Shown in pieces: positions 1-64,000 of a stretch of DNA of 64,000 nucleotides. Source of the stretch: Aurantimonas manganoxydans SI85-9A1 (GTDB lineage: Bacteria; Pseudomonadota; Alphaproteobacteria; Rhizobiales; Rhizobiaceae); contig NZ_CH672387.1 in the NCBI RefSeq assembly GCF_000153465.1, positions 3,937,955 to 4,001,954 of the forward strand, written 5' to 3'. Numbering within the stretch: the stretch's first letter is position 1; each line of letters begins with the position of its first letter. Both the position numbers and the translations under genes were made by a program. The notes beneath the pieces were generated by a model that did not search any database, was not told the DNA's origin, and was given only the letters and a program-made list of their open reading frames with translations.

Positions 1-1
1 C

Positions 2-742
2 ACGCTCGGCCTGCAGCTCTCCACGACGAAGCGCCCCGAGGAACTGGCGGTGGCCACCGCCTCGGCGCTGGTGGAGGCGAGCCACGGGTCGCCGATGGAG
101 GAACTGGCCGAGCAGAACCGCGCGCTGCGCGATTCGCTCGCCGAGCAACAGTTCCTGCTGCGCGAACTGCATCACCGCACCAAGAACAACCTCGCCATCA
201 TCCAGTCACTGGCGATCATGCAGGCGCGCCAGGCGACCACCGAGGAGACGCAGGATGCGCTGTCGGTGCTGACCAACCGCATCCAGGCCTTCGCCAACGC
301 CCACAATTTCCTGCACCGGGCCGAGGACGTCACCCAGGTCGACCTGCAGCAGCATCTGGAAAGCCTGACCGACCGGCTGGCATCGGCGATGGGCGATCAC
401 CAGCTCACCATCACCTGCAAGGTCGATGCCGTGCCGGTCGCCTTCGACACCGCCACCGAGCTCGCCCTTATCGTCAACGAGCTGGTCACCAACGTCACCA
501 AGCACGCCATGCAGGCGGGCCAGACCAAGGGGCGCGTCACCATCGAGGCGCATCAGTCCGACGGCACGCTGCATCTGCGGATCGCCGACGACGGCGAGGG
601 CCTGGCCGATGCCGAGACGGTGCTGCGCAATTCCAAGTCGCTCGGCTGGCGGATCGTCGAGGGCTGCGTGCGCAAGCTCAACGGCACGATAGACGTGGAC
701 GGCAGCGACGGGCTCGCCATCTCCCTGACCTTCCCGATCTGA
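2..742 (+). CDS. HWE/HisKA_2-family sensor histidine kinase, C-terminal part (5' end outside window)
   Basis: The reading frame is open from the left edge, so the start lies outside the window; an internal GTG at 50 is probably not the true start. The visible part has a short coiled segment rich in Glu/Gln/Leu, then a HisKA_2 H-box (ELHHRTKNNLAII, phospho-acceptor His in HHR) and a HATPase_c domain with N-box (NELVTNVTKHAM) and G-box (DDGEGL). This layout (HisKA_2 plus degenerate ATPase lid) is typical of alphaproteobacterial kinases that often signal to PhyR-type or single-domain receivers. The input domain, probably PAS, GAF or a receiver, cannot be seen. No partner regulator lies downstream; the next gene is convergent. 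Family assignment is firm, signal and partner unknown. Confidence 0.85.
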   Translation, partial: TLGLQLSTTKRPEELAVATASALVEASHGSPMEELAEQNRALRDSLAEQQFLLRELHHRTKNNLAIIQSLAIMQARQATTEETQDALSVLTNRIQAFANAHNFLHRAEDVTQVDLQQHLESLTDRLASAMGDHQLTITCKVDAVPVAFDTATELALIVNELVTNVTKHAMQAGQTKGRVTIEAHQSDGTLHLRIADDGEGLADAETVLRNSKSLGWRIVEGCVRKLNGTIDVDGSDGLAISLTFPI

Positions 743-791
743 CCCCACGCCAAGGAACGGGCGGCACGCGCTGAGCCGCCCTGCCCGTCGG

Positions 792-1730
792 TCAGTGCTT
801 GCCGGAATCCGGCAGGTCGATGCCCGGGAACACCTTGATGACCGCGCTGTCGTCCCACTGGCCATAGCCGGCGTTGCTGGCCGTGGCGAACATCGAATAG
901 GCGGTGGTGGCCAGCGGCAGCGGGAACTTCATCGACAGGCCGGTCTCAGTCACAAGGCCGAGATCCTTGACGAAGATGTCGACCATCGAGGTCGGCGTGT
1001 AGTCGCCGTCGACCACGTGGCGCATCCGGTTCTCGAACATCCAGGAATTGCCGGCGGCGTTGGTGACGACGTCGTACATGGTCTCGAGCGGGATATTCGC
1101 CTTGGCGGCCAGCGCCATCGCCTCGGCGCCGGCAGCGATGTGCACGCCAGCGAGAAGCTGGTGGATGATCTTCACCGTGGCGCCGTCGCCGATCTTCTCG
1201 GAAATCCGGTAGACCTTGCCGGCCACCGCATCGAGCACCGGCTGGAGCTGGTCGAAGACGGCAGCCGGACCGGCGGCCATGACCGTCATTTCGCCCGCGG
1301 CGGCCCTGGCGGCGCCGCCCGAGACCGGCGCGTCGAGCATGGTCAGGCCGGCGGCCTCCAGTTCGGCGGCGATGGCCTTGGCGTCGGCGACCGAGATCGT
1401 CGCGGAGACCATGACCGGCGTTCCCGCCTTCAGATGCGCGGCAAGGCCCTTCTCGCCGAACAGCGCATCACGGCACTGGGCAGCGTTGACGGTGAGCAGG
1501 ATGACGGCATCGAGGTCGCCGGCAAAGTCGCGCCCGTCGCTGGCCGCACCGGCTCCGCCCGCCTCGACGAAGGCCTCGCAGGCGCTGTCGCGCGGGTCGA
1601 TGCCGTAGGTGGTCAAGCCCGCCGCGACGCAGGAGGTCGCCGCGCCCATGCCCATCGATCCCAGGCCGACCACGGCGACGCGCATCGACCCGCTTTTTGC
1701 GCCTGCGGCGGTGTTGTCCTCGTTACCCAT
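792..1730 (-). CDS. ltnD: NAD-dependent L-threonate dehydrogenase-like protein (3-hydroxyisobutyrate dehydrogenase superfamily)
   Basis: About 312 residues. The N-terminal Rossmann fold carries VGLGSMGMGAA, followed by the substrate signature DAPVSGG and the family's catalytic lysine segment (TVKIIHQLLAG). The C-terminal all-helical stretch with AGNSWMFENR and SMVDIFVKDLGLV matches what I remember of L-threonate 2-dehydrogenase better than 3-hydroxyisobutyrate or tartronate semialdehyde reductases. The start at 1730 is preferred because GAGGGGAAG sits just upstream; an in-frame ATG at 1790 has no such site and adds non-conserved residues. LtnD normally works with a four-carbon acid kinase (DUF1537) and an aldolase or isomerase, but none is adjacent, so the exact substrate is inferred. 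It is divergent from the flavoprotein at 1916. Confidence 0.75.
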   Translation of the reverse strand: MGNEDNTAAGAKSGSMRVAVVGLGSMGMGAATSCVAAGLTTYGIDPRDSACEAFVEAGGAGAASDGRDFAGDLDAVILLTVNAAQCRDALFGEKGLAAHLKAGTPVMVSATISVADAKAIAAELEAAGLTMLDAPVSGGAARAAAGEMTVMAAGPAAVFDQLQPVLDAVAGKVYRISEKIGDGATVKIIHQLLAGVHIAAGAEAMALAAKANIPLETMYDVVTNAAGNSWMFENRMRHVVDGDYTPTSMVDIFVKDLGLVTETGLSMKFPLPLATTAYSMFATASNAGYGQWDDSAVIKVFPGIDLPDSGKH

Positions 1731-1915
1731 CGTCGTCTTCCCCTCTTGGTCGATTCCCGCACGGCGGCGCGTGACATCATCATCGGTCATGCTGACATAG
1801 TCGGGCGAGCCCCCGGCAGTCTACCGCCCCGCCCGATCGCCTGCCGCCGGACCACAGGATTGGCCGCGTGCTGGCGTGTTCGTGATCGCGGCGGGATTGC
1901 CCTGCGGCCAAGGGG

Positions 1916-3178
1916 ATGCTTGGCAACAGATCGGGACCGGGCGGCGCTGCCGCCCTTGCGAACGGAGCCAAGCCCCTGCCCCAGACCCACAGCGGCCGAC
2001 GCAAGCATCTGGTGCTTCTGGGCGCCGGCCATTCCCATGTCGCTGTCCTGAAGGCCTTCGGCGAGCGGCCGCATCCCGATGTCGACCTGACGCTGGTCAC
2101 GCGAGACGTCGCCACGCCCTATTCCGGCATGCTGCCCGGCTTCGTGTCCGGCGAATATACACATGCCGACCTGCATATCGACGCCGGCGGGCTTGCCCGC
2201 TTTGCCAGCGCGACGCTGGTGACCGGCGACGCGACAGGCCTCGACGCCAGCAAACGCACGCTGAGCATCGCCGGCCGGCCGCCGCTGGCTTACGATCTCC
2301 TGTCGATCGACATCGGTTCGGCGCCGAGCCGGCCCGCCGGCATGCCGGGTATTCCGGTCAAGCCGATCGGCGGGTTCGTCGAACGGCTGGAACGCCTGTC
2401 GGCCGAACTGGCCGCAAGCCCGGACCCCGTCCGCATCGCCGTGGTCGGCACCGGGCCGGCCGGGGTCGAGCTGGCCCTGGGGCTGCATCGGCGCCTGTCG
2501 GGCGCCGCCTCGCAGAACAGGGAAGACCACGCGGCGAAGGTCGAAATCCAATTGCTCGGTCGCGCCGCCACCATTCTGCCCAAACGCAGCCGGCGTACGC
2601 AGCGCCGCATCACCGCCACGCTCGCGCGCCGGAGGATCGACCTGCAGACCGGCTTCGACGTCACCGGCTTCGAGAGCGGCACGGTACGGGCGGCGGACGG
2701 CCGTACGGTCGCGGCGGACATGCTGCTCTGGGCGACCAGCAGCGCCGCGGCGCCCTGGCTGCGGGACACCGGCCTTGCCCTCGACGAACAGGGTTTCGTA
2801 CGGGTGGATGCCTGCCTGCGATCGCTCTCGCATCCGGAGATCTTCGCCGCCGGCGACATCGCCGCGCTGCCCGATCCGCGGCCGAAAGCCGGCGTCTTCG
2901 CTGTCAGGGCAGGCCCGGTGCTGGCCGCAAATCTGCGTCGCACGATCAACGGCGAAGCGCTGCAGCCCTACCGGCCCCAGAAGCACTGGCTGACGCTGCT
3001 CTCCACCGCGGACGGCCGGGCGGTCGCCGACAAATGGGGGCTGTCGCTGGAAGGGCGCTGGGTCTGGCGCTGGAAGAACTGGAACGATCGCCGCTTCGTC
3101 GACGGCTACAACGCCCTCGCCGCAGCCGCCGGCCGCCAGGCGTCCGACAACATCCGCAACAGCGCCCGACGCCGCTAG
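1916..3178 (+). CDS. FAD/NAD(P)-binding oxidoreductase, SelD-N-terminal-type, stand-alone
   Basis: A 420-residue flavoprotein of the pyridine-nucleotide disulfide oxidoreductase/NDH-2 fold. An N-terminal dinucleotide motif (LVLLGAGHSHVAVLK, near residue 32) is followed by TPYSGMLPGFVSGEY, a second nucleotide site (VVGTGPAGVELALG, about residues 178-191) and the FAD-closing motif IFAAGDIAALPDPRPKAGVFAV. The sequence resembles the flavoprotein domain that in many bacteria is fused to selenide,water dikinase (SelD). Here the protein stops after the flavin domain and no selenophosphate synthetase domain follows. The start is uncertain, since AAGGGG directly abuts the ATG. Its stop TAG lies in a CTAG that also holds the stop of the convergent carboxypeptidase. 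Electron acceptor unknown; quinone reduction is plausible. Confidence 0.75.
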   Translation: MLGNRSGPGGAAALANGAKPLPQTHSGRRKHLVLLGAGHSHVAVLKAFGERPHPDVDLTLVTRDVATPYSGMLPGFVSGEYTHADLHIDAGGLARFASATLVTGDATGLDASKRTLSIAGRPPLAYDLLSIDIGSAPSRPAGMPGIPVKPIGGFVERLERLSAELAASPDPVRIAVVGTGPAGVELALGLHRRLSGAASQNREDHAAKVEIQLLGRAATILPKRSRRTQRRITATLARRRIDLQTGFDVTGFESGTVRAADGRTVAADMLLWATSSAAAPWLRDTGLALDEQGFVRVDACLRSLSHPEIFAAGDIAALPDPRPKAGVFAVRAGPVLAANLRRTINGEALQPYRPQKHWLTLLSTADGRAVADKWGLSLEGRWVWRWKNWNDRRFVDGYNALAAAAGRQASDNIRNSARRR

Positions 3179-4122
3179 CGGGTCAGGGAGAGACCCGGCA
3201 GCCCGGCGACTGCGCCGGATGCGGGGCCGAGATACTGGTCGATCAGCGCCTCGACCCGGGCATTGCGCTCGCGCCCGGTACGGCCACCCATCACAACGAC
3301 GATGATCCGCCGACCCCGGCGGGTGGCGGTGGCGGCCAGATGGAAGCCGGCGTCGCGGATGTATCCGGTCTTCAGCCCATCGACTCCCTCAACGCTGCCC
3401 AGCAGCTTGTTGGTCGCGTTGTAGTGACGGCCATTGTAGTCGAAGCCGGTCCGGGTGAAGAGCGAGGCATAGGCGGGAAAGCGGTTCAGCAGCGCGCGGC
3501 CGAGGGTGGCCATGTCGCGGGCCGTCGAGATCTGCCCCTCGTCCGGCAGGCCGGAGGCATTGACGAAGCGCGTCCGGCTCATGCCGAGCGCGCGGGCCTT
3601 TGCGGTCATGGCATTGGCGAAATCGGCCTCGCTGCCGCCGAGATTCTCCGCGATCACCGTGGCGACGTCATTGGCCGATTTCACCGCGATCGCCTGGGCT
3701 GCATCCGCGACCCGGATCGTCTCGCCGGCCTTGAGGCCGAGCTTGGAGGGAGGCTGCGACGCGGCGTTCTCACTGACCCGCAATTCGCTGCTCATTGACA
3801 GCCGGCCGGCCTCGATCGTCTCGAACAGGAGATACAGCGTCATCATCTTGGTGAGCGAGGCGGGGTAACGCAGGCCGTCTGCCGCATCCTCGTAGAGCGT
3901 GCGCCCGCTGGCAAAGTCGAGCACCAGCGTCGATTCCCCGCGCACTTCCGCAACGCCCGGCGTGGCCGTGGCCGCGCCGACCCGGGCATAGGGCAAGAGC
4001 CCGGCGGTCGTCAGCTCGGTCGATTGGCAGGCGACGAGCGTCAGCGCCAGGAGCGCGGCAAGCGCGGCCTTGAGGGATGCGAGCGGGCGAAGCCGGAACG
4101 ACAGGCGCTGGGTCAAGATCAT
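3175..4122 (-). CDS. D-alanyl-D-alanine carboxypeptidase, lipoprotein (peptidase S11, DacA/DacF type)
   Basis: A 315-residue low-molecular-weight penicillin-binding protein that trims D-Ala from peptidoglycan stem peptides in the periplasm. All three active-site motifs are present: SLTK (Ser89, Lys92), SAN (149-151) and KTG (251-253). The N-terminus is a signal peptide ending in a lipobox (LVAC, Cys32), so the enzyme is probably an outer- or inner-membrane lipoprotein rather than being anchored by the C-terminal amphipathic helix of classical DacA. It ends soon after the transpeptidase fold, without a PBP5 C-terminal domain. The ATG at 4122 puts the signal sequence near the start; an ATG at 4194 would add 24 unlikely residues. 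Confidence 0.88.
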   Translation of the reverse strand: MILTQRLSFRLRPLASLKAALAALLALTLVACQSTELTTAGLLPYARVGAATATPGVAEVRGESTLVLDFASGRTLYEDAADGLRYPASLTKMMTLYLLFETIEAGRLSMSSELRVSENAASQPPSKLGLKAGETIRVADAAQAIAVKSANDVATVIAENLGGSEADFANAMTAKARALGMSRTRFVNASGLPDEGQISTARDMATLGRALLNRFPAYASLFTRTGFDYNGRHYNATNKLLGSVEGVDGLKTGYIRDAGFHLAATATRRGRRIIVVVMGGRTGRERNARVEALIDQYLGPASGAVAGLPGLSLTR

Positions 4123-4428
4123 CTCGTCTGGATCGGATGGCCGAAAGCTAAGTCGTCCCGGCACGGCCCTGTCAAATAGCAGTCCCGCCTTCATGATCGC
4201 TTAACGCTGGTTGTGCTTTCGCGACCACACTTCCCCGGGTGGCAGAAGATACGCTGTCCGTGTCGCGGCGACGCGCCGGAGGCGCAAGGCGGCAGTGGCG
4301 TTCCCATGTTGCGGCGGTCTAGAAGGACCTACAGGACGCAGACCGACCAATGCGCCCGGTCGCCCGCCCGTCACCGCACCGTGCGTAGCCCCGAACGTCT
4401 CCCCGCCGCCCATCCATCCGGACCCGCC

Positions 4429-5283
4429 ATGACCGAACACGCCTTCATCCTCACCCTGTCCTGCAGCGACCAGCCGGGCATCGTCGCCGCGGTGACGACC
4501 GAACTGGCCGATGCCGGCGCCAATATCGCCGAAAGCGCCCAGTTCTGGGATCGCCAGACGGGCCGGTTCTTCCTGCGCATCGCCTTCACGGCGCCGGCGG
4601 CCGCCAGCCGCGATGCGCTCGAGCGCCAGCTCGCGCCGGTGGCCGCGCGGTTCGACATGAAGCTCGCCATCACCGACGAGGCGCGGGTGCCGAAGATCAT
4701 CCTGATGGTGTCGAAATTCGACCACGCGCTGCTGCACCTGCTCTACCAGATCCGGGTCGGCTGGCTGCGGGCCGAAGTCGTCGCCATCGTGTCCAATCAC
4801 GAGGATTCGCGCCGCACGGCCGACCACGAGGGCGTGCCGTTCCACCATTGGCCGGTGACCCGCGAGACCAAGGCCGAACAGGAGGAACGGGTCCTGAAGC
4901 TGGTGCGCGACAGCGATGCCGACCTCGTCGTCCTCGCCCGCTACATGCAGGTTCTGTCGGACAATCTCTCGCGCCGGCTGTCGGGGAAGGTGATCAACAT
5001 TCATCACTCCTTCCTGCCCAGCTTCAAGGGCGCCAAGCCCTACCACCAGGCCCATGAGCGCGGCGTCAAGCTGATCGGCGCCACCGCCCATTACGTCACC
5101 GCCGATCTCGACGAGGGTCCGATCATCGAGCAGGAGACCGAGCGGGTCAGCCATGCCATGTCGCCCGACGATTTCGTCGCCGTCGGCCGCGACGTGGAAA
5201 GCCGGGTGCTGGCCCGGGCGGTGAAGATGCATCTGGAACGCCGGGTCATAATCAACGACCACCGCACCGTGGTCTTCCGCTGA
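4429..5283 (+). CDS. purU: Formyltetrahydrofolate deformylase
   Basis: PurU hydrolyses 10-formyl-THF to THF and formate, balancing the one-carbon pool with glycine and purine metabolism. At 284 residues it has the usual length. An N-terminal ACT domain (about 1-80; FILTLSCSDQPGIVAAV) precedes a formyltransferase domain with INIHHSFLPSFKGAKPYHQA, which holds the catalytic Asn and His, and DLDEGPIIEQ, which holds the catalytic Asp. The ATG at 4429 matches the family N-terminus, although the Shine-Dalgarno signal is weak. The frame extends upstream to 4213 but that part is not conserved. The formate it releases could feed the formate dehydrogenase encoded at 33-38 kb. Confidence 0.95.
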   Translation: MTEHAFILTLSCSDQPGIVAAVTTELADAGANIAESAQFWDRQTGRFFLRIAFTAPAAASRDALERQLAPVAARFDMKLAITDEARVPKIILMVSKFDHALLHLLYQIRVGWLRAEVVAIVSNHEDSRRTADHEGVPFHHWPVTRETKAEQEERVLKLVRDSDADLVVLARYMQVLSDNLSRRLSGKVINIHHSFLPSFKGAKPYHQAHERGVKLIGATAHYVTADLDEGPIIEQETERVSHAMSPDDFVAVGRDVESRVLARAVKMHLERRVIINDHRTVVFR

Positions 5284-5448
5284 TCGGGAGGATCGCACGC
5301 GCCGCTTGGCGTCGACCGGACGGTGGTCAGATCGAAATCCCGCTTATATTCCCGCGGGACCGCCAGCCGTCAGACCAGGCCGGAGCGCGAACGTCGCGCG
5401 CCGGCCATGCCCGCCAGCTTTCCGCCTTCCAGCCACAGGACCCCGACC

Positions 5449-6132
5449 ATGCGCGCCGCGATCTATTTCACGCCGCCCGCCGGTGCGCCGCTGACCCGGA
5501 CCGCCGCCGAATGGCTGGGTCGCAGCGCCTTCGACGGCGAACCGACCCGAGACCCCGATCCCGCTATAGATCCGCTCGTCGCGTCACCGGCGCGCTATGG
5601 CTTTCATGCGACCATGCGCGCGCCGTTCCGGCTTGCCGAGGGCGTCGACCTTTCCGAAGTGGATGCGCGGCTGGCGGCCTTCTGCGCCTCGCGCGACCCG
5701 GTGCGGATCGCAGAGCTGGTGCTGGCGAGGCTCGGGCCGTTCTTCGCGCTGGTGCCCGAGAGCGCGCCGCCGGCCCTCGGCGAACTGGAATCGGCCGTCG
5801 TGCGCAGCTTCGAGCCGCTGCGCGCCCCCGCCACGGCCGAGGAGATCTCGCGCCGCAAGCCGCACAAGCTGACCGAACGCCAGCGCGACTATCTGGAGAG
5901 ATGGGGCTATCCTCACGTCTTCGAGGAATTCCGCTTCCACATGACCCTGACCGGCAAGGTTCCGGCCGCCGAGCGCAAGCCCGTCGAAGCGCAGCTGAGC
6001 GACAGATTCGCCCCCTTCGATGGCGCCCCGCTTGCCATCGACCATCTGGCTCTTTTCATGGAGCCGGAGCCGGGCGCGCCGTTCCGCGTCCATTCGGTCC
6101 ATCCGTTCCGCCGCCCTTCGGAAGATGCCTGA
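5449..6132 (+). CDS. DUF1045 phosphonate-metabolism protein, 2H phosphoesterase fold
   Basis: A 227-residue protein of the DUF1045 (Phn operon protein) family. It carries the two HxT motifs of 2H phosphoesterases, HATMRAPF (His53, Thr55) and HMTLTGKV (His164, Thr166), about 110 residues apart as expected for one bilobed active site. The start at 5449 follows AGGA with good spacing. It precedes phnM by one base and forms a phosphonate module with phnM and phnN. Members sit in C-P lyase operons but, as far as I know, have not been assigned a step. 2H enzymes open cyclic phosphates, and phosphonate breakdown makes a 1,2-cyclic ribose phosphate normally opened by PhnP. No phnP is visible here, so a PhnP-like role is my inference. 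Confidence 0.85.
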   Translation: MRAAIYFTPPAGAPLTRTAAEWLGRSAFDGEPTRDPDPAIDPLVASPARYGFHATMRAPFRLAEGVDLSEVDARLAAFCASRDPVRIAELVLARLGPFFALVPESAPPALGELESAVVRSFEPLRAPATAEEISRRKPHKLTERQRDYLERWGYPHVFEEFRFHMTLTGKVPAAERKPVEAQLSDRFAPFDGAPLAIDHLALFMEPEPGAPFRVHSVHPFRRPSEDA

Positions 6133-6133
6133 C

Positions 6134-7270
6134 ATGCCCGACGAGACCATCCTCACCAATGCCCGCATCGTCACGCCGGAGGCGGTGATCAACGGCCATG
6201 TGGTCATGCGCGACGGCGTAATTGCCGGCTTCGACGAAGGCCCGGCCACCGGCGACGACATGGGCGGCGACATCCTCATCCCCGGCCTCGTCGAACTGCA
6301 CACCGACCATATCGAGGGCCATTTCAATCCGCGGCCACGGGTGATGTGGAACAAGATGGCCGCCATCCAGGCGCACGACAATCAGATCGCCGGCTCCGGC
6401 ATCACGACCGTCTTCGACGCGCTCAGGGTCGGCACCGAGGAGAATGGCACGCTGACCGCCGACGACATGGCGGAGATGGGCCGGACCATCGACCGCGCCG
6501 TCGCCGAAGGGCGGGTGCGGGCCGACCATTACATCCATCTGCGCTGCGAAGTCTCGGCCGCCGACGTGGTCGAGGGCTTCGACAAGATCGCCGGCAATCC
6601 GCGGCTGAAGCTGGTGTCGCTGATGGATCATGCGCCTGGCCAGCGCCAGTTCGCCGACATGGACGCCTATCGCGCCTATTTCCAGAAGAAGCTGAACATG
6701 TCGGATGCCGATTTCGACGCCTTCAGCGCCCGCCGGCTCGCCGAATCCGAGCGCCACGCGCCGCCCGCCCGGCGCGCCATCGCCGGGGTCTGCCGCGAGC
6801 GCGGCATCGCGGTGGCCTCCCATGACGACGCCACCGCCGCCCATGTCGCCGCAGCCATCGAGCTGGGCACGCGCATTGCCGAGTTCCCGACGACGGTGGA
6901 GGCGGCCGCCGCTTCGCGCGAGGCCGGGCTGCACGTGCTGATGGGCGCGCCCAACATCGTGCGCGGCGGCTCGCATTCCGGCAATGTCTCGGCAATCGAG
7001 CTTCTGCACCGGGGCACCCTCGACATCCTCTCCTCGGACTATGTTCCCTTCTCGATGCTGCAGGCGGTGTTCGTTCTGGCCGAGAGCGGCGAATGTGACC
7101 TGCCGGCGGCGATCCGGCTGGTCACTGCCAATCCGGCCGCCGCGGTCGGTCTCGCGGATCGCGGCGCCATCGCCCGGGGGCTGCGCGGCGATCTGGTGCG
7201 GGTTTCCACCAGCGCCGGCGATCCGCCGGTGGTGCGCGCGGTCTGGCGGGAGGGCCGGCGTGTCGCCTGA
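6134..7270 (+). CDS. phnM: Alpha-D-ribose 1-methylphosphonate 5-triphosphate diphosphatase
   Basis: A 378-residue amidohydrolase-superfamily enzyme that removes pyrophosphate from ribose 1-alkylphosphonate 5-triphosphate before C-P bond cleavage by PhnJ. Metal-binding motifs are visible: ELHTDHIEGH near residue 54, SLMDHAPGQ, SHDDAT, and the C-terminal SSDYVP. The ATG at 6134 is favoured because GGAAG (6120-6124) lies 9 bases upstream; an in-frame ATG at 6125 would overlap the DUF1045 stop. Its 3' end overlaps phnN. The enzyme needs PhnGHIJKL products as substrate, and those genes are not in this window, so they must lie elsewhere or be missing. Confidence 0.93.
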   Translation: MPDETILTNARIVTPEAVINGHVVMRDGVIAGFDEGPATGDDMGGDILIPGLVELHTDHIEGHFNPRPRVMWNKMAAIQAHDNQIAGSGITTVFDALRVGTEENGTLTADDMAEMGRTIDRAVAEGRVRADHYIHLRCEVSAADVVEGFDKIAGNPRLKLVSLMDHAPGQRQFADMDAYRAYFQKKLNMSDADFDAFSARRLAESERHAPPARRAIAGVCRERGIAVASHDDATAAHVAAAIELGTRIAEFPTTVEAAAASREAGLHVLMGAPNIVRGGSHSGNVSAIELLHRGTLDILSSDYVPFSMLQAVFVLAESGECDLPAAIRLVTANPAAAVGLADRGAIARGLRGDLVRVSTSAGDPPVVRAVWREGRRVA

Positions 7271-7859
7271 TCCCGCACGCAGCGCAGGCGGAATGGCCCC
7301 AGGCGGCTCCGGCCTGTTCGTCGCCGTCGTCGGCCCGAGCGGCGCCGGCAAGGACACGCTGCTGGCGCTGGCGGCGGAAGATCTGGCGAAGACACCCGGC
7401 ATCGTCTTTGCCCGGCGGATCGTGACCCGGGACGCCATCGCGGCGATCGAGGATCACGACGTCATGAGCCCTGCCGACTTCGCCGCTGCGGAGGCGTCGG
7501 GGGCGTTCTGCCTGTCGTGGCGGGCCCACGGCCTCGCCTATGGTTTGCCGGCGTATCTGACGACGGCGCTGACGGATGGAACCACTGTGGTCGCGAATGT
7601 TTCGCGCCGGGTCTTCGCCGAAGCCGCAGAGCGCTTCGCACGGCTCGCCATCGTCGAGATCACCGCGCCGCCCGCCGTGCTCATCGCCCGCATCGCCGCG
7701 CGTGGCCGCGAAGCGCCGGAGGAGATCTCCGCCCGTATCGCCCGGCAGGTGGAACTGACCGTACCGCCCGGCGCCGAGGCGCATCATCGCATCGTCAATG
7801 ACGCCAGCCCGCAGGACGGCCGCCGCAAACTGGTCGAGATCCTGCGCGCCGCAAGCTGA
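7260..7859 (+). CDS. phnN: Ribose 1,5-bisphosphate phosphokinase
   Basis: A 199-residue guanylate-kinase-like P-loop enzyme that phosphorylates ribose 1,5-bisphosphate to PRPP, returning the phosphonate ribose carrier to nucleotide metabolism. The Walker A motif is VVGPSGAGKDT. The ARRIVTRD and EITAPPAVLIARIAARGR segments match the family's substrate and lid regions. The start is taken as GTG 7260 because GGGAGGG (7248-7254) is 5 bases upstream and the gene then overlaps phnM by 11 bp; ATG 7293 is an alternative that still keeps the P-loop. It closes the DUF1045-phnM-phnN unit. The next gene starts after a 127-base gap and is probably unrelated. Confidence 0.92.
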   Translation: MSPDPARSAGGMAPGGSGLFVAVVGPSGAGKDTLLALAAEDLAKTPGIVFARRIVTRDAIAAIEDHDVMSPADFAAAEASGAFCLSWRAHGLAYGLPAYLTTALTDGTTVVANVSRRVFAEAAERFARLAIVEITAPPAVLIARIAARGREAPEEISARIARQVELTVPPGAEAHHRIVNDASPQDGRRKLVEILRAAS

Positions 7860-7986
7860 CGGCCCTTGCAGGCCGAGGCTCGACAGAGCCGGCCGGCCCA
7901 GTCATCTTCGGCCCCGATTTGCGGCGGCGCGCGTCCGCCGCGCTGCGGCCGCCGAGCCGCCAAGAGGACAATCCGGGCCCAGCACC

Positions 7987-8871
7987 ATGCGCGACGCCGA
8001 CATATCCGTCAGTCTCTATTCCAACATCGCCTGCCGGCTCGGCGAGGGCCCGACCTATGATCCGGCCACGGACACCGCCTTCTGGTTCGACATCGAGGGC
8101 CGGATGCTGCTGGAAAAGCGCGGCGATACGGCCGAGGCAACGGCGCATCCGCTGCCGGTGATGGCGAGCGCCCTGGCGGTGATCGACGGCGATCGGCAGA
8201 TGATCGCCGCCGAGGACGGGCTGTATATCCGGGAGACCGCCACCGGCCGCCTGTCCCTGCACACACCGCTGGAAGCCGACAATCCGGTCACCCGCTCCAA
8301 TGACGGCCGCGTCCATCCCTCCGGCGCCTTATGGATCGGCACCATGGGCAAGCACGCCGAGCCGAAGGCCGGGGCGATCTACTGGTACCGCGCCGGCGAG
8401 TTGAAGCGGCTCTATGCCGGGATCGGCATCCCGAACTCGATCTGCTTCTCGCCCGACGGCACCATCGCCTATTTCGTCGACACGCAGGCGAACCGTCTGA
8501 TGCGCGTCGCCGTCGATCCGGCCAGCGGCCTGCCGGTAGGGGACCCGATGCTCTTCCACGACCATTCCGGCGGCGACGGCGGCCTCGACGGCTCGGTCTG
8601 CGACTCCGACGGCACGCTCTGGAATGCCCGCTGGGGCGGCGGCAGGCTCGACGCCTATTCGCCGGACGGCGTGCGTGTCCGGCGCGTCGCGCTCGGGGCG
8701 CGGCAGGTCACCTGCCCGTCCTTCGTTGGCCCGAATGCCGACCGGATGATCGTCACCTCGGCCTGGACGGGCCTCGACGAGGCCGGCCGGCGCGCCGATC
8801 CCGATGCCGGCAAGACCTTCCTCGTCGATCTGCCGGTGCGCGGCCGGCTCGAGCCGAAGCTGGTGCTGTAA
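7987..8871 (+). CDS. SMP-30/gluconolactonase-family sugar lactonase
   Basis: A 294-residue six-bladed beta-propeller of the SMP-30/LRE/gluconolactonase family, cytoplasmic since no signal peptide is seen. Expected metal-site segments are present: the first acidic ligand in LGEGPTYD, the Asn region in NDGRVHPSGALWIGTMG, NSICFSPDG, and the Asp region in DGGLDGSVCDSDGTLWNARWGGG. Such enzymes hydrolyse gluconolactone, arabinonolactone or related aldonolactones. The substrate cannot be read from sequence. The downstream GST and tartrate dehydrogenase lie on the same strand and might form a small sugar-acid group, but no sugar transporter or kinase is attached. The ATG at 7987 is the first that matches the family start. 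Confidence 0.85.
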   Translation: MRDADISVSLYSNIACRLGEGPTYDPATDTAFWFDIEGRMLLEKRGDTAEATAHPLPVMASALAVIDGDRQMIAAEDGLYIRETATGRLSLHTPLEADNPVTRSNDGRVHPSGALWIGTMGKHAEPKAGAIYWYRAGELKRLYAGIGIPNSICFSPDGTIAYFVDTQANRLMRVAVDPASGLPVGDPMLFHDHSGGDGGLDGSVCDSDGTLWNARWGGGRLDAYSPDGVRVRRVALGARQVTCPSFVGPNADRMIVTSAWTGLDEAGRRADPDAGKTFLVDLPVRGRLEPKLVL

Positions 8872-8904
8872 TGGAAACCGCCTGTTCCGACTGCGAGCGG
8901 TGAC

Positions 8905-9516
8905 ATGCCGACGCTCCTGAAGAACAACACCTCGCCCTTCGCCCGGATCGCCCATGCCGCGCTGATCGACGCGGCGGTGCCCGATCTGACTGTCCAGATC
9001 GCCGACCAGTGGAACGACGATCCCGCGCTGCTGGCCGTCAACAGCGCCGGGCGCGTGCCCTGCCTCGTCCTCGACGACGGCACGGCGATCGCCGAATGCC
9101 TGCTGATCGCACGGCATGCCGACAACGTGGGAGAGGCGCCGCCGCCCGGGAACGACGCCCCGCAGATCCTGTCGATCGCTGGCCTGGCGCTGGGCGTCTG
9201 CGACGCCGCCGTGCAGACTCTGGTCGGCCGCAAGATCGTCAGCGGCAATTTCGCCGACACGGCCTTCGACGCCAGCCCGATCGGCCGCAAGCGCCGTCGC
9301 ACGATGGTGGACGGGCTGGCCGAACTCGACGCCCGGATCGACGCGGCGCCCGGCGAACGGCTCGATCTCGCGACCATCGCCGCGGTCACGGCGCTCGACT
9401 ATGTGGCGCTGCGGTTTCCCGGGGCCGACTGGGTGCCCGACACGCCGCGGCTGGAAGCCTTGCGCGCGGCGACAGCGGAGCGCCCGGCCTTTCGCGACAC
9501 GCGGCCATTTCTATGA
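8905..9516 (+). CDS. Glutathione S-transferase-family protein
   Basis: About 203 residues. The N-terminal thioredoxin-like half opens with LLKNNTSPFARIAHAAL, where bacterial beta-like GSTs have SP(F/Y)xRkv, followed by NSAGRVPCLVLDDGTAIAECLLIARHAD, which contains the cis-Pro of VP and a glutathione gamma-Glu-binding segment with Glu in place of the common E-S pair. The C-terminal helical half ends in ATAERPAFRDTRPFL, the usual GST end. A Ser in the SPF motif is the likely thiol-activating residue. Substrate unknown. The gene follows the lactonase by 33 bases and probably shares its transcript. Confidence 0.8.
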   Translation: MPTLLKNNTSPFARIAHAALIDAAVPDLTVQIADQWNDDPALLAVNSAGRVPCLVLDDGTAIAECLLIARHADNVGEAPPPGNDAPQILSIAGLALGVCDAAVQTLVGRKIVSGNFADTAFDASPIGRKRRRTMVDGLAELDARIDAAPGERLDLATIAAVTALDYVALRFPGADWVPDTPRLEALRAATAERPAFRDTRPFL

Positions 9517-9614
9517 CGGGCTTACTTCCGCTATAGCTCGTCGGCGGGTCGCGCGCGGCCCTCCCATTCCAATTCGCCGGCATCGCCGGCCATCGCAGCC
9601 AGAACGAGGTCTCC

Positions 9615-10688
9615 ATGTCATCCAACGCGCTCAGGATCGCGGTCATCGCCGGCGACGGCATCGGCAAGGAAGTCGTGCCGGAAGGCCTGCGGGTCCTCGA
9701 AGCGGCTGCCGCGAAATTCGACCTGGCGCTGGAGTTCGACGAATTCGACTTCGCCTCATGCGACTATTTCGCCAAGCATGGCGAGATGATGCCGGGCGAC
9801 TGGAAGGCGCAGATCGGCGGCCATGACGCGATCTATTTCGGCGCCGTCGGCTGGCCGGAGACCGTACCCGACCACATTTCGCTCTGGGGCTCGCTGCTGA
9901 AGTTCCGCCGCGAGTTCGACCAGTACGTCAATCTGCGCCCGGTCAAGCTGATGCCCGGCGTCAAGAGCCCGCTGGCCGGCCGCGAGCCCGGCGACATCGA
10001 CTTCTTCGTGGTGCGCGAGAACACCGAGGGCGAATATTCCTCGGTCGGCGGCCGGATGTTCGAGGGCACCGACCGCGAATTCGTGCTGCAGGAGACGGTG
10101 ATGACGCGGACCGGCGTCGACCGCATCCTGCGCTACGCCTTCGATCTCGCCCAGACCCGCGAGAAGAAGCACCTGACGTCGGCGACCAAGTCCAACGGCA
10201 TCTCGATCAGCATGCCCTACTGGGACGAGCGGGTGGAGGAGATGGCGAAATCCTATCCCGACATCGCCTGGGACAAGTACCATATCGACATCCTGACCGC
10301 CCATTTCGTGCTGAATCCGGACCGTTTCGACGTCGTCGTCGCCTCGAACCTCTTCGGCGACATCCTCTCCGATCTCGGCCCGGCCTGCACCGGCACGATC
10401 GGCATCGCGCCGTCGGGCAACATCAATCCCGAGCGCGACTTCCCCTCGCTGTTCGAGCCGGTGCACGGCTCGGCGCCGGACATCGCCGGCAAGGGCGTCG
10501 CCAATCCCGTCGGCCAGATCTGGGCCGGCGCGATGATGCTCGACCATCTCGGCCACAAGGACGCCGGTGCGGCGATCGTTCGGGCGATCGAGACCGTCCT
10601 GGCGGAAGACAAGCTGCGCACCGGCGATCTCGGTGGCCCGCTCGGCACGGTCGATTGCGGCAAGGCCATCGCCGACGCGCTCGGCTGA
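9615..10688 (+). CDS. ttuC: Tartrate dehydrogenase/decarboxylase (isopropylmalate dehydrogenase-like)
   Basis: A 357-residue beta-decarboxylating dehydrogenase. Family motifs include IAVIAGDGIGKEVVPEG, the arginine-rich substrate loop (LRPVKLMPG), NTEGEYSSVGG, the catalytic Lys/Asp region (TSATKSNGISISMPYWDE; VVVASNLFGDILSDLG) and EPVHGSAPDIAGKGVANPVGQ. NTEGEYSSVGGRMFEGT separates tartrate dehydrogenases from LeuB, whose loop differs. The family also acts on D-malate and meso-tartrate, so the substrate is likely but not certain. GAGG just upstream supports the start. It is convergent with the Spy-like gene, with an inverted repeat between them. Confidence 0.87.
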   Translation: MSSNALRIAVIAGDGIGKEVVPEGLRVLEAAAAKFDLALEFDEFDFASCDYFAKHGEMMPGDWKAQIGGHDAIYFGAVGWPETVPDHISLWGSLLKFRREFDQYVNLRPVKLMPGVKSPLAGREPGDIDFFVVRENTEGEYSSVGGRMFEGTDREFVLQETVMTRTGVDRILRYAFDLAQTREKKHLTSATKSNGISISMPYWDERVEEMAKSYPDIAWDKYHIDILTAHFVLNPDRFDVVVASNLFGDILSDLGPACTGTIGIAPSGNINPERDFPSLFEPVHGSAPDIAGKGVANPVGQIWAGAMMLDHLGHKDAGAAIVRAIETVLAEDKLRTGDLGGPLGTVDCGKAIADALG

Positions 10689-10698
10689 GACAACGCAT

Positions 10699-10727
10699 GA
10701 AAACGGCCGGCCCCGAAGGGCCGGCCG
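10699..10727 (-). terminator. Intrinsic terminator for the Spy-like gene
   Basis: A perfect 10-bp stem (CGGCCGGCCC at 10704-10713, its complement at 10718-10727) with a four-base loop. Read on the minus strand it is followed by a TTTT run, so it terminates the leftward Spy-like gene that stops at 10755. On the plus strand no U-tract follows, but the hairpin may also protect the 3' end of ttuC. Confidence 0.75.
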
Positions 10728-10754
10728 CCTGGCGTTCGTCAGGAGATGACAGGA

Positions 10755-11696
10755 TCAGCCGCGGTCGGGGCGCTGCTCGCCACCGCCGTGGTGACGCTCG
10801 TGACGGCGCTCGCCGCCATCGCGCTTGTCGCCGCCGTGATGCCGGCGATGCATCTCGCCATGGTCACGGCCACCGCCGCGCTCCATCCGGCCGTGATGTC
10901 CGCCGCGCTCGCCGCCGCGACCACCGCGCATTTCCATGTGGGCATCGCGCATCATCGAGCGCACGATCTTGCGGGCCGTGGTGACCTGCTCCGGCGTCAG
11001 GGTCGTCTGCAGATCGGCCAGCGCGCTCTTCAGCGTCTCGGCCTTGTCGCCACGCTCGATGGCGCGGTCGGCCATGCGGTCGAGCATCCGGAAGGCGCGA
11101 TCGCCCCGCGCGGCTGCGTCGTCACCGGCCTCGGGCGCATCGGCCTCGGCAATCGTGTCCGCGTCGTCTGCATCATCCGCATCGATCGTGGTCTGGTCGT
11201 CCGCGGCCTCGTCATCGGCGGCATCGGCCGGGCCGGCGTCGTCATTCGGCATCATCCGCATGCCGCCACGGTCGTTGCCGCGACCCATGCGCGGCGGCTG
11301 CGAGGCGTCGGCGAAATCTACCAGCGCCGCGGTGAAGGCGCGCCAGCTTTCCATCTGGTCGGGTCGCACGCCGATGCCGGTCTCGATCGCGGCGAGCGCG
11401 CCGGCGACCTTGGCCGGGGAGAACATGCGGTGCATGGCGTGATGTCCGCCACGGCCCCCGCGGCCGGCGCGATGATGCTTGCCGCCACGCTCGCGCCGAT
11501 GCTCGGCGATCTGCTTGTTGTTGGCGCGCTGGCCGGCATTTTCGGAGGAGGTGGTGGCCGCAGCCGGTGCGGCCGGTGCCGGCGTCGTCTGGGCGAAGGC
11601 CGAGGTGGCGGCGGCGCTGGCGAGGAGCGCGGCGCCGGCGAGACCCAGCAGGCGGTGCGAACGGCGGGTGTTCGTCTGGCTGTGATTGGAGGTCAT
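10755..11696 (-). CDS. His-rich periplasmic Spy/CpxP-like (LTXXQ) protein
   Basis: A 313-residue exported protein. A signal peptide (about 1-36, ending AFAQ) is followed by a basic His/Gly/Arg segment, a Spy/CpxP-like helical part (VRPDQMESWRAFTAAL; later LTPEQVTTARKIV, an LTxxQ motif), an acidic Asp/Ala linker of about 40 residues (near 165-205), and a C-terminal tail extremely rich in His, Gly, Arg and Met. The tail is a plausible metal-binding region. AGGGAAGGAAAT precedes the ATG. It is divergent from a response regulator/kinase pair, and repeats lie in the shared promoter, so it is probably a target and possibly a feedback partner, as CpxP is for CpxA. Family resemblance is clear; metal binding is inference. 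Confidence 0.8.
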   Translation of the reverse strand: MTSNHSQTNTRRSHRLLGLAGAALLASAAATSAFAQTTPAPAAPAAATTSSENAGQRANNKQIAEHRRERGGKHHRAGRGGRGGHHAMHRMFSPAKVAGALAAIETGIGVRPDQMESWRAFTAALVDFADASQPPRMGRGNDRGGMRMMPNDDAGPADAADDEAADDQTTIDADDADDADTIAEADAPEAGDDAAARGDRAFRMLDRMADRAIERGDKAETLKSALADLQTTLTPEQVTTARKIVRSMMRDAHMEMRGGRGGERGGHHGRMERGGGRDHGEMHRRHHGGDKRDGGERRHERHHGGGEQRPDRG

Positions 11697-11744
11697 GGAG
11701 ATTTCCTTCCCTTGGTGACTACCGAAACCGAAGCTAGTGCGCCG

Positions 11745-11814
11745 ATGTTGCGAGGATGCGGCAGAATGTTGCGAAGCGTGTCGCCGACACGGAAACTTGT
11801 TACGCAATGTTGCG
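11745..11814. promoter_or_regulatory. Phased direct repeats, candidate OmpR-type regulator sites
   Basis: Three exact copies of ATGTTGCG start at 11745, 11766 and 11807. Degenerate copies fill the helical phase: ATGCGGCA at 11756 and TTGTTACG at 11797. Spacings are 11, 10, 31 and 10 bases, the 10-11 bp tandem half-site pattern of OmpR/PhoB winged-helix regulators. The array lies between the divergent Spy-like gene and the regulator gene, so the regulator at 11913 is the natural candidate ligand. Confidence 0.6.
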
Positions 11815-11912
11815 GGCCGCGGTTCCTGCAACGCGCCGTTACAAGAATGGCCTCGCCTCCCGCGCGCAGCCCGGTCACACAAAGGGCGAGAGCCATCATT
11901 CGAGAGCCCCGC

Positions 11913-12665
11913 ATGAGCCAGCCCCACATCCTCGTCGTTGACGACGACCCCGAGATCGGACGCCTGCTCGGCAAGTATCTGGAGAGCCAGGGCTTCCGTT
12001 GCACCATCGCCGCCAGCCGGCGGGCCTGCGAACAGAAGATCGCCGACGCCCGCATCGACCTCGTCGTGCTCGACGTGATGCTGCCGGACGGCTCGGGTCT
12101 CGACATCTGCCGCGACCTCAAAGACCGGCGGCCGGAGATCGCCATTATCCTCCTGACCGCGCTGAAGGAAGACGTCGACCGGATCATCGGGCTGGAGATC
12201 GGCGCCGACGACTATTTGGGCAAGCCGTTCAATCCGCGCGAACTGGCCGCGCGCATCCGCGCCGTTCTGCGCCGTGTCAATGGCGGCGGGGACGCCGCCC
12301 AGGGCGAGGCGGCACCGACGCGCTTCACCTTCGAAGGCTTCACCGTCGATCCCGAGCGGCGCCTCGCCACCGATCCCGACGGCGCCGAAGTGGTCCTGAC
12401 CGGCGCCGAGTTCGATCTCCTGATGATCTTTCTGGAGCGACCGGGCCGTGTCCTGTCCCGCGACATCCTGATGGATCTCCTGCACGGGCGCACCGCCGAC
12501 CCCTTCGACCGTTCTGTCGACGTGACGATGAGCCGTCTGCGGCGCAAGTTCAACGATGGCGGCGTGTTCCGGCTGTTCAAGACGGTGCGCAATGGCGGCT
12601 ACCAGTTCGCCGCCCGGGTGGAGCGGAGCGAAGCCGCCACGGGCACCGGGGACGGCCAGCCATGA
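11913..12665 (+). CDS. OmpR-family response regulator
   Basis: A 250-residue regulator. The receiver domain (1-120) has the acidic pocket VVDDDPE, phospho-acceptor Asp54 (VVLDVMLPDGSG), the Thr switch (LLTALKE) and Lys (GKPF). A linker leads to a C-terminal Trans_reg_C winged helix (about 145-240; LTGAEFDLLMIFLERPGRVLSRDIL, then SVDVTMSRLRRKF and RNGGYQF). It overlaps the kinase gene by ATGA, so the two are translationally coupled. The divergent Spy-like gene and the phased repeats suggest a CpxR-like envelope or metal stress circuit. The specific stimulus is not known. Confidence 0.92.
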   Translation: MSQPHILVVDDDPEIGRLLGKYLESQGFRCTIAASRRACEQKIADARIDLVVLDVMLPDGSGLDICRDLKDRRPEIAIILLTALKEDVDRIIGLEIGADDYLGKPFNPRELAARIRAVLRRVNGGGDAAQGEAAPTRFTFEGFTVDPERRLATDPDGAEVVLTGAEFDLLMIFLERPGRVLSRDILMDLLHGRTADPFDRSVDVTMSRLRRKFNDGGVFRLFKTVRNGGYQFAARVERSEAATGTGDGQP

Positions 12666-13915
12666 GATCGCTGCGCTCGCGCCTGGCGCTGCTCCTGATC
12701 CTCGCCATCGTCGGGGTCGTGGCGGTCGCCTCGCTGGTCTCCATCGTCGTCCTGGAGCGCCCGGATCGCGACAGCTTTCGGGAGGTCTTCGCCGAGGAGG
12801 TGCGGATCGTCGCCGCGCTGCTGGTCGAGGACCCGGCGGCCGCCGACAGGCTCGGCATCGAGGTCGGTCCGGAACCGGTGCGCCAGGACGACATGCAGGT
12901 GCGCGACGCCCGCGGCATCGCCAGCGCAGTGGCGGCCAAGGGGTTGTCGATCCCAGTGCGTGTCGTCGGCGATCCGGCCGCGCGCACCCGGCAACTGGCG
13001 CTGGAATTTGCGCCGGGCCGCTGGGCCTATCTGCCCTATACCGGGTTTCCGCCCCGCAACTGGCCGATCTTCGTCTTCTACATGACGCTGGTCGTCGTCG
13101 GCGCCGCCGCCGTCTCGATCTTCGTCGCCACCAAGATGACCCGCCCGTTGCGCATTCTCGACCAGGCGGTCTCCACCGTCGGCCGCGACGGCCTGCCCGC
13201 CCATATTCCCGAGGACGGGCCGGCCGAAGTGCGGGCTACTGCCGCTGCGTTGAACCGCCTGACCACGCGGGTGCGCGAGGCGGTGGAGAGCCGGATGCGC
13301 CTCGTCGCGGCCGCCGGCCACGATCTGCGCACGCCGATGACGCGGATGCGGCTGCGCGCCGAGTTCCTGCCCGACGAGGACCGGGAGGTGTGGCTGAAGG
13401 ACCTGGCCGAGCTCGACCGCATCGCCGACAGCGCGATCCGGCTGGTGCGCGAGGAAGTGGATGCAGGTTCGCTCGAAGAAGTGCGGCTCGACCGGCTGCT
13501 GACCGAGATCATTGCCGAGCTGCGCGAGATCGGAAGGCCGGTTGAGCCGCCCCGTCTCGACGGGCCGGCGCTGTCGATCCGGGCCCGGCCGCTGGCGGTC
13601 AAGCGGGCGCTGCGCAACCTCGTCGACAATGCCGCCGTGCATGGCGGCGGGGCGCGGGTGGCGCTGGTCCGCGACGGGCAGGACGCCGTGGTGAGCCTCG
13701 CCGACGACGGGCCGGGCATTCCCGAAGACCTGATCGGGCGTGCCTTCGAGCCGTTCTTCCGGGTCGATCTCGGCCGCCGCCAGTTCAAGCCCGGCGCCGG
13801 TCTCGGCATGGCCATCGCCAAGGAGATCATCGACCAGACCGGCGGCTCGATCGTGGTTGCCAACCGCGCAGGCGGCGGGCTCGACCAGACCATCCGCCTG
13901 CCGCTGGCGGACTGA
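12662..13915 (+). CDS. HAMP-domain sensor histidine kinase, partner of the upstream regulator
   Basis: A 417-residue inner-membrane kinase. TM1 lies at about 8-31, a periplasmic domain of about 100 residues follows, and TM2 lies at about 135-155. Then come HAMP (TKMTRPLRILDQAV), a HisKA dimerisation helix with phospho-acceptor His220 (AAAGHDLRTPMTRMRLR) and HATPase_c (RALRNLVDNAAVHGG; SLADDGPGIPEDLI; FKPGAGLGMAIAKEII). The layout matches EnvZ-like kinases of alphaproteobacteria. It overlaps the regulator by four bases. The periplasmic domain is not one I recognise and it has no obvious His cluster, so if the system senses metal it may do so through the His-rich Spy-like protein. Confidence 0.9.
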   Translation: MRSLRSRLALLLILAIVGVVAVASLVSIVVLERPDRDSFREVFAEEVRIVAALLVEDPAAADRLGIEVGPEPVRQDDMQVRDARGIASAVAAKGLSIPVRVVGDPAARTRQLALEFAPGRWAYLPYTGFPPRNWPIFVFYMTLVVVGAAAVSIFVATKMTRPLRILDQAVSTVGRDGLPAHIPEDGPAEVRATAAALNRLTTRVREAVESRMRLVAAAGHDLRTPMTRMRLRAEFLPDEDREVWLKDLAELDRIADSAIRLVREEVDAGSLEEVRLDRLLTEIIAELREIGRPVEPPRLDGPALSIRARPLAVKRALRNLVDNAAVHGGGARVALVRDGQDAVVSLADDGPGIPEDLIGRAFEPFFRVDLGRRQFKPGAGLGMAIAKEIIDQTGGSIVVANRAGGGLDQTIRLPLAD

Positions 13916-13939
13916 CGCCTACGGCATGGCGGGTCTCGC

Positions 13940-14476
13940 CTAAGCCTCGGACGATGCCTTGTCGTCCGGACCGGCCGCCTTGCGGCGCTGCGGCCGCGAG
14001 GCCAGCATCTCGTCCAGCGTGACCGGCCGGAAGTCCCAGGCGTCGACGCCGACATCGAACTGACGGGTCATCTTCTTCAGCCGTCCGTGGGAGTGGCCAT
14101 GCAGGTCGATGGCGCCCTTGCCCATGCCGTTCCAGGTCCGGAAGGCGTAGTGGCACAGGACGACGCGGCGGTCGTCGATGGTGAGTTCGCGATAGGCCTG
14201 GACGGTTTGCCAGCCGGGCGCGGCGATCGTGTCGGCATCGTCGTTGTTGCCGGTGACGAGCTGCTTGCGACCGTTGAGGCGGGACAGGAGCGAGGCCTTG
14301 GCGGCGGCATCGCCGCGCGCAAAATCGCCGAGATGCCAGACAATGTCGTCCGGCCCCACGACGGCGTTCCAGCGATCGATCAGCGCGGCATCATGGTCGG
14401 CAAGATCGGCAAAGGGGCGCCGGTCGATCCGCAGGACGCGTGGATCGTTGAAATGCGTGTCGGCCGTGAAGAACAT
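13940..14476 (-). CDS. Calcineurin-like metallophosphoesterase
   Basis: A 178-residue protein with the full set of metallophosphoesterase motifs: DxH (FTADTHFND), GDxxxxG (HLGDFARGD), GNND (VTGNNDD), an isolated His (VLCHYAF) and GHxH (DLHGHSHGRL). It is a short single-domain type, often annotated as a hydrolase acting on nucleotides or phosphodiesters; the substrate cannot be inferred. The C-terminal ~25 residues (RRKAAGPDDKASSEA) are low-complexity. It is convergent with the sensor kinase, 24 bases away, and the Shine-Dalgarno signal is weak. Confidence 0.85.
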   Translation of the reverse strand: MFFTADTHFNDPRVLRIDRRPFADLADHDAALIDRWNAVVGPDDIVWHLGDFARGDAAAKASLLSRLNGRKQLVTGNNDDADTIAAPGWQTVQAYRELTIDDRRVVLCHYAFRTWNGMGKGAIDLHGHSHGRLKKMTRQFDVGVDAWDFRPVTLDEMLASRPQRRKAAGPDDKASSEA

Positions 14477-14691
14477 CGATCGGTCTCGTTGCCGTGCCGG
14501 GCCTCAGGAAGGTCCGGCACGATCGTGTGTCTGCCACCCGCGGCGGGCATCCGGGCGATCGCTTCGGCCAGGCCGGTGCAGCGATCGAGCCCGTCTGCGG
14601 GCAGGTCGATCAGCGGGCGTTTCGGCGCCTGCCGGAAACCGTCTTGCGACGGGGCCGACGGGGAGCGGACGAAACGGTCCTGCTGGCCGAA

Positions 14692-14904
14692 TTATGCGGG
14701 CTGAATGTTGACCGCCTTGGGGCCCTTGCCGCGCGGATCGGGTTCCGTGTCGAAGGAAACCTTCTGATTCTCCGTGAGGGAAGTCATGCCGGAGCGCTCG
14801 ACGGACGAGATGTGCACGAACACATCGCTTCCGCCCGCATCCGGACTAATGAAGCCGAAGCCCTTGTCCATGTTGAAGAACTTCACCGTACCAGTCTGAG
14901 CCAT
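14692..14904 (-). CDS. Cold-shock protein (CspA family)
   Basis: A 70-residue single cold-shock domain binding single-stranded RNA or DNA. RNP1 (KGFGFISPD) and RNP2 (VFVHISSVE) are both present, and the start TGTVKFFNMDKGFGFI is canonical for alphaproteobacterial Csp. ACAGGTAG precedes the ATG. It is divergent from a DEAD-box helicase with a DbpA-type RNA-binding domain, a natural cold-adaptation pair. Expression is probably controlled through the long intergenic leader, as for other csp mRNAs, but I cannot show this from sequence. Confidence 0.93.
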   Translation of the reverse strand: MAQTGTVKFFNMDKGFGFISPDAGGSDVFVHISSVERSGMTSLTENQKVSFDTEPDPRGKGPKAVNIQPA

Positions 14905-15224
14905 TTTACTACCTGTTTTTCCAGTCGGCGCCGGACGTACCGCCCGCGCGCTGGCACAGAATGGTGGGCAATGACGCGCGATGCAAGCGGGGGCTGTCCC
15001 GGAATGACGATATTCCGCTCCGGCAGTGCACAGTGCACGCACCATCAGGACGGCGATTGGCGCGCAAAAACTGCCGACGGGGGCCGCCCGGAGAGCACCG
15101 TCAGGCGCCGTTTCGGTTGAGCCGCGGCCCTGCCTGTGCAATAGGGAGCGCGGCTGGGCGGAAATGCCGCCACTCGCGCGCGTGCTCGTTGCCGCCGCCA
15201 CTGCCGATACCCAAGGATTACCAG
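14905..15224. promoter_or_regulatory. Divergent csp / DEAD-box helicase promoter region
   Basis: This 320-base stretch has no supported gene. It must hold promoters and leaders in both directions. Visible structures are a GTGCACAGTGCAC palindrome (15026-15038) and GGAAT/ATTCC arms at 15001-15016. The helicase has AAGGA (15213-15217) seven bases before its ATG. I could not identify a clear -35/-10 pair or a conserved cold box. Confidence 0.5.
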
Positions 15225-16976
15225 ATGCCGTTTCGCACGACGAGCACGCCACTCGCTCACGCGCTCGCAGAGCGCGGTTACGTCGACCCGACCCCGGTCC
15301 AGGACGCCGTCCTCGAGCCGCAGGCGGCCGACCGCGACCTCCTCGTCTCCGCCCAGACCGGTTCGGGCAAGACCATCGCCTACGGGCTCGCCCTCGCCCC
15401 CACGCTGCTCGGCGAGGCCGAGCGCTTCGGCCCGGCCGGCGCGCCGATGGCGCTGATCGTCGCGCCGACGCGCGAACTCGCCATGCAGGTGACGACCGAG
15501 CTCGCCTGGCTCTACGCCCAGACCGGCGCCGAAATGGTGACCTGTGTCGGCGGCATGGATCCGCGCGCCGAAAAGCGCAAGCTGGCCCAGGGCGCCCATA
15601 TTGTCGTCGGCACGCCCGGCCGCCTGCGCGATCATCTGGAACGCGGCGCCCTGCAGATCGGCGGCCTGAAGGCGCTGGTGCTCGACGAAGCCGACGAGAT
15701 GCTCAATCTCGGCTTCCGCGAGGATCTGGAGTTCCTGCTGGAAGCCACCCCGCGCGAGCGCCGCACGCTGCTGTTCTCGGCGACGCTGCCGAAGCTGATC
15801 TCGTCCATGGCCAAGCGCTACCAGCGCGACGCGCTGCGCATCGAGGCGACGCGCAGCAGCGCCGCCCATGCCGACATCGAATACAAGGCGATCCGGATCG
15901 CGCCGAACGAGCTGGAACACGCCGTCGTCAACGTCCTGCGCTTCAATGATGCGCCGAGCGCGATCGTGTTCTGCAACACCCGCGAGGCGGTGCGGCATCT
16001 GTCGTCCGGTCTTCTGGAGCGCGGCTTTTCGGCGGTGACGTTGTCGGGCGAGCTTGGCCAGGCCGAGCGCAACCAGGCCATGCAGGCGCTGCGCGACGGC
16101 CGCGCCCGGGTGTGTGTGGCCACCGACGTTGCCGCGCGCGGCATCGACCTGCCGGGGCTCGCCCTCGTCATTCATGCCGATCTGCCGAGCGACGCCGAAA
16201 CGCTGCAGCACCGCAGCGGCCGCACCGGCCGCGCCGGGCGCAAGGGCATCTCGGTGCTGCTGGTGCCGATCTCGCGCCGGCGCAAGGCGGAGCGACTTCT
16301 GGCCGAAGCACGGATCCGGGCGGAATGGGGCGGCACGCCCTCGGCCGACGCGATCCGCAAGCTCGACGAGGACCGGCTCCTGACCGATCCGGTGCTGGCG
16401 CAGGAGCCCGGCGAGGACGATCTCGCCGCCGCCCGCAGCCTCCTGGAGAAGCATTCGCCGGAAACCATCGCCGCGGCGCTGGCACGGCTCTATCGCTCGC
16501 GCCTGCCGGCGCCCGAGGACGTCTTCGATCCCGGCTTCGGCCCCGACCCGAAGGCCGGCAAGGATTTCGCCGGCAAGGAACGCACGCCGCGCAAGGAGCG
16601 CGATCAGGCCAGCGGCCCGATGGTGTGGTTCCATATGGATGTCGGCCGGCGCAACAATGCCGATCCGAAGTGGATCCTGCCGCTGCTGTGCCGTCGCGGC
16701 AAGATCACCCGGCAGGAGATCGGCATGATCAAGATCTTCGATCGCGAGACGAAGTTCGAGATCTCCGAGAGCGTCGCCAAGCGTTTTGCCGACGCCGCCG
16801 AAGTCAGCGACGGCGACGACATCACGATCTCCCCGACGGGCGCACCGGGCGGGGGCGATTCCGACCGCAAGGGCGGCTTCGGCAAGCCGGGCGGCAAGAA
16901 GCCGTTCAACCGCAAGGGCGGCACCGGTCCCGGCAGCGCCAAGCCGCGCCGCCCGCGCCCCAAGCCGAAGGGCTGA
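15225..16976 (+). CDS. DEAD-box ATP-dependent RNA helicase with DbpA-type RNA-binding domain
   Basis: A 583-residue helicase. RecA domain 1 contains the Q-motif region (TPVQDAVL), Walker A AQTGSGKT, PTREL, VLDEADEML and SAT. RecA domain 2 contains VATDVAARGIDLPGL and HRSGRTGR. After a linker, residues about 465-540 (MVWFHMDVGRRNNADPKWIL, IGMIKIF) match the DbpA RNA-binding domain that targets rRNA in DbpA or broader RNAs in CsdA. A Gly/Lys/Arg/Pro-rich basic tail follows. The gene is divergent from csp, fitting a role in cold-stress RNA unwinding or ribosome assembly. The gene name is left open because DeaD/CsdA and DbpA orthology cannot be separated by eye. Confidence 0.92.
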   Translation: MPFRTTSTPLAHALAERGYVDPTPVQDAVLEPQAADRDLLVSAQTGSGKTIAYGLALAPTLLGEAERFGPAGAPMALIVAPTRELAMQVTTELAWLYAQTGAEMVTCVGGMDPRAEKRKLAQGAHIVVGTPGRLRDHLERGALQIGGLKALVLDEADEMLNLGFREDLEFLLEATPRERRTLLFSATLPKLISSMAKRYQRDALRIEATRSSAAHADIEYKAIRIAPNELEHAVVNVLRFNDAPSAIVFCNTREAVRHLSSGLLERGFSAVTLSGELGQAERNQAMQALRDGRARVCVATDVAARGIDLPGLALVIHADLPSDAETLQHRSGRTGRAGRKGISVLLVPISRRRKAERLLAEARIRAEWGGTPSADAIRKLDEDRLLTDPVLAQEPGEDDLAAARSLLEKHSPETIAAALARLYRSRLPAPEDVFDPGFGPDPKAGKDFAGKERTPRKERDQASGPMVWFHMDVGRRNNADPKWILPLLCRRGKITRQEIGMIKIFDRETKFEISESVAKRFADAAEVSDGDDITISPTGAPGGGDSDRKGGFGKPGGKKPFNRKGGTGPGSAKPRRPRPKPKG

Positions 16977-16985
16977 TCCAGCCAA

Positions 16986-17016
16986 TGACGACCGGGCGCC
17001 CAGCGCCCGGTTCGTC
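16986..17016. terminator. Stem-loop between convergent genes
   Basis: ACCGGGCGC (16991-16999) pairs perfectly with GCGCCCGGT (17003-17011) across a three-base loop, and flanking GACG/CGTC extend the stem past a one-base bulge. There is no U-tract on either side. Its place between two convergent genes supports a bidirectional transcript-end hairpin. Confidence 0.55.
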
Positions 17017-17058
17017 ACTCCTCGAGGACCTTTTGAGCGAGGCGTTGCGCCTTTCTGC

Positions 17059-18189
17059 TCAATAGGCCTCTTCGAGCAGTTTCATGAAATCGGCCGCGAC
17101 GGCCGGCCGCGGATTGGTGGCCGTCGAATGGTCGCGCTCGGCCCCCTCGGCGACGAGGCCGAAGCAGTCGCGCGGCACGTTCATTTCCGACAGGGTCGTC
17201 GGCATGGCGAGATCGCGGTTGAGCGCGGTGATCGCCGCGGCCAGATCGGCACCCGCCTCCAGCCCCATCGCACCGGCCAGCGCCCGGTATTTCTCCTCGG
17301 CGGACGGCGCGTTGTAGCGCAGCACCGCCGGCAGCAGGATGGCGTTGATCGTGCCGTGATGCAGGCGCACGCTCTTCAATCCGCCCAGCGGATGCGACAG
17401 CGAGTGGACCGCGCCGAGCCCCTTCTGGAAGGTCATGCCGCCCTGCAGCGCCGCCATCATCATTTCGCTGCGCGCGGTGATGTCGTCGCCCTTCTCCGTC
17501 GCCCGGCGGATCCAGCGCATGGCGCGGGCCAGCCCGTCCAGCGCGATCGCCTCGGCCGGCGGATTGTAGCGCGGCGACAAATAGGTCTCGATGCAGTGGG
17601 TGACGGCGTCCATGCCGGTCGCGGCAGTCAGTGCCGCGGGCAGGCCGACGGTCAGCTCCGGGTCGCAGATCGCCACGCTCGGGATCATGTGCGGTGAGAT
17701 GAAGCCGAGCTTGCGGCCGTCGTCGAGCGTGACGAGCGCGGCGCGCCCGACCTCGCTGCCGGTGCCCGCCGTCGTCGGAATGGCGATCAGCGGCGGCTTG
17801 TTCGCGGTGATCTTCGGGATGCCGCCGAGGATCGCGGCGTATTGCTCCAGCGGCCCGGCATGGGTGGCCAGCAGCGACACCGCCTTGGCCAGGTCGATGG
17901 GCGAGCCGCCGCCGATCGCCACGAGGCTGTCGCAGCCATGCTCGTGATAGAGCGCCAGCGCCGCGTTCACCGCCGCTTCGGTCGGGTTCTCGGGCGTGCC
18001 GTCGAAGACCACCGTGTCAGCGGGCAGACCGCCGGCCGACAGCACGCGCTCCACCAGCCCAGCAGCGACGATCCCCTTGTCGGCGACGATCATCGGCGTG
18101 CGCACGCCCAGGTCGCGCAATTCCGCGCCGAGCAGGCTGGCGGCGCCGACCTCGAACTGGATCTTCGTCAGATAGGTGATCAAGGCCAT
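17059..18189 (-). CDS. Iron-containing alcohol dehydrogenase
   Basis: A 376-residue group III alcohol dehydrogenase, NAD(P)-dependent and metal-activated. The nucleotide site is visible in AIGGGSPIDLAKA. PTTAGTGSEVG is the family signature. Metal ligands lie in DAVTHCIETYLSP and GAVHSLSHPLGG, with a His further on (RLHHGTINAILLP). GGGGAG precedes the ATG. Substrates in this family range from ethanol and 1,3-propanediol to maleylacetate or 4-hydroxybutyrate; sequence does not decide. It stands alone, convergent with the helicase and divergent from ugpB. Confidence 0.88.
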   Translation of the reverse strand: MALITYLTKIQFEVGAASLLGAELRDLGVRTPMIVADKGIVAAGLVERVLSAGGLPADTVVFDGTPENPTEAAVNAALALYHEHGCDSLVAIGGGSPIDLAKAVSLLATHAGPLEQYAAILGGIPKITANKPPLIAIPTTAGTGSEVGRAALVTLDDGRKLGFISPHMIPSVAICDPELTVGLPAALTAATGMDAVTHCIETYLSPRYNPPAEAIALDGLARAMRWIRRATEKGDDITARSEMMMAALQGGMTFQKGLGAVHSLSHPLGGLKSVRLHHGTINAILLPAVLRYNAPSAEEKYRALAGAMGLEAGADLAAAITALNRDLAMPTTLSEMNVPRDCFGLVAEGAERDHSTATNPRPAVAADFMKLLEEAY

Positions 18190-18419
18190 GCGTATCTCCC
18201 CAATGGCATGTCGTGGCGCCGGGCCATGCCTCCTCCGGCCGGCCCCGCACCGGGACATGTCCTAATCCTTGCGGACGAATTTGGGAATGCCGCCGCGCCT
18301 GGCGCGGGCAAACGCAACGCGGTTCGGAGCTCGAAGCCTGAATCCTGCTGACGGCCGCCAACAAGCGCACGACGTGCGTCAGAACACAGTCATTACAGCC
18401 GCCAGCCCGAGTTTTTCCA

Positions 18420-18448
18420 CTGTCATCGAAGCTTCATGCTTGTGTCAC
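18420..18448 (+). promoter_or_regulatory. Pho box upstream of ugpBAEC
   Basis: CTGTCAT (18420-18426) matches the PhoB half-site exactly. GCTTCAT (18431) and GTGTCAC (18442) follow at precisely 11-base steps with 4-base spacers, the arrangement of tandem PhoB sites. It lies about 87 bases before the ugpB start, oriented toward it. The flanking gap 18190-18534 holds no gene; a weaker CAGTCAT at 18387 is also in phase. Confidence 0.75.
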
Positions 18449-18534
18449 CGATCGGTTTTGAAGCACTCCTAGAGAAGCGGCTTGCAACGAGCTCGGCAAC
18501 AGGGCCCGAGAGTCGCATCAAGGGTGAGGAAATC

Positions 18535-19842
18535 ATGATGAACCGCAAGATTCTGGGCGCTGCCGTCGCCATGGGCGCGCTGGTCGCCGGCGCCGGTCAG
18601 GCCGTCGCCGTGACCGAGCTGCAGTGGTGGCACGCAATGTCGGGCGCCAACAACGAAGTCGTCGACACGCTCGCCAAGGAATTCAACGAGAGCCAGGACG
18701 CCTACAAGATCACCCCGGTCTTCAAGGGCACCTATCCTGAAACGCTGAACGCCGGCATCGCCGCCTTCCGCGCCAAGCAGCCGCCGGCGATCATCCAGGT
18801 CTTCGACGTGGGCACCGGCGTGATGATGGGCGCCGAGGGTGCGGTCATGCCGGTCGCCGACGTTCTGGAAGCCGGCGGCTATACGTTCGACAAGTCGAAC
18901 TACCTGCCCGGCATCGTCGCCTATTACTCCAAGCCGGACGGCACGATGCTGTCCTTCCCGTACAATTCCTCGTCGCCGATCCTGTACTACAACAAGGACA
19001 TCTTCGAGAAGGCCGGCCTCGACGTCGACAGCCCGCCGGAGACCTGGCAGGACGTGTTCGCCGCGGCCCGCACCATCAAGGAATCGGGCGCTGCCGAGTG
19101 CGGCTACACCTCGACCTGGCTGACCTGGATCCACCTCGAGAACTTCGCGGCGTGGAACAACGTGGCCTATGGCACCAACGAGAACGGCCTGGCCGGCACC
19201 GACGTCGAGCTGAAGCTCAACGAGCCGCTCTATGTCGAGCATTTCCAGGACATCGCCGATCTCGCCAAGGACGGCGTCTTCCGCTACGGCGGCCGCACCT
19301 CGGAAGCCAAGCAGCTCTTCCTGTCGGGCGAGTGCGCGATCCTGACGGAATCCTCCGGCGGTCTCGGCGACATCGTCAAGTCGGGCATGAACTACGGCAT
19401 CGGCCAGCTTCCCTATGACGCCAATGCCGAGGGCGCGCCGCAGAACACCATCCCGGGCGGCGCCAGCCTCTGGGTCTTCGGCGGCAAGTCCGACGAGGAG
19501 TACAAGGGCATCGCGGAGTTCTTCAACTTCCTGTCCCAGACCGAGATCCAGTCGCGCCTGCACCAAGTGTCGGGTTACCTGCCGGTGACCATGGACGCCT
19601 ACAAGGCGACCAAGGATTCGGGCTTCTACGAGAAGAACCCGGGCCGCGAGACCCCGATTCTGCAGATGATGGGCAAGGAGCCGACCGAGAACTCCAAGGG
19701 TGTGCGCCTGCCCAACCTGCCGCAGCTTCGCGACATCGAGAACGAGCAGTTCGAGTTGATGCTGTCGGGCCAGCAGGACGCGAAGGCCGCCCTCGACAAG
19801 ATCGTCGAACTCGGCAACGAGGCGATCGCCGAAGCGCAGTAA
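18535..19842 (+). CDS. ugpB: sn-Glycerol-3-phosphate ABC transporter, substrate-binding protein
   Basis: A 435-residue periplasmic binding protein of the UgpB family, capturing glycerol-3-phosphate (and glycerophosphodiesters) for the UgpAEC permease. The signal peptide is about residues 1-25 (ALVAGAGQAVA). The mature start TELQWWHAMSGANNEVVDTLAKEFN and the later Trp/Tyr-rich pocket segments (YNSSSPILYYNKDIF; STWLTWIHLENFAAWNN) fit the family. It is first in ugpBAEC, behind a Pho box, so phosphate-starvation induction is likely. GAGGA precedes the tandem ATG ATG start. Confidence 0.92.
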   Translation: MMNRKILGAAVAMGALVAGAGQAVAVTELQWWHAMSGANNEVVDTLAKEFNESQDAYKITPVFKGTYPETLNAGIAAFRAKQPPAIIQVFDVGTGVMMGAEGAVMPVADVLEAGGYTFDKSNYLPGIVAYYSKPDGTMLSFPYNSSSPILYYNKDIFEKAGLDVDSPPETWQDVFAAARTIKESGAAECGYTSTWLTWIHLENFAAWNNVAYGTNENGLAGTDVELKLNEPLYVEHFQDIADLAKDGVFRYGGRTSEAKQLFLSGECAILTESSGGLGDIVKSGMNYGIGQLPYDANAEGAPQNTIPGGASLWVFGGKSDEEYKGIAEFFNFLSQTEIQSRLHQVSGYLPVTMDAYKATKDSGFYEKNPGRETPILQMMGKEPTENSKGVRLPNLPQLRDIENEQFELMLSGQQDAKAALDKIVELGNEAIAEAQ

Positions 19843-19856
19843 GCGCCGTCGTCCCC

Positions 19857-19885
19857 GACGCCGGGTGGCCTGGCCGCCCGGCGTC
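19857..19885 (+). terminator. Intercistronic stem-loop after ugpB
   Basis: GACGCCGGG (19857-19865) pairs with CCCGGCGTC (19877-19885) around an 11-base loop, 15 bases past the ugpB stop. No strong U-tract follows, so read-through into ugpA is expected. Such hairpins between a binding-protein gene and its permease genes usually stabilise the upstream mRNA or attenuate downstream expression. Confidence 0.6.
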
Positions 19886-19950
19886 GTTCTGCCTGTCGCC
19901 CTTTTCCCGTCGCCACGCGCCACGCGCGGCGGCCCAGTCCCAGAGACGCC

Positions 19951-20832
19951 GTGTCGAAAGCCGTCTTTCCCAACAAATGGCTGCCCTACCTGCTGCTCGC
20001 GCCGCAGGTGGCGATCACGCTGGTGTTCTTCTACTGGCCGGCCAGCCAGGCGCTCTACCAGTCGGTGCTGCGCCAGGACCCGTTCGGGCTGAAGACGACA
20101 TTCGTCGGCCTCGCCAATTTCCGCTCGGTGCTGAGCGATCCCGGCTATCTCAATGCGGTGAAGGTCACGGCGATCTTCTCCTTCTCCACCGCGATCCTCG
20201 CCATGGCGCTGGCACTGCTGCTGGCGTCGGCGGCTGAGAAGGTGGTGCGCGGCAAGGGCTTCTATCGCACCCTGCTGATCTGGCCCTATGCCGTGGCGCC
20301 GGCCGTCGCCGGCATGCTGTGGCTGTTCATGTTCAACCCCGCCATGGGCACCTTCGCCTACATGCTGCGCCGCTCCGGCTACAACTGGGACCCGCTCTTG
20401 AACGGTGACCAGGCGATGCTGCTGGTGGTGGTGGCGGCCGCCTGGAAGCAGATCAGCTACAATTTCCTGTTCTTCGTCGCCGCGCTGCAGTCGATCCCGA
20501 AATCCCTGACCGAGGCCGCCGCGATCGACGGCGCCGGCTCGACCAAGCGGTTCTGGACCATCGTCTTCCCGCTGATCGCGCCGACGACCTTCTTCCTGCT
20601 CGTCGTCAACACGGTCTACGCCTTCTTCGACACCTTCGGCATCATCGACGCGGTCACCGCCGGCGGTCCGGCGCGGGCCACCGAGACGCTGGTCTACAAG
20701 GTCTATATCGACGGCTTCGTGAATCTCGACCTCGGCAGCTCGGCGGCCCAGTCGGTGATCCTGATGGCGATCGTCATCGCCCTGACGGCGGTGCAGTTCC
20801 GCTACGTGGAACGGCGGGTGCACTATGGCTGA
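19951..20832 (+). CDS. ugpA: sn-Glycerol-3-phosphate ABC transporter permease UgpA
   Basis: A 293-residue MalF-type inner-membrane permease with six predicted helices. The EAA loop that contacts the ATPase is seen as [24 protein letters not shown]. The start is a GTG ([19 protein letters not shown]), after which the first TM begins at once. It lies 108 bases after ugpB, past a stem-loop, and 18 bases before ugpE. It pairs with UgpE to form the translocation channel. Confidence 0.93.
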
Positions 20833-20850
20833 TCCCCGGAATCACCGCCC

Positions 20851-21699
20851 ATGATCGAGCGCAGCCCCATCGGCCGGCCGGTCGCCCACGTGCTTCTCGT
20901 GCTGGGCCTGGCGATCGTCGCCTTCCCGATCTACTACACCTTCGTCGCCTCGACGCAGACGCTGCAGACCATCCTGCGGCCGCCGCTGCCGCTGGTGCCG
21001 GGCGACCAGTTCCTCGACAATTACGGCGAGGCGCTGTTCGGCGGCGTCGACCGGATCGGCGGCGTCAGCGTCTGGACCCTGCTGTTCAACACCTCGGTGA
21101 TGGCGCTCGGCATCGCCGTCGGCAAGATCGTCATCTCGATCCTGTCGGCCTTCGCGATCGTGTTCTTCCGCTTCCCGCTGCGCATGACCTTCTTCTGGCT
21201 GATCTTCATTACGCTGATGCTGCCGGTCGAGGTGCGCATCCTGCCGACCTACAAGGTGATGGTCGATCTCGGCATGATCGACACCTATGCCGGACTGATC
21301 CTGCCGCTGATCGCTTCGGCGACCGCGACGCTCCTGTTCCGGCAGTTCTTCATGACCATCCCGTCCGAACTGGTGGAGGCGGCGCGGGTCGACGCGGCCG
21401 GCCCGATGCGCTTCTTCCGCGATATCCTGCTGCCGCTCTCCAAGACCAATATCGCGGCCCTGTTCGTGATCCTCTTCATCTATGGCTGGACGCAGTATCT
21501 GTGGCCGCTGCTCGTCACCAACGACAACCAGATGAACACGATCGTCATCGCCCTGAAGAAGATGGTGTCCTTCGCCGACGCCGATACGCCCTGGCATCTG
21601 GTCATGGTGACGGCGATCCTGGCGATCGCGCCCCCCGTCCTGGTCGTCGTCCTGATGCAGCGCTGGTTCGTGCGCGGCCTCGTCGAAGCGGAGAAGTAA
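20851..21699 (+). CDS. ugpE: sn-Glycerol-3-phosphate ABC transporter permease UgpE
   Basis: A 282-residue MalG-type permease with six TM segments and the EAA loop [26 protein letters not shown]. The distinctive segment [18 protein letters not shown] is typical of UgpE. The order ugpB-A-E-C matches the classic operon; ugpQ (phosphodiesterase) is not present downstream. It ends two bases before the TTG start of ugpC. Confidence 0.93.
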
Positions 21700-21701
21700 A
21701 C

Positions 21702-22772
21702 TTGGCAGGCATCGAACTGAGGGACGTGCGCAAGGTCTATGCCGGCAATGTGGAGGCTGTGAAGGGCGTCTCGCTGGACATTCCCGATGGCGAGTTCGTC
21801 GTCCTCGTCGGCCCGTCCGGCTGCGGAAAGTCGACGCTCTTGCGCATGGTGGCCGGGCTGGAGGCGATCTCCTCCGGCACGATCACCATCGGCGACCGGG
21901 TGGTCAACGATCTGGAGCCGGCCCAGCGCGACATCGCCATGGTGTTCCAGAACTACGCGCTCTATCCGCATATGAGCGTACGCCAGAACCTCGAATACGG
22001 CCTGAAGAACCGCAAGATGGCGAAGGACGAGATCGCCCGGCGCGTCGAGGAGGCCTCGAAGGTGCTGGAGATCGCCCCGCTCCTGTCGCGCAAGCCCGGC
22101 CAGCTCTCCGGCGGCCAGCGCCAGCGCGTCGCCATGGGCCGCGCCATCGTGCGCGAGCCGGCCGCCTTCCTGTTCGACGAGCCGCTGTCCAATCTCGACG
22201 CCAAGCTGCGGGTCCAGATGCGCGCGGAGATCCGGCGGCTGCAGCGCCAGTTCGCCACCACCAGCCTCTACGTGACCCACGACCAGCTCGAGGCGATGAC
22301 CCTGGCCGACCGGCTCGTCGTGCTGAACGCCGGCCGTATCGAGCAGGCCGGCTCGCCCATGGAGATCTACGAGCGTCCGGCAAGCCTGTTCGTCGCCACC
22401 TTCATCGGCTCGCCGGCGATGAACCTCGTGCCGCTCGGCAACGGCCACGCGGGCGTTGCCGGCATCAGCGGTCTCGACGGCGTCGGCGCAACCTCTTCCG
22501 GCGTGACCCTCGGCATCCGCCCCGAGCACATGCGGCTTCTTGCCGACGCACCGGCCGCGCCGGGCGAGTTCGTCTGCGACCTCACCGTCACCGGCGTCGA
22601 GGTGGTTGGCGCCGAGAGCTACGTCTATGGCGCGTTGCCGGGCAAGGGTCCGGAGATCGCCGTGCGGGTGGCCGGCTACAGCCATCTGGAGCCAGGCACG
22701 AAGGTCCGCGCTGCCGCACCGAACGCAGCCCTGCACCGCTTCGACGCTTCGAGCGGCCTGCGCATCGACTGA
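21702..22772 (+). CDS. ugpC: sn-Glycerol-3-phosphate ABC transporter ATP-binding protein
   Basis: A 356-residue MalK-type ATPase. Walker A ([10 protein letters not shown]), Q-loop ([18 protein letters not shown]), signature [14 protein letters not shown], Walker B with D-loop ([15 protein letters not shown]) and the switch His ([15 protein letters not shown]) are intact. A C-terminal TOBE/OB regulatory domain follows (about 240-356). The reading frame has no ATG near the conserved start; TTG at 21702 is used, with a purine-rich GGAGAAG just upstream that overlaps the end of ugpE. It is the last gene of the operon. Confidence 0.93.
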
Positions 22773-22860
22773 GTCCCGCCGTCAGCGAGCCGCCAACCGC
22801 GAGGCTCATACCCGCGCTGTCGACATGGCTGGCCATGCGCCGACGCCGGTACGCAGCCGC

Positions 22861-22889
22861 TTGCGGGCGCCCTGTGAAAAGCTTATTGT
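22861..22889 (+). promoter_or_regulatory. Candidate promoter of the glycine riboswitch transcript
   Basis: TTGCGG (22861-22866), a 17-base spacer and TATTGT (22884-22889) form a sigma-70-like pair. A start site about 7-8 bases on would fall at 22897, exactly where the first aptamer's P1 stem begins. The position fits well; the motif match alone is moderate. Confidence 0.5.
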
Positions 22890-22897
22890 GGGCCCAC

Positions 22898-23092
22898 AGA
22901 CGCTAGCGGGAGAGACCGGCCGCAAGGCCGGCGCCGAAGGAGCAACCGCCCCGGAAACTCTCAGGCAAAAGGACCGCCTGCGTCTCTGCAAATTCCGAAG
23001 AGCGACGGCCATTCATCGGGCGTCCGCCGAAGGAGAAAGTGGCCGCCGGAAATTCCTCCGCGGCCGCGAAGCTCTCAGGCTCATGACGGGAG
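22898..23092 (+). promoter_or_regulatory. Tandem glycine riboswitch (gcvT element)
   Basis: Two consecutive glycine aptamers. Aptamer 1 has P1 arms AGACGC (22898-22903) and GCGTCT (22980-22985) and the conserved core blocks GCGGGAGAGACC, GCCGAAGGAGCAA and AAACTCTCAGGCAAAAGGAC. After a short linker, aptamer 2 repeats GAAGAG, GCCGAAGGAGAAA, GGAAATTCCTCCGC and GCTCTCAGGC. The downstream gene is an FAD-dependent amino-acid dehydrogenase, so glycine most likely switches on a glycine-using enzyme. Tandem architecture and core bases make this call firm. Confidence 0.93.
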
Positions 23093-23136
23093 GGGCATGA
23101 ACGACGCCCCCGCTGCGGCGGGGCGAAAGGATCGTC
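23088..23136 (+). promoter_or_regulatory. Riboswitch expression platform: alternative hairpin before the ribosome-binding site
   Basis: A G/C-rich hairpin (GCCCCCGC 23106-23113, GCGGGGC 23118-23124, one bulged C, tetraloop TGCG) directly abuts the AAAGGA ribosome-binding site (23126-23131) of the gene at 23137. Its left arm could instead pair with GGGAGGGGC (23088-23096) at the end of aptamer 2. Mutually exclusive pairing would link aptamer folding to translation; this is inference from base pairing. Confidence 0.5.
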
Positions 23137-24432
23137 ATGACCTCCATCGCCGTCATCGGCGCCGGCATCACCGGCGTCACCACTGCCTATCAGCTCGTCC
23201 AGCGTGGCTTCGACGTGACCGTCTTCGACCGTCATGCCCATGCCGCCATGGAAACCTCCTTCGCCAATGGCGGCCAGCTTTCGGCCTCCAACGCCGAGGT
23301 CTGGAACCAGCCGAGCACCTTCCTCAAGGGCCTGAAGTGGATGCTGCGCAAGGATGCGCCGCTGCTCGTCCATCCCTCGCCCTCCTGGCACAAGCTGTCC
23401 TGGATGATGGAATTCGTCCTCGCCGCGCGCAGCTACGAGGCCAACACCATCGCCACCACCCGGCTGGCGATCGCGGCGCGCCGGCATCTGCTGGACGCGG
23501 CCGAACGCGAGGGCTTTGACTTCGATGCCGAGAAGCGCGGCATCCTGCACGTCTATGAAAGCCGCGCGGAGATGGCCCATGCGGCCGGTGTGAACCGGCT
23601 TCTGGCCGAGGGTGGCCTGCGCCGCGACGCGGTGACGCCAGCCGAGATCGCCGCCATCGAGCCGACCATCCGCGGGGATTTCGTCGGCGGCTTCTTCACC
23701 GAATCCGACTTCACCGGCGACATCCACAAATACACCCGCCACCTCGCCGAGGCCTGCCGGCGCAAGGGCGCGACCTTCGCCTTCGATGCCGACGTGCGCA
23801 AGCTCGCCTCGCGCGGCGCCGACGGCGTCGACGTGACCTGGAAGGACGGCCGCCGGCCACAGGACGCGCCGCGCCAGCAGCGCTTCGACGGCATCGTCGT
23901 CTGCGCCGGTGTCGCCAGCCGCGCCTTTGCCCGCCAGCTCGGCGACCGGGTCAACATCTACCCGGTGAAGGGCTATTCGGTGACGGTGAACCTGACCGAC
24001 GAGGCCAGCCGGGCCGGCGCGCCGTGGGTGAGCCTCCTCGACGACCACGCCAAGGTCGTCACCAGCCGCCTCGGCGCCGACCGGCTGCGCATCGCCGGCA
24101 CCGCGGAATTCGCCGGCGAGAACCGCGACATCAAGGCGGCCCGCATCCGGCCGCTGGTCGAATGGTGCCGCACGCGCTTCCCGGAGATCGCGACGGATTC
24201 GGTCGTGCCCTGGGCGGGCCTGCGCCCGATGATGCCGAACATGATGCCGCGGGTCGGCGCCGGCCGGGCTGCCGGGGTGTTCTACAACACCGGCCACGGC
24301 CATCTCGGCTGGACCCTGTCGGCGGTGACGGCGGACATGATCGCCGGCGAGGTCGAGGCTCGCTATGCGCGCCCGCGTGCCGCCGGTTTCCGGCAGATGC
24401 TGGCCGACACGGACCTGCCCGCCGCCGCCTGA
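23137..24432 (+). CDS. DadA-type FAD-dependent D-amino-acid/glycine dehydrogenase
   Basis: A 431-residue DAO-superfamily flavoenzyme. The N-terminal Rossmann motif is IAVIGAGITGVTTAYQLVQRG, followed by the DadA segments SFANGGQLSASNAEVWNQP and KWMLRKDAPL. Near the C-terminus, WAGLRPMMPNMMPRVG and VFYNTGHGHLGWTLS match the FAD/substrate region of DadA (usually RPxTPDGxPxxG and GHGTLGWT). DadA oxidises D-alanine and other D-amino acids and passes electrons to the quinone pool. Glycine-riboswitch control suggests glycine, or an amino acid made with it, is the physiological substrate or signal. The PNMM replacement of the usual TPDG-like segment is a difference worth noting. Confidence 0.87.
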   Translation: MTSIAVIGAGITGVTTAYQLVQRGFDVTVFDRHAHAAMETSFANGGQLSASNAEVWNQPSTFLKGLKWMLRKDAPLLVHPSPSWHKLSWMMEFVLAARSYEANTIATTRLAIAARRHLLDAAEREGFDFDAEKRGILHVYESRAEMAHAAGVNRLLAEGGLRRDAVTPAEIAAIEPTIRGDFVGGFFTESDFTGDIHKYTRHLAEACRRKGATFAFDADVRKLASRGADGVDVTWKDGRRPQDAPRQQRFDGIVVCAGVASRAFARQLGDRVNIYPVKGYSVTVNLTDEASRAGAPWVSLLDDHAKVVTSRLGADRLRIAGTAEFAGENRDIKAARIRPLVEWCRTRFPEIATDSVVPWAGLRPMMPNMMPRVGAGRAAGVFYNTGHGHLGWTLSAVTADMIAGEVEARYARPRAAGFRQMLADTDLPAAA

Positions 24433-24470
24433 CGTTGCGGCTTCGGCATCCATCGACCCCTACATATATC

Positions 24471-24505
24471 GGCCGTCCCTCGCCTGAGGGGCGGCCGTTG
24501 TTTTC
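24471..24505 (+). terminator. Rho-independent terminator after the dadA-like gene
   Basis: GGCCGTCCCTC (24471-24481) pairs with GAGGGGCGGCC (24486-24496), one T-G pair included, with a four-base loop. GTTGTTTTCT follows, giving a U-rich tail. It closes the riboswitch-controlled unit. Confidence 0.85.
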
Positions 24506-24561
24506 TCCCCGCCCGCCGTGATCCGGCGACACTGGTCGCGGTGACAGGACGGGAGGGAGCG

Positions 24562-25395
24562 ATGAGGGTGGATCAGGCGGTTCTTGGCGCAGCGCGCCAT
24601 GTATCGAAGGCGAGCGGCATCGACGCGGCGGTGCTGGTCGCCGTCGCGCTGGTGGAAACCAACGCGGTGGCGTTCGCGCGTATCGGCGATCGCCGCGAAC
24701 CGCTGATCCGCTTCGAGGGCCATTATTTCGACCGGCTGCTGTCGGAGCCGGCGCGGCAGCGCGCCCGGGCGGCGGGGCTGGCCGATCCGCGGGCCGGGCG
24801 TATCCGCAATCCCGCCTCCCAGAGCGCCCGCTGGAAGCTCTTCGACGCGGCGGCGGCGATCGATGCGGCGGCCGCCGCCGCGTCCGTCTCCTGGGGCCTT
24901 TGCCAGGTGATGGGCTCGCACTGGAAGGCGCTCGGCTATCGCGATGCCGCCGATCTCGCGGCGGTGGCGCGCGCCTCGGCCGAAGGACAGTTCGAGATCG
25001 CGGCGCGGTTTCTCGCCGCCGGACGGCTCGCGGACCGCCTGGTCACTGGCGACGTCGCCGGCTTTGCCCGCCGCTACAACGGCCCGGCCTATCGCCGCAA
25101 TCGCTATGACGAGAAGATCGCCGCCGCCCTGCACAAGGCGAGAAGCCTCCTGGGTACGGACCCGGCGACCGGCGAATTACGCCGTGGTGCGCGCGGCGAC
25201 CATGTCCGCCGGCTGCAGGGCTCCCTTGTCGCCCATGGCCACCGCCTCGTCGTGGACGGCATCTTCGGTCCCGGCACCGAGGCCGCGCTGACGAGTTTCC
25301 AGGCGGCCCACGGCCTGCCGGTCTCGGCGGCGGCGGACGCCGCGACCATGGCGCGGCTGGGTGTTTCGGCAAAGCCCTGCGCCAAGGCCGGCTAG
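24562..25395 (+). CDS. N-acetylmuramidase (DUF3380) with C-terminal peptidoglycan-binding domain
   Basis: About 277 residues. The N-terminal part resembles phage endolysin muramidases: an acidic catalytic region (VALVETNAVAF ... RFEGHYF), SVSWGLCQVMGSHWKALGY, and FARRYNGPAYRRNRYDEKIAAAL. Residues about 205-275 form a PG_binding_1 domain (LRRGARGDHVRRLQGSLVAHG ... DGIFGPGTEAALTSFQAAHGLP). No signal peptide is seen, as in endolysins exported by holins, but no holin or phage gene is nearby. GGGAGGGA directly before ATG 24562 decides this start over GTG 24541. It may be a domesticated phage lysin or a cell-wall enzyme. Domain calls are good, role unknown. Confidence 0.82.
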   Translation: MRVDQAVLGAARHVSKASGIDAAVLVAVALVETNAVAFARIGDRREPLIRFEGHYFDRLLSEPARQRARAAGLADPRAGRIRNPASQSARWKLFDAAAAIDAAAAAASVSWGLCQVMGSHWKALGYRDAADLAAVARASAEGQFEIAARFLAAGRLADRLVTGDVAGFARRYNGPAYRRNRYDEKIAAALHKARSLLGTDPATGELRRGARGDHVRRLQGSLVAHGHRLVVDGIFGPGTEAALTSFQAAHGLPVSAAADAATMARLGVSAKPCAKAG

Positions 25396-25520
25396 CCGGC
25401 GGAGCCGCGATCCGCGGCCGGCGGCACTTCTCCGGGCGCATGCGGTCGGGGAGAAACCGGTCGACTTTCGTATCGATCCTGTGGCCGCAGGCGTTCCGGA
25501 TGCTATGTACTGCAACCGAG

Positions 25521-26264
25521 ATGGTACAAGAATCCGCATTCCCCCCCGCCCTCGACACGACCCGTCACGCCGTCTTTCTGGACTTCGACGGGACGCTGGT
25601 CGAGCTCGTCGACGATCCGCAGGCCGTGGCGATAGAGCCCGCTGCTCAACGGGAGCTGGCCGGTCTTGCCCGGAAGCTGGACGGCGCGCTCGCCGTCGTC
25701 AGCGGCCGCCGCATCGCCGATCTCGACCGCTTCCTGTCGCCCGACCGCTTTGCCGCGGCCGGCGTCCACGGGCTGGAGCGCCGGCGCAGCCCCGACGGCG
25801 CGGTGGAGATGCTGGCCGGCCCAGAGACCCTCGACCCGGTGCGCGACCGCATCGCCAGCGCGATCGAGTCCGCCCGGCGCCTGCATCTGGAGGACAAGGA
25901 CACCGCCCTCGTCCTGCATTACCGCACGGCCCCGGACCTGCAGGATCTGGCCGAGCGCATCATGGCGCAGGCGACCGAAGGCCGCGACGATCTCGTCGTC
26001 ATGCATGGCGACTGCATCGTCGAGGTGCATCCCGCCGGCATGGACAAGGGCAAGGCCGTCGCCGCGATGATGGAGGATGCGCCCTTTGCCGGCCGCATTC
26101 CCGTCTATGTCGGCGACGACACGACGGACGAATTCGCGTTGCGCCACGTGCGCAACCAGGGCGGCGTCTCCATCAAGGTGGGCGGCGCCGAGAAGACCAG
26201 CGTGGCGGAGTTCCGGCTGCCGGACATCGCCGCCGTTCACGCCTGGATCGCCGCGGCCTCCTGA
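25521..26264 (+). CDS. otsB: Trehalose-6-phosphate phosphatase
   Basis: A 247-residue HAD-superfamily phosphatase, second step of trehalose synthesis. HAD motif I is FLDFDGTLVEL (nucleophile Asp in DFDGT), motif II lies in AVVSGRRIADLDRFL, and motif IV/Mg-binding in YVGDDTTDEFAL. GLERRRSPDG and EVHPAGMDKGKAV are family segments. ATG 25521 is chosen by homology; no convincing ribosome-binding site precedes it, and ATG 25500 in frame is an alternative. otsA follows 78 bases later, so both enzymes are made together, probably for osmotic or desiccation protection. Confidence 0.92.
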   Translation: MVQESAFPPALDTTRHAVFLDFDGTLVELVDDPQAVAIEPAAQRELAGLARKLDGALAVVSGRRIADLDRFLSPDRFAAAGVHGLERRRSPDGAVEMLAGPETLDPVRDRIASAIESARRLHLEDKDTALVLHYRTAPDLQDLAERIMAQATEGRDDLVVMHGDCIVEVHPAGMDKGKAVAAMMEDAPFAGRIPVYVGDDTTDEFALRHVRNQGGVSIKVGGAEKTSVAEFRLPDIAAVHAWIAAAS

Positions 26265-26342
26265 GGGAGCGCCTCAGGCTGGACCATACGGCAATCACGA
26301 CGACGAAGCCGAAGCCGGCTTTGCAACAGGAGACGGGAGACG

Positions 26343-27758
26343 ATGGCGGACGGGCAGCGGCGACTGGTGGCGGTGTCGAACAGGGTCGGCCCCCTCAATG
26401 ACGAGGGCAAGGCCGGCGGTCTGGCGGTCGGGCTGTCGGATGCGCTGAAGCGGCGCGGTGGCCTGTGGTTCGGCTGGAGCGGCGACACGTCGGAACAGGG
26501 GACCTTCAGCGAAGCCCAAACCGAGGTGCAGGACAGCGTGTCGATGACCACCATCGACATGAACCAGGAAGAGCTCGAGGGCTTCTATTTCGGCTACGCC
26601 AACCGCTCGCTCTGGCCGCTGCTGCACTACCGGCTCGACCTCGCCCAGTTCGACCGGCAGTCGGAGCGTGTCTACCGCTCGGTGAACCAGCGCTTCGCCG
26701 CCCGGCTGGCGCCGCTGCTGGACGACGACGACATCGTCTGGGTCCACGATTATCATTTCTTCTTCCTCGGCTCCGAACTGCGCCAGTGCGGCTTCGAAGG
26801 CCGCATCGGCTTCTTCCTGCACATCCCCTTCTGCCCGCCGGAAATCTTCACGGCGCTGCCGGCCAGCCACGACATCGTCCGGGCGATGCTCGCCTACGAT
26901 CTCGTCGGCTTCCAGACCGACACCGACAGGCGCAATTTCCTCGCCTTCTGCATCCGCGAGCTGGGCGGCCAGAAGCTGTCGGACAACCGCATCCGGGTCG
27001 GCGACCGGGTGGTGACGGCACGGGTCTTCCCGATCGGCATCGACGCCCCCGGCTACGAACGGTTCGCCGTGTCGCCGGAAGCCGGCGAGCACGAGGAGAT
27101 GCTGCGCGACATCGCCGGCGAGCGGCTGCAGATCGTCGGCGTCGACCGGATGGACTATTCCAAGGGTCTGGTGGAGCGCTTCCGCGGCTTCGAGCGGCTG
27201 CTGGAGGATTATCCGGAGAACCGTGGCAACGTGCAGTTCCTGCAGGTGGCGCCGCTGTCGCGGTCCGAGCTCGGCGCCTATGTCGAGCTGCGGCGCGAGC
27301 TGGAGGAACTGGCCGGCCACATCAACGGCCGCTTCGCCACCCTCGACTGGACGCCGATCCAGATCATGACCCGCGGCTTCACCCGGCGGGCGCTGGCCGG
27401 CATCTACCGCGCGGCAAGGGTCTGCCTGGTCACACCACTGCGCGACGGCATGAACCTCGTCGCCAAGGAATTCGTCGCCGCGCAGGACCCCGACGATCCG
27501 GGTGTCCTGGTGCTGTCGCGCTTTGCCGGGGCGCGGGCCGAACTGCCCGACGCGCTGATCGTCAATCCCTACTCCACCGACGATGTCGCAAGCGCCCTGC
27601 AGCGGGCCCTGACCATGCCCTTCGACGAGCGCAAGCGGCGCTGGGAGGGCATGCGCGAGGCGGTCTTTGCCGGCACGTCCGAAATCTGGTGCGACACCTT
27701 CATCGAGGCGCTGGAAAACGCCGATGCCAGCCTGCCGGAGGACGCGCCGCAGCCGTGA
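26343..27758 (+). CDS. otsA: Trehalose-6-phosphate synthase (UDP-forming)
   Basis: A 471-residue GT20 glycosyltransferase joining UDP-glucose and glucose-6-phosphate. Visible family segments: VAVSNRVG at the N-terminus, [58 protein letters not shown], and the C-terminal [19 protein letters not shown] with LSRFAGA (nucleotide-sugar binding). GGAGACGGGAGACG precedes the ATG. It lies in an otsB-otsA unit (phosphatase first, as in many proteobacteria). The downstream MFS gene is convergent, 27 bases away. Confidence 0.95.
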
Positions 27759-27785
27759 TCGGCGAGCGCCGCGAATGATGACGGG

Positions 27786-28937
27786 TCAGACGGTGGCGGG
27801 CCGCATCCGGATCGCCACGGCCAGTGCCACCAGGCCGATCCCGAGCACGGCCGCCGAACCGGCCAGCGCCATGTCGTAATTGCCGTCGCCCGCGACGAGG
27901 AAGCCGGCGATCAGCGGACCGAGCATCTGGCCGAGGCCGAAGCCGGCCGTCAGGACGGCAAAGCCGCGACCGCCGAGACCGTGCCGCCCCAGCGGAATGG
28001 TCAGCAGGGTGATGGCCATGAAGGTGCCGCCGAAGAGCACCGCGGCGACGAGCGCGGCCGCGCCGGAGTCCGACGCGACCGGCAGCAAGACGCCGACGAT
28101 CTGCGCCGCATAGGCCGCCATCAGCGCGGCGGAGAAGCCGAAGCGTTCGGCCATGCGCGACCAGAACAGGCAGCTCGGCAGGCCGGCCAGCCCGGCGATG
28201 ATCCAGACCCAGTCGCCCATGCCTTCGAGACCCGGCCGCGACTTGACGATCGCCACGATGAAGGTGGCGAAGACGGAATAGCCGAGCCCTTCGCAGCTGT
28301 AGTTCAGCATCAGCGGCCAGAACGGCAACGGTCGCGGCACGCGGCGGCGTGGGTCGGGTGCCCGCAGGGTGGCGGGCAGGTCGCGCTCGCCGATCTCGAT
28401 GAAGACGATGGGCGCAAGGATCGCCGTCAAGAGGCCGGCCGCCATCCACAGCCCGGCCGAATCGATGAAGGGCGCGGCGAAATGGACGAGCAGCCCCGAT
28501 CCCGCGATGCCGATGCCGACCCCGCCGAACATCCAGCTCAGCCGGGCTTCGGCGCCGATCGCGGCGAGGGCTTCGGCGACCATGCCGGCTGCGGCGATCA
28601 TGGCGAAGGCGCTGGCGAGGCCCGAGACGGTGCGCAGGACCAGCCAGAGCGCCAGATCGTCGGTCAGCCCCATGGCGAAGGTGGTGACGATGCTGGCGAC
28701 GATGCCGACCCGGAAGGCGGCGAGCCGCGGGGCGCCCCGGCTGACGACGGTCGCCATCAGCGAGCCGACGAGATAGCCGGCAAAATTCGCCGCGGCAACG
28801 ATGCCGGCGATGTCCGGCCCGAAGCCGTAGTCGCGCTGCATCAGAGGCAGGAGCGGCGTGTAGTAGAAGCGGCCGACGCCCATGACGATGGCCAGCGTCA
28901 GGAAACCGCCGAGGAGCATTCGATTGGTCGGGTGCAT
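27786..28937 (-). CDS. MFS transporter, YbfB/YjiJ family
   Basis: About 383 residues with twelve predicted membrane helices. The N-terminus (GGFLTLAIVMGVGRFYYTPLLPLMQRDYGF) and NFAGYLVGSLMA in TM2 are hallmarks of the YbfB/YjiJ subgroup of the major facilitator superfamily. Further segments are MFGGVGIGIAGSG and LNYSCEGLGYSVFATFIVA. The substrate is unknown; members are putative exporters. ATG 28937 is used; an in-frame GTG at 28946 is also possible. It is divergent from ppk2. Confidence 0.85.
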   Translation of the reverse strand: MHPTNRMLLGGFLTLAIVMGVGRFYYTPLLPLMQRDYGFGPDIAGIVAAANFAGYLVGSLMATVVSRGAPRLAAFRVGIVASIVTTFAMGLTDDLALWLVLRTVSGLASAFAMIAAAGMVAEALAAIGAEARLSWMFGGVGIGIAGSGLLVHFAAPFIDSAGLWMAAGLLTAILAPIVFIEIGERDLPATLRAPDPRRRVPRPLPFWPLMLNYSCEGLGYSVFATFIVAIVKSRPGLEGMGDWVWIIAGLAGLPSCLFWSRMAERFGFSAALMAAYAAQIVGVLLPVASDSGAAALVAAVLFGGTFMAITLLTIPLGRHGLGGRGFAVLTAGFGLGQMLGPLIAGFLVAGDGNYDMALAGSAAVLGIGLVALAVAIRMRPATV

Positions 28938-29149
28938 GGCACGCACTGGTCATCAGGGGTGAGCACGGCGCTCGGTCGGCCGCTTGTAGGCCATATGGCC
29001 GGCTGACGAAATGCCCGCTGGCGCATGCCGCCCTCGCCGCCGCTGCATGGCAGTGCCCGGCACGGGTGGCTTTGAATTCGCCCGGTCTCTTCGGAATTCG
29101 GTGCATCTGCCCTAGATGCCGGCGTGACAAACCCGGATGCGAGGACGGC

Positions 29150-29953
29150 ATGGACAATCAGAGCGGCAACCGGCGCCTCGAAGCGCTCGACATGAGCGCC
29201 AAGCTGGGCAGCAAGGAATACGACGCCCGGCTCGAGGCCGTGCAGCTTCGCTTCCGACAGATCCAGCAGGCCTATCTGAACAGCAAGGAAAAGGCCGTCG
29301 TCGTCTTCGAGGGCTGGGACGCGGCCGGCAAGGGCGGCGCGATCCGCCGCATGGCGGCCGTCATGGATCCGCGCGGCTTCAAGGTCTGGCCGATCGCCGC
29401 CCCGACGCCGACCGAGCTGTCGCATCATTATCTGGCACGGTTCTGGTCGCGCCTGCCGGCCAAGGGCGAGATCGCCGTCTTCGACCGTTCCTGGTACGGC
29501 CGCGTGCTGGTCGAGCGGGTAGAGGGCTTTGCCAGCGAGCCGGAATGGCGCCGGGCCTATGACGAGATCAACGGCTTCGAGAAGCTTCTGGTCGACGACG
29601 GCGTGAAGATCGCCAAGATCTTTCTCTATATCGACCGCGACGAGCAGCTCGAGCGCTTCGAGCGGCGCCTGCACGACCCGTTGAAGCGCTGGAAGCTGTC
29701 CTACGAGGATTTCCGCAATCGCGACAAATGGGACGAGTATCTGACGGTTGCCGACGACATGCTGGAGCGGACCGATACGGCCGCCGCGCCCTGGACGGTG
29801 ATCGCCGCCAACAGCAAGAAATATGCGCGCGTCACGGCTCTGGAGACCATTGCGGACCGGCTGTCTGCCGGGGTGAACCTGGCACCGGCCGAACTGGACC
29901 CGGAGCTCGAGAAGCGCTTCACCGCCGAGATCGCCGCGGCGAAACGCGGCTGA
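29150..29953 (+). CDS. ppk2: Polyphosphate kinase 2 family protein
   Basis: A 267-residue PPK2-domain protein that transfers phosphate between polyphosphate and nucleoside mono- or diphosphates. Walker A is VFEGWDAAGKGGAIRRM, Walker B is VFDRSWYGRVLVERVEG, and the lid region RRLHDPLKRWKLSYEDFRNRDKW is typical. A single PPK2 domain of this size could be class I, II or III, so the favoured acceptor (GDP/ADP, AMP or both) cannot be decided by eye. GAGGA stands four bases before ATG 29150. Together with Ugp and Phn genes it adds to the phosphorus theme of the window. Confidence 0.9.
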   Translation: MDNQSGNRRLEALDMSAKLGSKEYDARLEAVQLRFRQIQQAYLNSKEKAVVVFEGWDAAGKGGAIRRMAAVMDPRGFKVWPIAAPTPTELSHHYLARFWSRLPAKGEIAVFDRSWYGRVLVERVEGFASEPEWRRAYDEINGFEKLLVDDGVKIAKIFLYIDRDEQLERFERRLHDPLKRWKLSYEDFRNRDKWDEYLTVADDMLERTDTAAAPWTVIAANSKKYARVTALETIADRLSAGVNLAPAELDPELEKRFTAEIAAAKRG

Positions 29954-29986
29954 CCGGGTGAGCCGCGAGGATGACGCGAGTGGCGG

Positions 29987-30397
29987 CTAGGGCAGGATCT
30001 TCTTCAGCGCCTGATCGATCAGCGCGTTGGCGATCTGCATCCGGGTCGTCGCCTGGACGGGAAAGTCGTGGCCGTAGCCGTCGGGATGATTGCGCCGGGC
30101 AAAGCTGCGGCGCACGCCCTGAAGTTCGGCGGCCGTCATGCCCGGCCGCAGCCCGAGCTCGTCGAGGATCACTGCCGGATCGACGCTCGGCGGCTGCGCC
30201 GCATCGGGCAGATCCATCGGCTCCGGCGTCACCGGCTTCTTGCGGGCGCTCCCGGCCGTGGCCGAACGGGGCGGAACGATGCGCGCGAAGGCCGACCAGA
30301 ATCCCGGCGAACTGCGAGGGCCCGCGCCGTTCTGAGCCAAGGCGGCTTCGGCGGTGGCGACCTCGTCGAGGATCTGTTCAAAACTTGGGGCGGGCAT
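29987..30397 (-). CDS. Small protein with a C-terminal J-domain-like segment
   Basis: A 136-residue protein. The first half (about 1-75) is Ala/Pro-rich and poorly ordered. The second half (about 78-136) reads LGLRPGMTAAELQGVRRSFARRNHPDGYG followed by a helix MQIANALIDQALKKIL. It has the HPD tripeptide between two helices, the key motif of J-domains that stimulate DnaK. Helix I of a canonical J-domain is shortened. Proteins like this occur as hypotheticals in Hyphomicrobiales. It is convergent with ppk2. A DnaK co-chaperone role is inferred from HPD only. Confidence 0.72.
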   Translation of the reverse strand: MPAPSFEQILDEVATAEAALAQNGAGPRSSPGFWSAFARIVPPRSATAGSARKKPVTPEPMDLPDAAQPPSVDPAVILDELGLRPGMTAAELQGVRRSFARRNHPDGYGHDFPVQATTRMQIANALIDQALKKILP

Positions 30398-30474
30398 CGT
30401 CGGTCACTCGGTTCATTGCGTGCCGATCGTCGCCGGAACCGGTGAAGCGCCCGTTAAGCGCCCCGCACCCGTGT

Positions 30475-30589
30475 CCCGTAATGGTTATCGGGACCTGTTC
30501 TGCCGATCGTCAAAGACGAAACACGCGGCGGCGACGGAAGTTGCGACGCTCTCTCGTCGCCGTGGCAATAGCCGGTAACATGGTTACCG
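30475..30589 (+). promoter_or_regulatory. Two related palindromes upstream of glgX, candidate operators
   Basis: CGGTAACATGGTTACCG (30573-30589) is a perfect 7-bp-arm palindrome about 98 bases before glgX. A degenerate relative, CCCGTAATGGTTATCGGG (30475-30492), lies 98 bases further up and shares GTAA..TGGTTA..CG. Two copies of one dyad in a promoter suggest a repressor or activator site. No regulator gene is adjacent. The rest of the 30398-30686 gap shows nothing else. Confidence 0.45.
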
Positions 30590-30686
30590 CCAGGTTCACG
30601 GATTCGCACATGAGCGCCCATGCGCGCGGAACCGGACCGCGGGGTCCGGCGTTGCTGCCTGCCTTCTTACCCAGGAAACCAGACTC

Positions 30687-32921
30687 ATGATCGACTCGCC
30701 CAGGCAGTCCGCCCCGCAAGTGCAGCAGCGCGCCGTGGTCCGCGAAGGGCGACCCTTTCCCCTCGGCGCCACGTGGGATGGCCTCGGCGTCAACTTCGCC
30801 ATATTCTCGGCCAACGCCACCAAGGTCGAACTCTGCCTGTTCGACGACGACGGCGTCACCGAGCGCGAGCGGATCGAACTCCCGGAATATACCGACGAGG
30901 TCTGGCACGGCTATCTGCCGGAAGCGCGGCCGGGCACCGTCTACGGCTTCCGCGTCCACGGCCCCTACGAGCCCGAGGCCGGCCACCGCTTCAATGCCAA
31001 CAAGCTGCTGATCGACCCCTATGCCAAGCAGCTGGTGGGCAATCTGGAATGGGGTCCGGAGCTGTTCGGCTACCAGCTCGACCATGCCGACAAGGATCTG
31101 TCCTTCAACGACCAGGACAGCGCGCATCTGATGCCCAAATGCCGGGTCATCGATCCGGCCTTTACCTGGGGCTCGGCGACCCATCCCATGGTGCCGTGGG
31201 AGCGCACGATCACCTACGAGATGCATGTGAAGGGCTTCACCAAGCTCAACACCCGCATCCCCGAAGCCGAGCGCGGCACCTTCGCCGGTCTCGCCCATGC
31301 GCGCGTCGCCGAATATCTGCGGGCCCTCGGCGTCACCTCGGCCGAGCTTCTGCCGATCCACGCCTTCGTCGACGACAGCTACCTGATCGAGAAGGGGCTG
31401 AAGAACTACTGGGGCTATAACAGCCTCGCCTTCTTCGCCCCGGCACCGCGCTATCTCCAGACGCCGTTCGTCAACGAGTTCAAGGAGATGATCAACCAGT
31501 TCCACAATGCCGGCATCGAGGTGATCCTCGACGTGGTCTATAACCACACCGCCGAAGGCAACGAACTGGGCCCCACGCTCTCCCAGAAGGGCATCGACAA
31601 CGCCAATTACTACCGGCTGCTGCCCGACCAGAAACGCTACTACATCAACGACACCGGCACCGGGAACACGGTGAACCTGTCGCATCCGCGCGTGTTGCAG
31701 ATGGTGGCGGATTCGCTGCGCTACTGGGTCAACGAAATGCGCGTCGACGGCTTCCGCTTCGACCTCGCCACGATCCTCGCCCGCGAGCCGCACGGCTTCG
31801 ACGAGGGCGGCGGCTTCCTCGACGTATGCCGCCAGGACCCGGTGCTGAGCCGCGTCAAGCTGATCGCCGAGCCGTGGGACATCGGCCCGGGCGGTTATCA
31901 GGTCGGCCAGTTCCCGCCGGGCTGGGCCGAGTGGAACGACAAGTTCCGCGACACGGTCCGCTCCTACTGGAAGGGCGACGACGGCGTGCTGCCGGAGTTC
32001 GCCCGCCGCATCTCCGGTTCGGGCGACCTGTTCAACAGCCGCGGCCGCAAGCCGTGGTCAAGCGTCAACTTCATCACCGCCCATGACGGCTTCAACCTGA
32101 ACGATCTCGTCTCCTACAACGAGAAGCACAACGAGGCGAATGGCGAAGACAACAACGACGGCCATTCCAACAACCATTCCTGGAACCACGGCGTCGAAGG
32201 TCCGACCGACGATCCGGAGATCCAGGAGATGCGCGAGCGCCAGAAGCGCAACATGCTGGCGACGCTGCTTCTGTCCCAGGGCACGCCGATGATCCTGGCG
32301 GGCGACGAGTTCGGCCACACCCAGGACGGCAACAACAATTCCTACGCCCAGGACAACGAGATCAACTGGCTGGACTGGAACAACATCAGCAAGGACGGCC
32401 GGGCGCTGCAGGAGTTCACGCGCAAGCTGATCGCCGTGCGCCGCGCCTACCCGATCCTGCATCGCGGCCGCTTCCTCGTCGGCGAATACAACGAGGAACT
32501 GGACGTCAAGGACGTGACCTGGGTCTCGCCGACCGGCGACGAGATGGCGCAGGAGCAGTGGGACGAGGAGGGTGCGAAATGCTTCGGCATGCTGCTCGAC
32601 GGCCGCGCCCAGCCGACCGGCATCAAGAAGCGCGGCGACGACGCCACGCTGCTGATCATCACGAATTCCTACCACGACGTGGTGGAGTTCACCCTGCCCG
32701 AGGTGCCGGAAGGCAAGCGCTGGGTCTGCCTGATCGACACCAACACGCCGGATCGCACCGACGTGCCGTCCTTCAAGTTCGGTGAGGTCTTCGAGGTGAC
32801 CGGGCGGTCGCTGCTCGTCTTCGTTCTCAGCCAGGAAGACCGGCAGCCGAAGAACCTGCGCGAGGCGATCGGCGCCATCCTCGACATCAAGGAGCGGCCG
32901 CTGGACATCTCGCGGCCCTGA
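30687..32921 (+). CDS. glgX: Glycogen debranching enzyme (isoamylase type)
   Basis: A 744-residue GH13 enzyme that removes short alpha-1,6 branches from glycogen. An N-terminal CBM48 domain (about 15-110; PLGATWDGLGVNFAIFSANATKVELCLFD) precedes the catalytic barrel. The four GH13 regions are visible: DVVYNHTAEGNE, VDGFRFDLAT (nucleophile Asp), LIAEPWDIGPGGYQ (acid/base Glu) and FITAHDGFNLNDLV. GDEFGHTQDGNNNSYAQDN is a GlgX/TreX signature. It is slightly longer than average GlgX. No glgA, B, C or P is nearby; with otsAB upstream it may share an osmotic or storage context. AGGAAA precedes the ATG. Confidence 0.95.
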   Translation: MIDSPRQSAPQVQQRAVVREGRPFPLGATWDGLGVNFAIFSANATKVELCLFDDDGVTERERIELPEYTDEVWHGYLPEARPGTVYGFRVHGPYEPEAGHRFNANKLLIDPYAKQLVGNLEWGPELFGYQLDHADKDLSFNDQDSAHLMPKCRVIDPAFTWGSATHPMVPWERTITYEMHVKGFTKLNTRIPEAERGTFAGLAHARVAEYLRALGVTSAELLPIHAFVDDSYLIEKGLKNYWGYNSLAFFAPAPRYLQTPFVNEFKEMINQFHNAGIEVILDVVYNHTAEGNELGPTLSQKGIDNANYYRLLPDQKRYYINDTGTGNTVNLSHPRVLQMVADSLRYWVNEMRVDGFRFDLATILAREPHGFDEGGGFLDVCRQDPVLSRVKLIAEPWDIGPGGYQVGQFPPGWAEWNDKFRDTVRSYWKGDDGVLPEFARRISGSGDLFNSRGRKPWSSVNFITAHDGFNLNDLVSYNEKHNEANGEDNNDGHSNNHSWNHGVEGPTDDPEIQEMRERQKRNMLATLLLSQGTPMILAGDEFGHTQDGNNNSYAQDNEINWLDWNNISKDGRALQEFTRKLIAVRRAYPILHRGRFLVGEYNEELDVKDVTWVSPTGDEMAQEQWDEEGAKCFGMLLDGRAQPTGIKKRGDDATLLIITNSYHDVVEFTLPEVPEGKRWVCLIDTNTPDRTDVPSFKFGEVFEVTGRSLLVFVLSQEDRQPKNLREAIGAILDIKERPLDISRP

Positions 32922-32951
32922 CGGCGGCGCAGGCTACGGCTCGTCGCATCA

Positions 32952-33203
32952 TCAATCCGGCTTGTTCGCGCCTCCCGGCGCGTGAGGGCCGGTGTCGTTC
33001 TTAGCGCCCTTTGCGGCGTTCGGATCGTAGGTGACGAAGAAGGTCCAGATCGCCCAGACCGCCGCGGCCGCGGTGACGATGCCCCAGAAAGACGCGGCAT
33101 GGAACCACTCCAGCGCCGACCAGCCGATCAGCGACGCGACCAGGCAGACCCGCACCCAGAGCGGGCGATAGAACGGGTGCGCGGCCTCGTTGCTGCTCAT
33201 CAT
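32952..33203 (-). CDS. DUF3329 small membrane protein
   Basis: An 83-residue protein beginning MMSSNEAAHPFYRPLWVRVCLVASLIGWSALEWF, followed by a second hydrophobic helix (SFWGIVTAAAAVWAIWTFFVTY) and a polar Pro/Gly/Asn tail. HPFxRPLWxR and two TM helices are what I recall for DUF3329 proteins of alphaproteobacteria. Function unknown. It lies downstream of fdhA on the same strand, after a stem-loop, so may be transcribed alone. Confidence 0.75.
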   Translation of the reverse strand: MMSSNEAAHPFYRPLWVRVCLVASLIGWSALEWFHAASFWGIVTAAAAVWAIWTFFVTYDPNAAKGAKNDTGPHAPGGANKPD

Positions 33204-33292
33204 TGGTATGACTCCCGAACGCGTCGCGCTGTATCATTCTCGGTCCAGCCAGCCAGCCATTCCTGATCCTGGCCGATGCCAACCGTTGGTGC

Positions 33293-33317
33293 GAACCGCC
33301 GCCTCTTGCGGCGGTTC
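33293..33317 (-). terminator. Stem-loop downstream of fdhA
   Basis: A perfect 10-bp stem, GAACCGCCGC (33293-33302) and GCGGCGGTTC (33308-33317), with a 5-base loop, lies 16 bases past the fdhA stop. No clear U-run follows on the minus strand, so it is a probable transcript-end hairpin of modest strength. Confidence 0.55.
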
Positions 33318-33332
33318 GGCGTGACTTTCCGC

Positions 33333-36128
33333 TTATTCGGCAGCTTCGTGTGCCGCCGCGGGGGCGACGATGCGGGCGGCGCAGTATTTGAACTCCGGGA
33401 TCTTGCCGAAGGGATCGAGCATCGGGTTGGTCAGCATGTTGGCCGGGCTCTCGTTGAAGCAGAACGGCATGAAGACCATGCCGTCTGCGACCTCCCGGTC
33501 GGCCCGCAGGATCGCCTCGACCGTGCCGCGCCGCGTCTCGATCGCAATCATCTCGCCCTGATGCAGGCCCCTGCGGCCGATCTCGCGCGGATTCATCGAT
33601 GCGATGCCCTGGGGCTCGATGGCGTCGAGCACGCCGGCCCGGCGGGTCATGGCGCCGGTGTGCCAGTGTTCGAGCAGCCGGCCCGTCGTCAGCACGAGCG
33701 GATAGTCCTCGTCGGGGACCTCGTCCGGCGGCAACAGGTCGGCCGGCACGATGCGGCCGCGGCCGTCGGCGGTCGGGAAGCTGGTCGAGAAGATGATCTC
33801 GTTGCCCGGCTGATCGGGACCGTCGGCCGGATAGATCACCGATTCCTCCCGTTCGACCCGCTCCCAGGAGATATGCTTCAGCGACGGCATCACCGCCGCC
33901 ATCTCCGTATAGACCTCCGAGACATGGCCGTAATTCCAGTCGAGGCCGATGCGGTGGGCGAGGTCGATGATGATGTCGAGGTCCTGCCGCGCCTCGCCGG
34001 GCAGGTCGAGCGCCGGTCGGCCGATCTGCACCTGCCGGTTGGTGTTGGTGAAGGTGCCGAGCTTTTCGGCATGAACCGAGGCCGGCAGCACCACGTCGGC
34101 GTGCCAGGCGGTCTCAGTGAGGAAGATGTCCTGCACCACCAGATGCTCGAGCCTGGCCAGCGCGCCGCGGGCATGGGCCTGGTCGGGATCCGACATGGCC
34201 GGATTCTCGCCCATCACATACATACCCTTGATGACGTCGTCATGGATCGCGTCGATGATCTCGACGACGGTCAGCCCGGTCTTGGGGTCGAGCGTCTGGC
34301 CCCAGAAATTTTCGTAGGTCCCGCGAATGTCGGGATTCTCGACAGATTTGTAGTCGGGATAATACATCGGGATCAGGCCGGCATCCGACGCACCCTGGAC
34401 ATTGTTCTGGCCACGCAGCGGATGCAGGCCGGTGCCCGGGCGGCCGATCTGGCCGGTGATCAGCGCCAGCGCGATCAGGCAGCGGGAATTGTCCGTGCCG
34501 TGGGTGTGCTGGGAAATGCCCATGCCCCAGAAGATGATCGAGCGTTCGGCCTTGGCGTAGGTGCGGGCGACGTCCCGCAGCGTCTCGGCCGGCACCCGGC
34601 AGATGTCGGCCATCGCCTCGGGCGAGAAGTCCTTGACCTTTTCCTTCAGCGCCTCGAAGCCGGCGACATTGGCCTGGATATACTGCTCGTCATAGAGCTG
34701 TTCCTCGATGATCACGTGGATCAGCGCGTTCAGCATGGCGACGTCGGTGCCGGGCTTGAACTTCAGCGAGTGGGTCGCGTGGCGCATCAGATCCTGGCCG
34801 CGCGGGTCCATGACGATGAGCTGCTTGCCCAACTTGGCGGCCTGCTTGAAATAGGTCGCGGCGACCGGGTGGTTGGTCGTCGGGCGGGCGCCGATGACGA
34901 TGATGCACTCGGCCTTCATGGCGTCGTTGAACGGCGCCGAGACCGCGCCGGAGCCGACACCCTCCATGAGGGCGGCCACCGACGAGGCGTGGCAGAGCCG
35001 CGTGCAATGGTCGATATTGTTGGTGCCGAAACCCTGCCGGATCAGCTTCTGGAAGAGATAGGCTTCCTCGTTCGATCCCTTGGCCGAGCCGAAGCCGGCC
35101 AGCGCCTGGCCGCCATGGGCCGCCATGATCGATGTCAGCCCGCCGGCGGCGCGCTCCAACGCCTCTTCCCAGGTCGCCTCGCGAAAGACCGTCAGTGGAT
35201 CGACGTCGCGCATGTCGATGTCGCCGGCTTTCGGCGCATCGTCGCGACGGATCAGCGGCTTGGTCAGGCGCTCCGGCGACATGGCGTAGTCGAAGCCGAA
35301 GCGCCCCTTCACGCACAGCCGGTTCTCGTTGGCATAGCCGTCGCGGCCGTCGACCTGGACGATGCGATTGTCCTTGACCGCGACCTTGGTCTGGCAGCCG
35401 ACGCCGCAGAACGGACAAACGCTGTCGACGACCTTGTCGAAGTCCTGGACCGCGCGGACGGTGTGCGTCTCGTCCATCAGCGACTTCTCATAGAGCGCGC
35501 CGGTCGGACAGGCCTGGACACATTCGCCGCAGGTCACGCAGGTCGACAGGCCCATCGGGTCGTGGATGTCGAAGACCGGCACGGAGCGGTTGCCGCGCTC
35601 GGCCATGCCGATGACGTCGTTGACCTGCACCTCGCGGCAGGCCCGCACGCAGGCGCCGCAGGTGATGCAGGCGTCCATGTTGACGGCGATGGCCGGATTG
35701 GTGACGTCGAACTCGGCCGCAGCGTGCCCGTCGGCGAATTTCGACGGATAGCGGTCGCTGCCGGCCACGCCCATGGAGGACGCCCAGTCCCAGAACATCG
35801 ACTGGTTGTCCGGGCTTTCCTCGGGCGGCCGCATGTTGCTGGCCAGAAGCTCGACCACCATCTGGCGCGACTTCACCGCGCGCTCGGTGGCGGTGCGCAC
35901 GACCATGCCCCCGGCGGGCTTGCGGATGCAGGAGGCGGCCAGCACACGCTCGCCGTCGATCTCCACCATGCACGCGCGGCAATTGCCGTCCGGCCGGTAG
36001 CCCGGCATGTCGACATGGCACAGATGCGGGATGCGCGTGCCCTCGCGCTTGGCCACCTCCCAGATGGTCTCGCCGGCGTCTGCGGCGACGGACTTGCCGT
36101 CGAGTTCGAAGGTGATCTTGCTGGTCAT
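33333..36128 (-). CDS. fdhA: NAD-dependent formate dehydrogenase, catalytic alpha subunit
   Basis: A 931-residue molybdenum/tungsten bis-MGD enzyme oxidising formate to CO2. Domains in order: a 2Fe-2S ferredoxin domain with Cys37, 50, 53 and 67; two 4Fe-4S clusters (Cys154/157/160/164 and 197/200/203/207); the molybdopterin domain with its own 4Fe-4S set (Cys238/241/245/272). The active-site ligand is a cysteine, Cys379 in HCTRLCHASS, where some enzymes use selenocysteine. The C-terminal molybdopterin-binding domain follows. The start overlaps the fdhB stop (ATGA). The partner is a NuoE-NuoF fusion, as in Methylobacterium FDH1, known to hold tungsten; metal choice here is open. No fdhD, fdsC or fdsD is adjacent. 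Confidence 0.95.
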   Translation of the reverse strand: MTSKITFELDGKSVAADAGETIWEVAKREGTRIPHLCHVDMPGYRPDGNCRACMVEIDGERVLAASCIRKPAGGMVVRTATERAVKSRQMVVELLASNMRPPEESPDNQSMFWDWASSMGVAGSDRYPSKFADGHAAAEFDVTNPAIAVNMDACITCGACVRACREVQVNDVIGMAERGNRSVPVFDIHDPMGLSTCVTCGECVQACPTGALYEKSLMDETHTVRAVQDFDKVVDSVCPFCGVGCQTKVAVKDNRIVQVDGRDGYANENRLCVKGRFGFDYAMSPERLTKPLIRRDDAPKAGDIDMRDVDPLTVFREATWEEALERAAGGLTSIMAAHGGQALAGFGSAKGSNEEAYLFQKLIRQGFGTNNIDHCTRLCHASSVAALMEGVGSGAVSAPFNDAMKAECIIVIGARPTTNHPVAATYFKQAAKLGKQLIVMDPRGQDLMRHATHSLKFKPGTDVAMLNALIHVIIEEQLYDEQYIQANVAGFEALKEKVKDFSPEAMADICRVPAETLRDVARTYAKAERSIIFWGMGISQHTHGTDNSRCLIALALITGQIGRPGTGLHPLRGQNNVQGASDAGLIPMYYPDYKSVENPDIRGTYENFWGQTLDPKTGLTVVEIIDAIHDDVIKGMYVMGENPAMSDPDQAHARGALARLEHLVVQDIFLTETAWHADVVLPASVHAEKLGTFTNTNRQVQIGRPALDLPGEARQDLDIIIDLAHRIGLDWNYGHVSEVYTEMAAVMPSLKHISWERVEREESVIYPADGPDQPGNEIIFSTSFPTADGRGRIVPADLLPPDEVPDEDYPLVLTTGRLLEHWHTGAMTRRAGVLDAIEPQGIASMNPREIGRRGLHQGEMIAIETRRGTVEAILRADREVADGMVFMPFCFNESPANMLTNPMLDPFGKIPEFKYCAARIVAPAAAHEAAE

Positions 36129-37804
36129 CGCGACAGCTCCTCGCGGAAATGCGTCAGAAGATGATTCACGGGATTGGGCGCCGCCTGGCCGAGACCGCAG
36201 ATCGAGGCGTCGCGCAAAACGGTCTCCAGATCGCGGATTGCCGTTTCGTCGATTGGCCCCCTGGACTCCAGCAGTGACACCAGCTTGCCGGTGCCCTCGC
36301 GGCAGGGCGTGCACTGGCCGCAGCTCTCATGCTCGAAGAAGCGCAGAAGGTTGAGCGTGGCCTCCCGGATATCGTCCTTGTCGGAGAACACCACAACGGC
36401 ATGGGAGCCGACGAAGGCGCCCTGGCGGGCGAGCTCGCCACCGAAATCCAGCGGAATGTCGCCGAGCGCCGCGGGCAGGACGCCGCCCGAGGCGCCGCCG
36501 GGCAGATAGGCCTTGAACGCATGGCCTGCGGCCATGCCGCCGCAATGCTCGTCGATCAGTTCGCGCACGGTGACGCCGGCCGGGGCAAGCTTGACGCCCG
36601 GCTCGCGCACGCGGCCCGAGACCGACCAGGAGCGCAGCCCCGGAAAGCCCGGCTTGCCGAGGCCGGTGAACCATTCGGGACCATTGTCGACGATGTCGCG
36701 GATCCACCACAGGGTCTCGACATTGTGGTTCAGCGTCGGCCGGCCGAACAGGCCGACTTCGGCGATGTAGGGCGGCCGGTGCCGCGGCAGGCCGCGCTTG
36801 CCCTCGATACTCTCCAGCATCGCGCTTTCCTCGCCGCAGATATAGGCGCCGGCGCCGCGGCGCAGCTCGATGAAGCCCGGCGTGATCAGGCCGCCCGCCT
36901 CCAGCGCGGCGATCTCGGTGCGCAGGATGTGCAGCACGGCCGGGTATTCGTCGCGCATGTAGAAGTAGATGCGCTCGGCCTCGACCGCATGGGCGGCGAT
37001 GAGAGCGCCTTCCAGCGTGCGGTGCGGGTCGCGCTCCAGATGGTAGCGGTCCTTGAAGGTGCCGGGCTCGCCCTCGTCGCCATTGATGGTCATCAGGCGC
37101 GGTCCCGGATAGGAGCGCACGAAGCCCCATTTCTTGCCGGCCGGGAACCCGGCGCCGCCGAGCCCGCGCAGGCCGGCGGACTGCATGGTCTCGATCAGCG
37201 TGTCGACGGCGAGCGACCCGTCGCGAATCTTCGATAAAAGCTTGTAGCCGCCGGCAGCGAGATAATCGGCCAGATTGGTGTAGTCGGGGACACGGACTGT
37301 GGTCTCGCCGGCAGCGGCCAGGGCGGCCAGCCCCGCGGCGCTGGCGTGATCGACCTCGCGGTCGCCGATGCGGGCGGCGGGCGCGGTGGCGCAACGGCCC
37401 ATGCAGGGCGCGCGCACGACCCGGATGGCGGCCGGATCGACGCCTGCCGACACTTCACCGATCAGCGCTTCGGCGCCGGCCAGCGCGCAGCTGATCGAAT
37501 CGCAGATCCGGATGGTCAGTGGCGCCGGCTTCTCCTCGCCTTCGCGCACGACGTCGAAATGGTCGTAGAAGGACGCCACCTCGTAGACTTCCGCCTGGGA
37601 CAGCCGCATCTCCTCGGCCAGGGCGCGCAGATGGGCCGCGCTCAGGCAGCCGAAGCGATCCTGGATCAGATGCAGATATTCAATGAGTAGGTCCCGTCGC
37701 CGCTCCCCTTCACCGAGGAGCTCCCGTATGTCCGACCACGCCGTCTCGTCGAGTTCCCGTCCCTTGGGCCCACGATCCCGTGGCCGAAGCTCCCGCACCG
37801 CCAT
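36125..37804 (-). CDS. fdhB: NAD-dependent formate dehydrogenase, diaphorase subunit (NuoE-NuoF fusion)
   Basis: A 559-residue fusion that passes electrons from FdhA to NAD+. The N-terminal NuoE-like thioredoxin-fold part (about 30-160) has the four Cys of a 2Fe-2S cluster (ICDSISC and APCMGRC). The NuoF part has the FMN/NADH glycine motif GLGGAGFPAGKKWGFV, DEGEPGTFKDR, GAYICGEESAMLESIEG, and the 4Fe-4S set HESCGQCTPCREGT with a further Cys in SICGLG. GGAGGA just before the ATG is an excellent ribosome-binding site. It is the first gene of a two-gene operon. The fusion arrangement separates this enzyme from FdsGB types with split subunits. Confidence 0.95.
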   Translation of the reverse strand: MAVRELRPRDRGPKGRELDETAWSDIRELLGEGERRRDLLIEYLHLIQDRFGCLSAAHLRALAEEMRLSQAEVYEVASFYDHFDVVREGEEKPAPLTIRICDSISCALAGAEALIGEVSAGVDPAAIRVVRAPCMGRCATAPAARIGDREVDHASAAGLAALAAAGETTVRVPDYTNLADYLAAGGYKLLSKIRDGSLAVDTLIETMQSAGLRGLGGAGFPAGKKWGFVRSYPGPRLMTINGDEGEPGTFKDRYHLERDPHRTLEGALIAAHAVEAERIYFYMRDEYPAVLHILRTEIAALEAGGLITPGFIELRRGAGAYICGEESAMLESIEGKRGLPRHRPPYIAEVGLFGRPTLNHNVETLWWIRDIVDNGPEWFTGLGKPGFPGLRSWSVSGRVREPGVKLAPAGVTVRELIDEHCGGMAAGHAFKAYLPGGASGGVLPAALGDIPLDFGGELARQGAFVGSHAVVVFSDKDDIREATLNLLRFFEHESCGQCTPCREGTGKLVSLLESRGPIDETAIRDLETVLRDASICGLGQAAPNPVNHLLTHFREELSR

Positions 37805-37948
37805 TCTTCCTCCTTCACGGTGCCCACCATGAACCTCAATGCCGCATAACGCCTTGAGGCAAAAGACCGTACCAAAAAATTTCCCGACATGGCGACCGCA
37901 ACGGCGCCCCGAACCAGCGATTTTCGTACTTGTAGCTTACGGAACGAT

Positions 37949-37963
37949 GCGTCAGCCTGACGC
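37949..37963. promoter_or_regulatory. Perfect palindrome in the fdhB / enolase-superfamily divergent promoter
   Basis: GCGTCAGCCTGACGC has 7-bp arms around a central C. It lies in the 270-base divergent gap (37805-38074), 146 bases from fdhB and 112 bases from the gene at 38075. Its form suggests a dimeric regulator site; no regulator gene is adjacent. Confidence 0.4.
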
Positions 37964-38074
37964 GGGGAGAGGGAGATGCGGGCAGACCGGTTTCGCGTGC
38001 GCGGCATCGGTCGGCACCCGCGCGGGCTCCTGCGGCCGTTTCGCGGCCGCACCGGTTGCAAGGGAGGGACGCCC

Positions 38075-39268
38075 ATGAAGATCGAGCGCATCGACACCTA
38101 TGTTCTCAAGGTCTCCAGCCGCGAGAACGCGTTCTATTCGTCGCAGGATTATTTTGCCGAGCGCACCAGCCTCCTGGTGCGGATCACCTGCGACGACGGG
38201 ACGACCGGCTGGGGCGAAGGCGGCCAGTATGGTCCGCCCGAGCCACCAGCCAGCTGCATCCGTGACGTCATCGGCCCGCGACTGATCGGACGCTATCCGG
38301 CGGCACCGACGGCGATCTTCGAGGAGTTCTACGCCCGCACCCGGGATTTCGGGCAGAAGGGCGCCTATGTCGAGGCACTGAGCGCCATCGACATCGCCCT
38401 GTGGGACATCTTCGGCAAGATGGTGGGCCAGCCGGTCCACGCGCTTCTCGGCGGCGCGATCCGCGAGCGCGTGCGGGCCTACGGGACCGGCTGCTACTAC
38501 CCGCCGGACTATGCCGACCGGCCGGTCATGCTGGACAAATTGCGCGAAGAGGTGCTGCGCATCCGCGCCACCGGCGTCGCCGCCGTCAAGATGAAGATCG
38601 GCCTCCTGCCGATCCGCGACGACATCGAGCGCATGCGCCTCGTGCGCGAGACCCTCGGCGACGACGTCGAGATCATGGCCGATGCCAACCACGCCTACAA
38701 TTACGCCTCCGCCGTGCGGATCGGCCGGGTCATGGAAGAGCTGGATTTCCGCTGGTTCGAGGAGCCGGTGGTGCCGGAGGACCGCGAGGGCTATCGCCGT
38801 CTGCGCGAGACGCTGGACGTGCCGATCGCCGGCGGCGAGGCCGAATTCACCCGTTTCGGATTTCGCGACCTCATCGGCGGCGGCTGCATCGACATCGCCC
38901 AGCCGGATATCTGCGCGGCCGGCGGCTTCACCGAATGGAAGAACATCCTGGCGCTGGCGACGAGCCACAACATCATGGTGGTGCCGCATGTCTGGGGATC
39001 GGGCGTGGCCGTCGCCGCCGCCCTGCAGGCGCTGGCGATCGTGCCCCATGCGCCCTACACGGCGCGTCCGGTGCCGCTGCAGAACGAGACGATGATCGAG
39101 TTCGACCGCACCTACAATCCGCTGCGCGACGACATCCTGACGCAGACTTTCGTGCTCGAGGACGAGTGTCTGGCGATCCCCACCGGCCCCGGCCTCGGCG
39201 TCACGGTCGACGCGGACGCTGTGCGCCGGCACTGCGTGCGGCACGAGACGATCGACGCCAGCTCCTGA
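38075..39268 (+). CDS. Mandelate racemase/muconate lactonizing enzyme-family protein (enolase superfamily)
   Basis: A 397-residue enolase-superfamily enzyme. The N-terminal capping domain (1-120) covers TGWGEGGQYGPPEP. The barrel has the KxK base (AVKMKIGLLP), metal ligands in IMADANHAYN, FEEPVVPED and GGEAEFTRFGFRDLI, and a His in VVPHVWGSGV, the His/Asp base pair of the mandelate racemase subgroup. It probably dehydrates an acid sugar. The segment GTGCYYPPDY is not one I can tie to a known specificity. AGGGAGGGA precedes ATG 38075. It stands alone, divergent from formate dehydrogenase. Confidence 0.88.
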   Translation: MKIERIDTYVLKVSSRENAFYSSQDYFAERTSLLVRITCDDGTTGWGEGGQYGPPEPPASCIRDVIGPRLIGRYPAAPTAIFEEFYARTRDFGQKGAYVEALSAIDIALWDIFGKMVGQPVHALLGGAIRERVRAYGTGCYYPPDYADRPVMLDKLREEVLRIRATGVAAVKMKIGLLPIRDDIERMRLVRETLGDDVEIMADANHAYNYASAVRIGRVMEELDFRWFEEPVVPEDREGYRRLRETLDVPIAGGEAEFTRFGFRDLIGGGCIDIAQPDICAAGGFTEWKNILALATSHNIMVVPHVWGSGVAVAAALQALAIVPHAPYTARPVPLQNETMIEFDRTYNPLRDDILTQTFVLEDECLAIPTGPGLGVTVDADAVRRHCVRHETIDASS

Positions 39269-39311
39269 CGGCTATCAGCGACCGTCGCCATGGCTGGCAT
39301 CCGGATTTGCG

Positions 39312-39404
39312 TCAGGGGCAGACGCCGGCGAGCGCTTGGGGCGCGGTGCCAAGCCCCGCAGCGGCGAGAACCGCCGCTGCGATCCCGGATGTCAGTCGCG
39401 TCAT
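39312..39404 (-). CDS. 30-residue ORF that is almost entirely a signal peptide
   Basis: The ORF encodes MTRLTSGIAAAVLAAAGL followed by a segment ending APQALAGVCP. A Sec-type signal with a likely cleavage after ALA would leave only GVCP. Two signals argue that it is expressed: GGGAGG eight bases before the ATG and a perfect FNR/FixK box 73 bases upstream. It may be a leader peptide, a secreted mini-peptide, or the remnant of a gene cut short by a stop. The ORF is convergent with the enolase-superfamily gene. Existence moderately likely, function unknown. Confidence 0.45.
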   Translation of the reverse strand: MTRLTSGIAAAVLAAAGLGTAPQALAGVCP

Positions 39405-39476
39405 CCGATTATCCTCCCGAAGCGCCCGTCGTGGGCAGGTGCCGCGCCCATCCTGCCGATGACGGCGGCCGGCCCC

Positions 39477-39490
39477 TTGATCCGGATCAA
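39477..39490 (-). promoter_or_regulatory. FNR/FixK-type anaerobox, perfect consensus
   Basis: TTGATCCGGATCAA is an exact match to TTGAT-N4-ATCAA. Centred about 80 bases upstream of the 30-residue ORF start, it would place a class II start site near 39442, leaving a short leader that contains the GGGAGG site. Confidence 0.7.
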
Positions 39491-39611
39491 GCGCTGCGGC
39501 CGGGCCGGAGCCTTCAGCGCGAACGGGCAAACTTCAGAGCTGCGCCGCCCAGTCGCGCGCGAGATCGCCGCGCAGCCGGGTCGGCGACGGATCAGCGGTG
39601 GCGTTCGCCGC

Positions 39612-39902
39612 TTAGCGGCAGCCTTTCCGGCGCTCCCATCGCTGGATCGCGGCGACCTCCCGCCTGTCGGGGCCCGACAGCTCGCCATAGGGAGGAAAAC
39701 AGCTGCGACCGAAGGCGCGGCGCGCCCTGCGGGTCTCGAAGCAATAGCCATTGTCGGCGTAGATGGCGTTGCGCGCATACCAGAGCTCGTCGCAGCTCAT
39801 GCTCCGGTAGCTCTGGGCCACCGCCTGCGATGCGCCGGCAAACGAGACGAGCGCAGCGACGATCAGCGTGCCTCGCAGGGTTCCAGTTGTCTGCATCTTC
39901 AT
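39612..39902 (-). CDS. Small secreted YARHG-domain-like protein
   Basis: A 96-residue protein. A signal peptide (about 1-30, LIVAALVSFAGASQAVAQ) is followed by a compact Cys-containing domain: SCDELWYARNAIYADNGYCF, RRAFGRSCFPPYGELSGPDR and a final WERRKGC. This matches the YARHG-type domain of small alphaproteobacterial secreted proteins. Four Cys (SCDE, GYCF, SCFP, KGC) could form two disulfides in the periplasm. The start at 39902 follows GGGAGG; a longer start at 39950 lacks such a site. An FNR/FixK-type box lies about 63 bases upstream, so microaerobic induction is likely. Function unknown. Confidence 0.82.
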   Translation of the reverse strand: MKMQTTGTLRGTLIVAALVSFAGASQAVAQSYRSMSCDELWYARNAIYADNGYCFETRRARRAFGRSCFPPYGELSGPDRREVAAIQRWERRKGCR

Positions 39903-39964
39903 GTTGGGCGCCTCCCGGCCGGGTTGTCGATGCCCGAGCGTGACGGCCATTCGCGCGCTCCGAC

Positions 39965-39978
39965 TTGACGTGCATCAA
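39965..39978 (-). promoter_or_regulatory. FNR/FixK-type box upstream of the YARHG gene
   Basis: TTGACGTGCATCAA fits TTGAY-N4-ATCAA with one deviation from perfect symmetry. It is about 63 bases before the start at 39902, a similar geometry to the box before the neighbouring mini-ORF. Confidence 0.6.
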
Positions 39979-40416
39979 GACTACCCGCGTTTCTTCCCTT
40001 GCGGAAGACAGGCTGGAGACGCCAAACCCAGGAGTCGGCGGCGGCGGTCAGGATCGACGTTTCCACATGGGCGCCCGGCTGATGCTCCCCGGAGTCACGG
40101 AAAGCAGAATATGGAGAATCGGCAAACCCCGCCCGTGAAATGGGGCATGACGACAGGCCCTGTGGCCCGCGCATGACTGACGTCATTCTATCGGCAGGCT
40201 GCAGGCAGGATATCGCCAGGAACACCAGGCGATTGCGCCCGGATCGCAGATCGCCGCCTGATCCGATCATGATGACGCGCGCAGACAACGCCCGGCATCC
40301 GCGCGTCGAGGCAAGAGTTGCGAAAGCAATCCCCCAGCGAATGCCGGAGCGAAGTGTTCTTTTTTGGGGGGTGTGGCTACTGTCCGGATCGCTGCGGATC
40401 ATCTCGAACAGTCAAT
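39979..40416. other. Non-coding stretch, no gene seen
   Basis: About 440 bases between the YARHG promoter and tRNA-Leu. G+C is lower than in the neighbours. Several frames are open, but their translations have no recognisable motif and no ribosome-binding site. Apart from the FNR-type box at its left edge I see nothing I can name. Confidence 0.5.
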
Positions 40417-40501
40417 TGGTGCCCAGGAGAGGACTCGAACCTCCACGCCTCGCGGCACACGGACCTGAACCGTGCGCGTCTACCAATTCCGCCACCTGGG
40501 C
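40417..40501 (-). tRNA. tRNA-Leu (anticodon CAG)
   Basis: Minus-strand cloverleaf: acceptor GCCCAGG (from 40501) pairs with CCTGGGC, then discriminator A and an encoded CCA (ending 40417). The anticodon stem CACGG/CCGTG encloses the loop TTCAGGT, anticodon CAG. The T-arm reads GGTTCGAGTCC. A long variable arm (TGCCGCGAGGCG) is as expected for a class II leucine tRNA. It decodes CUG, the dominant Leu codon in this G+C-rich genome. Confidence 0.96.
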
Positions 40502-41049
40502 ACGGCGCGGAGCATTAGAGGGAGGCCGGGTCGCTGTCAACGCAGTTTTGCGCGGTATTGCGACGGCGCGCGAATTTTCTGTCGCAGTGCAGCGGACCAG
40601 CGCGGACGGCGTGGTTTTTCGCAGGCGATGTCGCCGTGCCGCGGATGCTGCGGGCGCCGCCATCGCTGCAGGTGCAGCGGGATCGAAGGCGAATGCGGGA
40701 CGGGTCCGGCGGCTGTCGCGGGCAAGCAAGGGCGCGAGACGGGAGCGCGACAATGGCGCTGGCCACCGGGCGTTCCCGTGGCCGCGGAAGCGCCCTGCGA
40801 CCGTTTGTGCCGCGGGCTTGCGGACCGGGGGCACTGCGCCATCTGCGCGATTGTGCGGCACCGGCACCCCCGGTCCGGCGGACGCGGCGTGAAACAGCCG
40901 GCTCGCGGCGCGGCGCCGCCTTCACCTGACGCCGCAGACGGGCTATGACGCGGCGGAACGGGGCCCGCGCCGGGCGGCGCGAATCATCCGGCCCAGCCCG
41001 GACGCGAACCGGACCGACGGGCCACAGGCAAGGCAGGAGCTTGAGTACG
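40502..41049. other. Non-coding stretch upstream of tRNA-Leu, no gene seen
   Basis: About 550 G+C-rich bases. Open frames on both strands (for example 40515-41069 minus, 40472-40948 plus) translate to Arg/Ala/Gly-rich sequence without domains and look like by-products of base composition. It must contain the leftward tRNA promoter and that of the gene at 41050, whose AGGAG site is at 41035-41039. Confidence 0.5.
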
Positions 41050-42054
41050 ATGAGTGTCGACACGAACAAGACGGTGGTGGTGTTCGGCGGTTCGGGCTTT
41101 GTCGGCCGCTACCTGGTGCAGGCCCTGGCCCGCCGCGGCCATCGCATTCGCGTCGCCTGCCGACGCCCGGATCTGGCCTATCACCTGCAGCCCAACGGCA
41201 ATATGGGCCAGATCATGCCGATCCAGGCCAATCTGCGCTATCCGTGGTCCGTCGAGCGAGCGGTCGAGGGGGCCGACCATGTCGTCAACCTCGTCGGCAT
41301 CCTCGCCCAGAGCGGCCAGCAGAGCTTCGACGCGCTGCAGTCTTTCGGCGCCCGCACGGTGGCGGAGGCGACCGCGAAGATTGGCGCTGGCATGACGCAG
41401 ATCTCGGCCATCGGCGCCGACGAGAACTCCGGATCCGAATATGCCCGCACGAAGGCTGAAGGCGAGAAGGCGGTGCTCGACGCCATTCCCGGCGCCTACA
41501 TCATGCGCCCGTCGATCGTCTTCGGCGCCGAGGACCAGTTCTTCAATCGCTTCGCCGACATGGCGCGGTTCTCGCCGTTCCTGCCGCTGATCGGCGGCGG
41601 CAAGACCCGGTTCCAGCCGGTCTATGTCGGCGATGTCGCCGAGGCGATCGCCGACACGGTGGACGGCAAGGTTCCCGGCGGACGGGTCTACGAGCTCGGC
41701 GGGCCGGAGGTGCTGACCTTCCGCCAGATGATGGAGGAGATGCTGCGCATCATCGAGCGCAAGCGCAGCTTCGTCACCATCCCGTTCGGCGCCGCCGCCT
41801 CGATGGCGAAGCTGATGCGCTTCCTGCCCGGCGCGCCGCTGACGCCCGATCAGGTCACCCAGCTGCAGACCGACAATGTCGTGTCCCAGGACGCCATCGA
41901 GGACGGCCGCACGCTGGAGGCCTTCGGCATCCGGCCGCGCACCGTCGACGCGATCCTGCCGACCTATCTGGTGCGGTTCCGCAAGCACGGGCAGTTCACC
42001 CACCCGCAGCCCCAGGCCGGCGGCGTGCGGATGCCCGACGACGAGGCGGTCTGA
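41050..42054 (+). CDS. NDUFA9-like NAD(P)-binding epimerase-family protein
   Basis: A 334-residue atypical short-chain dehydrogenase. The N-terminal nucleotide motif is VVVFGGSGFVGRYLVQALARRGH. VVNLVGILAQSGQQSF and YARTKAEGEKAV (YxxxK) follow, then RPSIVFGAEDQFFNRFADMARFSPFLPLIGGG. It resembles the mitochondrial complex I accessory subunit NDUFA9 and its bacterial homologues, common as single genes in alphaproteobacteria. The role may be NADPH binding in membrane or quinone metabolism; this is not settled. AGGAG lies 10 bases before the ATG. tauE-like and uppP follow, a block familiar in Hyphomicrobiales. Confidence 0.88.
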   Translation: MSVDTNKTVVVFGGSGFVGRYLVQALARRGHRIRVACRRPDLAYHLQPNGNMGQIMPIQANLRYPWSVERAVEGADHVVNLVGILAQSGQQSFDALQSFGARTVAEATAKIGAGMTQISAIGADENSGSEYARTKAEGEKAVLDAIPGAYIMRPSIVFGAEDQFFNRFADMARFSPFLPLIGGGKTRFQPVYVGDVAEAIADTVDGKVPGGRVYELGGPEVLTFRQMMEEMLRIIERKRSFVTIPFGAAASMAKLMRFLPGAPLTPDQVTQLQTDNVVSQDAIEDGRTLEAFGIRPRTVDAILPTYLVRFRKHGQFTHPQPQAGGVRMPDDEAV

Positions 42055-42101
42055 GCCGCGGCGATTGGTGAGCCCGACATGGCCGTGAACGGCTGACCGG
42101 C

Positions 42102-42860
42102 TTGGACGCCACCCTGCTTCCGCCGGGCCTTGCGGCCGGAACCGTGCTGCTGCTGATCGTGGCGAGCTTCTTCACGTCAGCCGCCACCGCCGCCTTCGGC
42201 ATCGGGGGCGGGCTGTCGCTCCTTGCCATCATGAGCACGGTGCTGCCGGTGGCGGTGCTGATTCCCGTCCATGGGCTGGTGCAGCTCGCCTCCAATCTCG
42301 GACGTGTGCTGGTGCAGCGGCGGGCCGTTTCCTACCGGGCGTTGCTGCCGTTTCTGGCCGGGGCGGCACTGGGCGCCCTGATCGGCGCGCGCTTCGTCGT
42401 CACCCTGCCGGAAGCGGTGCTGCAGACGACGCTCGGCGCGTTCATCCTGATCCTCGCTTTGGCGAAGCTGCCGGCGATCGGCCGGATCGGGCCGCCGGGC
42501 TTTGCCTTCGCCGGTCTGGTCACGACGTTCCTGTCGATGTTCGTCGGGGCCACCGCGCCGATCAACGCGGCGTTCTTCGCCAAGGCCTTCGACGACCGCA
42601 CGGAGCTGGTCGCGACGCTGGCGGCGACGACCTTCCTGCAGCATCTGTTCAAGAGCCTCGCCTTCTTCGCCCTCGGCGTCGGGCTGGCCGCCTATGCGCC
42701 GCTGATCGCCGCGATGATCGTCACGGGCTTTGCCGGCACGCTGGCCGGAACGGCGCTGCTGAAGCGTATCGACGAACGGCTGTTCCGCTTCGTCCTGACG
42801 GCGATCCTCGTCGTGATCTCGCTCGATCTCCTGCGTCGCGGCCTGACCGGGCTGCTGTGA
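42102..42860 (+). CDS. Sulfite exporter TauE/SafE-family membrane protein
   Basis: A 252-residue membrane protein with seven to eight helices. The two internal halves of the TauE/SafE fold can be seen: SFFTSAATAAFGIGGGLSLLAIMSTVLPVAVLIPVHGLVQLASN and FVGATAPINAAFFAKAFDD, each with a Gly/Pro-rich helix break. Family members export sulfoacetate, sulfite or other small anions; the substrate is unknown. No ATG fits, and TTG 42102 is taken as start (GTG 42141 would remove the first residues before TM1). It is convergent with uppP, 16 bases apart. Confidence 0.83.
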   Translation: MDATLLPPGLAAGTVLLLIVASFFTSAATAAFGIGGGLSLLAIMSTVLPVAVLIPVHGLVQLASNLGRVLVQRRAVSYRALLPFLAGAALGALIGARFVVTLPEAVLQTTLGAFILILALAKLPAIGRIGPPGFAFAGLVTTFLSMFVGATAPINAAFFAKAFDDRTELVATLAATTFLQHLFKSLAFFALGVGLAAYAPLIAAMIVTGFAGTLAGTALLKRIDERLFRFVLTAILVVISLDLLRRGLTGLL

Positions 42861-42876
42861 GCCGAAGTCCCAGACG

Positions 42877-43767
42877 CTAGCGGGCAGGCTGCGCGCCGTC
42901 GGTGGCGAGCGGCTGCGAGGCGGAGGCCGGCACGGGCGTCGCGGCCTCGCCGCCCTCATCGGCCGGCAAGGCCAGCAGCAGCACCATGCCGACGAGGCCG
43001 ACGCCGATGCGCCACCAGGCGAAGACGGCAAAGCCGTGGCGCGAGACGAAATCGAGCAGGTAGCGCACGACGATCAGCGCCGAGACGAAGGCCATGACGA
43101 AGCCGATGACGATCAGCCCGGCATCATCGAGCGAAAGCACGTCGCGGTTCTTGATGAGGTCGTAGGTGAAGGCGCCGAGCATGGTCGGCATGGCCAGGAA
43201 GAAGGAGAATTCGGCCGCCGAGCGCTTGTCGGTGCCCATCAGGAGCGAGCCCGCGATGGTGGCGCCGGAGCGCGAGGTGCCCGGGATCAGCGCGAGACAC
43301 TGGAAGATGCCGATCTTCAGGCAGAGCGACAGCGGATAGTCCATGATGTCGTCGTAGCGCACGGCCCGCGGCATGCGGTCGATGACGAGAAGCAGGATGC
43401 CGCCGACGATCAGCGCGACGCAGATCACCATCGGCGTTTCGAACAGGATGGTCTTGATGAAGTCGTGCGCCAGAACGCCGACGAAGGCCGCGGGAAGGAA
43501 GGCGAGCAGGATGCCGGCGGCGAAGCGGCGGCTGCGAGGTTCGGTCGGCAGGGTGACGAAGATCCGCCAGAGCCGGCCGAAATACAGGATCAGGATGGCG
43601 AGAATCGCGCCGAGCTGGATCAGTACCTCGAAGCTGCGGGCGGTGGACTGGAAGCCGAGAAAATGGCCCAGCAGCAGGATGTGCCCGGTGGAGGAGACCG
43701 GAAGGAACTCGGTCAGTCCCTCGGTGATGCCCAGAATGACGGCGTCGCCGACTGCTGCGAAATCCAT
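42877..43767 (-). CDS. uppP: Undecaprenyl-diphosphatase
   Basis: A 296-residue integral membrane enzyme of the BacA/UppP family that converts undecaprenyl diphosphate to the monophosphate carrier for peptidoglycan synthesis, and whose overproduction gives bacitracin resistance. Both signature motifs are intact: [17 protein letters not shown] near the N-terminus (catalytic Glu and Ser) and [16 protein letters not shown] (catalytic Arg and Ser). It is slightly longer than usual owing to a polar, Ala/Pro-rich C-terminal tail of about 25 residues after the last helix. Confidence 0.95.
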
Positions 43768-44080
43768 GACAATCCCCTGCCCCGTTCCAGCGCGGCGTCT
43801 ACCCGATCTGCCGGAGAAGGGAAACGGGGACGGCCATCCGATGGCCGGAATCGTCGGCCAGTGTGGCGAGTGCGCCCGTCCGCGGCGTCGCCGGCGCCGC
43901 TTGCCGCCGGGGCGATTCCGGCTATGTCGCTCAAAGCAAAGGCAGACCCGTTGACGGTCCATTGACGAGTGTCTGCCATCATGACGCGCAGGGACGTCCA
44001 GTCGGGCGCGCCGTCGATCATTTCAAACAGGGGCAGCCCGCGCGCGGGTGATCCGTCCGAAGAGCACCCGATCCAACCGC
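43768..44080. promoter_or_regulatory. Divergent uppP / fzlA promoter region with a 17-bp palindrome
   Basis: This 313-base gap has no supported gene. CGGCCATCCGATGGCCG (43831-43847) is a perfect palindrome with 8-bp arms, 64 bases upstream of uppP. Two TTGACG hexamers (43951 and 43962) could be -35 elements toward fzlA, but no good -10 follows at the right distance, so no promoter is called. Confidence 0.4.
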
Positions 44081-44773
44081 ATGCTGAAGCTACACCATCA
44101 TCCGATGTCCGCCGCCTCGCGTTTCGTGCGGCTCGTCCTCGGGGAATATGGCGAGCGCGCCGAATATCTGGAGGAGCGTCCGTGGGAGAAGCGCCGCGAC
44201 TTCCTGGCGCTGAATCCGGCCGCGACCCTGCCGGTGATGCTTGAGGATGACGGGCCGGCGATCGTCGGCGCGACGGTGGCGGGCGAGTATCTCGACGAGA
44301 CCCGCGGCGTCTTCCAGCGCGACAAGCGGCTCCTGCCGGAAAAGCCGCTGGAGCGGGCCGAGGTGCGGCGGCTGACCGAGTGGTTCCTGGGCAAGCTCGA
44401 CAGCGAGGTCACGCGCTATCTTGTCCGCGAACGGGTGTTCAAGCTGGAAATGAGCGCCGATGCCGGCGGCGGACCGCCGGACGCCTCGGCGATCCGCGCG
44501 GCACGGGCCAATCTGAAGCATCATCTGCGCTATCTCGGCTGGCTGGCCGAAAGCCGCGACTGGCTGGCCGGCCCGCGGCTCTCCTATGCCGATCTGGCGG
44601 CTGCGGCCGAACTCTCGATCCTCGACTATCTCGGCGAGATCCCGTGGGAGAAGGAGCCGGCGGCCAAGGACTGGTACATGCGGATCAAGTCGCGCCCGTC
44701 CTTCCGCCCCCTCCTGACCGAGCGCGTGCGCGGCCTACCGCCGGTGCATCACTACGTCCAGCTCGACTTCTGA
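44081..44773 (+). CDS. fzlA: FtsZ-binding GST-fold protein FzlA
   Basis: A 230-residue glutathione-transferase-fold protein. It opens MLKLHHHPMSAASRFVRLVLGEY, continues ERPWEKRRDFLALNPAATLPVML, and ends PPVHHYVQLDF; the start and the conserved C-terminal tail both match FzlA of Caulobacter as I remember it. There FzlA binds FtsZ filaments and is needed to activate septal wall synthesis, with the C-terminal tail essential for function. It lacks convincing glutathione-binding residues. Start 44081 follows the family; upstream ATG 44048 would add 11 residues. Neighbours are uppP and queG. Confidence 0.88.
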   Translation: MLKLHHHPMSAASRFVRLVLGEYGERAEYLEERPWEKRRDFLALNPAATLPVMLEDDGPAIVGATVAGEYLDETRGVFQRDKRLLPEKPLERAEVRRLTEWFLGKLDSEVTRYLVRERVFKLEMSADAGGGPPDASAIRAARANLKHHLRYLGWLAESRDWLAGPRLSYADLAAAAELSILDYLGEIPWEKEPAAKDWYMRIKSRPSFRPLLTERVRGLPPVHHYVQLDF

Positions 44774-44830
44774 GCCGCAGCGCGGGCCCCGGGGCGTGCG
44801 CCGGAGCGTCGAACCGACTATATCGCCACC

Positions 44831-45976
44831 ATGACCGCGCGCGAGACACTGACCGACTTCATCCGCAAGGACGCCGGCCGGCTGGGCTTTTCGGCGGTCG
44901 GCATCGCGCCTGGAACCGGCGATGTCGCGGCCGGGCCCCGCCTCGACGAGTTCATCGCCAAGGGCCGCTACGGCACGATGGGCTGGATGCCCGAGACGGC
45001 GGAGCGTCGACGCTCCGCCCGGGCGCTGTGGCCCGACGTGCGCTCGATCGTCGTTCTCGGCATGAATTACGGCCCGCAGGACGACCCGCTGGCGATCCTG
45101 CAGCGTCCGGATCGCGGCGCGATCTCGGTCTATGCCCGCCACCGCGACTATCACGACGTCATCAAGGGCCGGCTCAAGGAACTGGCCGGCCGCATGGTCG
45201 CCAAGGCCCGCCAGTCAGGGCTCGGCGAGCACGACGCCAAAGTCTTCGTCGACACCGCACCGGTGATGGAAAAGCCGCTCGGCGAGATGGCGGGCCTCGG
45301 CTGGCAGGGCAAGCACACCAACCTCGTCTCGCGCGAGCACGGCTCCTGGCTGTTCCTCGGCTCGATCTTCACCACGCTGGAGATGACGCCCGACGCGCCG
45401 GGCCGCGATCTCTGCGGTTCCTGCCGGGCCTGCCAGGACGTCTGCCCGACCGACGCCTTTCCCGAGCCCTACAAGCTCGATGCGCGGCGCTGCATCTCCT
45501 ACCTGACGATCGAGACCCGCAAGCCGGTGCCGCAAGAATTCCGGGCGGCCATGGGCAACCGCATCTATGGCTGCGACGACTGCCTCGCCGTCTGCCCCTG
45601 GAACAAGTTTGCCGGCAAAGCCAGCGAAGCCAAGCTGATCGCCCGCGAGGATCTCAACGCGCCGACACTCGCCGATCTCCTCGCGCTGGACGATGCCGCC
45701 TTCCGCGCCCTGTTTTCCGGTTCGCCGATCAAGCGGATCGGGCGCGACAAGTTCGTGTCCAACTGCCTGATCGCCGCCGGCAATTCCGGCGATGCGACGC
45801 TGCTCGGTGCCGTGAGAGAGCATCTCACGGACGCCGCGCCCCTCGTGCGGGCCATGGCGATCTGGGCGCTCGCCCGGCTGTCGCCCGAAGACGCCTTGCA
45901 GCGCCGGTCCGCCGCGCTTGATAGGGAAGACGATCCCGTCGTCAGGAGCGAATGGCATGCCCTTCAAGGACCGTAA
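44831..45976 (+). CDS. queG: Epoxyqueuosine reductase
   Basis: A 381-residue cobalamin-dependent iron-sulfur enzyme for the last step of queuosine synthesis in tRNA. Two 4Fe-4S motifs are seen, [12 protein letters not shown] and [10 protein letters not shown]. The catalytic/cobalamin region [26 protein letters not shown] and [11 protein letters not shown] match QueG. A C-terminal HEAT-like tail ([19 protein letters not shown]) is also usual. It lies 57 bases after fzlA. No ribosome-binding site is obvious. Its last 20 bases overlap the start of the AIG-repeat gene. Confidence 0.95.
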
Positions 45977-46292
45977 GCCATCCCGATCCGGCGCCCGCGA
46001 TGCCGGCGTCGAGGCCCAGGTGCGACGGGCCGTCGGCCAGCTGCGTCACGGCGCGCAGGTGACACCGGCCACTGCCGCGGGCTCTGCGGCGCTCGGTGCC
46101 GGCGCAATCGGCGCATTGGCCATCGGCGCTCTGGCGATCGGATCGGTGGCGGTGGGCGCCTTCGCCATCGGGCGATTGTCCGTCGGGAGAGCTCGTATCG
46201 GAACGGCCGACATCGGCAGGCTGCGGATCGGCCGGCTGGAACTCGGCGAGATGGCCCGGCCGCACGATCCTGCCGAACCCTGGAGCGACTGA
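45957..46292 (+). CDS. Small protein with eleven tandem xIGxL pentapeptides
   Basis: A 111-residue protein I do not recognise as a named family. Residues 1-42 are basic and polar. From residue 46 to 97 an (I/V/L)-Gly pair recurs every five residues without a break: Gly at 47, 52, 57, 62, 67, 72, 77, 82, 87, 92 and 97, as in [18 protein letters not shown] and then [18 protein letters not shown]. The first half is hydrophobic with small residues, the second half basic. Strict period five recalls pentapeptide-repeat quadrilateral beta-helices; alternatively the hydrophobic half could be a glycine-zipper membrane hairpin. AGGAG is eight bases before ATG 45957. It overlaps queG and lies 4 bases before the SDR gene. 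Confidence 0.75.
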
Positions 46293-46296
46293 CCCC

Positions 46297-47217
46297 ATGC
46301 ATTTCTTCGTCTTCGGCCACGGCTATTCGGCCGGGCACTTCGTCGACACGCTCGATCCGCACGACGTCACCGGCGTGACGGTGCGCACGGCGGACAAGGC
46401 GAGCCGGCTGGCGGCACATCATCTCAAACCCTTCGTCTTCGACGGCGAGCACCCGACCGACGGCATCTCGCCGGCGCTCTACCGCGCCACGCATCTGCTC
46501 GTCTCGGTGCCGCCGGGCCATGCCGCGCCGACGGGCGCCAGCGTCGGCGGCGCCAATGCGCGGCCCGGCGACCCGGTGCTGCGCTGGTATGGCGACGCGA
46601 TCGCCCATGGCTGCCCGAAACTCGAATGGATCGGCTATCTGTCCACGGTCGGGGTCTATGGCGACCATGATGGCGGCTGGGTGGACGAGGACAGCGAGAC
46701 GCGGCCGGTCTCGGAACGATCGAAGGCCCGCATCGCCGCCGAAACGGCCTGGCAGGAGGCGGCGGCGACGCGGCGGGTGCCGCTTGCGATCCTGCGCCTG
46801 TCCGGCATTTACGGCCCCGGCCGCAACGGCTTCGTCAATCTGGCGAAGGGAACCGCTAAGCGGCTGGTAAAGCCCGGCCAGGTGTTCAACCGGATCCATG
46901 TCGACGACATCGCCGGGGCGCTGAGCCTGCTGGCGGAACAGCGGCTCGGCGGCCTCTACAACGTCACCGACGACGAGCCGGCCCCGCCGCAGGAGGTGGT
47001 CGCCCATGCCGCGGCGATGGCTGGTGTCGAACCGCCGCCGGAAATCCCCTTCGACGCCGCCGAACTCTCGCCGATGGCGCGCAGCTTCTATGGCGAGAAC
47101 AAGCGGGTTTCCAACGCAAGGATCAAGAAAGCAGGCTACCAGTTCCGCCATCCGACCTATCGCGAGGGACTGGAGAGCGTGCGGGCCGATGCGGCGCTGA
47201 TCGGCGCCGGCAGCTAA
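46297..47217 (+). CDS. NAD-dependent epimerase/dehydratase-family protein (extended SDR-like)
   Basis: A 306-residue SDR. The N-terminus FFVFGHGYSAGHFV has a modified glycine-rich loop (GHGYSA instead of GxxGxxG). A typical segment IGYLSTVGVYGDHDGGWVDEDS follows, but the usual YxxxK is replaced by a SKARIAAETAW stretch, so catalytic activity is doubtful. ILRLSGIYGPGRNGF and FNRIHVDDIAGAL are family blocks. Related proteins lie beside queG in many Hyphomicrobiales. Substrate unknown. It could be an NAD-binding scaffold rather than an enzyme. Confidence 0.83.
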   Translation: MHFFVFGHGYSAGHFVDTLDPHDVTGVTVRTADKASRLAAHHLKPFVFDGEHPTDGISPALYRATHLLVSVPPGHAAPTGASVGGANARPGDPVLRWYGDAIAHGCPKLEWIGYLSTVGVYGDHDGGWVDEDSETRPVSERSKARIAAETAWQEAAATRRVPLAILRLSGIYGPGRNGFVNLAKGTAKRLVKPGQVFNRIHVDDIAGALSLLAEQRLGGLYNVTDDEPAPPQEVVAHAAAMAGVEPPPEIPFDAAELSPMARSFYGENKRVSNARIKKAGYQFRHPTYREGLESVRADAALIGAGS

Positions 47218-47232
47218 GGGCGGCCTTCCGCG

Positions 47233-47622
47233 TCAGGCGGTCTGCAGCCCGCAATGGACGGCCAGCGCTGCCATGTCCGGATCGGCGTGCAGAACGCGAT
47301 GTCCGCGGTCGATGGCATGGGCGGCGATCAGCGCCGCTTCGGGCCGCTGCAACGCGACGCCCCTGCCCCGCAAGCTCCGCGCGAGACCGGCAGCCCGACC
47401 GACCGACCGCTCGCCCGTGACGGGCAGGACCGGAAACTGGCGCAGATAGCGACCGATACGGTCGGCGTCGCGATCATCCGCCGCCCCTGCCAGCAGCCGG
47501 AAAAGGGTCAGATCGGCAATCCCGATCTCCGACAGATCGGGGCTCTCCCGCAGCATCCGGAGTTCGCGCGTGTCCTCGCCCCTCAGATTGGCGATCCAGA
47601 CCGAGGCGTCGACGAGGATCAT
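47233..47622 (-). CDS. vapC: PIN-domain toxin VapC, catalytic site partly eroded
   Basis: A 129-residue PIN-domain protein paired with a VapB antitoxin by an ATGA overlap. The N-terminus MILVDASVWI supplies the first Asp (Asp5). The third pair is present in LHADPDM (Asp114, Asp116). The usual Glu of the second motif (xAExLxG) is Arg42 in LFRLLAG. The Asp expected in the fourth-helix motif (xxDxLIA) appears as Ala96 in PEAALIA, with Glu95 next to it. Two of the four metal-binding acids are therefore missing or shifted. VapC toxins are Mg-dependent RNases, so this one may be inactive or altered. Confidence 0.83.
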   Translation of the reverse strand: MILVDASVWIANLRGEDTRELRMLRESPDLSEIGIADLTLFRLLAGAADDRDADRIGRYLRQFPVLPVTGERSVGRAAGLARSLRGRGVALQRPEAALIAAHAIDRGHRVLHADPDMAALAVHCGLQTA

Positions 47623-47828
47623 CCGCCGGCCGCGTCCGTCTGGCCGGGTCCGTCCGTTCCGGGCCCCGGCCACCCCATGCCGTGCATGTCGGCGAGGGCG
47701 CGGCGGCGGCGCTCCTGGGCAATCAGCCGGCGCAGGGCCTCCTCGACCGTCGCCTTCTTGGTCGAGAGGCCCGCCGCAGCCATCGCCTCGGCCATCAGTC
47801 GGTCGTCGATCTCGATATTGGTGCGCAT
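47619..47828 (-). CDS. vapB: VapB-family antitoxin
   Basis: A 69-residue antitoxin. MRTNIEIDDRLMAEAMAAAG followed by STKKATVEEALRRLIAQERRRRAL is a textbook VapB ribbon-helix-helix start and helix pair. The C-terminal tail (MHGMGWPGPGTDGPGQ) is Gly/Pro-rich and would be the toxin-wrapping, unstructured part. It is the first gene of the vapBC operon and overlaps vapC by four bases. A 12-bp inverted repeat just upstream is the likely auto-regulatory operator. Confidence 0.88.
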   Translation of the reverse strand: MRTNIEIDDRLMAEAMAAAGLSTKKATVEEALRRLIAQERRRRALADMHGMGWPGPGTDGPGQTDAAGG

Positions 47829-47837
47829 GACCCGCTC

Positions 47838-47871
47838 CGATGTGCAGACAGGCCCAGCGGTCTACACATCG
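47838..47871 (-). promoter_or_regulatory. Inverted repeat, candidate vapBC operator
   Basis: CGATGTGCAGAC (47838-47849) and GTCTACACATCG (47860-47871) are complementary at 11 of 12 positions across a 10-base spacer. The repeat begins 10 bases upstream of the vapB start, where VapB/VapBC complexes usually bind to repress their own promoter. Confidence 0.65.
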
Positions 47872-47924
47872 CTCCGGATCGCTTCAAGCCGCGTGCCTCT
47901 GGCCGGGCGATTCCAAGCGAAGGC

Positions 47925-49445
47925 CTAGCGTTCGATGCGGTCGATGAACCAGCGGGTCAACCGGGTCCAGACCTCGTCCTTCTCGGCGTAATCCTCGACG
48001 CCGTGCTCCAGGTTCGGATTGTCGTTGACCTCGATCAGGAAGACGCCGTCGTCGGTCTCCTTCAGATCGACGCCATAGAGGCCGTCGCCGATGCAGCGGG
48101 CGCCGCGCAGGCCCGCGTCGAGCACATGCGGCGGCGCCTCGCCCAGCGCGAAAGGCCGGAAGCCGCCTTCCATCGGCCGGCCGCCGGTCTCGTGGTTGAT
48201 GATTTGCCAGTGCTCGCCGGCCATCAGATACTGGACGGCGAAGAGCGGTTCGCCGCCAAGGACGCCGATACGCCAGTCGAATTTCGTCGGCATGAACTTC
48301 TGGGCGATCAGCAGGTCGGAATCCTCCAGCCATGCCGTCGCCAGCCTGACCAGCCCGGCCATGTCGTCGAGCTTCTTGACGCCGCGCGAGAAGGAGCCGT
48401 CGGGGATCTTCAGCACCATGGGGAAGCCAAGTTCGTCGGCCGCCTTCTGGAAATCCTCCTTGCCGCCGATCATCACCGAGGGCGGTGTCGCCACCCCGTT
48501 CGCCGCCATCAGCTCGTTGCAATAGACCTTGTTGGTGCAGCGGATCATCGAGATCGGATCGTCGATGACCGGCATGCCCTCCTGCATGGCGCGCCTTGCG
48601 AAGCGATAGGTGTGGTTGGAGATCGAGGTCGTCTCGCGGATGAAAAGCGCGTCGAAATTGGCCAGTCGCGGCAGGTCGCGGCGGGTGATCGGCTCGACGT
48701 CGACGCCGAGCCGTGCGGCCGTGCGGGCCCAGTGCTTGAGCGTGTCCACCGAGGACGGCGGCAACGTCTCGTTGGGATCGTAGAGCGTCGCGAAGGCATA
48801 TTTCGCCGGGGTCTTGGCCTTGGCGGCGCGCCATTCGCGGGCGGTGTAGCGCTCCATGGCGGCCAGCAGCCGGCCGGTCTCGGCCGCATCCAGCTTGGCG
48901 GGCGCGGCAAAGCCGATGCGTCGGATCTTTGCCCGGCGGTCGAGCGGTGCCGATTGGCTCGTGCGCCGAGCCGGCGATGCCGAGGCCGCCGGTCGCTCCG
49001 TGGCTTCGGCGCCGTCCAGATGCACCTCCAGCGCCGGGGCGCGGAACCAGTCGAAGACCAGCTTGGCGAAGCGCTCCAGGCGTGGATCGTCGGTGTAGCC
49101 GAAATAGATCCGGATCGGGGAAGCTGGCCGCTCGCCCTTTTCCAGCGCCTTGGCGAGGGCCGCGTCCAGTTCCGGCAGGGCGTTCTCGTAGAGCTTCTTC
49201 TCCGACAGGTCGATCATCGTCTCGACCGAGGGAATGATGCGATGGCCCCGCGCCTCGGCGAGCAGCGAGCCGTAATAGGCGCGGCTCTGATAGGCGTAGG
49301 AGCGCGACAGATTGATGATCTTGGGGCGCTGGCCGCGGAACAGGCCCGGCCGCGCGAGATAGTCGCGCACCGTCATGACCTTGTGCGGCGTCGCGCCATT
49401 GTCGAGATCGGACAGGCGTCCGACGAGAACCACCCATTGGGACAT
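47925..49445 (-). CDS. RimK-type ATP-grasp ligase with N-terminal RLAN domain
   Basis: A 506-residue predicted amino-acid/peptide ligase. The N-terminal RLAN domain (about 1-200; WVVLVGRLSDLDN, INLSRSYAYQSRAYYGSLLAEARGHRIIPS) precedes a linker (about 145-170, Ala/Ser-rich) and a RimK-like ATP-grasp domain (about 260-500): MIRCTNKVYCNELMAANGV, FPMVLKIPDGSFSRGVKK (ATP lysines), LLIAQKFMPTKFDWRIGVL, and Mg-binding YGVDLKE and FLIEVNDNPN. ATP-grasp enzymes of this group join amino acids through acyl-phosphates. Nine bases upstream ends a GNAT-peptidase C39 fusion gene, so the two are one operon. No substrate is known to me. Confidence 0.88.
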   Translation of the reverse strand: MSQWVVLVGRLSDLDNGATPHKVMTVRDYLARPGLFRGQRPKIINLSRSYAYQSRAYYGSLLAEARGHRIIPSVETMIDLSEKKLYENALPELDAALAKALEKGERPASPIRIYFGYTDDPRLERFAKLVFDWFRAPALEVHLDGAEATERPAASASPARRTSQSAPLDRRAKIRRIGFAAPAKLDAAETGRLLAAMERYTAREWRAAKAKTPAKYAFATLYDPNETLPPSSVDTLKHWARTAARLGVDVEPITRRDLPRLANFDALFIRETTSISNHTYRFARRAMQEGMPVIDDPISMIRCTNKVYCNELMAANGVATPPSVMIGGKEDFQKAADELGFPMVLKIPDGSFSRGVKKLDDMAGLVRLATAWLEDSDLLIAQKFMPTKFDWRIGVLGGEPLFAVQYLMAGEHWQIINHETGGRPMEGGFRPFALGEAPPHVLDAGLRGARCIGDGLYGVDLKETDDGVFLIEVNDNPNLEHGVEDYAEKDEVWTRLTRWFIDRIER

Positions 49446-49454
49446 GAAAGACGG

Positions 49455-50726
49455 CTAAGCCTCGCGCCTGGACAGAAACACCGCGGCCCGGAGGCCGACC
49501 TTGCCGAAACGCGCGATCCGGTCGAAGGTCTCATAGGGGATCGGAAGATTGGCCGCGTCGGCGACCGTCTCGCCGCGCTCGTCGGCGACCCAGGGGTCGT
49601 GGATGACGATATGGCGGCCGTCGTCGCCATGGGCGAGCACCCAGTGCGGCACCTTCTTGCCGAACATGTGATAGCCCGAGATCAGGACGACGGCGGTCTT
49701 GCCGGCGGCGATCGCGGCGCGCAGATCGTCGAGGGTGAAGCGCCCGATTGTCACGTCGATGGCGTAGCGCTCGGCCCGGCGGCGGAAATCCTCCTGTGCG
49801 AGCCCCATCACCACCTGCTTCTCGGGATTGCGGACGCCTTCGAGAAACAGGTCGCCCGGCTCGGACACATGAATCTCGGCGGCAAGGCCCGCCTCATGGG
49901 CGGCGACGGCCAGGCCGTAGGGCTCGCAGCCGCCCGGCCCCGACATCATGAAGATGGTCGTCGCCTCGCGCCACAGCCGGATCTCGGTCACCGGCTCCAG
50001 CACGAAGCCCGGAATGTCGCGGCCCATGGCCATCATCAGGCAGCAGGCGCCGCAGGTGAAATCGGTGGTCTGCTCGTAATAGGGCACGCCGGTGTCGATC
50101 GGATGGTCGCCGCGCAGCGTCTTCTCGAAGCGCAGCGCCGTCTCGTGATCGGCGTAATAGTCGAGATAGGTGCCGATGGGGCGGAAGCCCTCGCCGCGAT
50201 AGAGGGCGATGGCGGCGGCGTTGTCGGCGCGCACTTCCAGCCGCAGGGCGATGCGATCGCGGTCGAAGGCAGCGGCCTCCGCCGCCTTCAGGAGCGCCCT
50301 GCCGATGCCGCGTCCCGCCGCCTGGGGAGAGACCGCGATGGAATAGAGCCGGGCGAGACCGGTGCCGCGCCGCACGAGGAGCGCGGCATAGGCGAGAATC
50401 GGGCCGGATCGCGGCGCATCGCCAGCAGGGCGCGGCGCGGCTGCTTTTGTGGCTTCGACGCTCCCCTCGCCTGCGTCGCCGACACCGGTCGCCTCGACGA
50501 CGAGGACGACGGCGCTGGGCGAGGCGATGAGATTGCGGAAGGAGCGCCGGGAAATCCGGTCGGCCTCGAAGACGGCGGTCTCGATCGCCACGAGGGGCTC
50601 GAGATCACCCGGCCGCGCGGGACGGATGACATATCCGGTGTGCGCGGCAGTTTCGGGTTGGTCATGGGATCGGGGGCGCCCGTCTTCCCTGGGGGAGACC
50701 GAACTGGTCGACGGCTGGTGCAGCAT
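49455..50726 (-). CDS. GNAT acetyltransferase / C39-like cysteine peptidase fusion
   Basis: About 423 residues. The N-terminal GNAT domain (about 30-180; RPARPGDLEPLVAIETAVF, YSIAVSPQAAGRGIGRALLKAA with the acetyl-CoA loop Q/R-xxG-x-G/A) is followed by a papain-like C39 peptidase domain (about 205-420). The peptidase has its Cys in YEQTTDFTCGACCLMMAMG, the His in VPHWVLAHGDDG and the Asp in IHDPW, so the triad looks complete. It is cytosolic, with no transporter domain attached, unlike bacteriocin-processing C39 proteins. The start is uncertain: ATG 50726 is used, ATG 50786 is possible, neither with a clear ribosome-binding site. It is the first gene of a two-gene operon with the RLAN-RimK ligase. 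Substrate unknown. Confidence 0.85.
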   Translation of the reverse strand: MLHQPSTSSVSPREDGRPRSHDQPETAAHTGYVIRPARPGDLEPLVAIETAVFEADRISRRSFRNLIASPSAVVLVVEATGVGDAGEGSVEATKAAAPRPAGDAPRSGPILAYAALLVRRGTGLARLYSIAVSPQAAGRGIGRALLKAAEAAAFDRDRIALRLEVRADNAAAIALYRGEGFRPIGTYLDYYADHETALRFEKTLRGDHPIDTGVPYYEQTTDFTCGACCLMMAMGRDIPGFVLEPVTEIRLWREATTIFMMSGPGGCEPYGLAVAAHEAGLAAEIHVSEPGDLFLEGVRNPEKQVVMGLAQEDFRRRAERYAIDVTIGRFTLDDLRAAIAAGKTAVVLISGYHMFGKKVPHWVLAHGDDGRHIVIHDPWVADERGETVADAANLPIPYETFDRIARFGKVGLRAAVFLSRREA

Positions 50727-50900
50727 CGGGGTGTCATCGGCAGGGAGGTGACGCAAACGACACGATGCCGCCGCCTGTCCCTTCATAGGCTATCGCTTAT
50801 AGGCCTGCGCAAAGGGGAATGCGACGGGAATCGGTGGCGGTGACACGCAGGTGATGGGCATCGCACAGCGTCGCATCGGCGCGACCAAGCCTGCCATACA

Positions 50901-50949
50901 GGTGGCCGAAAGCGCCGGATTGCTGCCTTGCAAAGACTTTTCGGCCAAC
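50901..50949. repeat. Stem-loop with 8-11 bp stem
   Basis: GGTGGCCGAAA (50901-50911) faces TTTCGGCCAACC (50938-50949). Eight pairs are contiguous (GGCCGAAA/TTTCGGCC) and three more form past a bulged A. The loop is 26 bases. The structure could be part of a leader or small RNA. Confidence 0.45.
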
Positions 50950-51169
50950 CGGTTCGTGCCGCCGCAACTCCGGCCCGCAGCCATCGCCACAACGCGATCA
51001 GCGCCGTCAGCGCGCGATGACACGACGCCGAGCGACAAGCGTCGCAATGCCCTGAAGGCTCCCCTCTGCAGGCATACACGCAAGCATCCGCATCGCAGAA
51101 CATCGCGATCCGGCGCTCGGAGTTGGTTCAGATCACACCCGCAGTCATGCGGACTGGGCGCAAAGGAGA

Positions 51170-51230
51170 CTTGGGAGCAGCTATGGTTCGGGCCTTCGAC
51201 GAGTGCAACAGCCCGTCAGCCGCTCCCAAG
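51170..51230. repeat. Nested long stem-loop, candidate structured RNA
   Basis: CTTGGGAGCAGC (51170-51181) pairs with GCCGCTCCCAAG (51219-51230) at 11 of 12 positions. Inside, CGGGC (51189-51193) pairs with GCCCG (51211-51215) around a 17-base loop, with an asymmetric internal loop between the stems. A smaller CCGCA/TGCGG hairpin precedes it at about 51140. No poly-U tail is evident. Confidence 0.45.
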
Positions 51231-51471
51231 GCCTGTCAGTGAAAATGCCGCTATGCGGAGGCCCGTACAACAACCTCGGCAGTCCGTGCGGCGACATGCA
51301 TAGGTGGTTCCATTCGACACCTCCCGCAGCGTCATTGACGCAGATATCAGCCTACGCTTTCAGGCCTCTGCGTCAAGTCCATGGCAGCAAAATCGGTTGC
51401 CGCTCCGTCAGCCTCGACCAAGGCTCGCGCCATGCCCATCGAGGGTCGGCCGCCTTCATCGGCCGCCGTCG

Positions 51472-51690
51472 TCAGCCCAAACCGGCAACGAAAGGCCGGC
51501 GCCCGGTCGGCGTGATCGTCTCGACGTACCGCAGGGCCTGCAGCCGCTGGTGGGGCGTCAGCGTGTGCAGCTTCACCTCCGCTTCCGTCGAGACCCGGTA
51601 TTCGCCGCAGTGCTCGCAGTGGATTGCTCTCTGGTCCGGCTTTTCCGGCTCGAGCAATGTCGCGTCGCCCTCGCAGATCGGGCATTTCAT
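51472..51690 (-). CDS. Small zinc-ribbon protein
   Basis: A 72-residue protein starting MKCPICEGDATLL, with a second knuckle HCEHCGEYRVS; the CPxC and CxxC pairs 23 residues apart make a zinc ribbon. The C-terminal half (LTPHQRLQALRYVETITPTG) is helical. GAGGAGGA seven bases before the ATG is a near-perfect ribosome-binding site, so the gene is real. It may bind nucleic acid or be a small regulator; I do not recognise a named family. It is transcribed toward the GNAT-C39 operon, separated by the long non-coding stretch. Confidence 0.75.
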   Translation of the reverse strand: MKCPICEGDATLLEPEKPDQRAIHCEHCGEYRVSTEAEVKLHTLTPHQRLQALRYVETITPTGRRPFVAGLG

Positions 51691-51860
51691 ACGCTTCCTC
51701 CTCGATTGTCAGACGCCGGCGATGATACGCGACGACGGGCTCCCCGACGAGGGCCTGCGGGGCGATTGCGGAACAGGGGTTCAGACGCGGCCTGCGGCCC
51801 CTATAGTCATGGCCGATGGACGGGCGAGCGATCGCCGCTTTGCTGCCGGCAGGAGCGACA

Positions 51861-52592
51861 ATGGCCTATGATCTCTATTACTGGCCGATGATCCCGGGCC
51901 GCGGGGAATATCCGCGGCTGGTCCTAGAGGCTGCCGGTGTTGCCTATCGTGACGTCGCCCGCCTGCCTGAATCCGAGGGCGGTGGCATCGCCGCGATGCA
52001 GGCCTTCATCGGCGGAAAGACCGGCCATCTGCCGCCATTCGCGCCGCCCTTTCTGGTCGATGGCGATCTCGTCGTCTCGCAGGCGGCGGAAATCTGCATC
52101 CTTGTCGGCGAGCGCCACGGTCTGGCGCCGAAGGGCGAGGCGGAGCGGCTGTTCGCCCGCTCGATCGCGCTCACCACGGCCGATCTCGTCGCCGAGGCCC
52201 ACGACGTCCATCATCCGCTCGGCGTCGGTCTCTATTACGAGGACCAGACGGATGCCGCGCGCGAACGCGCCCTCGGGTTTCGCGAGGAGCGCCTGCCGAA
52301 GTTCCTCGGCTGGTACGAGCGGATCCTGACCCGCAATCCGGCCGGCTCCGGCTATCTCGTCGGCGATGCGATGAGCTATGCCGATCTCGGCGTGTTCCAG
52401 ACGATGGCGGGCCTGCGCTACGCCTTCCCACGGCGCATGAAGACGCTCGCGCCCGACTATCCGCGCATCGCGGCACTGGTCGAGCGGGTGGCCGCCGCGC
52501 CGCGCATCGCGGCGTATCTCGCCAGCGACCGTCGCATGGCCTTCAACGAGGACGGCATCTTCCGCCACTACCCGGAACTCGACGCGGACTAG
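51861..52592 (+). CDS. Glutathione S-transferase, Sigma-like
   Basis: A 243-residue GST. The N-terminal thioredoxin domain begins DLYYWPMIPGRGEYPRLVLEAAGVAYRDV, where the Tyr and the GRGEyPRL segment are typical of Sigma/Alpha/Pi-like GSTs, followed by LPPFAPPFLVDGDLVVSQAAEICILV (cis-Pro and the SQ glutathione-binding pair). The C-terminal helical domain contains YLVGDAMSYADLGVFQTMAGL with the N-capping Asp. AGGAG lies five bases before ATG 51861. Conjugation or isomerase activity is plausible; the substrate is unknown. Confidence 0.87.
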   Translation: MAYDLYYWPMIPGRGEYPRLVLEAAGVAYRDVARLPESEGGGIAAMQAFIGGKTGHLPPFAPPFLVDGDLVVSQAAEICILVGERHGLAPKGEAERLFARSIALTTADLVAEAHDVHHPLGVGLYYEDQTDAARERALGFREERLPKFLGWYERILTRNPAGSGYLVGDAMSYADLGVFQTMAGLRYAFPRRMKTLAPDYPRIAALVERVAAAPRIAAYLASDRRMAFNEDGIFRHYPELDAD

Positions 52593-52596
52593 CCGT

Positions 52597-52630
52597 CAAA
52601 CGAAAGCGCCCCGGCGAGGGGCCGGGGCGC
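52597..52630 (-). terminator. Intrinsic terminator of the lytic transglycosylase gene
   Basis: A perfect 10-bp stem, GCGCCCCGGC (52606-52615) and GCCGGGGCGC (52621-52630), with a 5-base loop. On the minus strand TTTCGTTT follows. It serves the leftward gene ending at 52675 and may also end the convergent GST transcript. Confidence 0.8.
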
Positions 52631-52674
52631 AGAACGCAGCAGAGGGCCGGATCTTGGTCCGGCCGGCTGGCCGA

Positions 52675-53502
52675 TCAGTTGGCGAGCTTGGAGGCGAAGA
52701 GCGCCAGGGCCTTCTGGTAGACGCCGGCCCGGTTCCAGTCGCGCAGGATGGCGAAGTTCGGCTCGCCCTGCTGGTAGCCGGCACCCGGACGCCAGCCGTG
52801 CTGACGCAGGAAGTTCGCCGTGGAGGCGAGCACGTCGGCCTTGGAGTTGATCAGGTCGCGGCGACCGTTGCCGTCGCCGTCGACGGCGAAGCGCAGGTAG
52901 TTCTTGGCGAGGAACTGGGTCTGGCCGATCTCGCCGGCCCAGGCGCCCTTCATCTGGCTCGGCTTCATGTCGCCGCGATCGACGATCGCCAGGGCCGCCA
53001 GCAGCTCTTCGGTGAAGAAGGCCGAGCGGCGGCAGTCATAGGCCAGCGTCGCCAGCGAGTTGAAGATGTTCATCGAGCCGGAATTGGCGCCGAAGCCGGT
53101 TTCCATGCCCCAGATCGCGACGATGATCTCCTTGGGGACGCCGTAACTCTTCTCGATCGAGTTGAGCAGCCCGGCATTCTGCTGGATGATGCGCTTGCCC
53201 TTGTTGACGAAGGAGGCCGGCGCGCGGCGCTGCATGAACGCCTCGAGCGAGATGTTCATCGAATGCTGGTTGCGGTCCAGCTTGATGACCTGATTGGAAT
53301 AGCTGGTCGGCATCAGCGCCGACTGCACGGTGCCCTGGGAGATGCCGGCGCGCACGGCTTCCTGGGCGAATTCCTGCTTCCACTGGTTGAAGCCACCGCC
53401 ACTGTTGCCGCACTGGGCGGCAAGGGCCGGAGCGGCGCCGAGGCCGATGGTCAGGGCGAGCGATGCGGCGAGCGTCCGCAGGGACGTCAGGCGTACCTTC
53501 AT
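52675..53502 (-). CDS. Lytic murein transglycosylase (MltB/SLT_2 family)
   Basis: A 275-residue periplasmic enzyme cleaving glycan strands. A signal peptide (about 1-28, ALTIGLGAAPALAA) precedes an SLT_2 domain. The catalytic Glu lies in IVAIWGMETGFGANSGSMN, with supporting segments AYDCRRSAFFTEELLAAL, KGAWAGEIGQTQFLAKNYLRFAVDGDGNG and STANFLRQHGWRPGAGYQQG. No C-terminal peptidoglycan-binding domain is present, making it shorter than many homologues. GAGGAA precedes the ATG. It is not a lipoprotein, since no lipobox is seen. Confidence 0.92.
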   Translation of the reverse strand: MKVRLTSLRTLAASLALTIGLGAAPALAAQCGNSGGGFNQWKQEFAQEAVRAGISQGTVQSALMPTSYSNQVIKLDRNQHSMNISLEAFMQRRAPASFVNKGKRIIQQNAGLLNSIEKSYGVPKEIIVAIWGMETGFGANSGSMNIFNSLATLAYDCRRSAFFTEELLAALAIVDRGDMKPSQMKGAWAGEIGQTQFLAKNYLRFAVDGDGNGRRDLINSKADVLASTANFLRQHGWRPGAGYQQGEPNFAILRDWNRAGVYQKALALFASKLAN

Positions 53503-53807
53503 GGGTCTGCTTCCTCGTTTCAGGTCGTGGGGCCGCAAGGGCCGCGTTGCGTCGAATGGGGTGAACGGCGGCGCCGGGGCGCATGGCCATCGGCGGCGGA
53601 CACCGTCCGTGTGCATCCTATCACCCACTTTCCTAACCGATTGCGCGGGGTCTGCGTAGTGCAGCACTGCGACACGGGGAACGGGAAGTGCCGCGCGGGC
53701 GCTCTTCGGGCCGCAGCTCCGCCCTCAGACGCGAACGGCCGCGCCACCCCCGGGGCGACACGGCCGTCACGGGTCTGCGGCGCCCGAAAGCGCCGCACGT
53801 CGTTTGG
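53503..53807. other. Intergenic region between the TAXI receptor and transglycosylase genes
   Basis: A 305-base gap between two leftward genes. A TGCGGCGC/GCGCCGCA hairpin (53775-53796) just past the TAXI receptor stop has no U-tract but probably marks its transcript end. AGTGCAGCACT, a short palindrome, lies near 53658. No gene is supported. Confidence 0.45.
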
Positions 53808-54758
53808 CTAGAGCAGGCCGGCTTCCTTGTAGTAGCGCTCGGCGCCCGGATGCAGCGGCACCGGCAGGTTCTTGCCGGCGGTCTTCGGATCGATGCCCTC
53901 GGCCGCGTTGTGGGCGGCGATGAGCTCCGGCAGGTTCTCGAAGAGCTGCTTGGTCATCTGGTAGGCGAGTTCCTCGTCGACTTCCGCGGAGGTCACGAGA
54001 ATGTTGGTGATCGCCAGGGTCGGAACAGCGGCGTCCTGGCCGTCATAGGTGCCGGCCGGGATTTCGGCCGCAGCGAACGGCGCACCGAGCTTCTCGGCGA
54101 TCTCGGCGGGGACCGCCACGACGGTGATCGGCAGCGAGGAGGCCAGATCGCGGATCGAGGCGACGCCGAGGCCGGCGGACTGGAGCGTCGCGTCGAGCTG
54201 GCGGTTCTTGATCAGCTCGACGGATTCGGCGAAGGGCAGATATTCGGTCTTGCCGAGATCGTCATAGCTCATCTCGGCGGCGCCGAAGATCGCCCGGGCG
54301 TTCAGCTCGGTGCCCGAGGCCGGGGCGCCGACGGACAGGGCCTTGCCCTTCAGGCCGGCCAGATCGGTGATGCCGGATTCCTGCGAGGCGACGATCTGCA
54401 CATAGTTCGGATAGATCGCGGCGATGGCGCGCAGGTTCTCGACCGGCTGCTGGAAGCCGGCGTCGGCATTGCCTTCGGCGGCGGCCTTCACCGTGTCGCC
54501 GAGGGCGAAGGCGATCTCGCCGCGACCCTGGGTGACGAGGTTGACGTTCTCCACCGACGCCTTGGTCGACTGGACCTGCGTCTTCACGCCCTCGATGTTG
54601 TCGGCATAGACCTTGGCCAGCGCCACGCCCAGCGGATAATAGACGCCCGAGGTGCCGCCCGTCAGGACGTTGATGAACTGCTGGGCCGAGGCGGTGGCCG
54701 GCGCGAAGGCCAGACCCGCGACCACGGCCGAGGCGGCGATGCGGTGGAAAAGCTTCAT
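53808..54758 (-). CDS. TAXI-family TRAP transporter solute receptor
   Basis: A 316-residue periplasmic binding protein. A signal peptide (about 1-25, AFAPATASA) is followed by the TAXI start FINVLTGGTSGVYYPLGVALAKVY. Internal segments TKASVENVNLVTQGRGEIAFALGDT, GKALSVGAPASGTELNARAIF and HPGAERYYKEAGLL are characteristic. Known or predicted ligands are glutamate, other dicarboxylates or small acids. TAXI receptors work with a fused DctQM membrane protein, but none is encoded beside it. GGGAGGA precedes the ATG. It is divergent from glcB. Confidence 0.9.
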   Translation of the reverse strand: MKLFHRIAASAVVAGLAFAPATASAQQFINVLTGGTSGVYYPLGVALAKVYADNIEGVKTQVQSTKASVENVNLVTQGRGEIAFALGDTVKAAAEGNADAGFQQPVENLRAIAAIYPNYVQIVASQESGITDLAGLKGKALSVGAPASGTELNARAIFGAAEMSYDDLGKTEYLPFAESVELIKNRQLDATLQSAGLGVASIRDLASSLPITVVAVPAEIAEKLGAPFAAAEIPAGTYDGQDAAVPTLAITNILVTSAEVDEELAYQMTKQLFENLPELIAAHNAAEGIDPKTAGKNLPVPLHPGAERYYKEAGLL

Positions 54759-54946
54759 GATGTGTCCTCCCAGTGGCGAGCCGACGGGCCCGTTCGGCCA
54801 ATAAGTACCAGCCGTACGGGAAAGCTCAAGGGTCCGGCACCCCGACCATCGTCGGTGGCAACTTGGCCGGGCGCGGTGCCGCGCCTCGATTGACTTCGCC
54901 GATGCCATGTCCGATGTCGATCGCAAAGCATCTCTGGAGGAAGCGC

Positions 54947-57118
54947 ATGCCTGAAATGACAGACGTCCACGGCTTGAGCGTCGCGACGACCCTGAAGACC
55001 TTCATCGACAGTGAAGCCCTGCCGGGCACGGGCCTCGAGCCGGACGCCTTCTGGAAGAACTTCTCGGACCTCTTGAACGGCCTGGCGCCGAAGAACCGCG
55101 AATTGCTGCAGATCCGCGCGGACATGCAGCGCGCCATCGACGAGTGGCACGTGGCCCGTCGCGGCAAGCCGCAGGACATGAAGGAATACCGCGCCTTCCT
55201 CGACCAGCTCGGCTACATCGTGCCGGAAGGGCCGGACTTTGCCATCGAGACCGCCAATGTCGATCCGGAGATCGCGCTGGTGCCGGGTCCGCAGCTCGTC
55301 GTGCCGCTGATGAACGCGCGCTACACGCTGAACGCCGCCAATGCTCGCTGGACCTCGCTCTACGACGCGCTCTACGGCACCGACGCGATGGGCGACATGC
55401 CCGAGGGCAAGGGCTATGACCGCGCCCGCGGCGCGCGCGTCGTCACCTGGGCCAAGAGCTTCCTCGACGGCGTCGCGCCGCTGGAAGGCATCTCCCATAT
55501 CGACGTCACCCGCTACACCGTCGACAGCGGTGCGCTCGTCGCCGAATTCGGCGCGGGCAAGACGGCACGGCTGAAGACCCCCGCCGCCTTTGCCGGCTAT
55601 CGCGGCGACGCCGCGGCCCCGACGGCCGTGCTGCTCAAGCACAACGGCCTGCATGTCGAGGTGACGATCGACGCCGAGCACCGGATCGGCAAGAACGACA
55701 CCGCCCATGTCGCCGACATGCTGATGGAATCGGCCATGTCGACGATCTGCGACTGCGAGGATTCCATCGCCGCGGTCGACGCCGAGGACAAGACTGCCGT
55801 CTATCGCAACTGGCTCGGCCTGATGAAGGGCGACCTCGAGGACAGCTTCGAGAAGGGCGGCGAGACCGTCATCCGCAAGCTGAATCCGGATCGCGACTAT
55901 ACCGGCCCCGACGGCTCGACCCTGACGCTGCCGGGCCGCTCGATGCTGCTGATCCGCAATGTCGGCCACCTGATGACCAACCCGGCGATCCGCCTCAAGG
56001 ACGGCTCGGAGGCGCCGGAAGGCCTGATGGACGCGATGATCACCTCGATGATCGCGCTGCACGATCTGAAGAAGACCGGCGGCCTGCGCAATTCGCGCGC
56101 CGGCTCGGTCTACATCGTCAAGCCGAAGATGCACGGCCCCGACGAGGTCGCCTTCTCCAACGAGATCTTCGGCCAGGTCGAGGATGCACTGGGTCTTGAA
56201 CGCTACACGCTGAAGATGGGCATCATGGACGAGGAACGCCGCACCACGGTGAACCTCAAGGAGTGCATCCACGCCGCAAAGCACCGTGTCTTCTTCATCA
56301 ACACCGGCTTCCTCGATCGCACCGGCGACGAGATCCACACCTCGATCGAAGCCGGCCCGGTCGTGCGCAAGACCGTCATGAAGGACCGCACCTGGATCCA
56401 GGCCTATGAGGACTGGAACGTCGATGTGGGCCTGGCCTGCGGCCTGCGCGGCAAGGCGCAGATCGGCAAGGGCATGTGGGCCATGCCGGCCAAGATGAAC
56501 GACATGCTCGCCGCCAAGATCGGCCACCCGCAGGCCGGCGCCAATTGCGCCTGGGTGCCGAGCCCGACCGCCGCGACGCTGCACGCGACCCACTATCACA
56601 CGGTCGACGTGCTCGCGCGGCAGGAAGAGATTGCGCAGAAGGGCCGCCGCGCGGTGCTTCCCGACATCCTGACCATCCCGCTGGCCAACCGCGCCAACTG
56701 GCCGGAAGAGCAGGTGAAGGCCGAGTTGCGCAACAACGCCCAGGGCATCCTCGGCTATGTCGTGCGCTGGGTCGACCAGGGCGTCGGCTGCTCCACCGTT
56801 CCCGACATCAACGATGTCGGCCTGATGGAGGATCGCGCGACCTGCCGCATCTCGTCCCAGCACATCGCCAACTGGCTGCATCACGGCGTCGTCTCGAAGG
56901 ACGAGGTCATGGACGCGATGCAGGAGATGGCCGCGAAGGTCGACGCGCAGAACGCCGGCGATCCGGCCTACGAGCCGATGGCCGGTCATTTCGACACGTC
57001 GATCGCCTTCAAGGCCGCCTGCGAACTGGTCTTCGAGGGCCGCGAGCAGCCGTCCGGCTACACCGAGCCGGTGCTGCATCGCCGCCGGCTGGAGAAGAAG
57101 GCCCAGCAGGCCGGCTGA
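54947..57118 (+). CDS. glcB: Malate synthase G
   Basis: A 723-residue monomeric isoform that condenses glyoxylate and acetyl-CoA into malate. Key segments are [25 protein letters not shown] (Mg and glyoxylate site), [21 protein letters not shown] (catalytic Arg/Lys region), [20 protein letters not shown] and [17 protein letters not shown], with the catalytic Asp near the C-terminus in [24 protein letters not shown]. The length is right for the G isoform. GGAGGAAG precedes ATG 54947. It allows growth on acetate, glycolate or storage PHB; the PHB depolymerase gene is its downstream neighbour, on the opposite strand. Confidence 0.96.
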
Positions 57119-57126
57119 TCAGCCGA

Positions 57127-57173
57127 GCAACAGCATCGACCGCGCCGGTTTCCCGCGCGGCCGATGTTGCTTT
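57127..57173 (+). terminator. Stem-loop terminator after glcB
   Basis: CATCGACCGCGC pairs with GCGCGGCCGATG (one A-C mismatch), extended by GCAA/TTGC past a three-base bulge. The loop is about nine bases. TTTGG follows, a weak U-tract. It lies 9 bases past the glcB stop; the rest of the gap to 57333 shows nothing else. Confidence 0.6.
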
Positions 57174-57332
57174 GGAGAGTAGCGGTTCGGGAGGCTTCCG
57201 GCGCGGAGATCGGCTCACGCATGGGCCATCGCCGGCATGCGGATGACGCGGATGCGCTTACGATGAGCTGACAATGCAACGCGGACGACGCACTCGGCGC
57301 CGTCCGTCATGCCATTCGGTCGCGACGCTGGT

Positions 57333-59297
57333 TTAGCGACGGCGGCGCGTGGCTGCGGCGCGCCGTGTCTGGCGGTTGCCGCCGGTCTCCGGCTTGCCCG
57401 CCACCGGCGCCGCAGTCTTTGCCTCCGGCGCCGTGTTCCCTGCGGATGCCGAGGCCGCCACCTGTTCGGGCTTCGCGATATCCGGCTTGGCCGCTGCAAC
57501 GTTCTCGCCGGGCTTTGCGGCCTCCGCTGCCGGCTTGGCGGCGGCGATGGGTCCGGCCGGCTTTTCCACCTTCGCTGCCGGCTTCACCGCTTCGACCACT
57601 GGCTTCGTCTCGGCCACCGGAGCCGGCTTGGCGGCATCGGCCGAGGCCGGCTGATCGTTGGCCGCCGGGCGCGGCTGCGGCGCAGGCGCCTTCGCTGGCT
57701 TGGCTTCCGTGACGGGTGCGGATTTGGCAGCAGCCTTGCGCGCCGCCGGCTTTCGGGCACTCGCTGGGGACTTGGTGGTCGGCTTTGCCGCGGCCGTCTT
57801 CGCCGCGCCCACGGCGCTCTTCTTCGCCTTGGCCGGGCCAACAGCCTCCGATGCCGGGGTCACGGCCGCCCGCGCGGCGGCTGCCACGGCCTTGGCGGCG
57901 CCACTCTCAGAGACGACGGCGCCGGCCAGAACCGTCTCGCCGGCACCGGTCACATCCTTGCCGAGGGTCTCGGCCTTGGCTTCGCGCTCGGCGACGGCGC
58001 CTTCACGCTCGGGCGTGCCCGTGGCCGTTGCCGGCTGGCCCCGCTTCGGCAGCGAGGCGGCCGAATGGGTGGTGCCGTGGGTCAGGGCGAAGTCGACGAT
58101 GCGCGGGCAGATCTCGGCCCGGAAGCGCGAGCCGTTGAAGACGCCGTAATGCCCGACCTTGGGCTGCACGTAATGGACGCGCTTGTCGTCGGGGATGTTG
58201 ACGCACAGATGCTGCGCGGCCTCGGTCTGGCCGACGCCGGAAATGTCGTCGTTCTCGCCCTCGACGGTCAGCAGCGCGGTGCGCCTGATCTTGGTCAGGT
58301 CGATCCGCTGGCCGCGATGCATCATCTCGCCTTTCGGCAGCGAGTGCTTGATGAAGACCTCGTCGACGGTCTGCAGGTAGAACTCGGCGGTCAGGTCCAT
58401 GACCGCGTTGTATTCGTCGTAGAACTCGCGGTGCTTGTCGGCGGAGTCGCCGTCATCCTTGACCAGATGCCAGAAGAATTCCTTGTGGGCGGTCATGTGC
58501 CGATCGAGATTCATCGACATGAAGCCGGTAAGCTGCAGGAAGCCCGGATAGACTTGGCGCATGAAGCCCGGCTGCGGGAACGGCACCGGCATCACGACAT
58601 TGTCGCGGAACCAGTCGATGCCCTTTTCCTGGGCGAGCTGGTTGACCGAGGTCGGATTGATGCGGGTGTCGATCGGGCCGCCCATCAGCGTCATCGTGGC
58701 CGGCGCGCAATCGTCGCCATCGGCCTCCATGCGTGCCACCGCCATCATCACCGGCACGGCCGGCTGGCAGACGCCGATGACGTGGGTGTCGGGCCCGAGG
58801 AACTGCAGCATCTCGATCAGGTAATCGACATAGTCGTCGAGATCGAACTTGCCGTCGGCCAGCGGCACCTTGCGGGCATCGCGCCAGTCGGTGATGTAGA
58901 CGTCGGCATAGGGCAGCAGCGCCTCGACCGTGCCGCGCAGCAGCGTCGCGTAGTGGCCGGACATCGGCGCCACGACGAGGAAGCGCGGGTCATTGCCGTG
59001 CCGCTTGGGCAGCTCGCGTTCGAAATGCAGCAACTGACCGAAGGGCTTCTGCCAGACGACCTTGTCCTGCACCGGAATGCGCTGGCCGTCGACGACGGTC
59101 TCGTGCAGGCCGAATTCCGGCTTGCCGTAGACCCGGGTGGTGCGCTCGAACAGCTCGGCCGCGGCCGCCATGGAGCGACCCACAGGCATGTGGGACAGGG
59201 GATTCAGCGGGTTTTTGTAGAACAGCTTCGTGGCGTCCGCGGCGGCGCGGAGCGGGACGAGCGCGGCATGGTTCCATTCATAGAAGTGGTACAGCAT
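57333..59297 (-). CDS. phaZ: Intracellular PHB depolymerase with histone-H1-like C-terminal tail
   Basis: A 654-residue protein. Residues about 1-415 are a type I intracellular polyhydroxybutyrate depolymerase: MLYHFYEWNHAALVPLRAAAD, VVAPMSGHYATLLRGTV, catalytic Cys177 in VIGVCQPAVPVM, MGGPIDTRINPTSVNQL, and the His in PKVGHYGVFNGSRF. These degrade cellular PHB granules. About 240 further residues follow, built from Ala, Lys and Pro (KPTTKSPASARKPAARKAAAK; AAKPAAEAAKPGENVAAAKP) and ending GNRQTRRAAATRRRR. Ordinary family members end near residue 410-425. Such AKP tails in PhaF-type phasins and histone H1 bind DNA. No frameshift is needed for the fusion. Confidence 0.9.
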   Translation of the reverse strand: MLYHFYEWNHAALVPLRAAADATKLFYKNPLNPLSHMPVGRSMAAAAELFERTTRVYGKPEFGLHETVVDGQRIPVQDKVVWQKPFGQLLHFERELPKRHGNDPRFLVVAPMSGHYATLLRGTVEALLPYADVYITDWRDARKVPLADGKFDLDDYVDYLIEMLQFLGPDTHVIGVCQPAVPVMMAVARMEADGDDCAPATMTLMGGPIDTRINPTSVNQLAQEKGIDWFRDNVVMPVPFPQPGFMRQVYPGFLQLTGFMSMNLDRHMTAHKEFFWHLVKDDGDSADKHREFYDEYNAVMDLTAEFYLQTVDEVFIKHSLPKGEMMHRGQRIDLTKIRRTALLTVEGENDDISGVGQTEAAQHLCVNIPDDKRVHYVQPKVGHYGVFNGSRFRAEICPRIVDFALTHGTTHSAASLPKRGQPATATGTPEREGAVAEREAKAETLGKDVTGAGETVLAGAVVSESGAAKAVAAAARAAVTPASEAVGPAKAKKSAVGAAKTAAAKPTTKSPASARKPAARKAAAKSAPVTEAKPAKAPAPQPRPAANDQPASADAAKPAPVAETKPVVEAVKPAAKVEKPAGPIAAAKPAAEAAKPGENVAAAKPDIAKPEQVAASASAGNTAPEAKTAAPVAGKPETGGNRQTRRAAATRRRR

Positions 59298-59340
59298 CGG
59301 CTCTCGCTCGTATTGGTTTCCGGCAATCTATCAATTATTG

Positions 59341-59351
59341 CTGCAATGCAC
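59341..59351 (-). promoter_or_regulatory. Candidate PhaR-type operator upstream of phaZ
   Basis: CTGCAATGCAC agrees with the CTGC-N3-GCAG dyad described for PhaR of Rhodobacter at all but the last base, and contains the TGC-N3-GCA core. It lies 44 bases before the phaZ start in the 256-base gap 59298-59553, which otherwise shows no gene. Confidence 0.45.
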
Positions 59352-59553
59352 AAATCCGCTCCCGGTGCGGCACGCCGGGATGTGCCGTCACCGACGGATC
59401 TCCCCACGTTGCAACGCAGCGACGACCCCGGCGTTCCGGAGCCGCCGACGACGTTCGGTCAAGCATGCGCCGAAATGCTTGCGCCAGACAGTCACGGGAC
59501 CGTTACACCCGGCTATCCAGCTCGGGTGCTGGGCCCATGCGCTGCGGCCGTTC

Positions 59554-59847
59554 TCAGCCGTCATAGCCCTCGACGATGACCATCTCGGCGTCGGCATATC
59601 GCTGCCGGATCGCCTTGGCCTTCTGGTACTGCTCGCTCTCGTAGCAGGCACGCGCCGTCTCGACGCTGTCGAACTCGATCACGACGTTGCGGCTGCGCGC
59701 CGTGCCTTCCAGTTCGACGAAGGGGCCGCCGCGCACCAGGAAGCGTGCGCCGTATTCCCTGAAGGCCGGCCCCGCGGTCTCGACATAGCCCTTGTAGCCC
59801 TCGGCGTCGTGCACATCGACGCGTGCGATCCAGTATCCCTTGGCCAT
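59554..59847 (-). CDS. DUF1330 domain protein
   Basis: A 97-residue ferredoxin-fold (dimeric alpha/beta barrel) protein. MAKGYWIARVDVHDAEGYKGYVE, GPAFREYGARFLVRGGPFVELEG and RNVVIEFDSVETARACYESEQYQ are standard DUF1330 blocks. Function is unknown in the family; related folds bind small aromatic or heme-like ligands. GGAGGG lies just before the ATG. It follows pyrF by about 70 bases on the same strand, an association seen in other Hyphomicrobiales. Confidence 0.88.
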   Translation of the reverse strand: MAKGYWIARVDVHDAEGYKGYVETAGPAFREYGARFLVRGGPFVELEGTARSRNVVIEFDSVETARACYESEQYQKAKAIRQRYADAEMVIVEGYDG

Positions 59848-59919
59848 GAGTTTCCCTCCGGTTGCACCACGTCCCCAGCGGCCGCGGCGGCGATGCGTGA
59901 CATCGGCTTGATATTGTCG

Positions 59920-60636
59920 TCAGCCCAGCGCGGCGGCCATCTCGTTGAGAATGGCGATAGCGGCCTGGCGCGGATCGCTGGCGGCCACGATGGGCCGTGC
60001 CACCACCAGATGCGAGGCCCCTGCCTGCAGCGCGTCGCCGGGTGTCGCCACGCGCTTCTGGTCGCCGGCGGCGGCGCCGGCCGGGCGGATGCCAGGCGTG
60101 ACGATCGCCATGTCCGGACCGATCAGTTCGCGCATCGGGCCGGCTTCGGATGCGGCCGAGACGATGCCGCCCATGCCGATGTCGCGCGCCTGCTGCGCCC
60201 GCCGGGCCACCAACTCGGGCACGGAGAGGCCGTAGCCCGCATCCTTCAGATCGGCATCGTCCAGCGAGGTCAGAACGGTGACGCCGAGGAGCGTCAGGGG
60301 CGAGCCGCTGGCCGCCTCGACCGCCGCCTTCATGGCGTGGGGATAGGCATGGATCGTCAGCATCGCGGCGCCGAGCGCCTGGGCGCTCTCGACGCCCTTG
60401 GCGACGGTGTTGGAGATGTCGAGGAGCTTGAGGTCGAGGAACACCTGCTTGCCGGCGCGGGCGAGCTCGCTGACCAGCGGCAGGCCGCCGGCATAGGCGA
60501 GCTGGTAGCCGATCTTGTACCAGAGCACCTCGTCGCCGAGCGTATCGACGATCGTCTCCGCCTCCGCCCAGGTGGGCACGTCGAGGCCGACGATCAGCCG
60601 GTCACGGGCTGCCCCGCGGCTTGTCACTGCATTCAA
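59920..60636 (-). CDS. pyrF: Orotidine-5'-phosphate decarboxylase
   Basis: A 238-residue TIM-barrel enzyme, final step of UMP synthesis. The catalytic Lys/Asp array is seen in [19 protein letters not shown] and [14 protein letters not shown] (DxKxxDI), and the phosphate site in [23 protein letters not shown] and HLVVARPIV. There is no ATG at the start; TTG 60636 is used, with GGAGGA seven bases upstream. The TTG overlaps the stop of the LOV kinase gene (TTGA), so translation is likely coupled to that of a light-sensor kinase. Confidence 0.94.
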
Positions 60637-61880
60637 TTGGAATCCTCCGGGGGAATGTCGACGGTCACGACCGTCCCCGCCATCTCGCTGCTGACATCGA
60701 TCCGGGCGTTCAGCCCCTGCACGAGCGATAGGGTGATCCGTCCGCCAAGGCCACCCTGCCCATGGGTCCGACGCTGGCGGGCGAGCGCGTTGCCGCTGGT
60801 ATCGACGACCTCGCTGCCGGTCTCTGCATCACCGTTGTCGTCGCGGCCGGCACGGCCATGGCCGATGGATTCGGCGATCTGGCGCGCGACATTGGGCTCC
60901 TGCGCCGCATCGGCGGCGCGGGCGCGATCGGCCGGCCGGTCGTCGCTCAGGTAGGGCCACTGGCTGCCGTCGGGCAGGCCGATGCCATCGTCGGACACGG
61001 TCATGCGGATGACGCCGGAAGACAGCATCTTGAGGCGCGCCTCGACCAGCCCTTCCTCGCGCCCCTCGAAGGCGTGCTTGAGCGCATTCGTCAGGAGCTC
61101 GGAGAACAGGAGCCCGATCCGCGCCGCCCGCTCGACATCGTCCTCGATGGCGTCGCAGTCTGTGTTGACGCGGATCGAGCGCCGTCCGTCGAGATGGCCG
61201 ATGGTCGACGCGATCCGGCTGACATAGGCCCCCAGCGGTACGCGCTTGGACCGCGTCGACGCGATCCCGGCTTCGGTCATCTCCTGATAAAGCAGCTGCA
61301 GGCTCTCGATGCGCCGCGCCAGCGCGTCGAAGGCTTCCTTGCTGGTCTTGGCCCGGGCCTGCATGCGGATCATGCCGACGACCATGGCCAGGTGGTTCTT
61401 GACCCGGTGCTGGACCTCGCCGAGCGCCGCATCGATCCGCTCCGCCTCGCCGACCTGCCGCGACGGGTCGAAATCCGCCCCCTCGCTCATGTCCCGCTGG
61501 ACGCCGAGGAAGCACTGGAGATGGCGTTCCTCGTCATAGAGCGGCGTGATCATCAGCCGGTTCAGGAACCTGGTACCGTCAGAGCGGTAATTGACGATGT
61601 CGACGGAGAAGTCGCGCTCCTCGCGCACGGCCTGCGCCAGTTGGCGAACCTGTGCGGGGTCGGTGTCGTCGCCCTGCAGGAAGCGGCAATTGCGGCCGAT
61701 CACCGCGTCGGCGGAATAGCGGGTGATCTTCTCGAAGGCGCGGTTGGCGTAGACAATGGGATTGTCGTCCAGATTGGGGTTGGTCAGCACCAGCGCCAGC
61801 GGCATCTTGGCGAGGGCAGTCGTGCTGATGTCCTCGGGCATGGCGGGCGTGCCATGCGCATCTCCGTCGAAACGCCCCAT
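60633..61880 (-). CDS. LOV-domain blue-light sensor histidine kinase (HisKA_2 type)
   Basis: A 415-residue soluble kinase. The N-terminal LOV/PAS domain (about 20-130) contains the flavin motif [10 protein letters not shown] with photoactive Cys65, plus [13 protein letters not shown] and FLGVQRD. A HisKA_2 domain with phospho-acceptor His158 ([22 protein letters not shown]) and HATPase_c ([19 protein letters not shown]) follow. Between the G1 box and [15 protein letters not shown] lies an insertion of about 70 polar, low-complexity residues (306-376), in the ATP-lid region. ATG 61880 has a GAGAGGA site; ATG 61841 has none. It overlaps pyrF by four bases. The cognate receiver is not in the window. 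Confidence 0.93.
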
Positions 61881-61972
61881 CGATCCTCTCTCACCATCAT
61901 CCGCCCGCGTGCCGGGCCGTTGGGCAAAGATAAAGCCGATTGCCCGCCAGGCAATGTCCGGATGCCGCCGAC

Positions 61973-64000
61973 CTAGTGCGCCTCGTCCCAGTTCGCCGCC
62001 GCCTTGGCATCGACCTCGATGGGCACCGACAACTGGACGACCGGCAGGGCCGCTTCTTCCATCACCCTGCGGACCACCGGCAGGGTCGCGTCGATCTGAT
62101 CGTCCTCGACCTCGAAGATCAGCTCGTCATGGACCTGCAGCAGCATGCGCGCCGACAGGCCGGCGTCGGCCAGCGCCGGTTCCATGCGGATCATGGCGCG
62201 GCGGATGATGTCGGCCGCGGTGCCCTGGATCGGCGCGTTGATGGCCGCCCGCTCGTTGAAGGCGCGAACCGAGGCATTGGGCGAGCGGATGTCGGGATAG
62301 TGCACCCGCCGGCCGAACAGGGTCTCCACATGGCCGTGTTCCTTGGCGAAGGCCTTGGTGGAATCCATGTAGTCGCGGATGCCGGGGAAGCGCTCGAAAT
62401 AACGCTTGATGTAGGTGCCGGCCTCGTCGCGCGGGATCGACAGCTGGTTGGCGAGGCCGAAGGCCGAGATGCCGTAGATGATGCCGAAATTGATCGCCTT
62501 GGCGCGGCGGCGGATCTCCGACGGCATGCCCTCCACCGGCACCCCGAACATCTCCGACGCGGTCATGGCGTGGATGTCGAGCCCTTCGCGGAAGGCCTCC
62601 TTCAGCTGCGGGATGTCGGCGATATGGGCGAGGATCCGCAATTCGATCTGGCTGTAGTCGGCCGAGACCAGGCTGTGGCCGGCCGGCGCGACGAAGGCGG
62701 TGCGGATCGCCCGCCCCTCTTCGGTGCGCACCGGGATGTTCTGCAGGTTCGGCTCGGAGGAGGACAGCCGCCCCGTGGTGGTCGAGGCCATGGAATAGGA
62801 GGTGTGGATGCGTCCCTGTGCATCCATGTGACCCGGCAGCGTGTCGGTATAGGTGCCCTTCAGCTTGGTGAGCTGGCGCCAGTCGACGATGCGCCGCGGC
62901 AGCGGATGGCCTTCGGCGGCCAGGTCCTCGAGGACGCGCACGTCGGTCGACCACTGACCGCTCTTGGTCTTCTTGCCGCCGGGCAGGCCAAGCTTGCCGA
63001 ACAGCACCTCGCCGAGCTGCTTGGGCGAGCCGGGATTGAAGGTTTCCCCGGCGATCTCCGCGATCTCGGCTTCGAGGCCCGCCTGCTTCTGGGCGAAGCG
63101 GCCGGACAGGCGCGACAGGATCTGCCGGTCGACCTTGATGCCGCGCTCTTCCATACGGGCAAGGACCGCGACCAGCGGCCGCTCCAGGCGCTCGTAGACG
63201 GTGGCGAGCCCCTCGGCGACCAGGCGCGGCTTGAGCACCTGCCACAGCCGCAGCGTGACGTCGGCATCCTCGGCGGCGTAGGCGGTGACCTTGTCGATGG
63301 CGCAGGCGGCGATCGGCCTGGCGCCCTTGCCGGAGCCGCAGAGTTCCTTGTAGCTCATCGGCTTGTGGCCGAGGAAGCGCTCCGACAATTCGTCCATGCC
63401 GTGGCCGGCCAGCGAGGCCGAGGCGTCGAGGGCGTAGGAGATCAGCATGGTATCGTCGAAGGGCGCCATGGTGATGCCGTGGCGGCGCATGACGAGATAG
63501 TCGTATTTGACGTTCTGGCCGATCTTCAGGACGGCGTCGTCCTCCAGCACCGGCTTCAGGATGGCCAGTGCCTCGTCGATCGGCAGCTGCGGACCGATCT
63601 CGTCCTCCACCGCCTTGTCGGACAGGAGGTCGGCCTCGCCCGAGGGCGAGACATGGGCGAGCGGCACATAGGCGGCGCGGCCTGCACGGGTCGCGAACGA
63701 CACGCCGACGAGGTCGCATTTCATCGCCGACAGCGAACTCGCCTCGGTATCGAAGGCGAGAAGGCCGGTCTCGCGCGCTTCGTCCATCCATGCCAACAGC
63801 GTCGCCGCGTCGCGAATGGTGACATAGGCGCTGTGGTCGAAGACCGAGGCCGCGGCGGCGGCCCGGCGGCTTTCGACGAGGGCGGCGGGCGTCAGCGGCA
63901 GGGCGGCGTCGCCGGCACCGGGTGCGGCGACGGCCGATCCGGCGGGGTCGAGGTCGGGCCCGCGCGCCGGCGTGTCGACGGCGATCGCCGCGCTCTCGAC
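61973..64000 (-). CDS. polA: DNA polymerase I, C-terminal part (5' end outside window)
   Basis: The frame is open to the right edge, so the N-terminal 5'-3' exonuclease part lies outside. Visible are the 3'-5' proofreading domain with an intact DxE (LLAFDTEASSLSAM) and further acidic motifs (YDYLVMRR, YAAEDADVTLRLW), then the polymerase domain: motif A SADYSQIELRILAH, motif B RRRAKAINFGIIYGISAFGLA, and motif C LLQVHDELIFEV. Upstream of the exonuclease domain is an Ala/Pro/Asp-rich linker. Unlike Taq-type enzymes, proofreading residues are kept. Ordinary housekeeping gene for Okazaki processing and repair. Confidence 0.96.
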   Translation of the reverse strand, partial: VESAAIAVDTPARGPDLDPAGSAVAAPGAGDAALPLTPAALVESRRAAAAASVFDHSAYVTIRDAATLLAWMDEARETGLLAFDTEASSLSAMKCDLVGVSFATRAGRAAYVPLAHVSPSGEADLLSDKAVEDEIGPQLPIDEALAILKPVLEDDAVLKIGQNVKYDYLVMRRHGITMAPFDDTMLISYALDASASLAGHGMDELSERFLGHKPMSYKELCGSGKGARPIAACAIDKVTAYAAEDADVTLRLWQVLKPRLVAEGLATVYERLERPLVAVLARMEERGIKVDRQILSRLSGRFAQKQAGLEAEIAEIAGETFNPGSPKQLGEVLFGKLGLPGGKKTKSGQWSTDVRVLEDLAAEGHPLPRRIVDWRQLTKLKGTYTDTLPGHMDAQGRIHTSYSMASTTTGRLSSSEPNLQNIPVRTEEGRAIRTAFVAPAGHSLVSADYSQIELRILAHIADIPQLKEAFREGLDIHAMTASEMFGVPVEGMPSEIRRRAKAINFGIIYGISAFGLANQLSIPRDEAGTYIKRYFERFPGIRDYMDSTKAFAKEHGHVETLFGRRVHYPDIRSPNASVRAFNERAAINAPIQGTAADIIRRAMIRMEPALADAGLSARMLLQVHDELIFEVEDDQIDATLPVVRRVMEEAALPVVQLSVPIEVDAKAAANWDEAH

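Follow-up and report, generated by a model that had tools for sequence, protein, structure and literature searches.

What might a ligase, an acetyltransferase and a papain-like peptidase domain achieve together when two neighbouring genes encode all three? This question is raised by a two-gene block in a stretch of 64,000 nucleotides from Aurantimonas manganoxydans SI85-9A1, referred to here as the window. The two open reading frames, their coordinates and their 9-base spacing were confirmed from the sequence as the initial annotation had claimed them; on the minus strand, a gene encoding a GNAT-DUF3335 fusion protein precedes the gene of an RLAN-RimK-type ATP-grasp ligase (Table 1), and matches to PF14401, PF08443, PF00583 and PF11814 bear out the domain composition proposed for both proteins. 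Iyer et al. 2009 reportedly noted the domain make-up and the adjacency of RLAN-RimK/GNAT-papain gene pairs; the pair in the window belongs to this already recognised kind, having both domain architectures and the adjacency and showing no difference within the window itself. The GNAT-ligase core, the optional peptidase domain, a GNAT-ligase fusion and a viral form were observed here, some of which the 2009 paper may already include. A JBC 2023 survey of papain-like enzymes, citing Iyer et al. 2009, describes DUF3335 as often fused to GNAT (PMC10318531). Our literature searches, which mostly stopped short of subscription papers, returned no functional study and no known product of the pair.

Table 1. 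Features of the gene pair, in positions of the window.
Feature	Position	Strand	Basis
RLAN-RimK-type ATP-grasp ligase, 506 aa	47925..49445	-	ORF and domain matches
RLAN N-terminal domain, ligase residues 26-147	49005..49370	-	PF14401, E 7.8e-39
Pre-ATP-grasp and ATP-grasp part, ligase residues 212-505	47931..48812	-	Conserved residues in alignment
GNAT-DUF3335 (C39-like) fusion protein, 443 aa as called	49455..50786	-	ORF and domain matches
RimI-like GNAT domain, about residues 50-222	50121..50639	-	Fold and RimI alignment
DUF3335 C39-like papain-type peptidase domain, residues 234-438	49473..50087	-	PF11814, triad C245/H381/D397, Q239
Gap between ligase and GNAT-DUF3335 genes, 9 bases	49446..49454	-	ORF coordinates

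Both domains of the ligase pass their Pfam cut-offs, i.e. RLAN with 133.2 bits (cut-off 25) and, behind it, RimK (PF08443) with an E-value of 3.6e-8 and 33.7 bits (cut-off 21). In an alignment of 30 diverse ligases, the RLAN residues N45, Y57, Y58, S60, L61, A63 and R66 are invariant, as are K306, K346, R392, D460, E472 and N474; owing to this invariance of the ATP-grasp residues the window ligase looks active, a prediction made from its sequence. Equally invariant in all 30 proteins is the motif HWQIxxH (H412-W413-Q414-I415 and H418), which in the alignment stands at the position of the RSN substrate loop of RimK and of which the HW is also present in Thermus LysX. The AlphaFold model of the ligase (mean pLDDT 86.2) finds its best structural match in LysX/ArgX 5k2m, solved with LysW (TM by target 0.82-0.83), with RimK also being near; LysX and ArgX load the carrier protein LysW. 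Despite this structural likeness the ligase scores 84.2 bits against the LysX model, far under its cut-off of 275.6, and it also remains below the cut-offs of the RimK subfamily model (88 versus 143.4 bits) and of the S6 ligase model (20.7 versus 331 bits), as well as below every NCBIfam cut-off among the 25 of 31 matches listed. These curated cut-offs separate the ligase from a plain RimK, and the result goes against the identity, a plain RimK acting on S6, that the initial annotation had named as speaking against a joint system.

The upstream protein matches the GNAT family PF00583 with an E-value of 1e-13, and the nearest folds to its GNAT part (mean pLDDT of the AlphaFold model of the whole protein 85.3) are RimI 2cnm and Ard1 4pv6, both N-alpha-acetyltransferases of proteins; its score against the curated RimI model is 62 bits, below the cut-off of 86.4. 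Residues 1-47 have low confidence in the model, suggesting that the true start may be located further in, and the protein is putatively cytosolic, as judged by eye from its N terminus. Glu103 and Tyr115 are given as the catalytic residues of RimI in a published study (PMC3347575). E184 and Y196 of the window protein align with these two residues, and among 31 aligned GNATs of the system, including two (L036 and L057) whose ligase sits elsewhere in the genome, the Glu is kept in all and the Tyr in 29. Both residues are lost in all three diverged DUF3335 proteins that retain the N-terminal region and have no ligase in the fetched stretch. The pair thus shares with RimK and RimI the fold and the catalytic residues of each half but differs from them by the RLAN domain, the changed substrate loop, the pairing of the genes, the peptidase domain and the scores below the cut-offs. 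The peptidase domain itself matches PF11814 (DUF3335, 'Peptidase_C39 like') with an E-value of 1.8e-77 and 259.9 bits (cut-off 25). All members of the Cys-His-Asp triad expected from the initial annotation are present, with Q239 preceding C245; the Cys, the His and the Gln are kept in all 26 aligned DUF3335 proteins, in which the triad acid is either Asp (22 proteins) or Glu (4 proteins).

Searching 299 genomes of the window's phylum for RLAN and DUF3335, we found the pair to be common, with RLAN in 56 genomes and DUF3335 in 47; both families are present in 46 genomes, RLAN alone in 10, DUF3335 alone in one and neither in 242. The sole genome with DUF3335 but no RLAN (G008) carries a DUF3335 protein without GNAT. 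Fisher's test for the co-occurrence yields a p of about 4e-43, which should be read as an index and not as a true probability because the genomes are related. Of the 46 genomes having both families, 44 carry the two genes side by side, in the arrangements same strand with GNAT-C39 first (27), divergent (13), ligase first (3) and convergent (1), and the retention of adjacency in four orientations shows that the linkage has outlived rearrangement. As had been proposed, the two genes form a real joint system; the pair is widespread and conserved, and the contrary case that the two genes are rarely neighbours did not materialise.

How constant each component is was determined with profile models built from our own alignments, presence being defined as a match within 3.5 kb of the ligase. 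The 132 cellular RLAN loci counted include named loci, which are the best 80 of 585 confirmed ones from a capped list and are skewed to Alphaproteobacteria; duplicates (L001, L003), loci at a contig end (L158, L174) and repeats (L169, L176-L182) were dropped before cellular and viral loci were counted. Long flanks were fetched for all but six of 59 RLAN places (G096, G013, G017, G100, G036 and G201), and DUF3335 is adjacent in all six. A GNAT lies near the ligase in 131 of the 132 loci, the single exception (L068, from genome G193) having its GNAT-C39 gene on a different contig; in the loci checked, all 131 matches to the GNAT model of at least 60 bits are near the ligase and none is further off. 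The C39 domain, by comparison, is near the ligase in 89 loci, and 42 loci have a GNAT without it. These 42 comprise 14 loci from sampled genomes, for which genome-wide absence of DUF3335 is known (10 in genomes without any DUF3335, four, i.e. G006, G058, G062 and G146, with DUF3335 elsewhere), and 28 named loci, which were judged locally alone. In all 10 RLAN genomes without DUF3335, the ligase is adjoined by a stand-alone GNAT, a homologue of the GNAT part of the fusion protein, and one genome (L048) has a GNAT fused in frame to the ligase, next to a GNAT-C39 gene.

In a quickly built tree of 71 ligases, in which 25 of 68 inner branches are unresolved and near-identical rows of differing state were retained during thinning, the C39 state requires 14 changes, eight of these changes being forced by well-supported branches. 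It changes less often than under shuffled labels (15 versus 21-23 changes in the group table), so the C39 state is also partly inherited. Identities of GNATs and ligases correlate over 63 cellular rows (rho 0.41, reached in none of 500 permutations), with shared ancestry remaining in this test. The steady unit therefore appears to be GNAT plus ligase with the peptidase domain as an extra, and the presence of a GNAT near nearly every ligase together with its kept catalytic residues suggests that acetyltransferase and ligase are co-selected, which makes these two the proteins to purify together.

A scan of 2.9 million viral contigs (IMG/VR) for the ligase returned nine loci, of which L168 and L169 are alike around the ligase and L174 is cut off by the contig end; a repeat scan with the viral alignment retrieved the same contigs. 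Four of the seven distinct loci have a GNAT and three do not. In the former (L170-L173) a GNAT gene (encoding 143-165 aa) overlaps the gene of an RLAN-less ligase (284-310 aa); in the latter the ligase stands alone (L167 and L168/L169, L168 with a portal protein) or carries a short RLAN (L175). The neighbours tested encode a baseplate protein and an integrase in L170, an integrase in L171, a protein weakly resembling phage replication initiators in L172 and, in L173, one with a single weak match to a family of unassigned function. The baseplate protein and the integrase show the phage nature of L170 well, and for the other contigs it is taken from the collection. Isolated phages yielded distant ATP-grasp or RimI-like matches alone, so that the phage form is known from the IMG/VR contigs, and a BFVD fold search gave general ATP-grasp proteins alone among the 50 matches listed. 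The contigs are uncultivated, and their ligases lie on long branches of the tree. Free of both RLAN and peptidase, the viral form offers a small starting version for experiments. Synthesis, acylation and trimming had been suggested as the joint activity in the initial annotation: ligation and acetylation stand as its core, with a GNAT in nearly all cellular loci and in four of seven viral ones, whereas trimming is optional and the peptidase no obligatory partner, since 42 of the 132 cellular loci, as well as the four viral loci that carry a GNAT, have no such domain near the ligase.

The surroundings of the pair were analysed for further components. No widely recurring short ORF family emerged from the 3,426 ORFs (20-110 aa) surrounding 64 cellular loci; the largest group covers five loci, and the groups, mostly confined to one family, are apparently shadow ORFs of DUF2817 genes. 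All-against-all clustering of ORFs of at least 70 aa from 57 stretches (56 fetched ones and the window) revealed no recurrent C39-ABC transporter around the pair and no third gene conserved across many families, the sole groups of such breadth being the pair and large general families, e.g. response regulators and ABC ATPases. The earlier statement that neither a precursor nor a transporter is linked to the pair thus extends beyond the window, and the search for short conserved ORFs next to it, proposed as a check at that time, came out negative for widespread ones. A gene for DUF2817, presumably an M14-type peptidase, or for a DUF155/RMND1-type protein lies near the pair in three families only (f28, f29 and f30). 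Both are enriched in genomes with RLAN, which is present in 25 of 40 genomes with strong DUF2817 matches and in 19 of 31 with DUF155, but one family accounts for most of this enrichment; according to the coordinates DUF2817 lies within about 6 kb in 15 of these 25 and DUF155 nearby in 13 of these 19 genomes. In G006 both are located near the GNAT-C39 gene and not near the ligase, and neither was found in the genome of the window.

These data are consistent with a model, to which we give slightly less than an even chance, according to which the pair constitutes a single enzyme system acting on the terminus of a peptide or host protein by ligation, N-acetylation and optional trimming. Both halves resemble protein-end modifiers, the GNAT being near RimI/Ard1 and the ligase near LysX/ArgX/RimK. 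By homology, the ATP-grasp ligase would convert a carboxylate into an acyl phosphate and join it to an amino group, and the RimI-like GNAT, keeping both RimI catalytic residues, would acetylate an alpha-amino group, either ahead of ligation, on the substrate, or afterwards, as a cap. These two activities, which co-occur in cells and in some of the viral contigs, would form the core, and the DUF3335 domain, which about two thirds of the cellular loci examined have near the ligase, may trim the modification, cleave it off or else prepare the substrate. The RLAN domain, absent from most viral versions, may serve to recruit either the substrate or the GNAT. No gene for the substrate seems to lie next door, and the substrate is probably a cellular protein or peptide of wide occurrence. 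Least certain in this explanation is that the target is the end of a protein and not a metabolite: small molecules are also substrates of RimI-like GNATs and RimK-like ligases, the hints of peptide or translation work given by DUF2817 and DUF155 are restricted to the three families named above, the viral ligases have long branches and three of seven viral loci lack the GNAT. If the substrate is a protein, the pair would represent a widespread bacterial terminal modification system. RimK is the S6 glutamate ligase and RimI the S18 N-acetyltransferase, and these targets, together with the DUF155/RMND1-type gene beside the pair in some lineages, lead to a narrower and rather unlikely proposal in which the RimI-type and RimK-type enzymes would mark a free amino end and a carboxyl end of some host protein, possibly one belonging to the translation machinery, some phages carrying a minimal copy that would modify host or own proteins.

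The main alternative, possible although we regard it as the less probable one, is a small-molecule route in which, as in the synthesis of N-acetylglutaminylglutamine amide (NAGGN), the ligase makes a di- or oligopeptide out of free amino acids and the GNAT acetylates it; the peptidase would degrade or trim the product. NAGGN synthetase is a GNAT fused to an ATP-grasp domain, a composition mirrored by the constant pairing of both activities and by the one in-frame fusion; moreover, no linked protein substrate was found, DNA similarity between the window and near relatives is confined to the two-gene block, and in G006 some 4 kb separate a GNAT-C39 gene from a NAGGN synthetase, though the RLAN ligase is elsewhere. 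However, the curated model (TIGR03103) places the proteins of the pair in subfamilies other than that of NAGGN synthetase: the GNAT-C39 protein reaches 27.6 bits where the cut-off is 569 and TIGR03103 is absent among the 25 of 31 matches listed for the ligase, so that identity with the NAGGN synthetase family was rejected. Co-occurrence is likewise not significant, with eight of the 28 of 299 genomes having a NAGGN synthetase above the cut-off also containing RLAN (Fisher p 0.20), and the window's own genome encodes its NAGGN synthetase as a separate gene 350 kb away. The core is also present in viral contigs, for which osmolyte synthesis would be unusual.

Improbable, in our estimation, is a graspetide-like RiPP pathway as for microviridins, in which the ligase would cyclise a precursor, the GNAT acetylate its N terminus and the C39-like domain remove the leader. 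Similar ATP-grasp ligase, GNAT and leader peptidase activities occur in microviridin/graspetide pathways (PMC13039773, PMC8939145), but around the 64 loci no short ORF recurs widely, although an unlinked or very variable precursor would escape this search, no C39-ABC transporter is recurrent and the peptidase domain is optional. A plain RimK acting on ribosomal protein S6 next to a functionally unrelated GNAT-peptidase gene is very improbable and was rejected, since the RimK fold and distant similarity are outweighed by scores under the curated RimK-family and S6-ligase cut-offs, by HWQIxxH in place of RSN in all 30 ligases, by the extra RLAN domain and by the steady link to the GNAT.

The closest relatives of the window among the fetched loci are from Aurantimonas (L087) and Jiella (L088), whose ligases share 84% and 82% identity with the window ligase. 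Comparison of positions 44001-54000 with both loci detected DNA similarity only in the two genes, spanning 47927 to 50628 at most, which also speaks for the model of one enzyme system. Inspection of the output by eye revealed a CheW-like gene upstream in both L087 and L088, indicating that the flanks of these two loci are not wholly unlike.

The genome of A. manganoxydans encodes a canonical N-acetylglutaminylglutamine amide (NAGGN) synthetase, whose score of 924 bits is well above the cut-off (569) and whose gene is located approximately 350 kb away from the pair formed by the RLAN-RimK-type ligase and the GNAT-C39 protein. The ligase gene in the window is immediately followed downstream, on the same strand, by a VapBC-type pair. 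In both near relatives, the Aurantimonas locus L087 and the Jiella locus L088, a gene assigned by eye as CheW-like lies upstream of the pair, and the window shows no DNA similarity to either locus at this CheW-like gene region.

Coordinates of genes around the pair, in near relatives and of the NAGGN synthetase
Feature	Location	Strand	Remark
VapBC-type pair	window 47236-47828	-	VapB 47622-47828, PIN-domain protein below VapB
Small protein with two CxxC motifs	window 51472-51690	-	weak Lar_restr_allev match (22.2 bits versus 28.6)
CheW-like gene	L087 5977-6468
CheW-like gene	L088 4137-4625
NAGGN synthetase	G000:C1:3634767-3636401

In genome G006 (loci L036 and L035), a GNAT-C39 gene has no adjoining ligase and is found near genes for a NAGGN synthetase, an asparagine-synthase-like protein, DUF2817 and DUF155; the RLAN ligase, encoded elsewhere in that genome, is accompanied by a stand-alone GNAT. 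At locus L059 of genome G197, two diverged DUF3335 genes enclose a peptide-type ABC transporter set, recognized by eye, with no ligase being present, possibly representing another use of the same peptidase. At three loci from two families (L040, L049 and L052), obgE and rpmA (L27), both named by eye from the sequence, are located a few kb from the GNAT-ligase pair.
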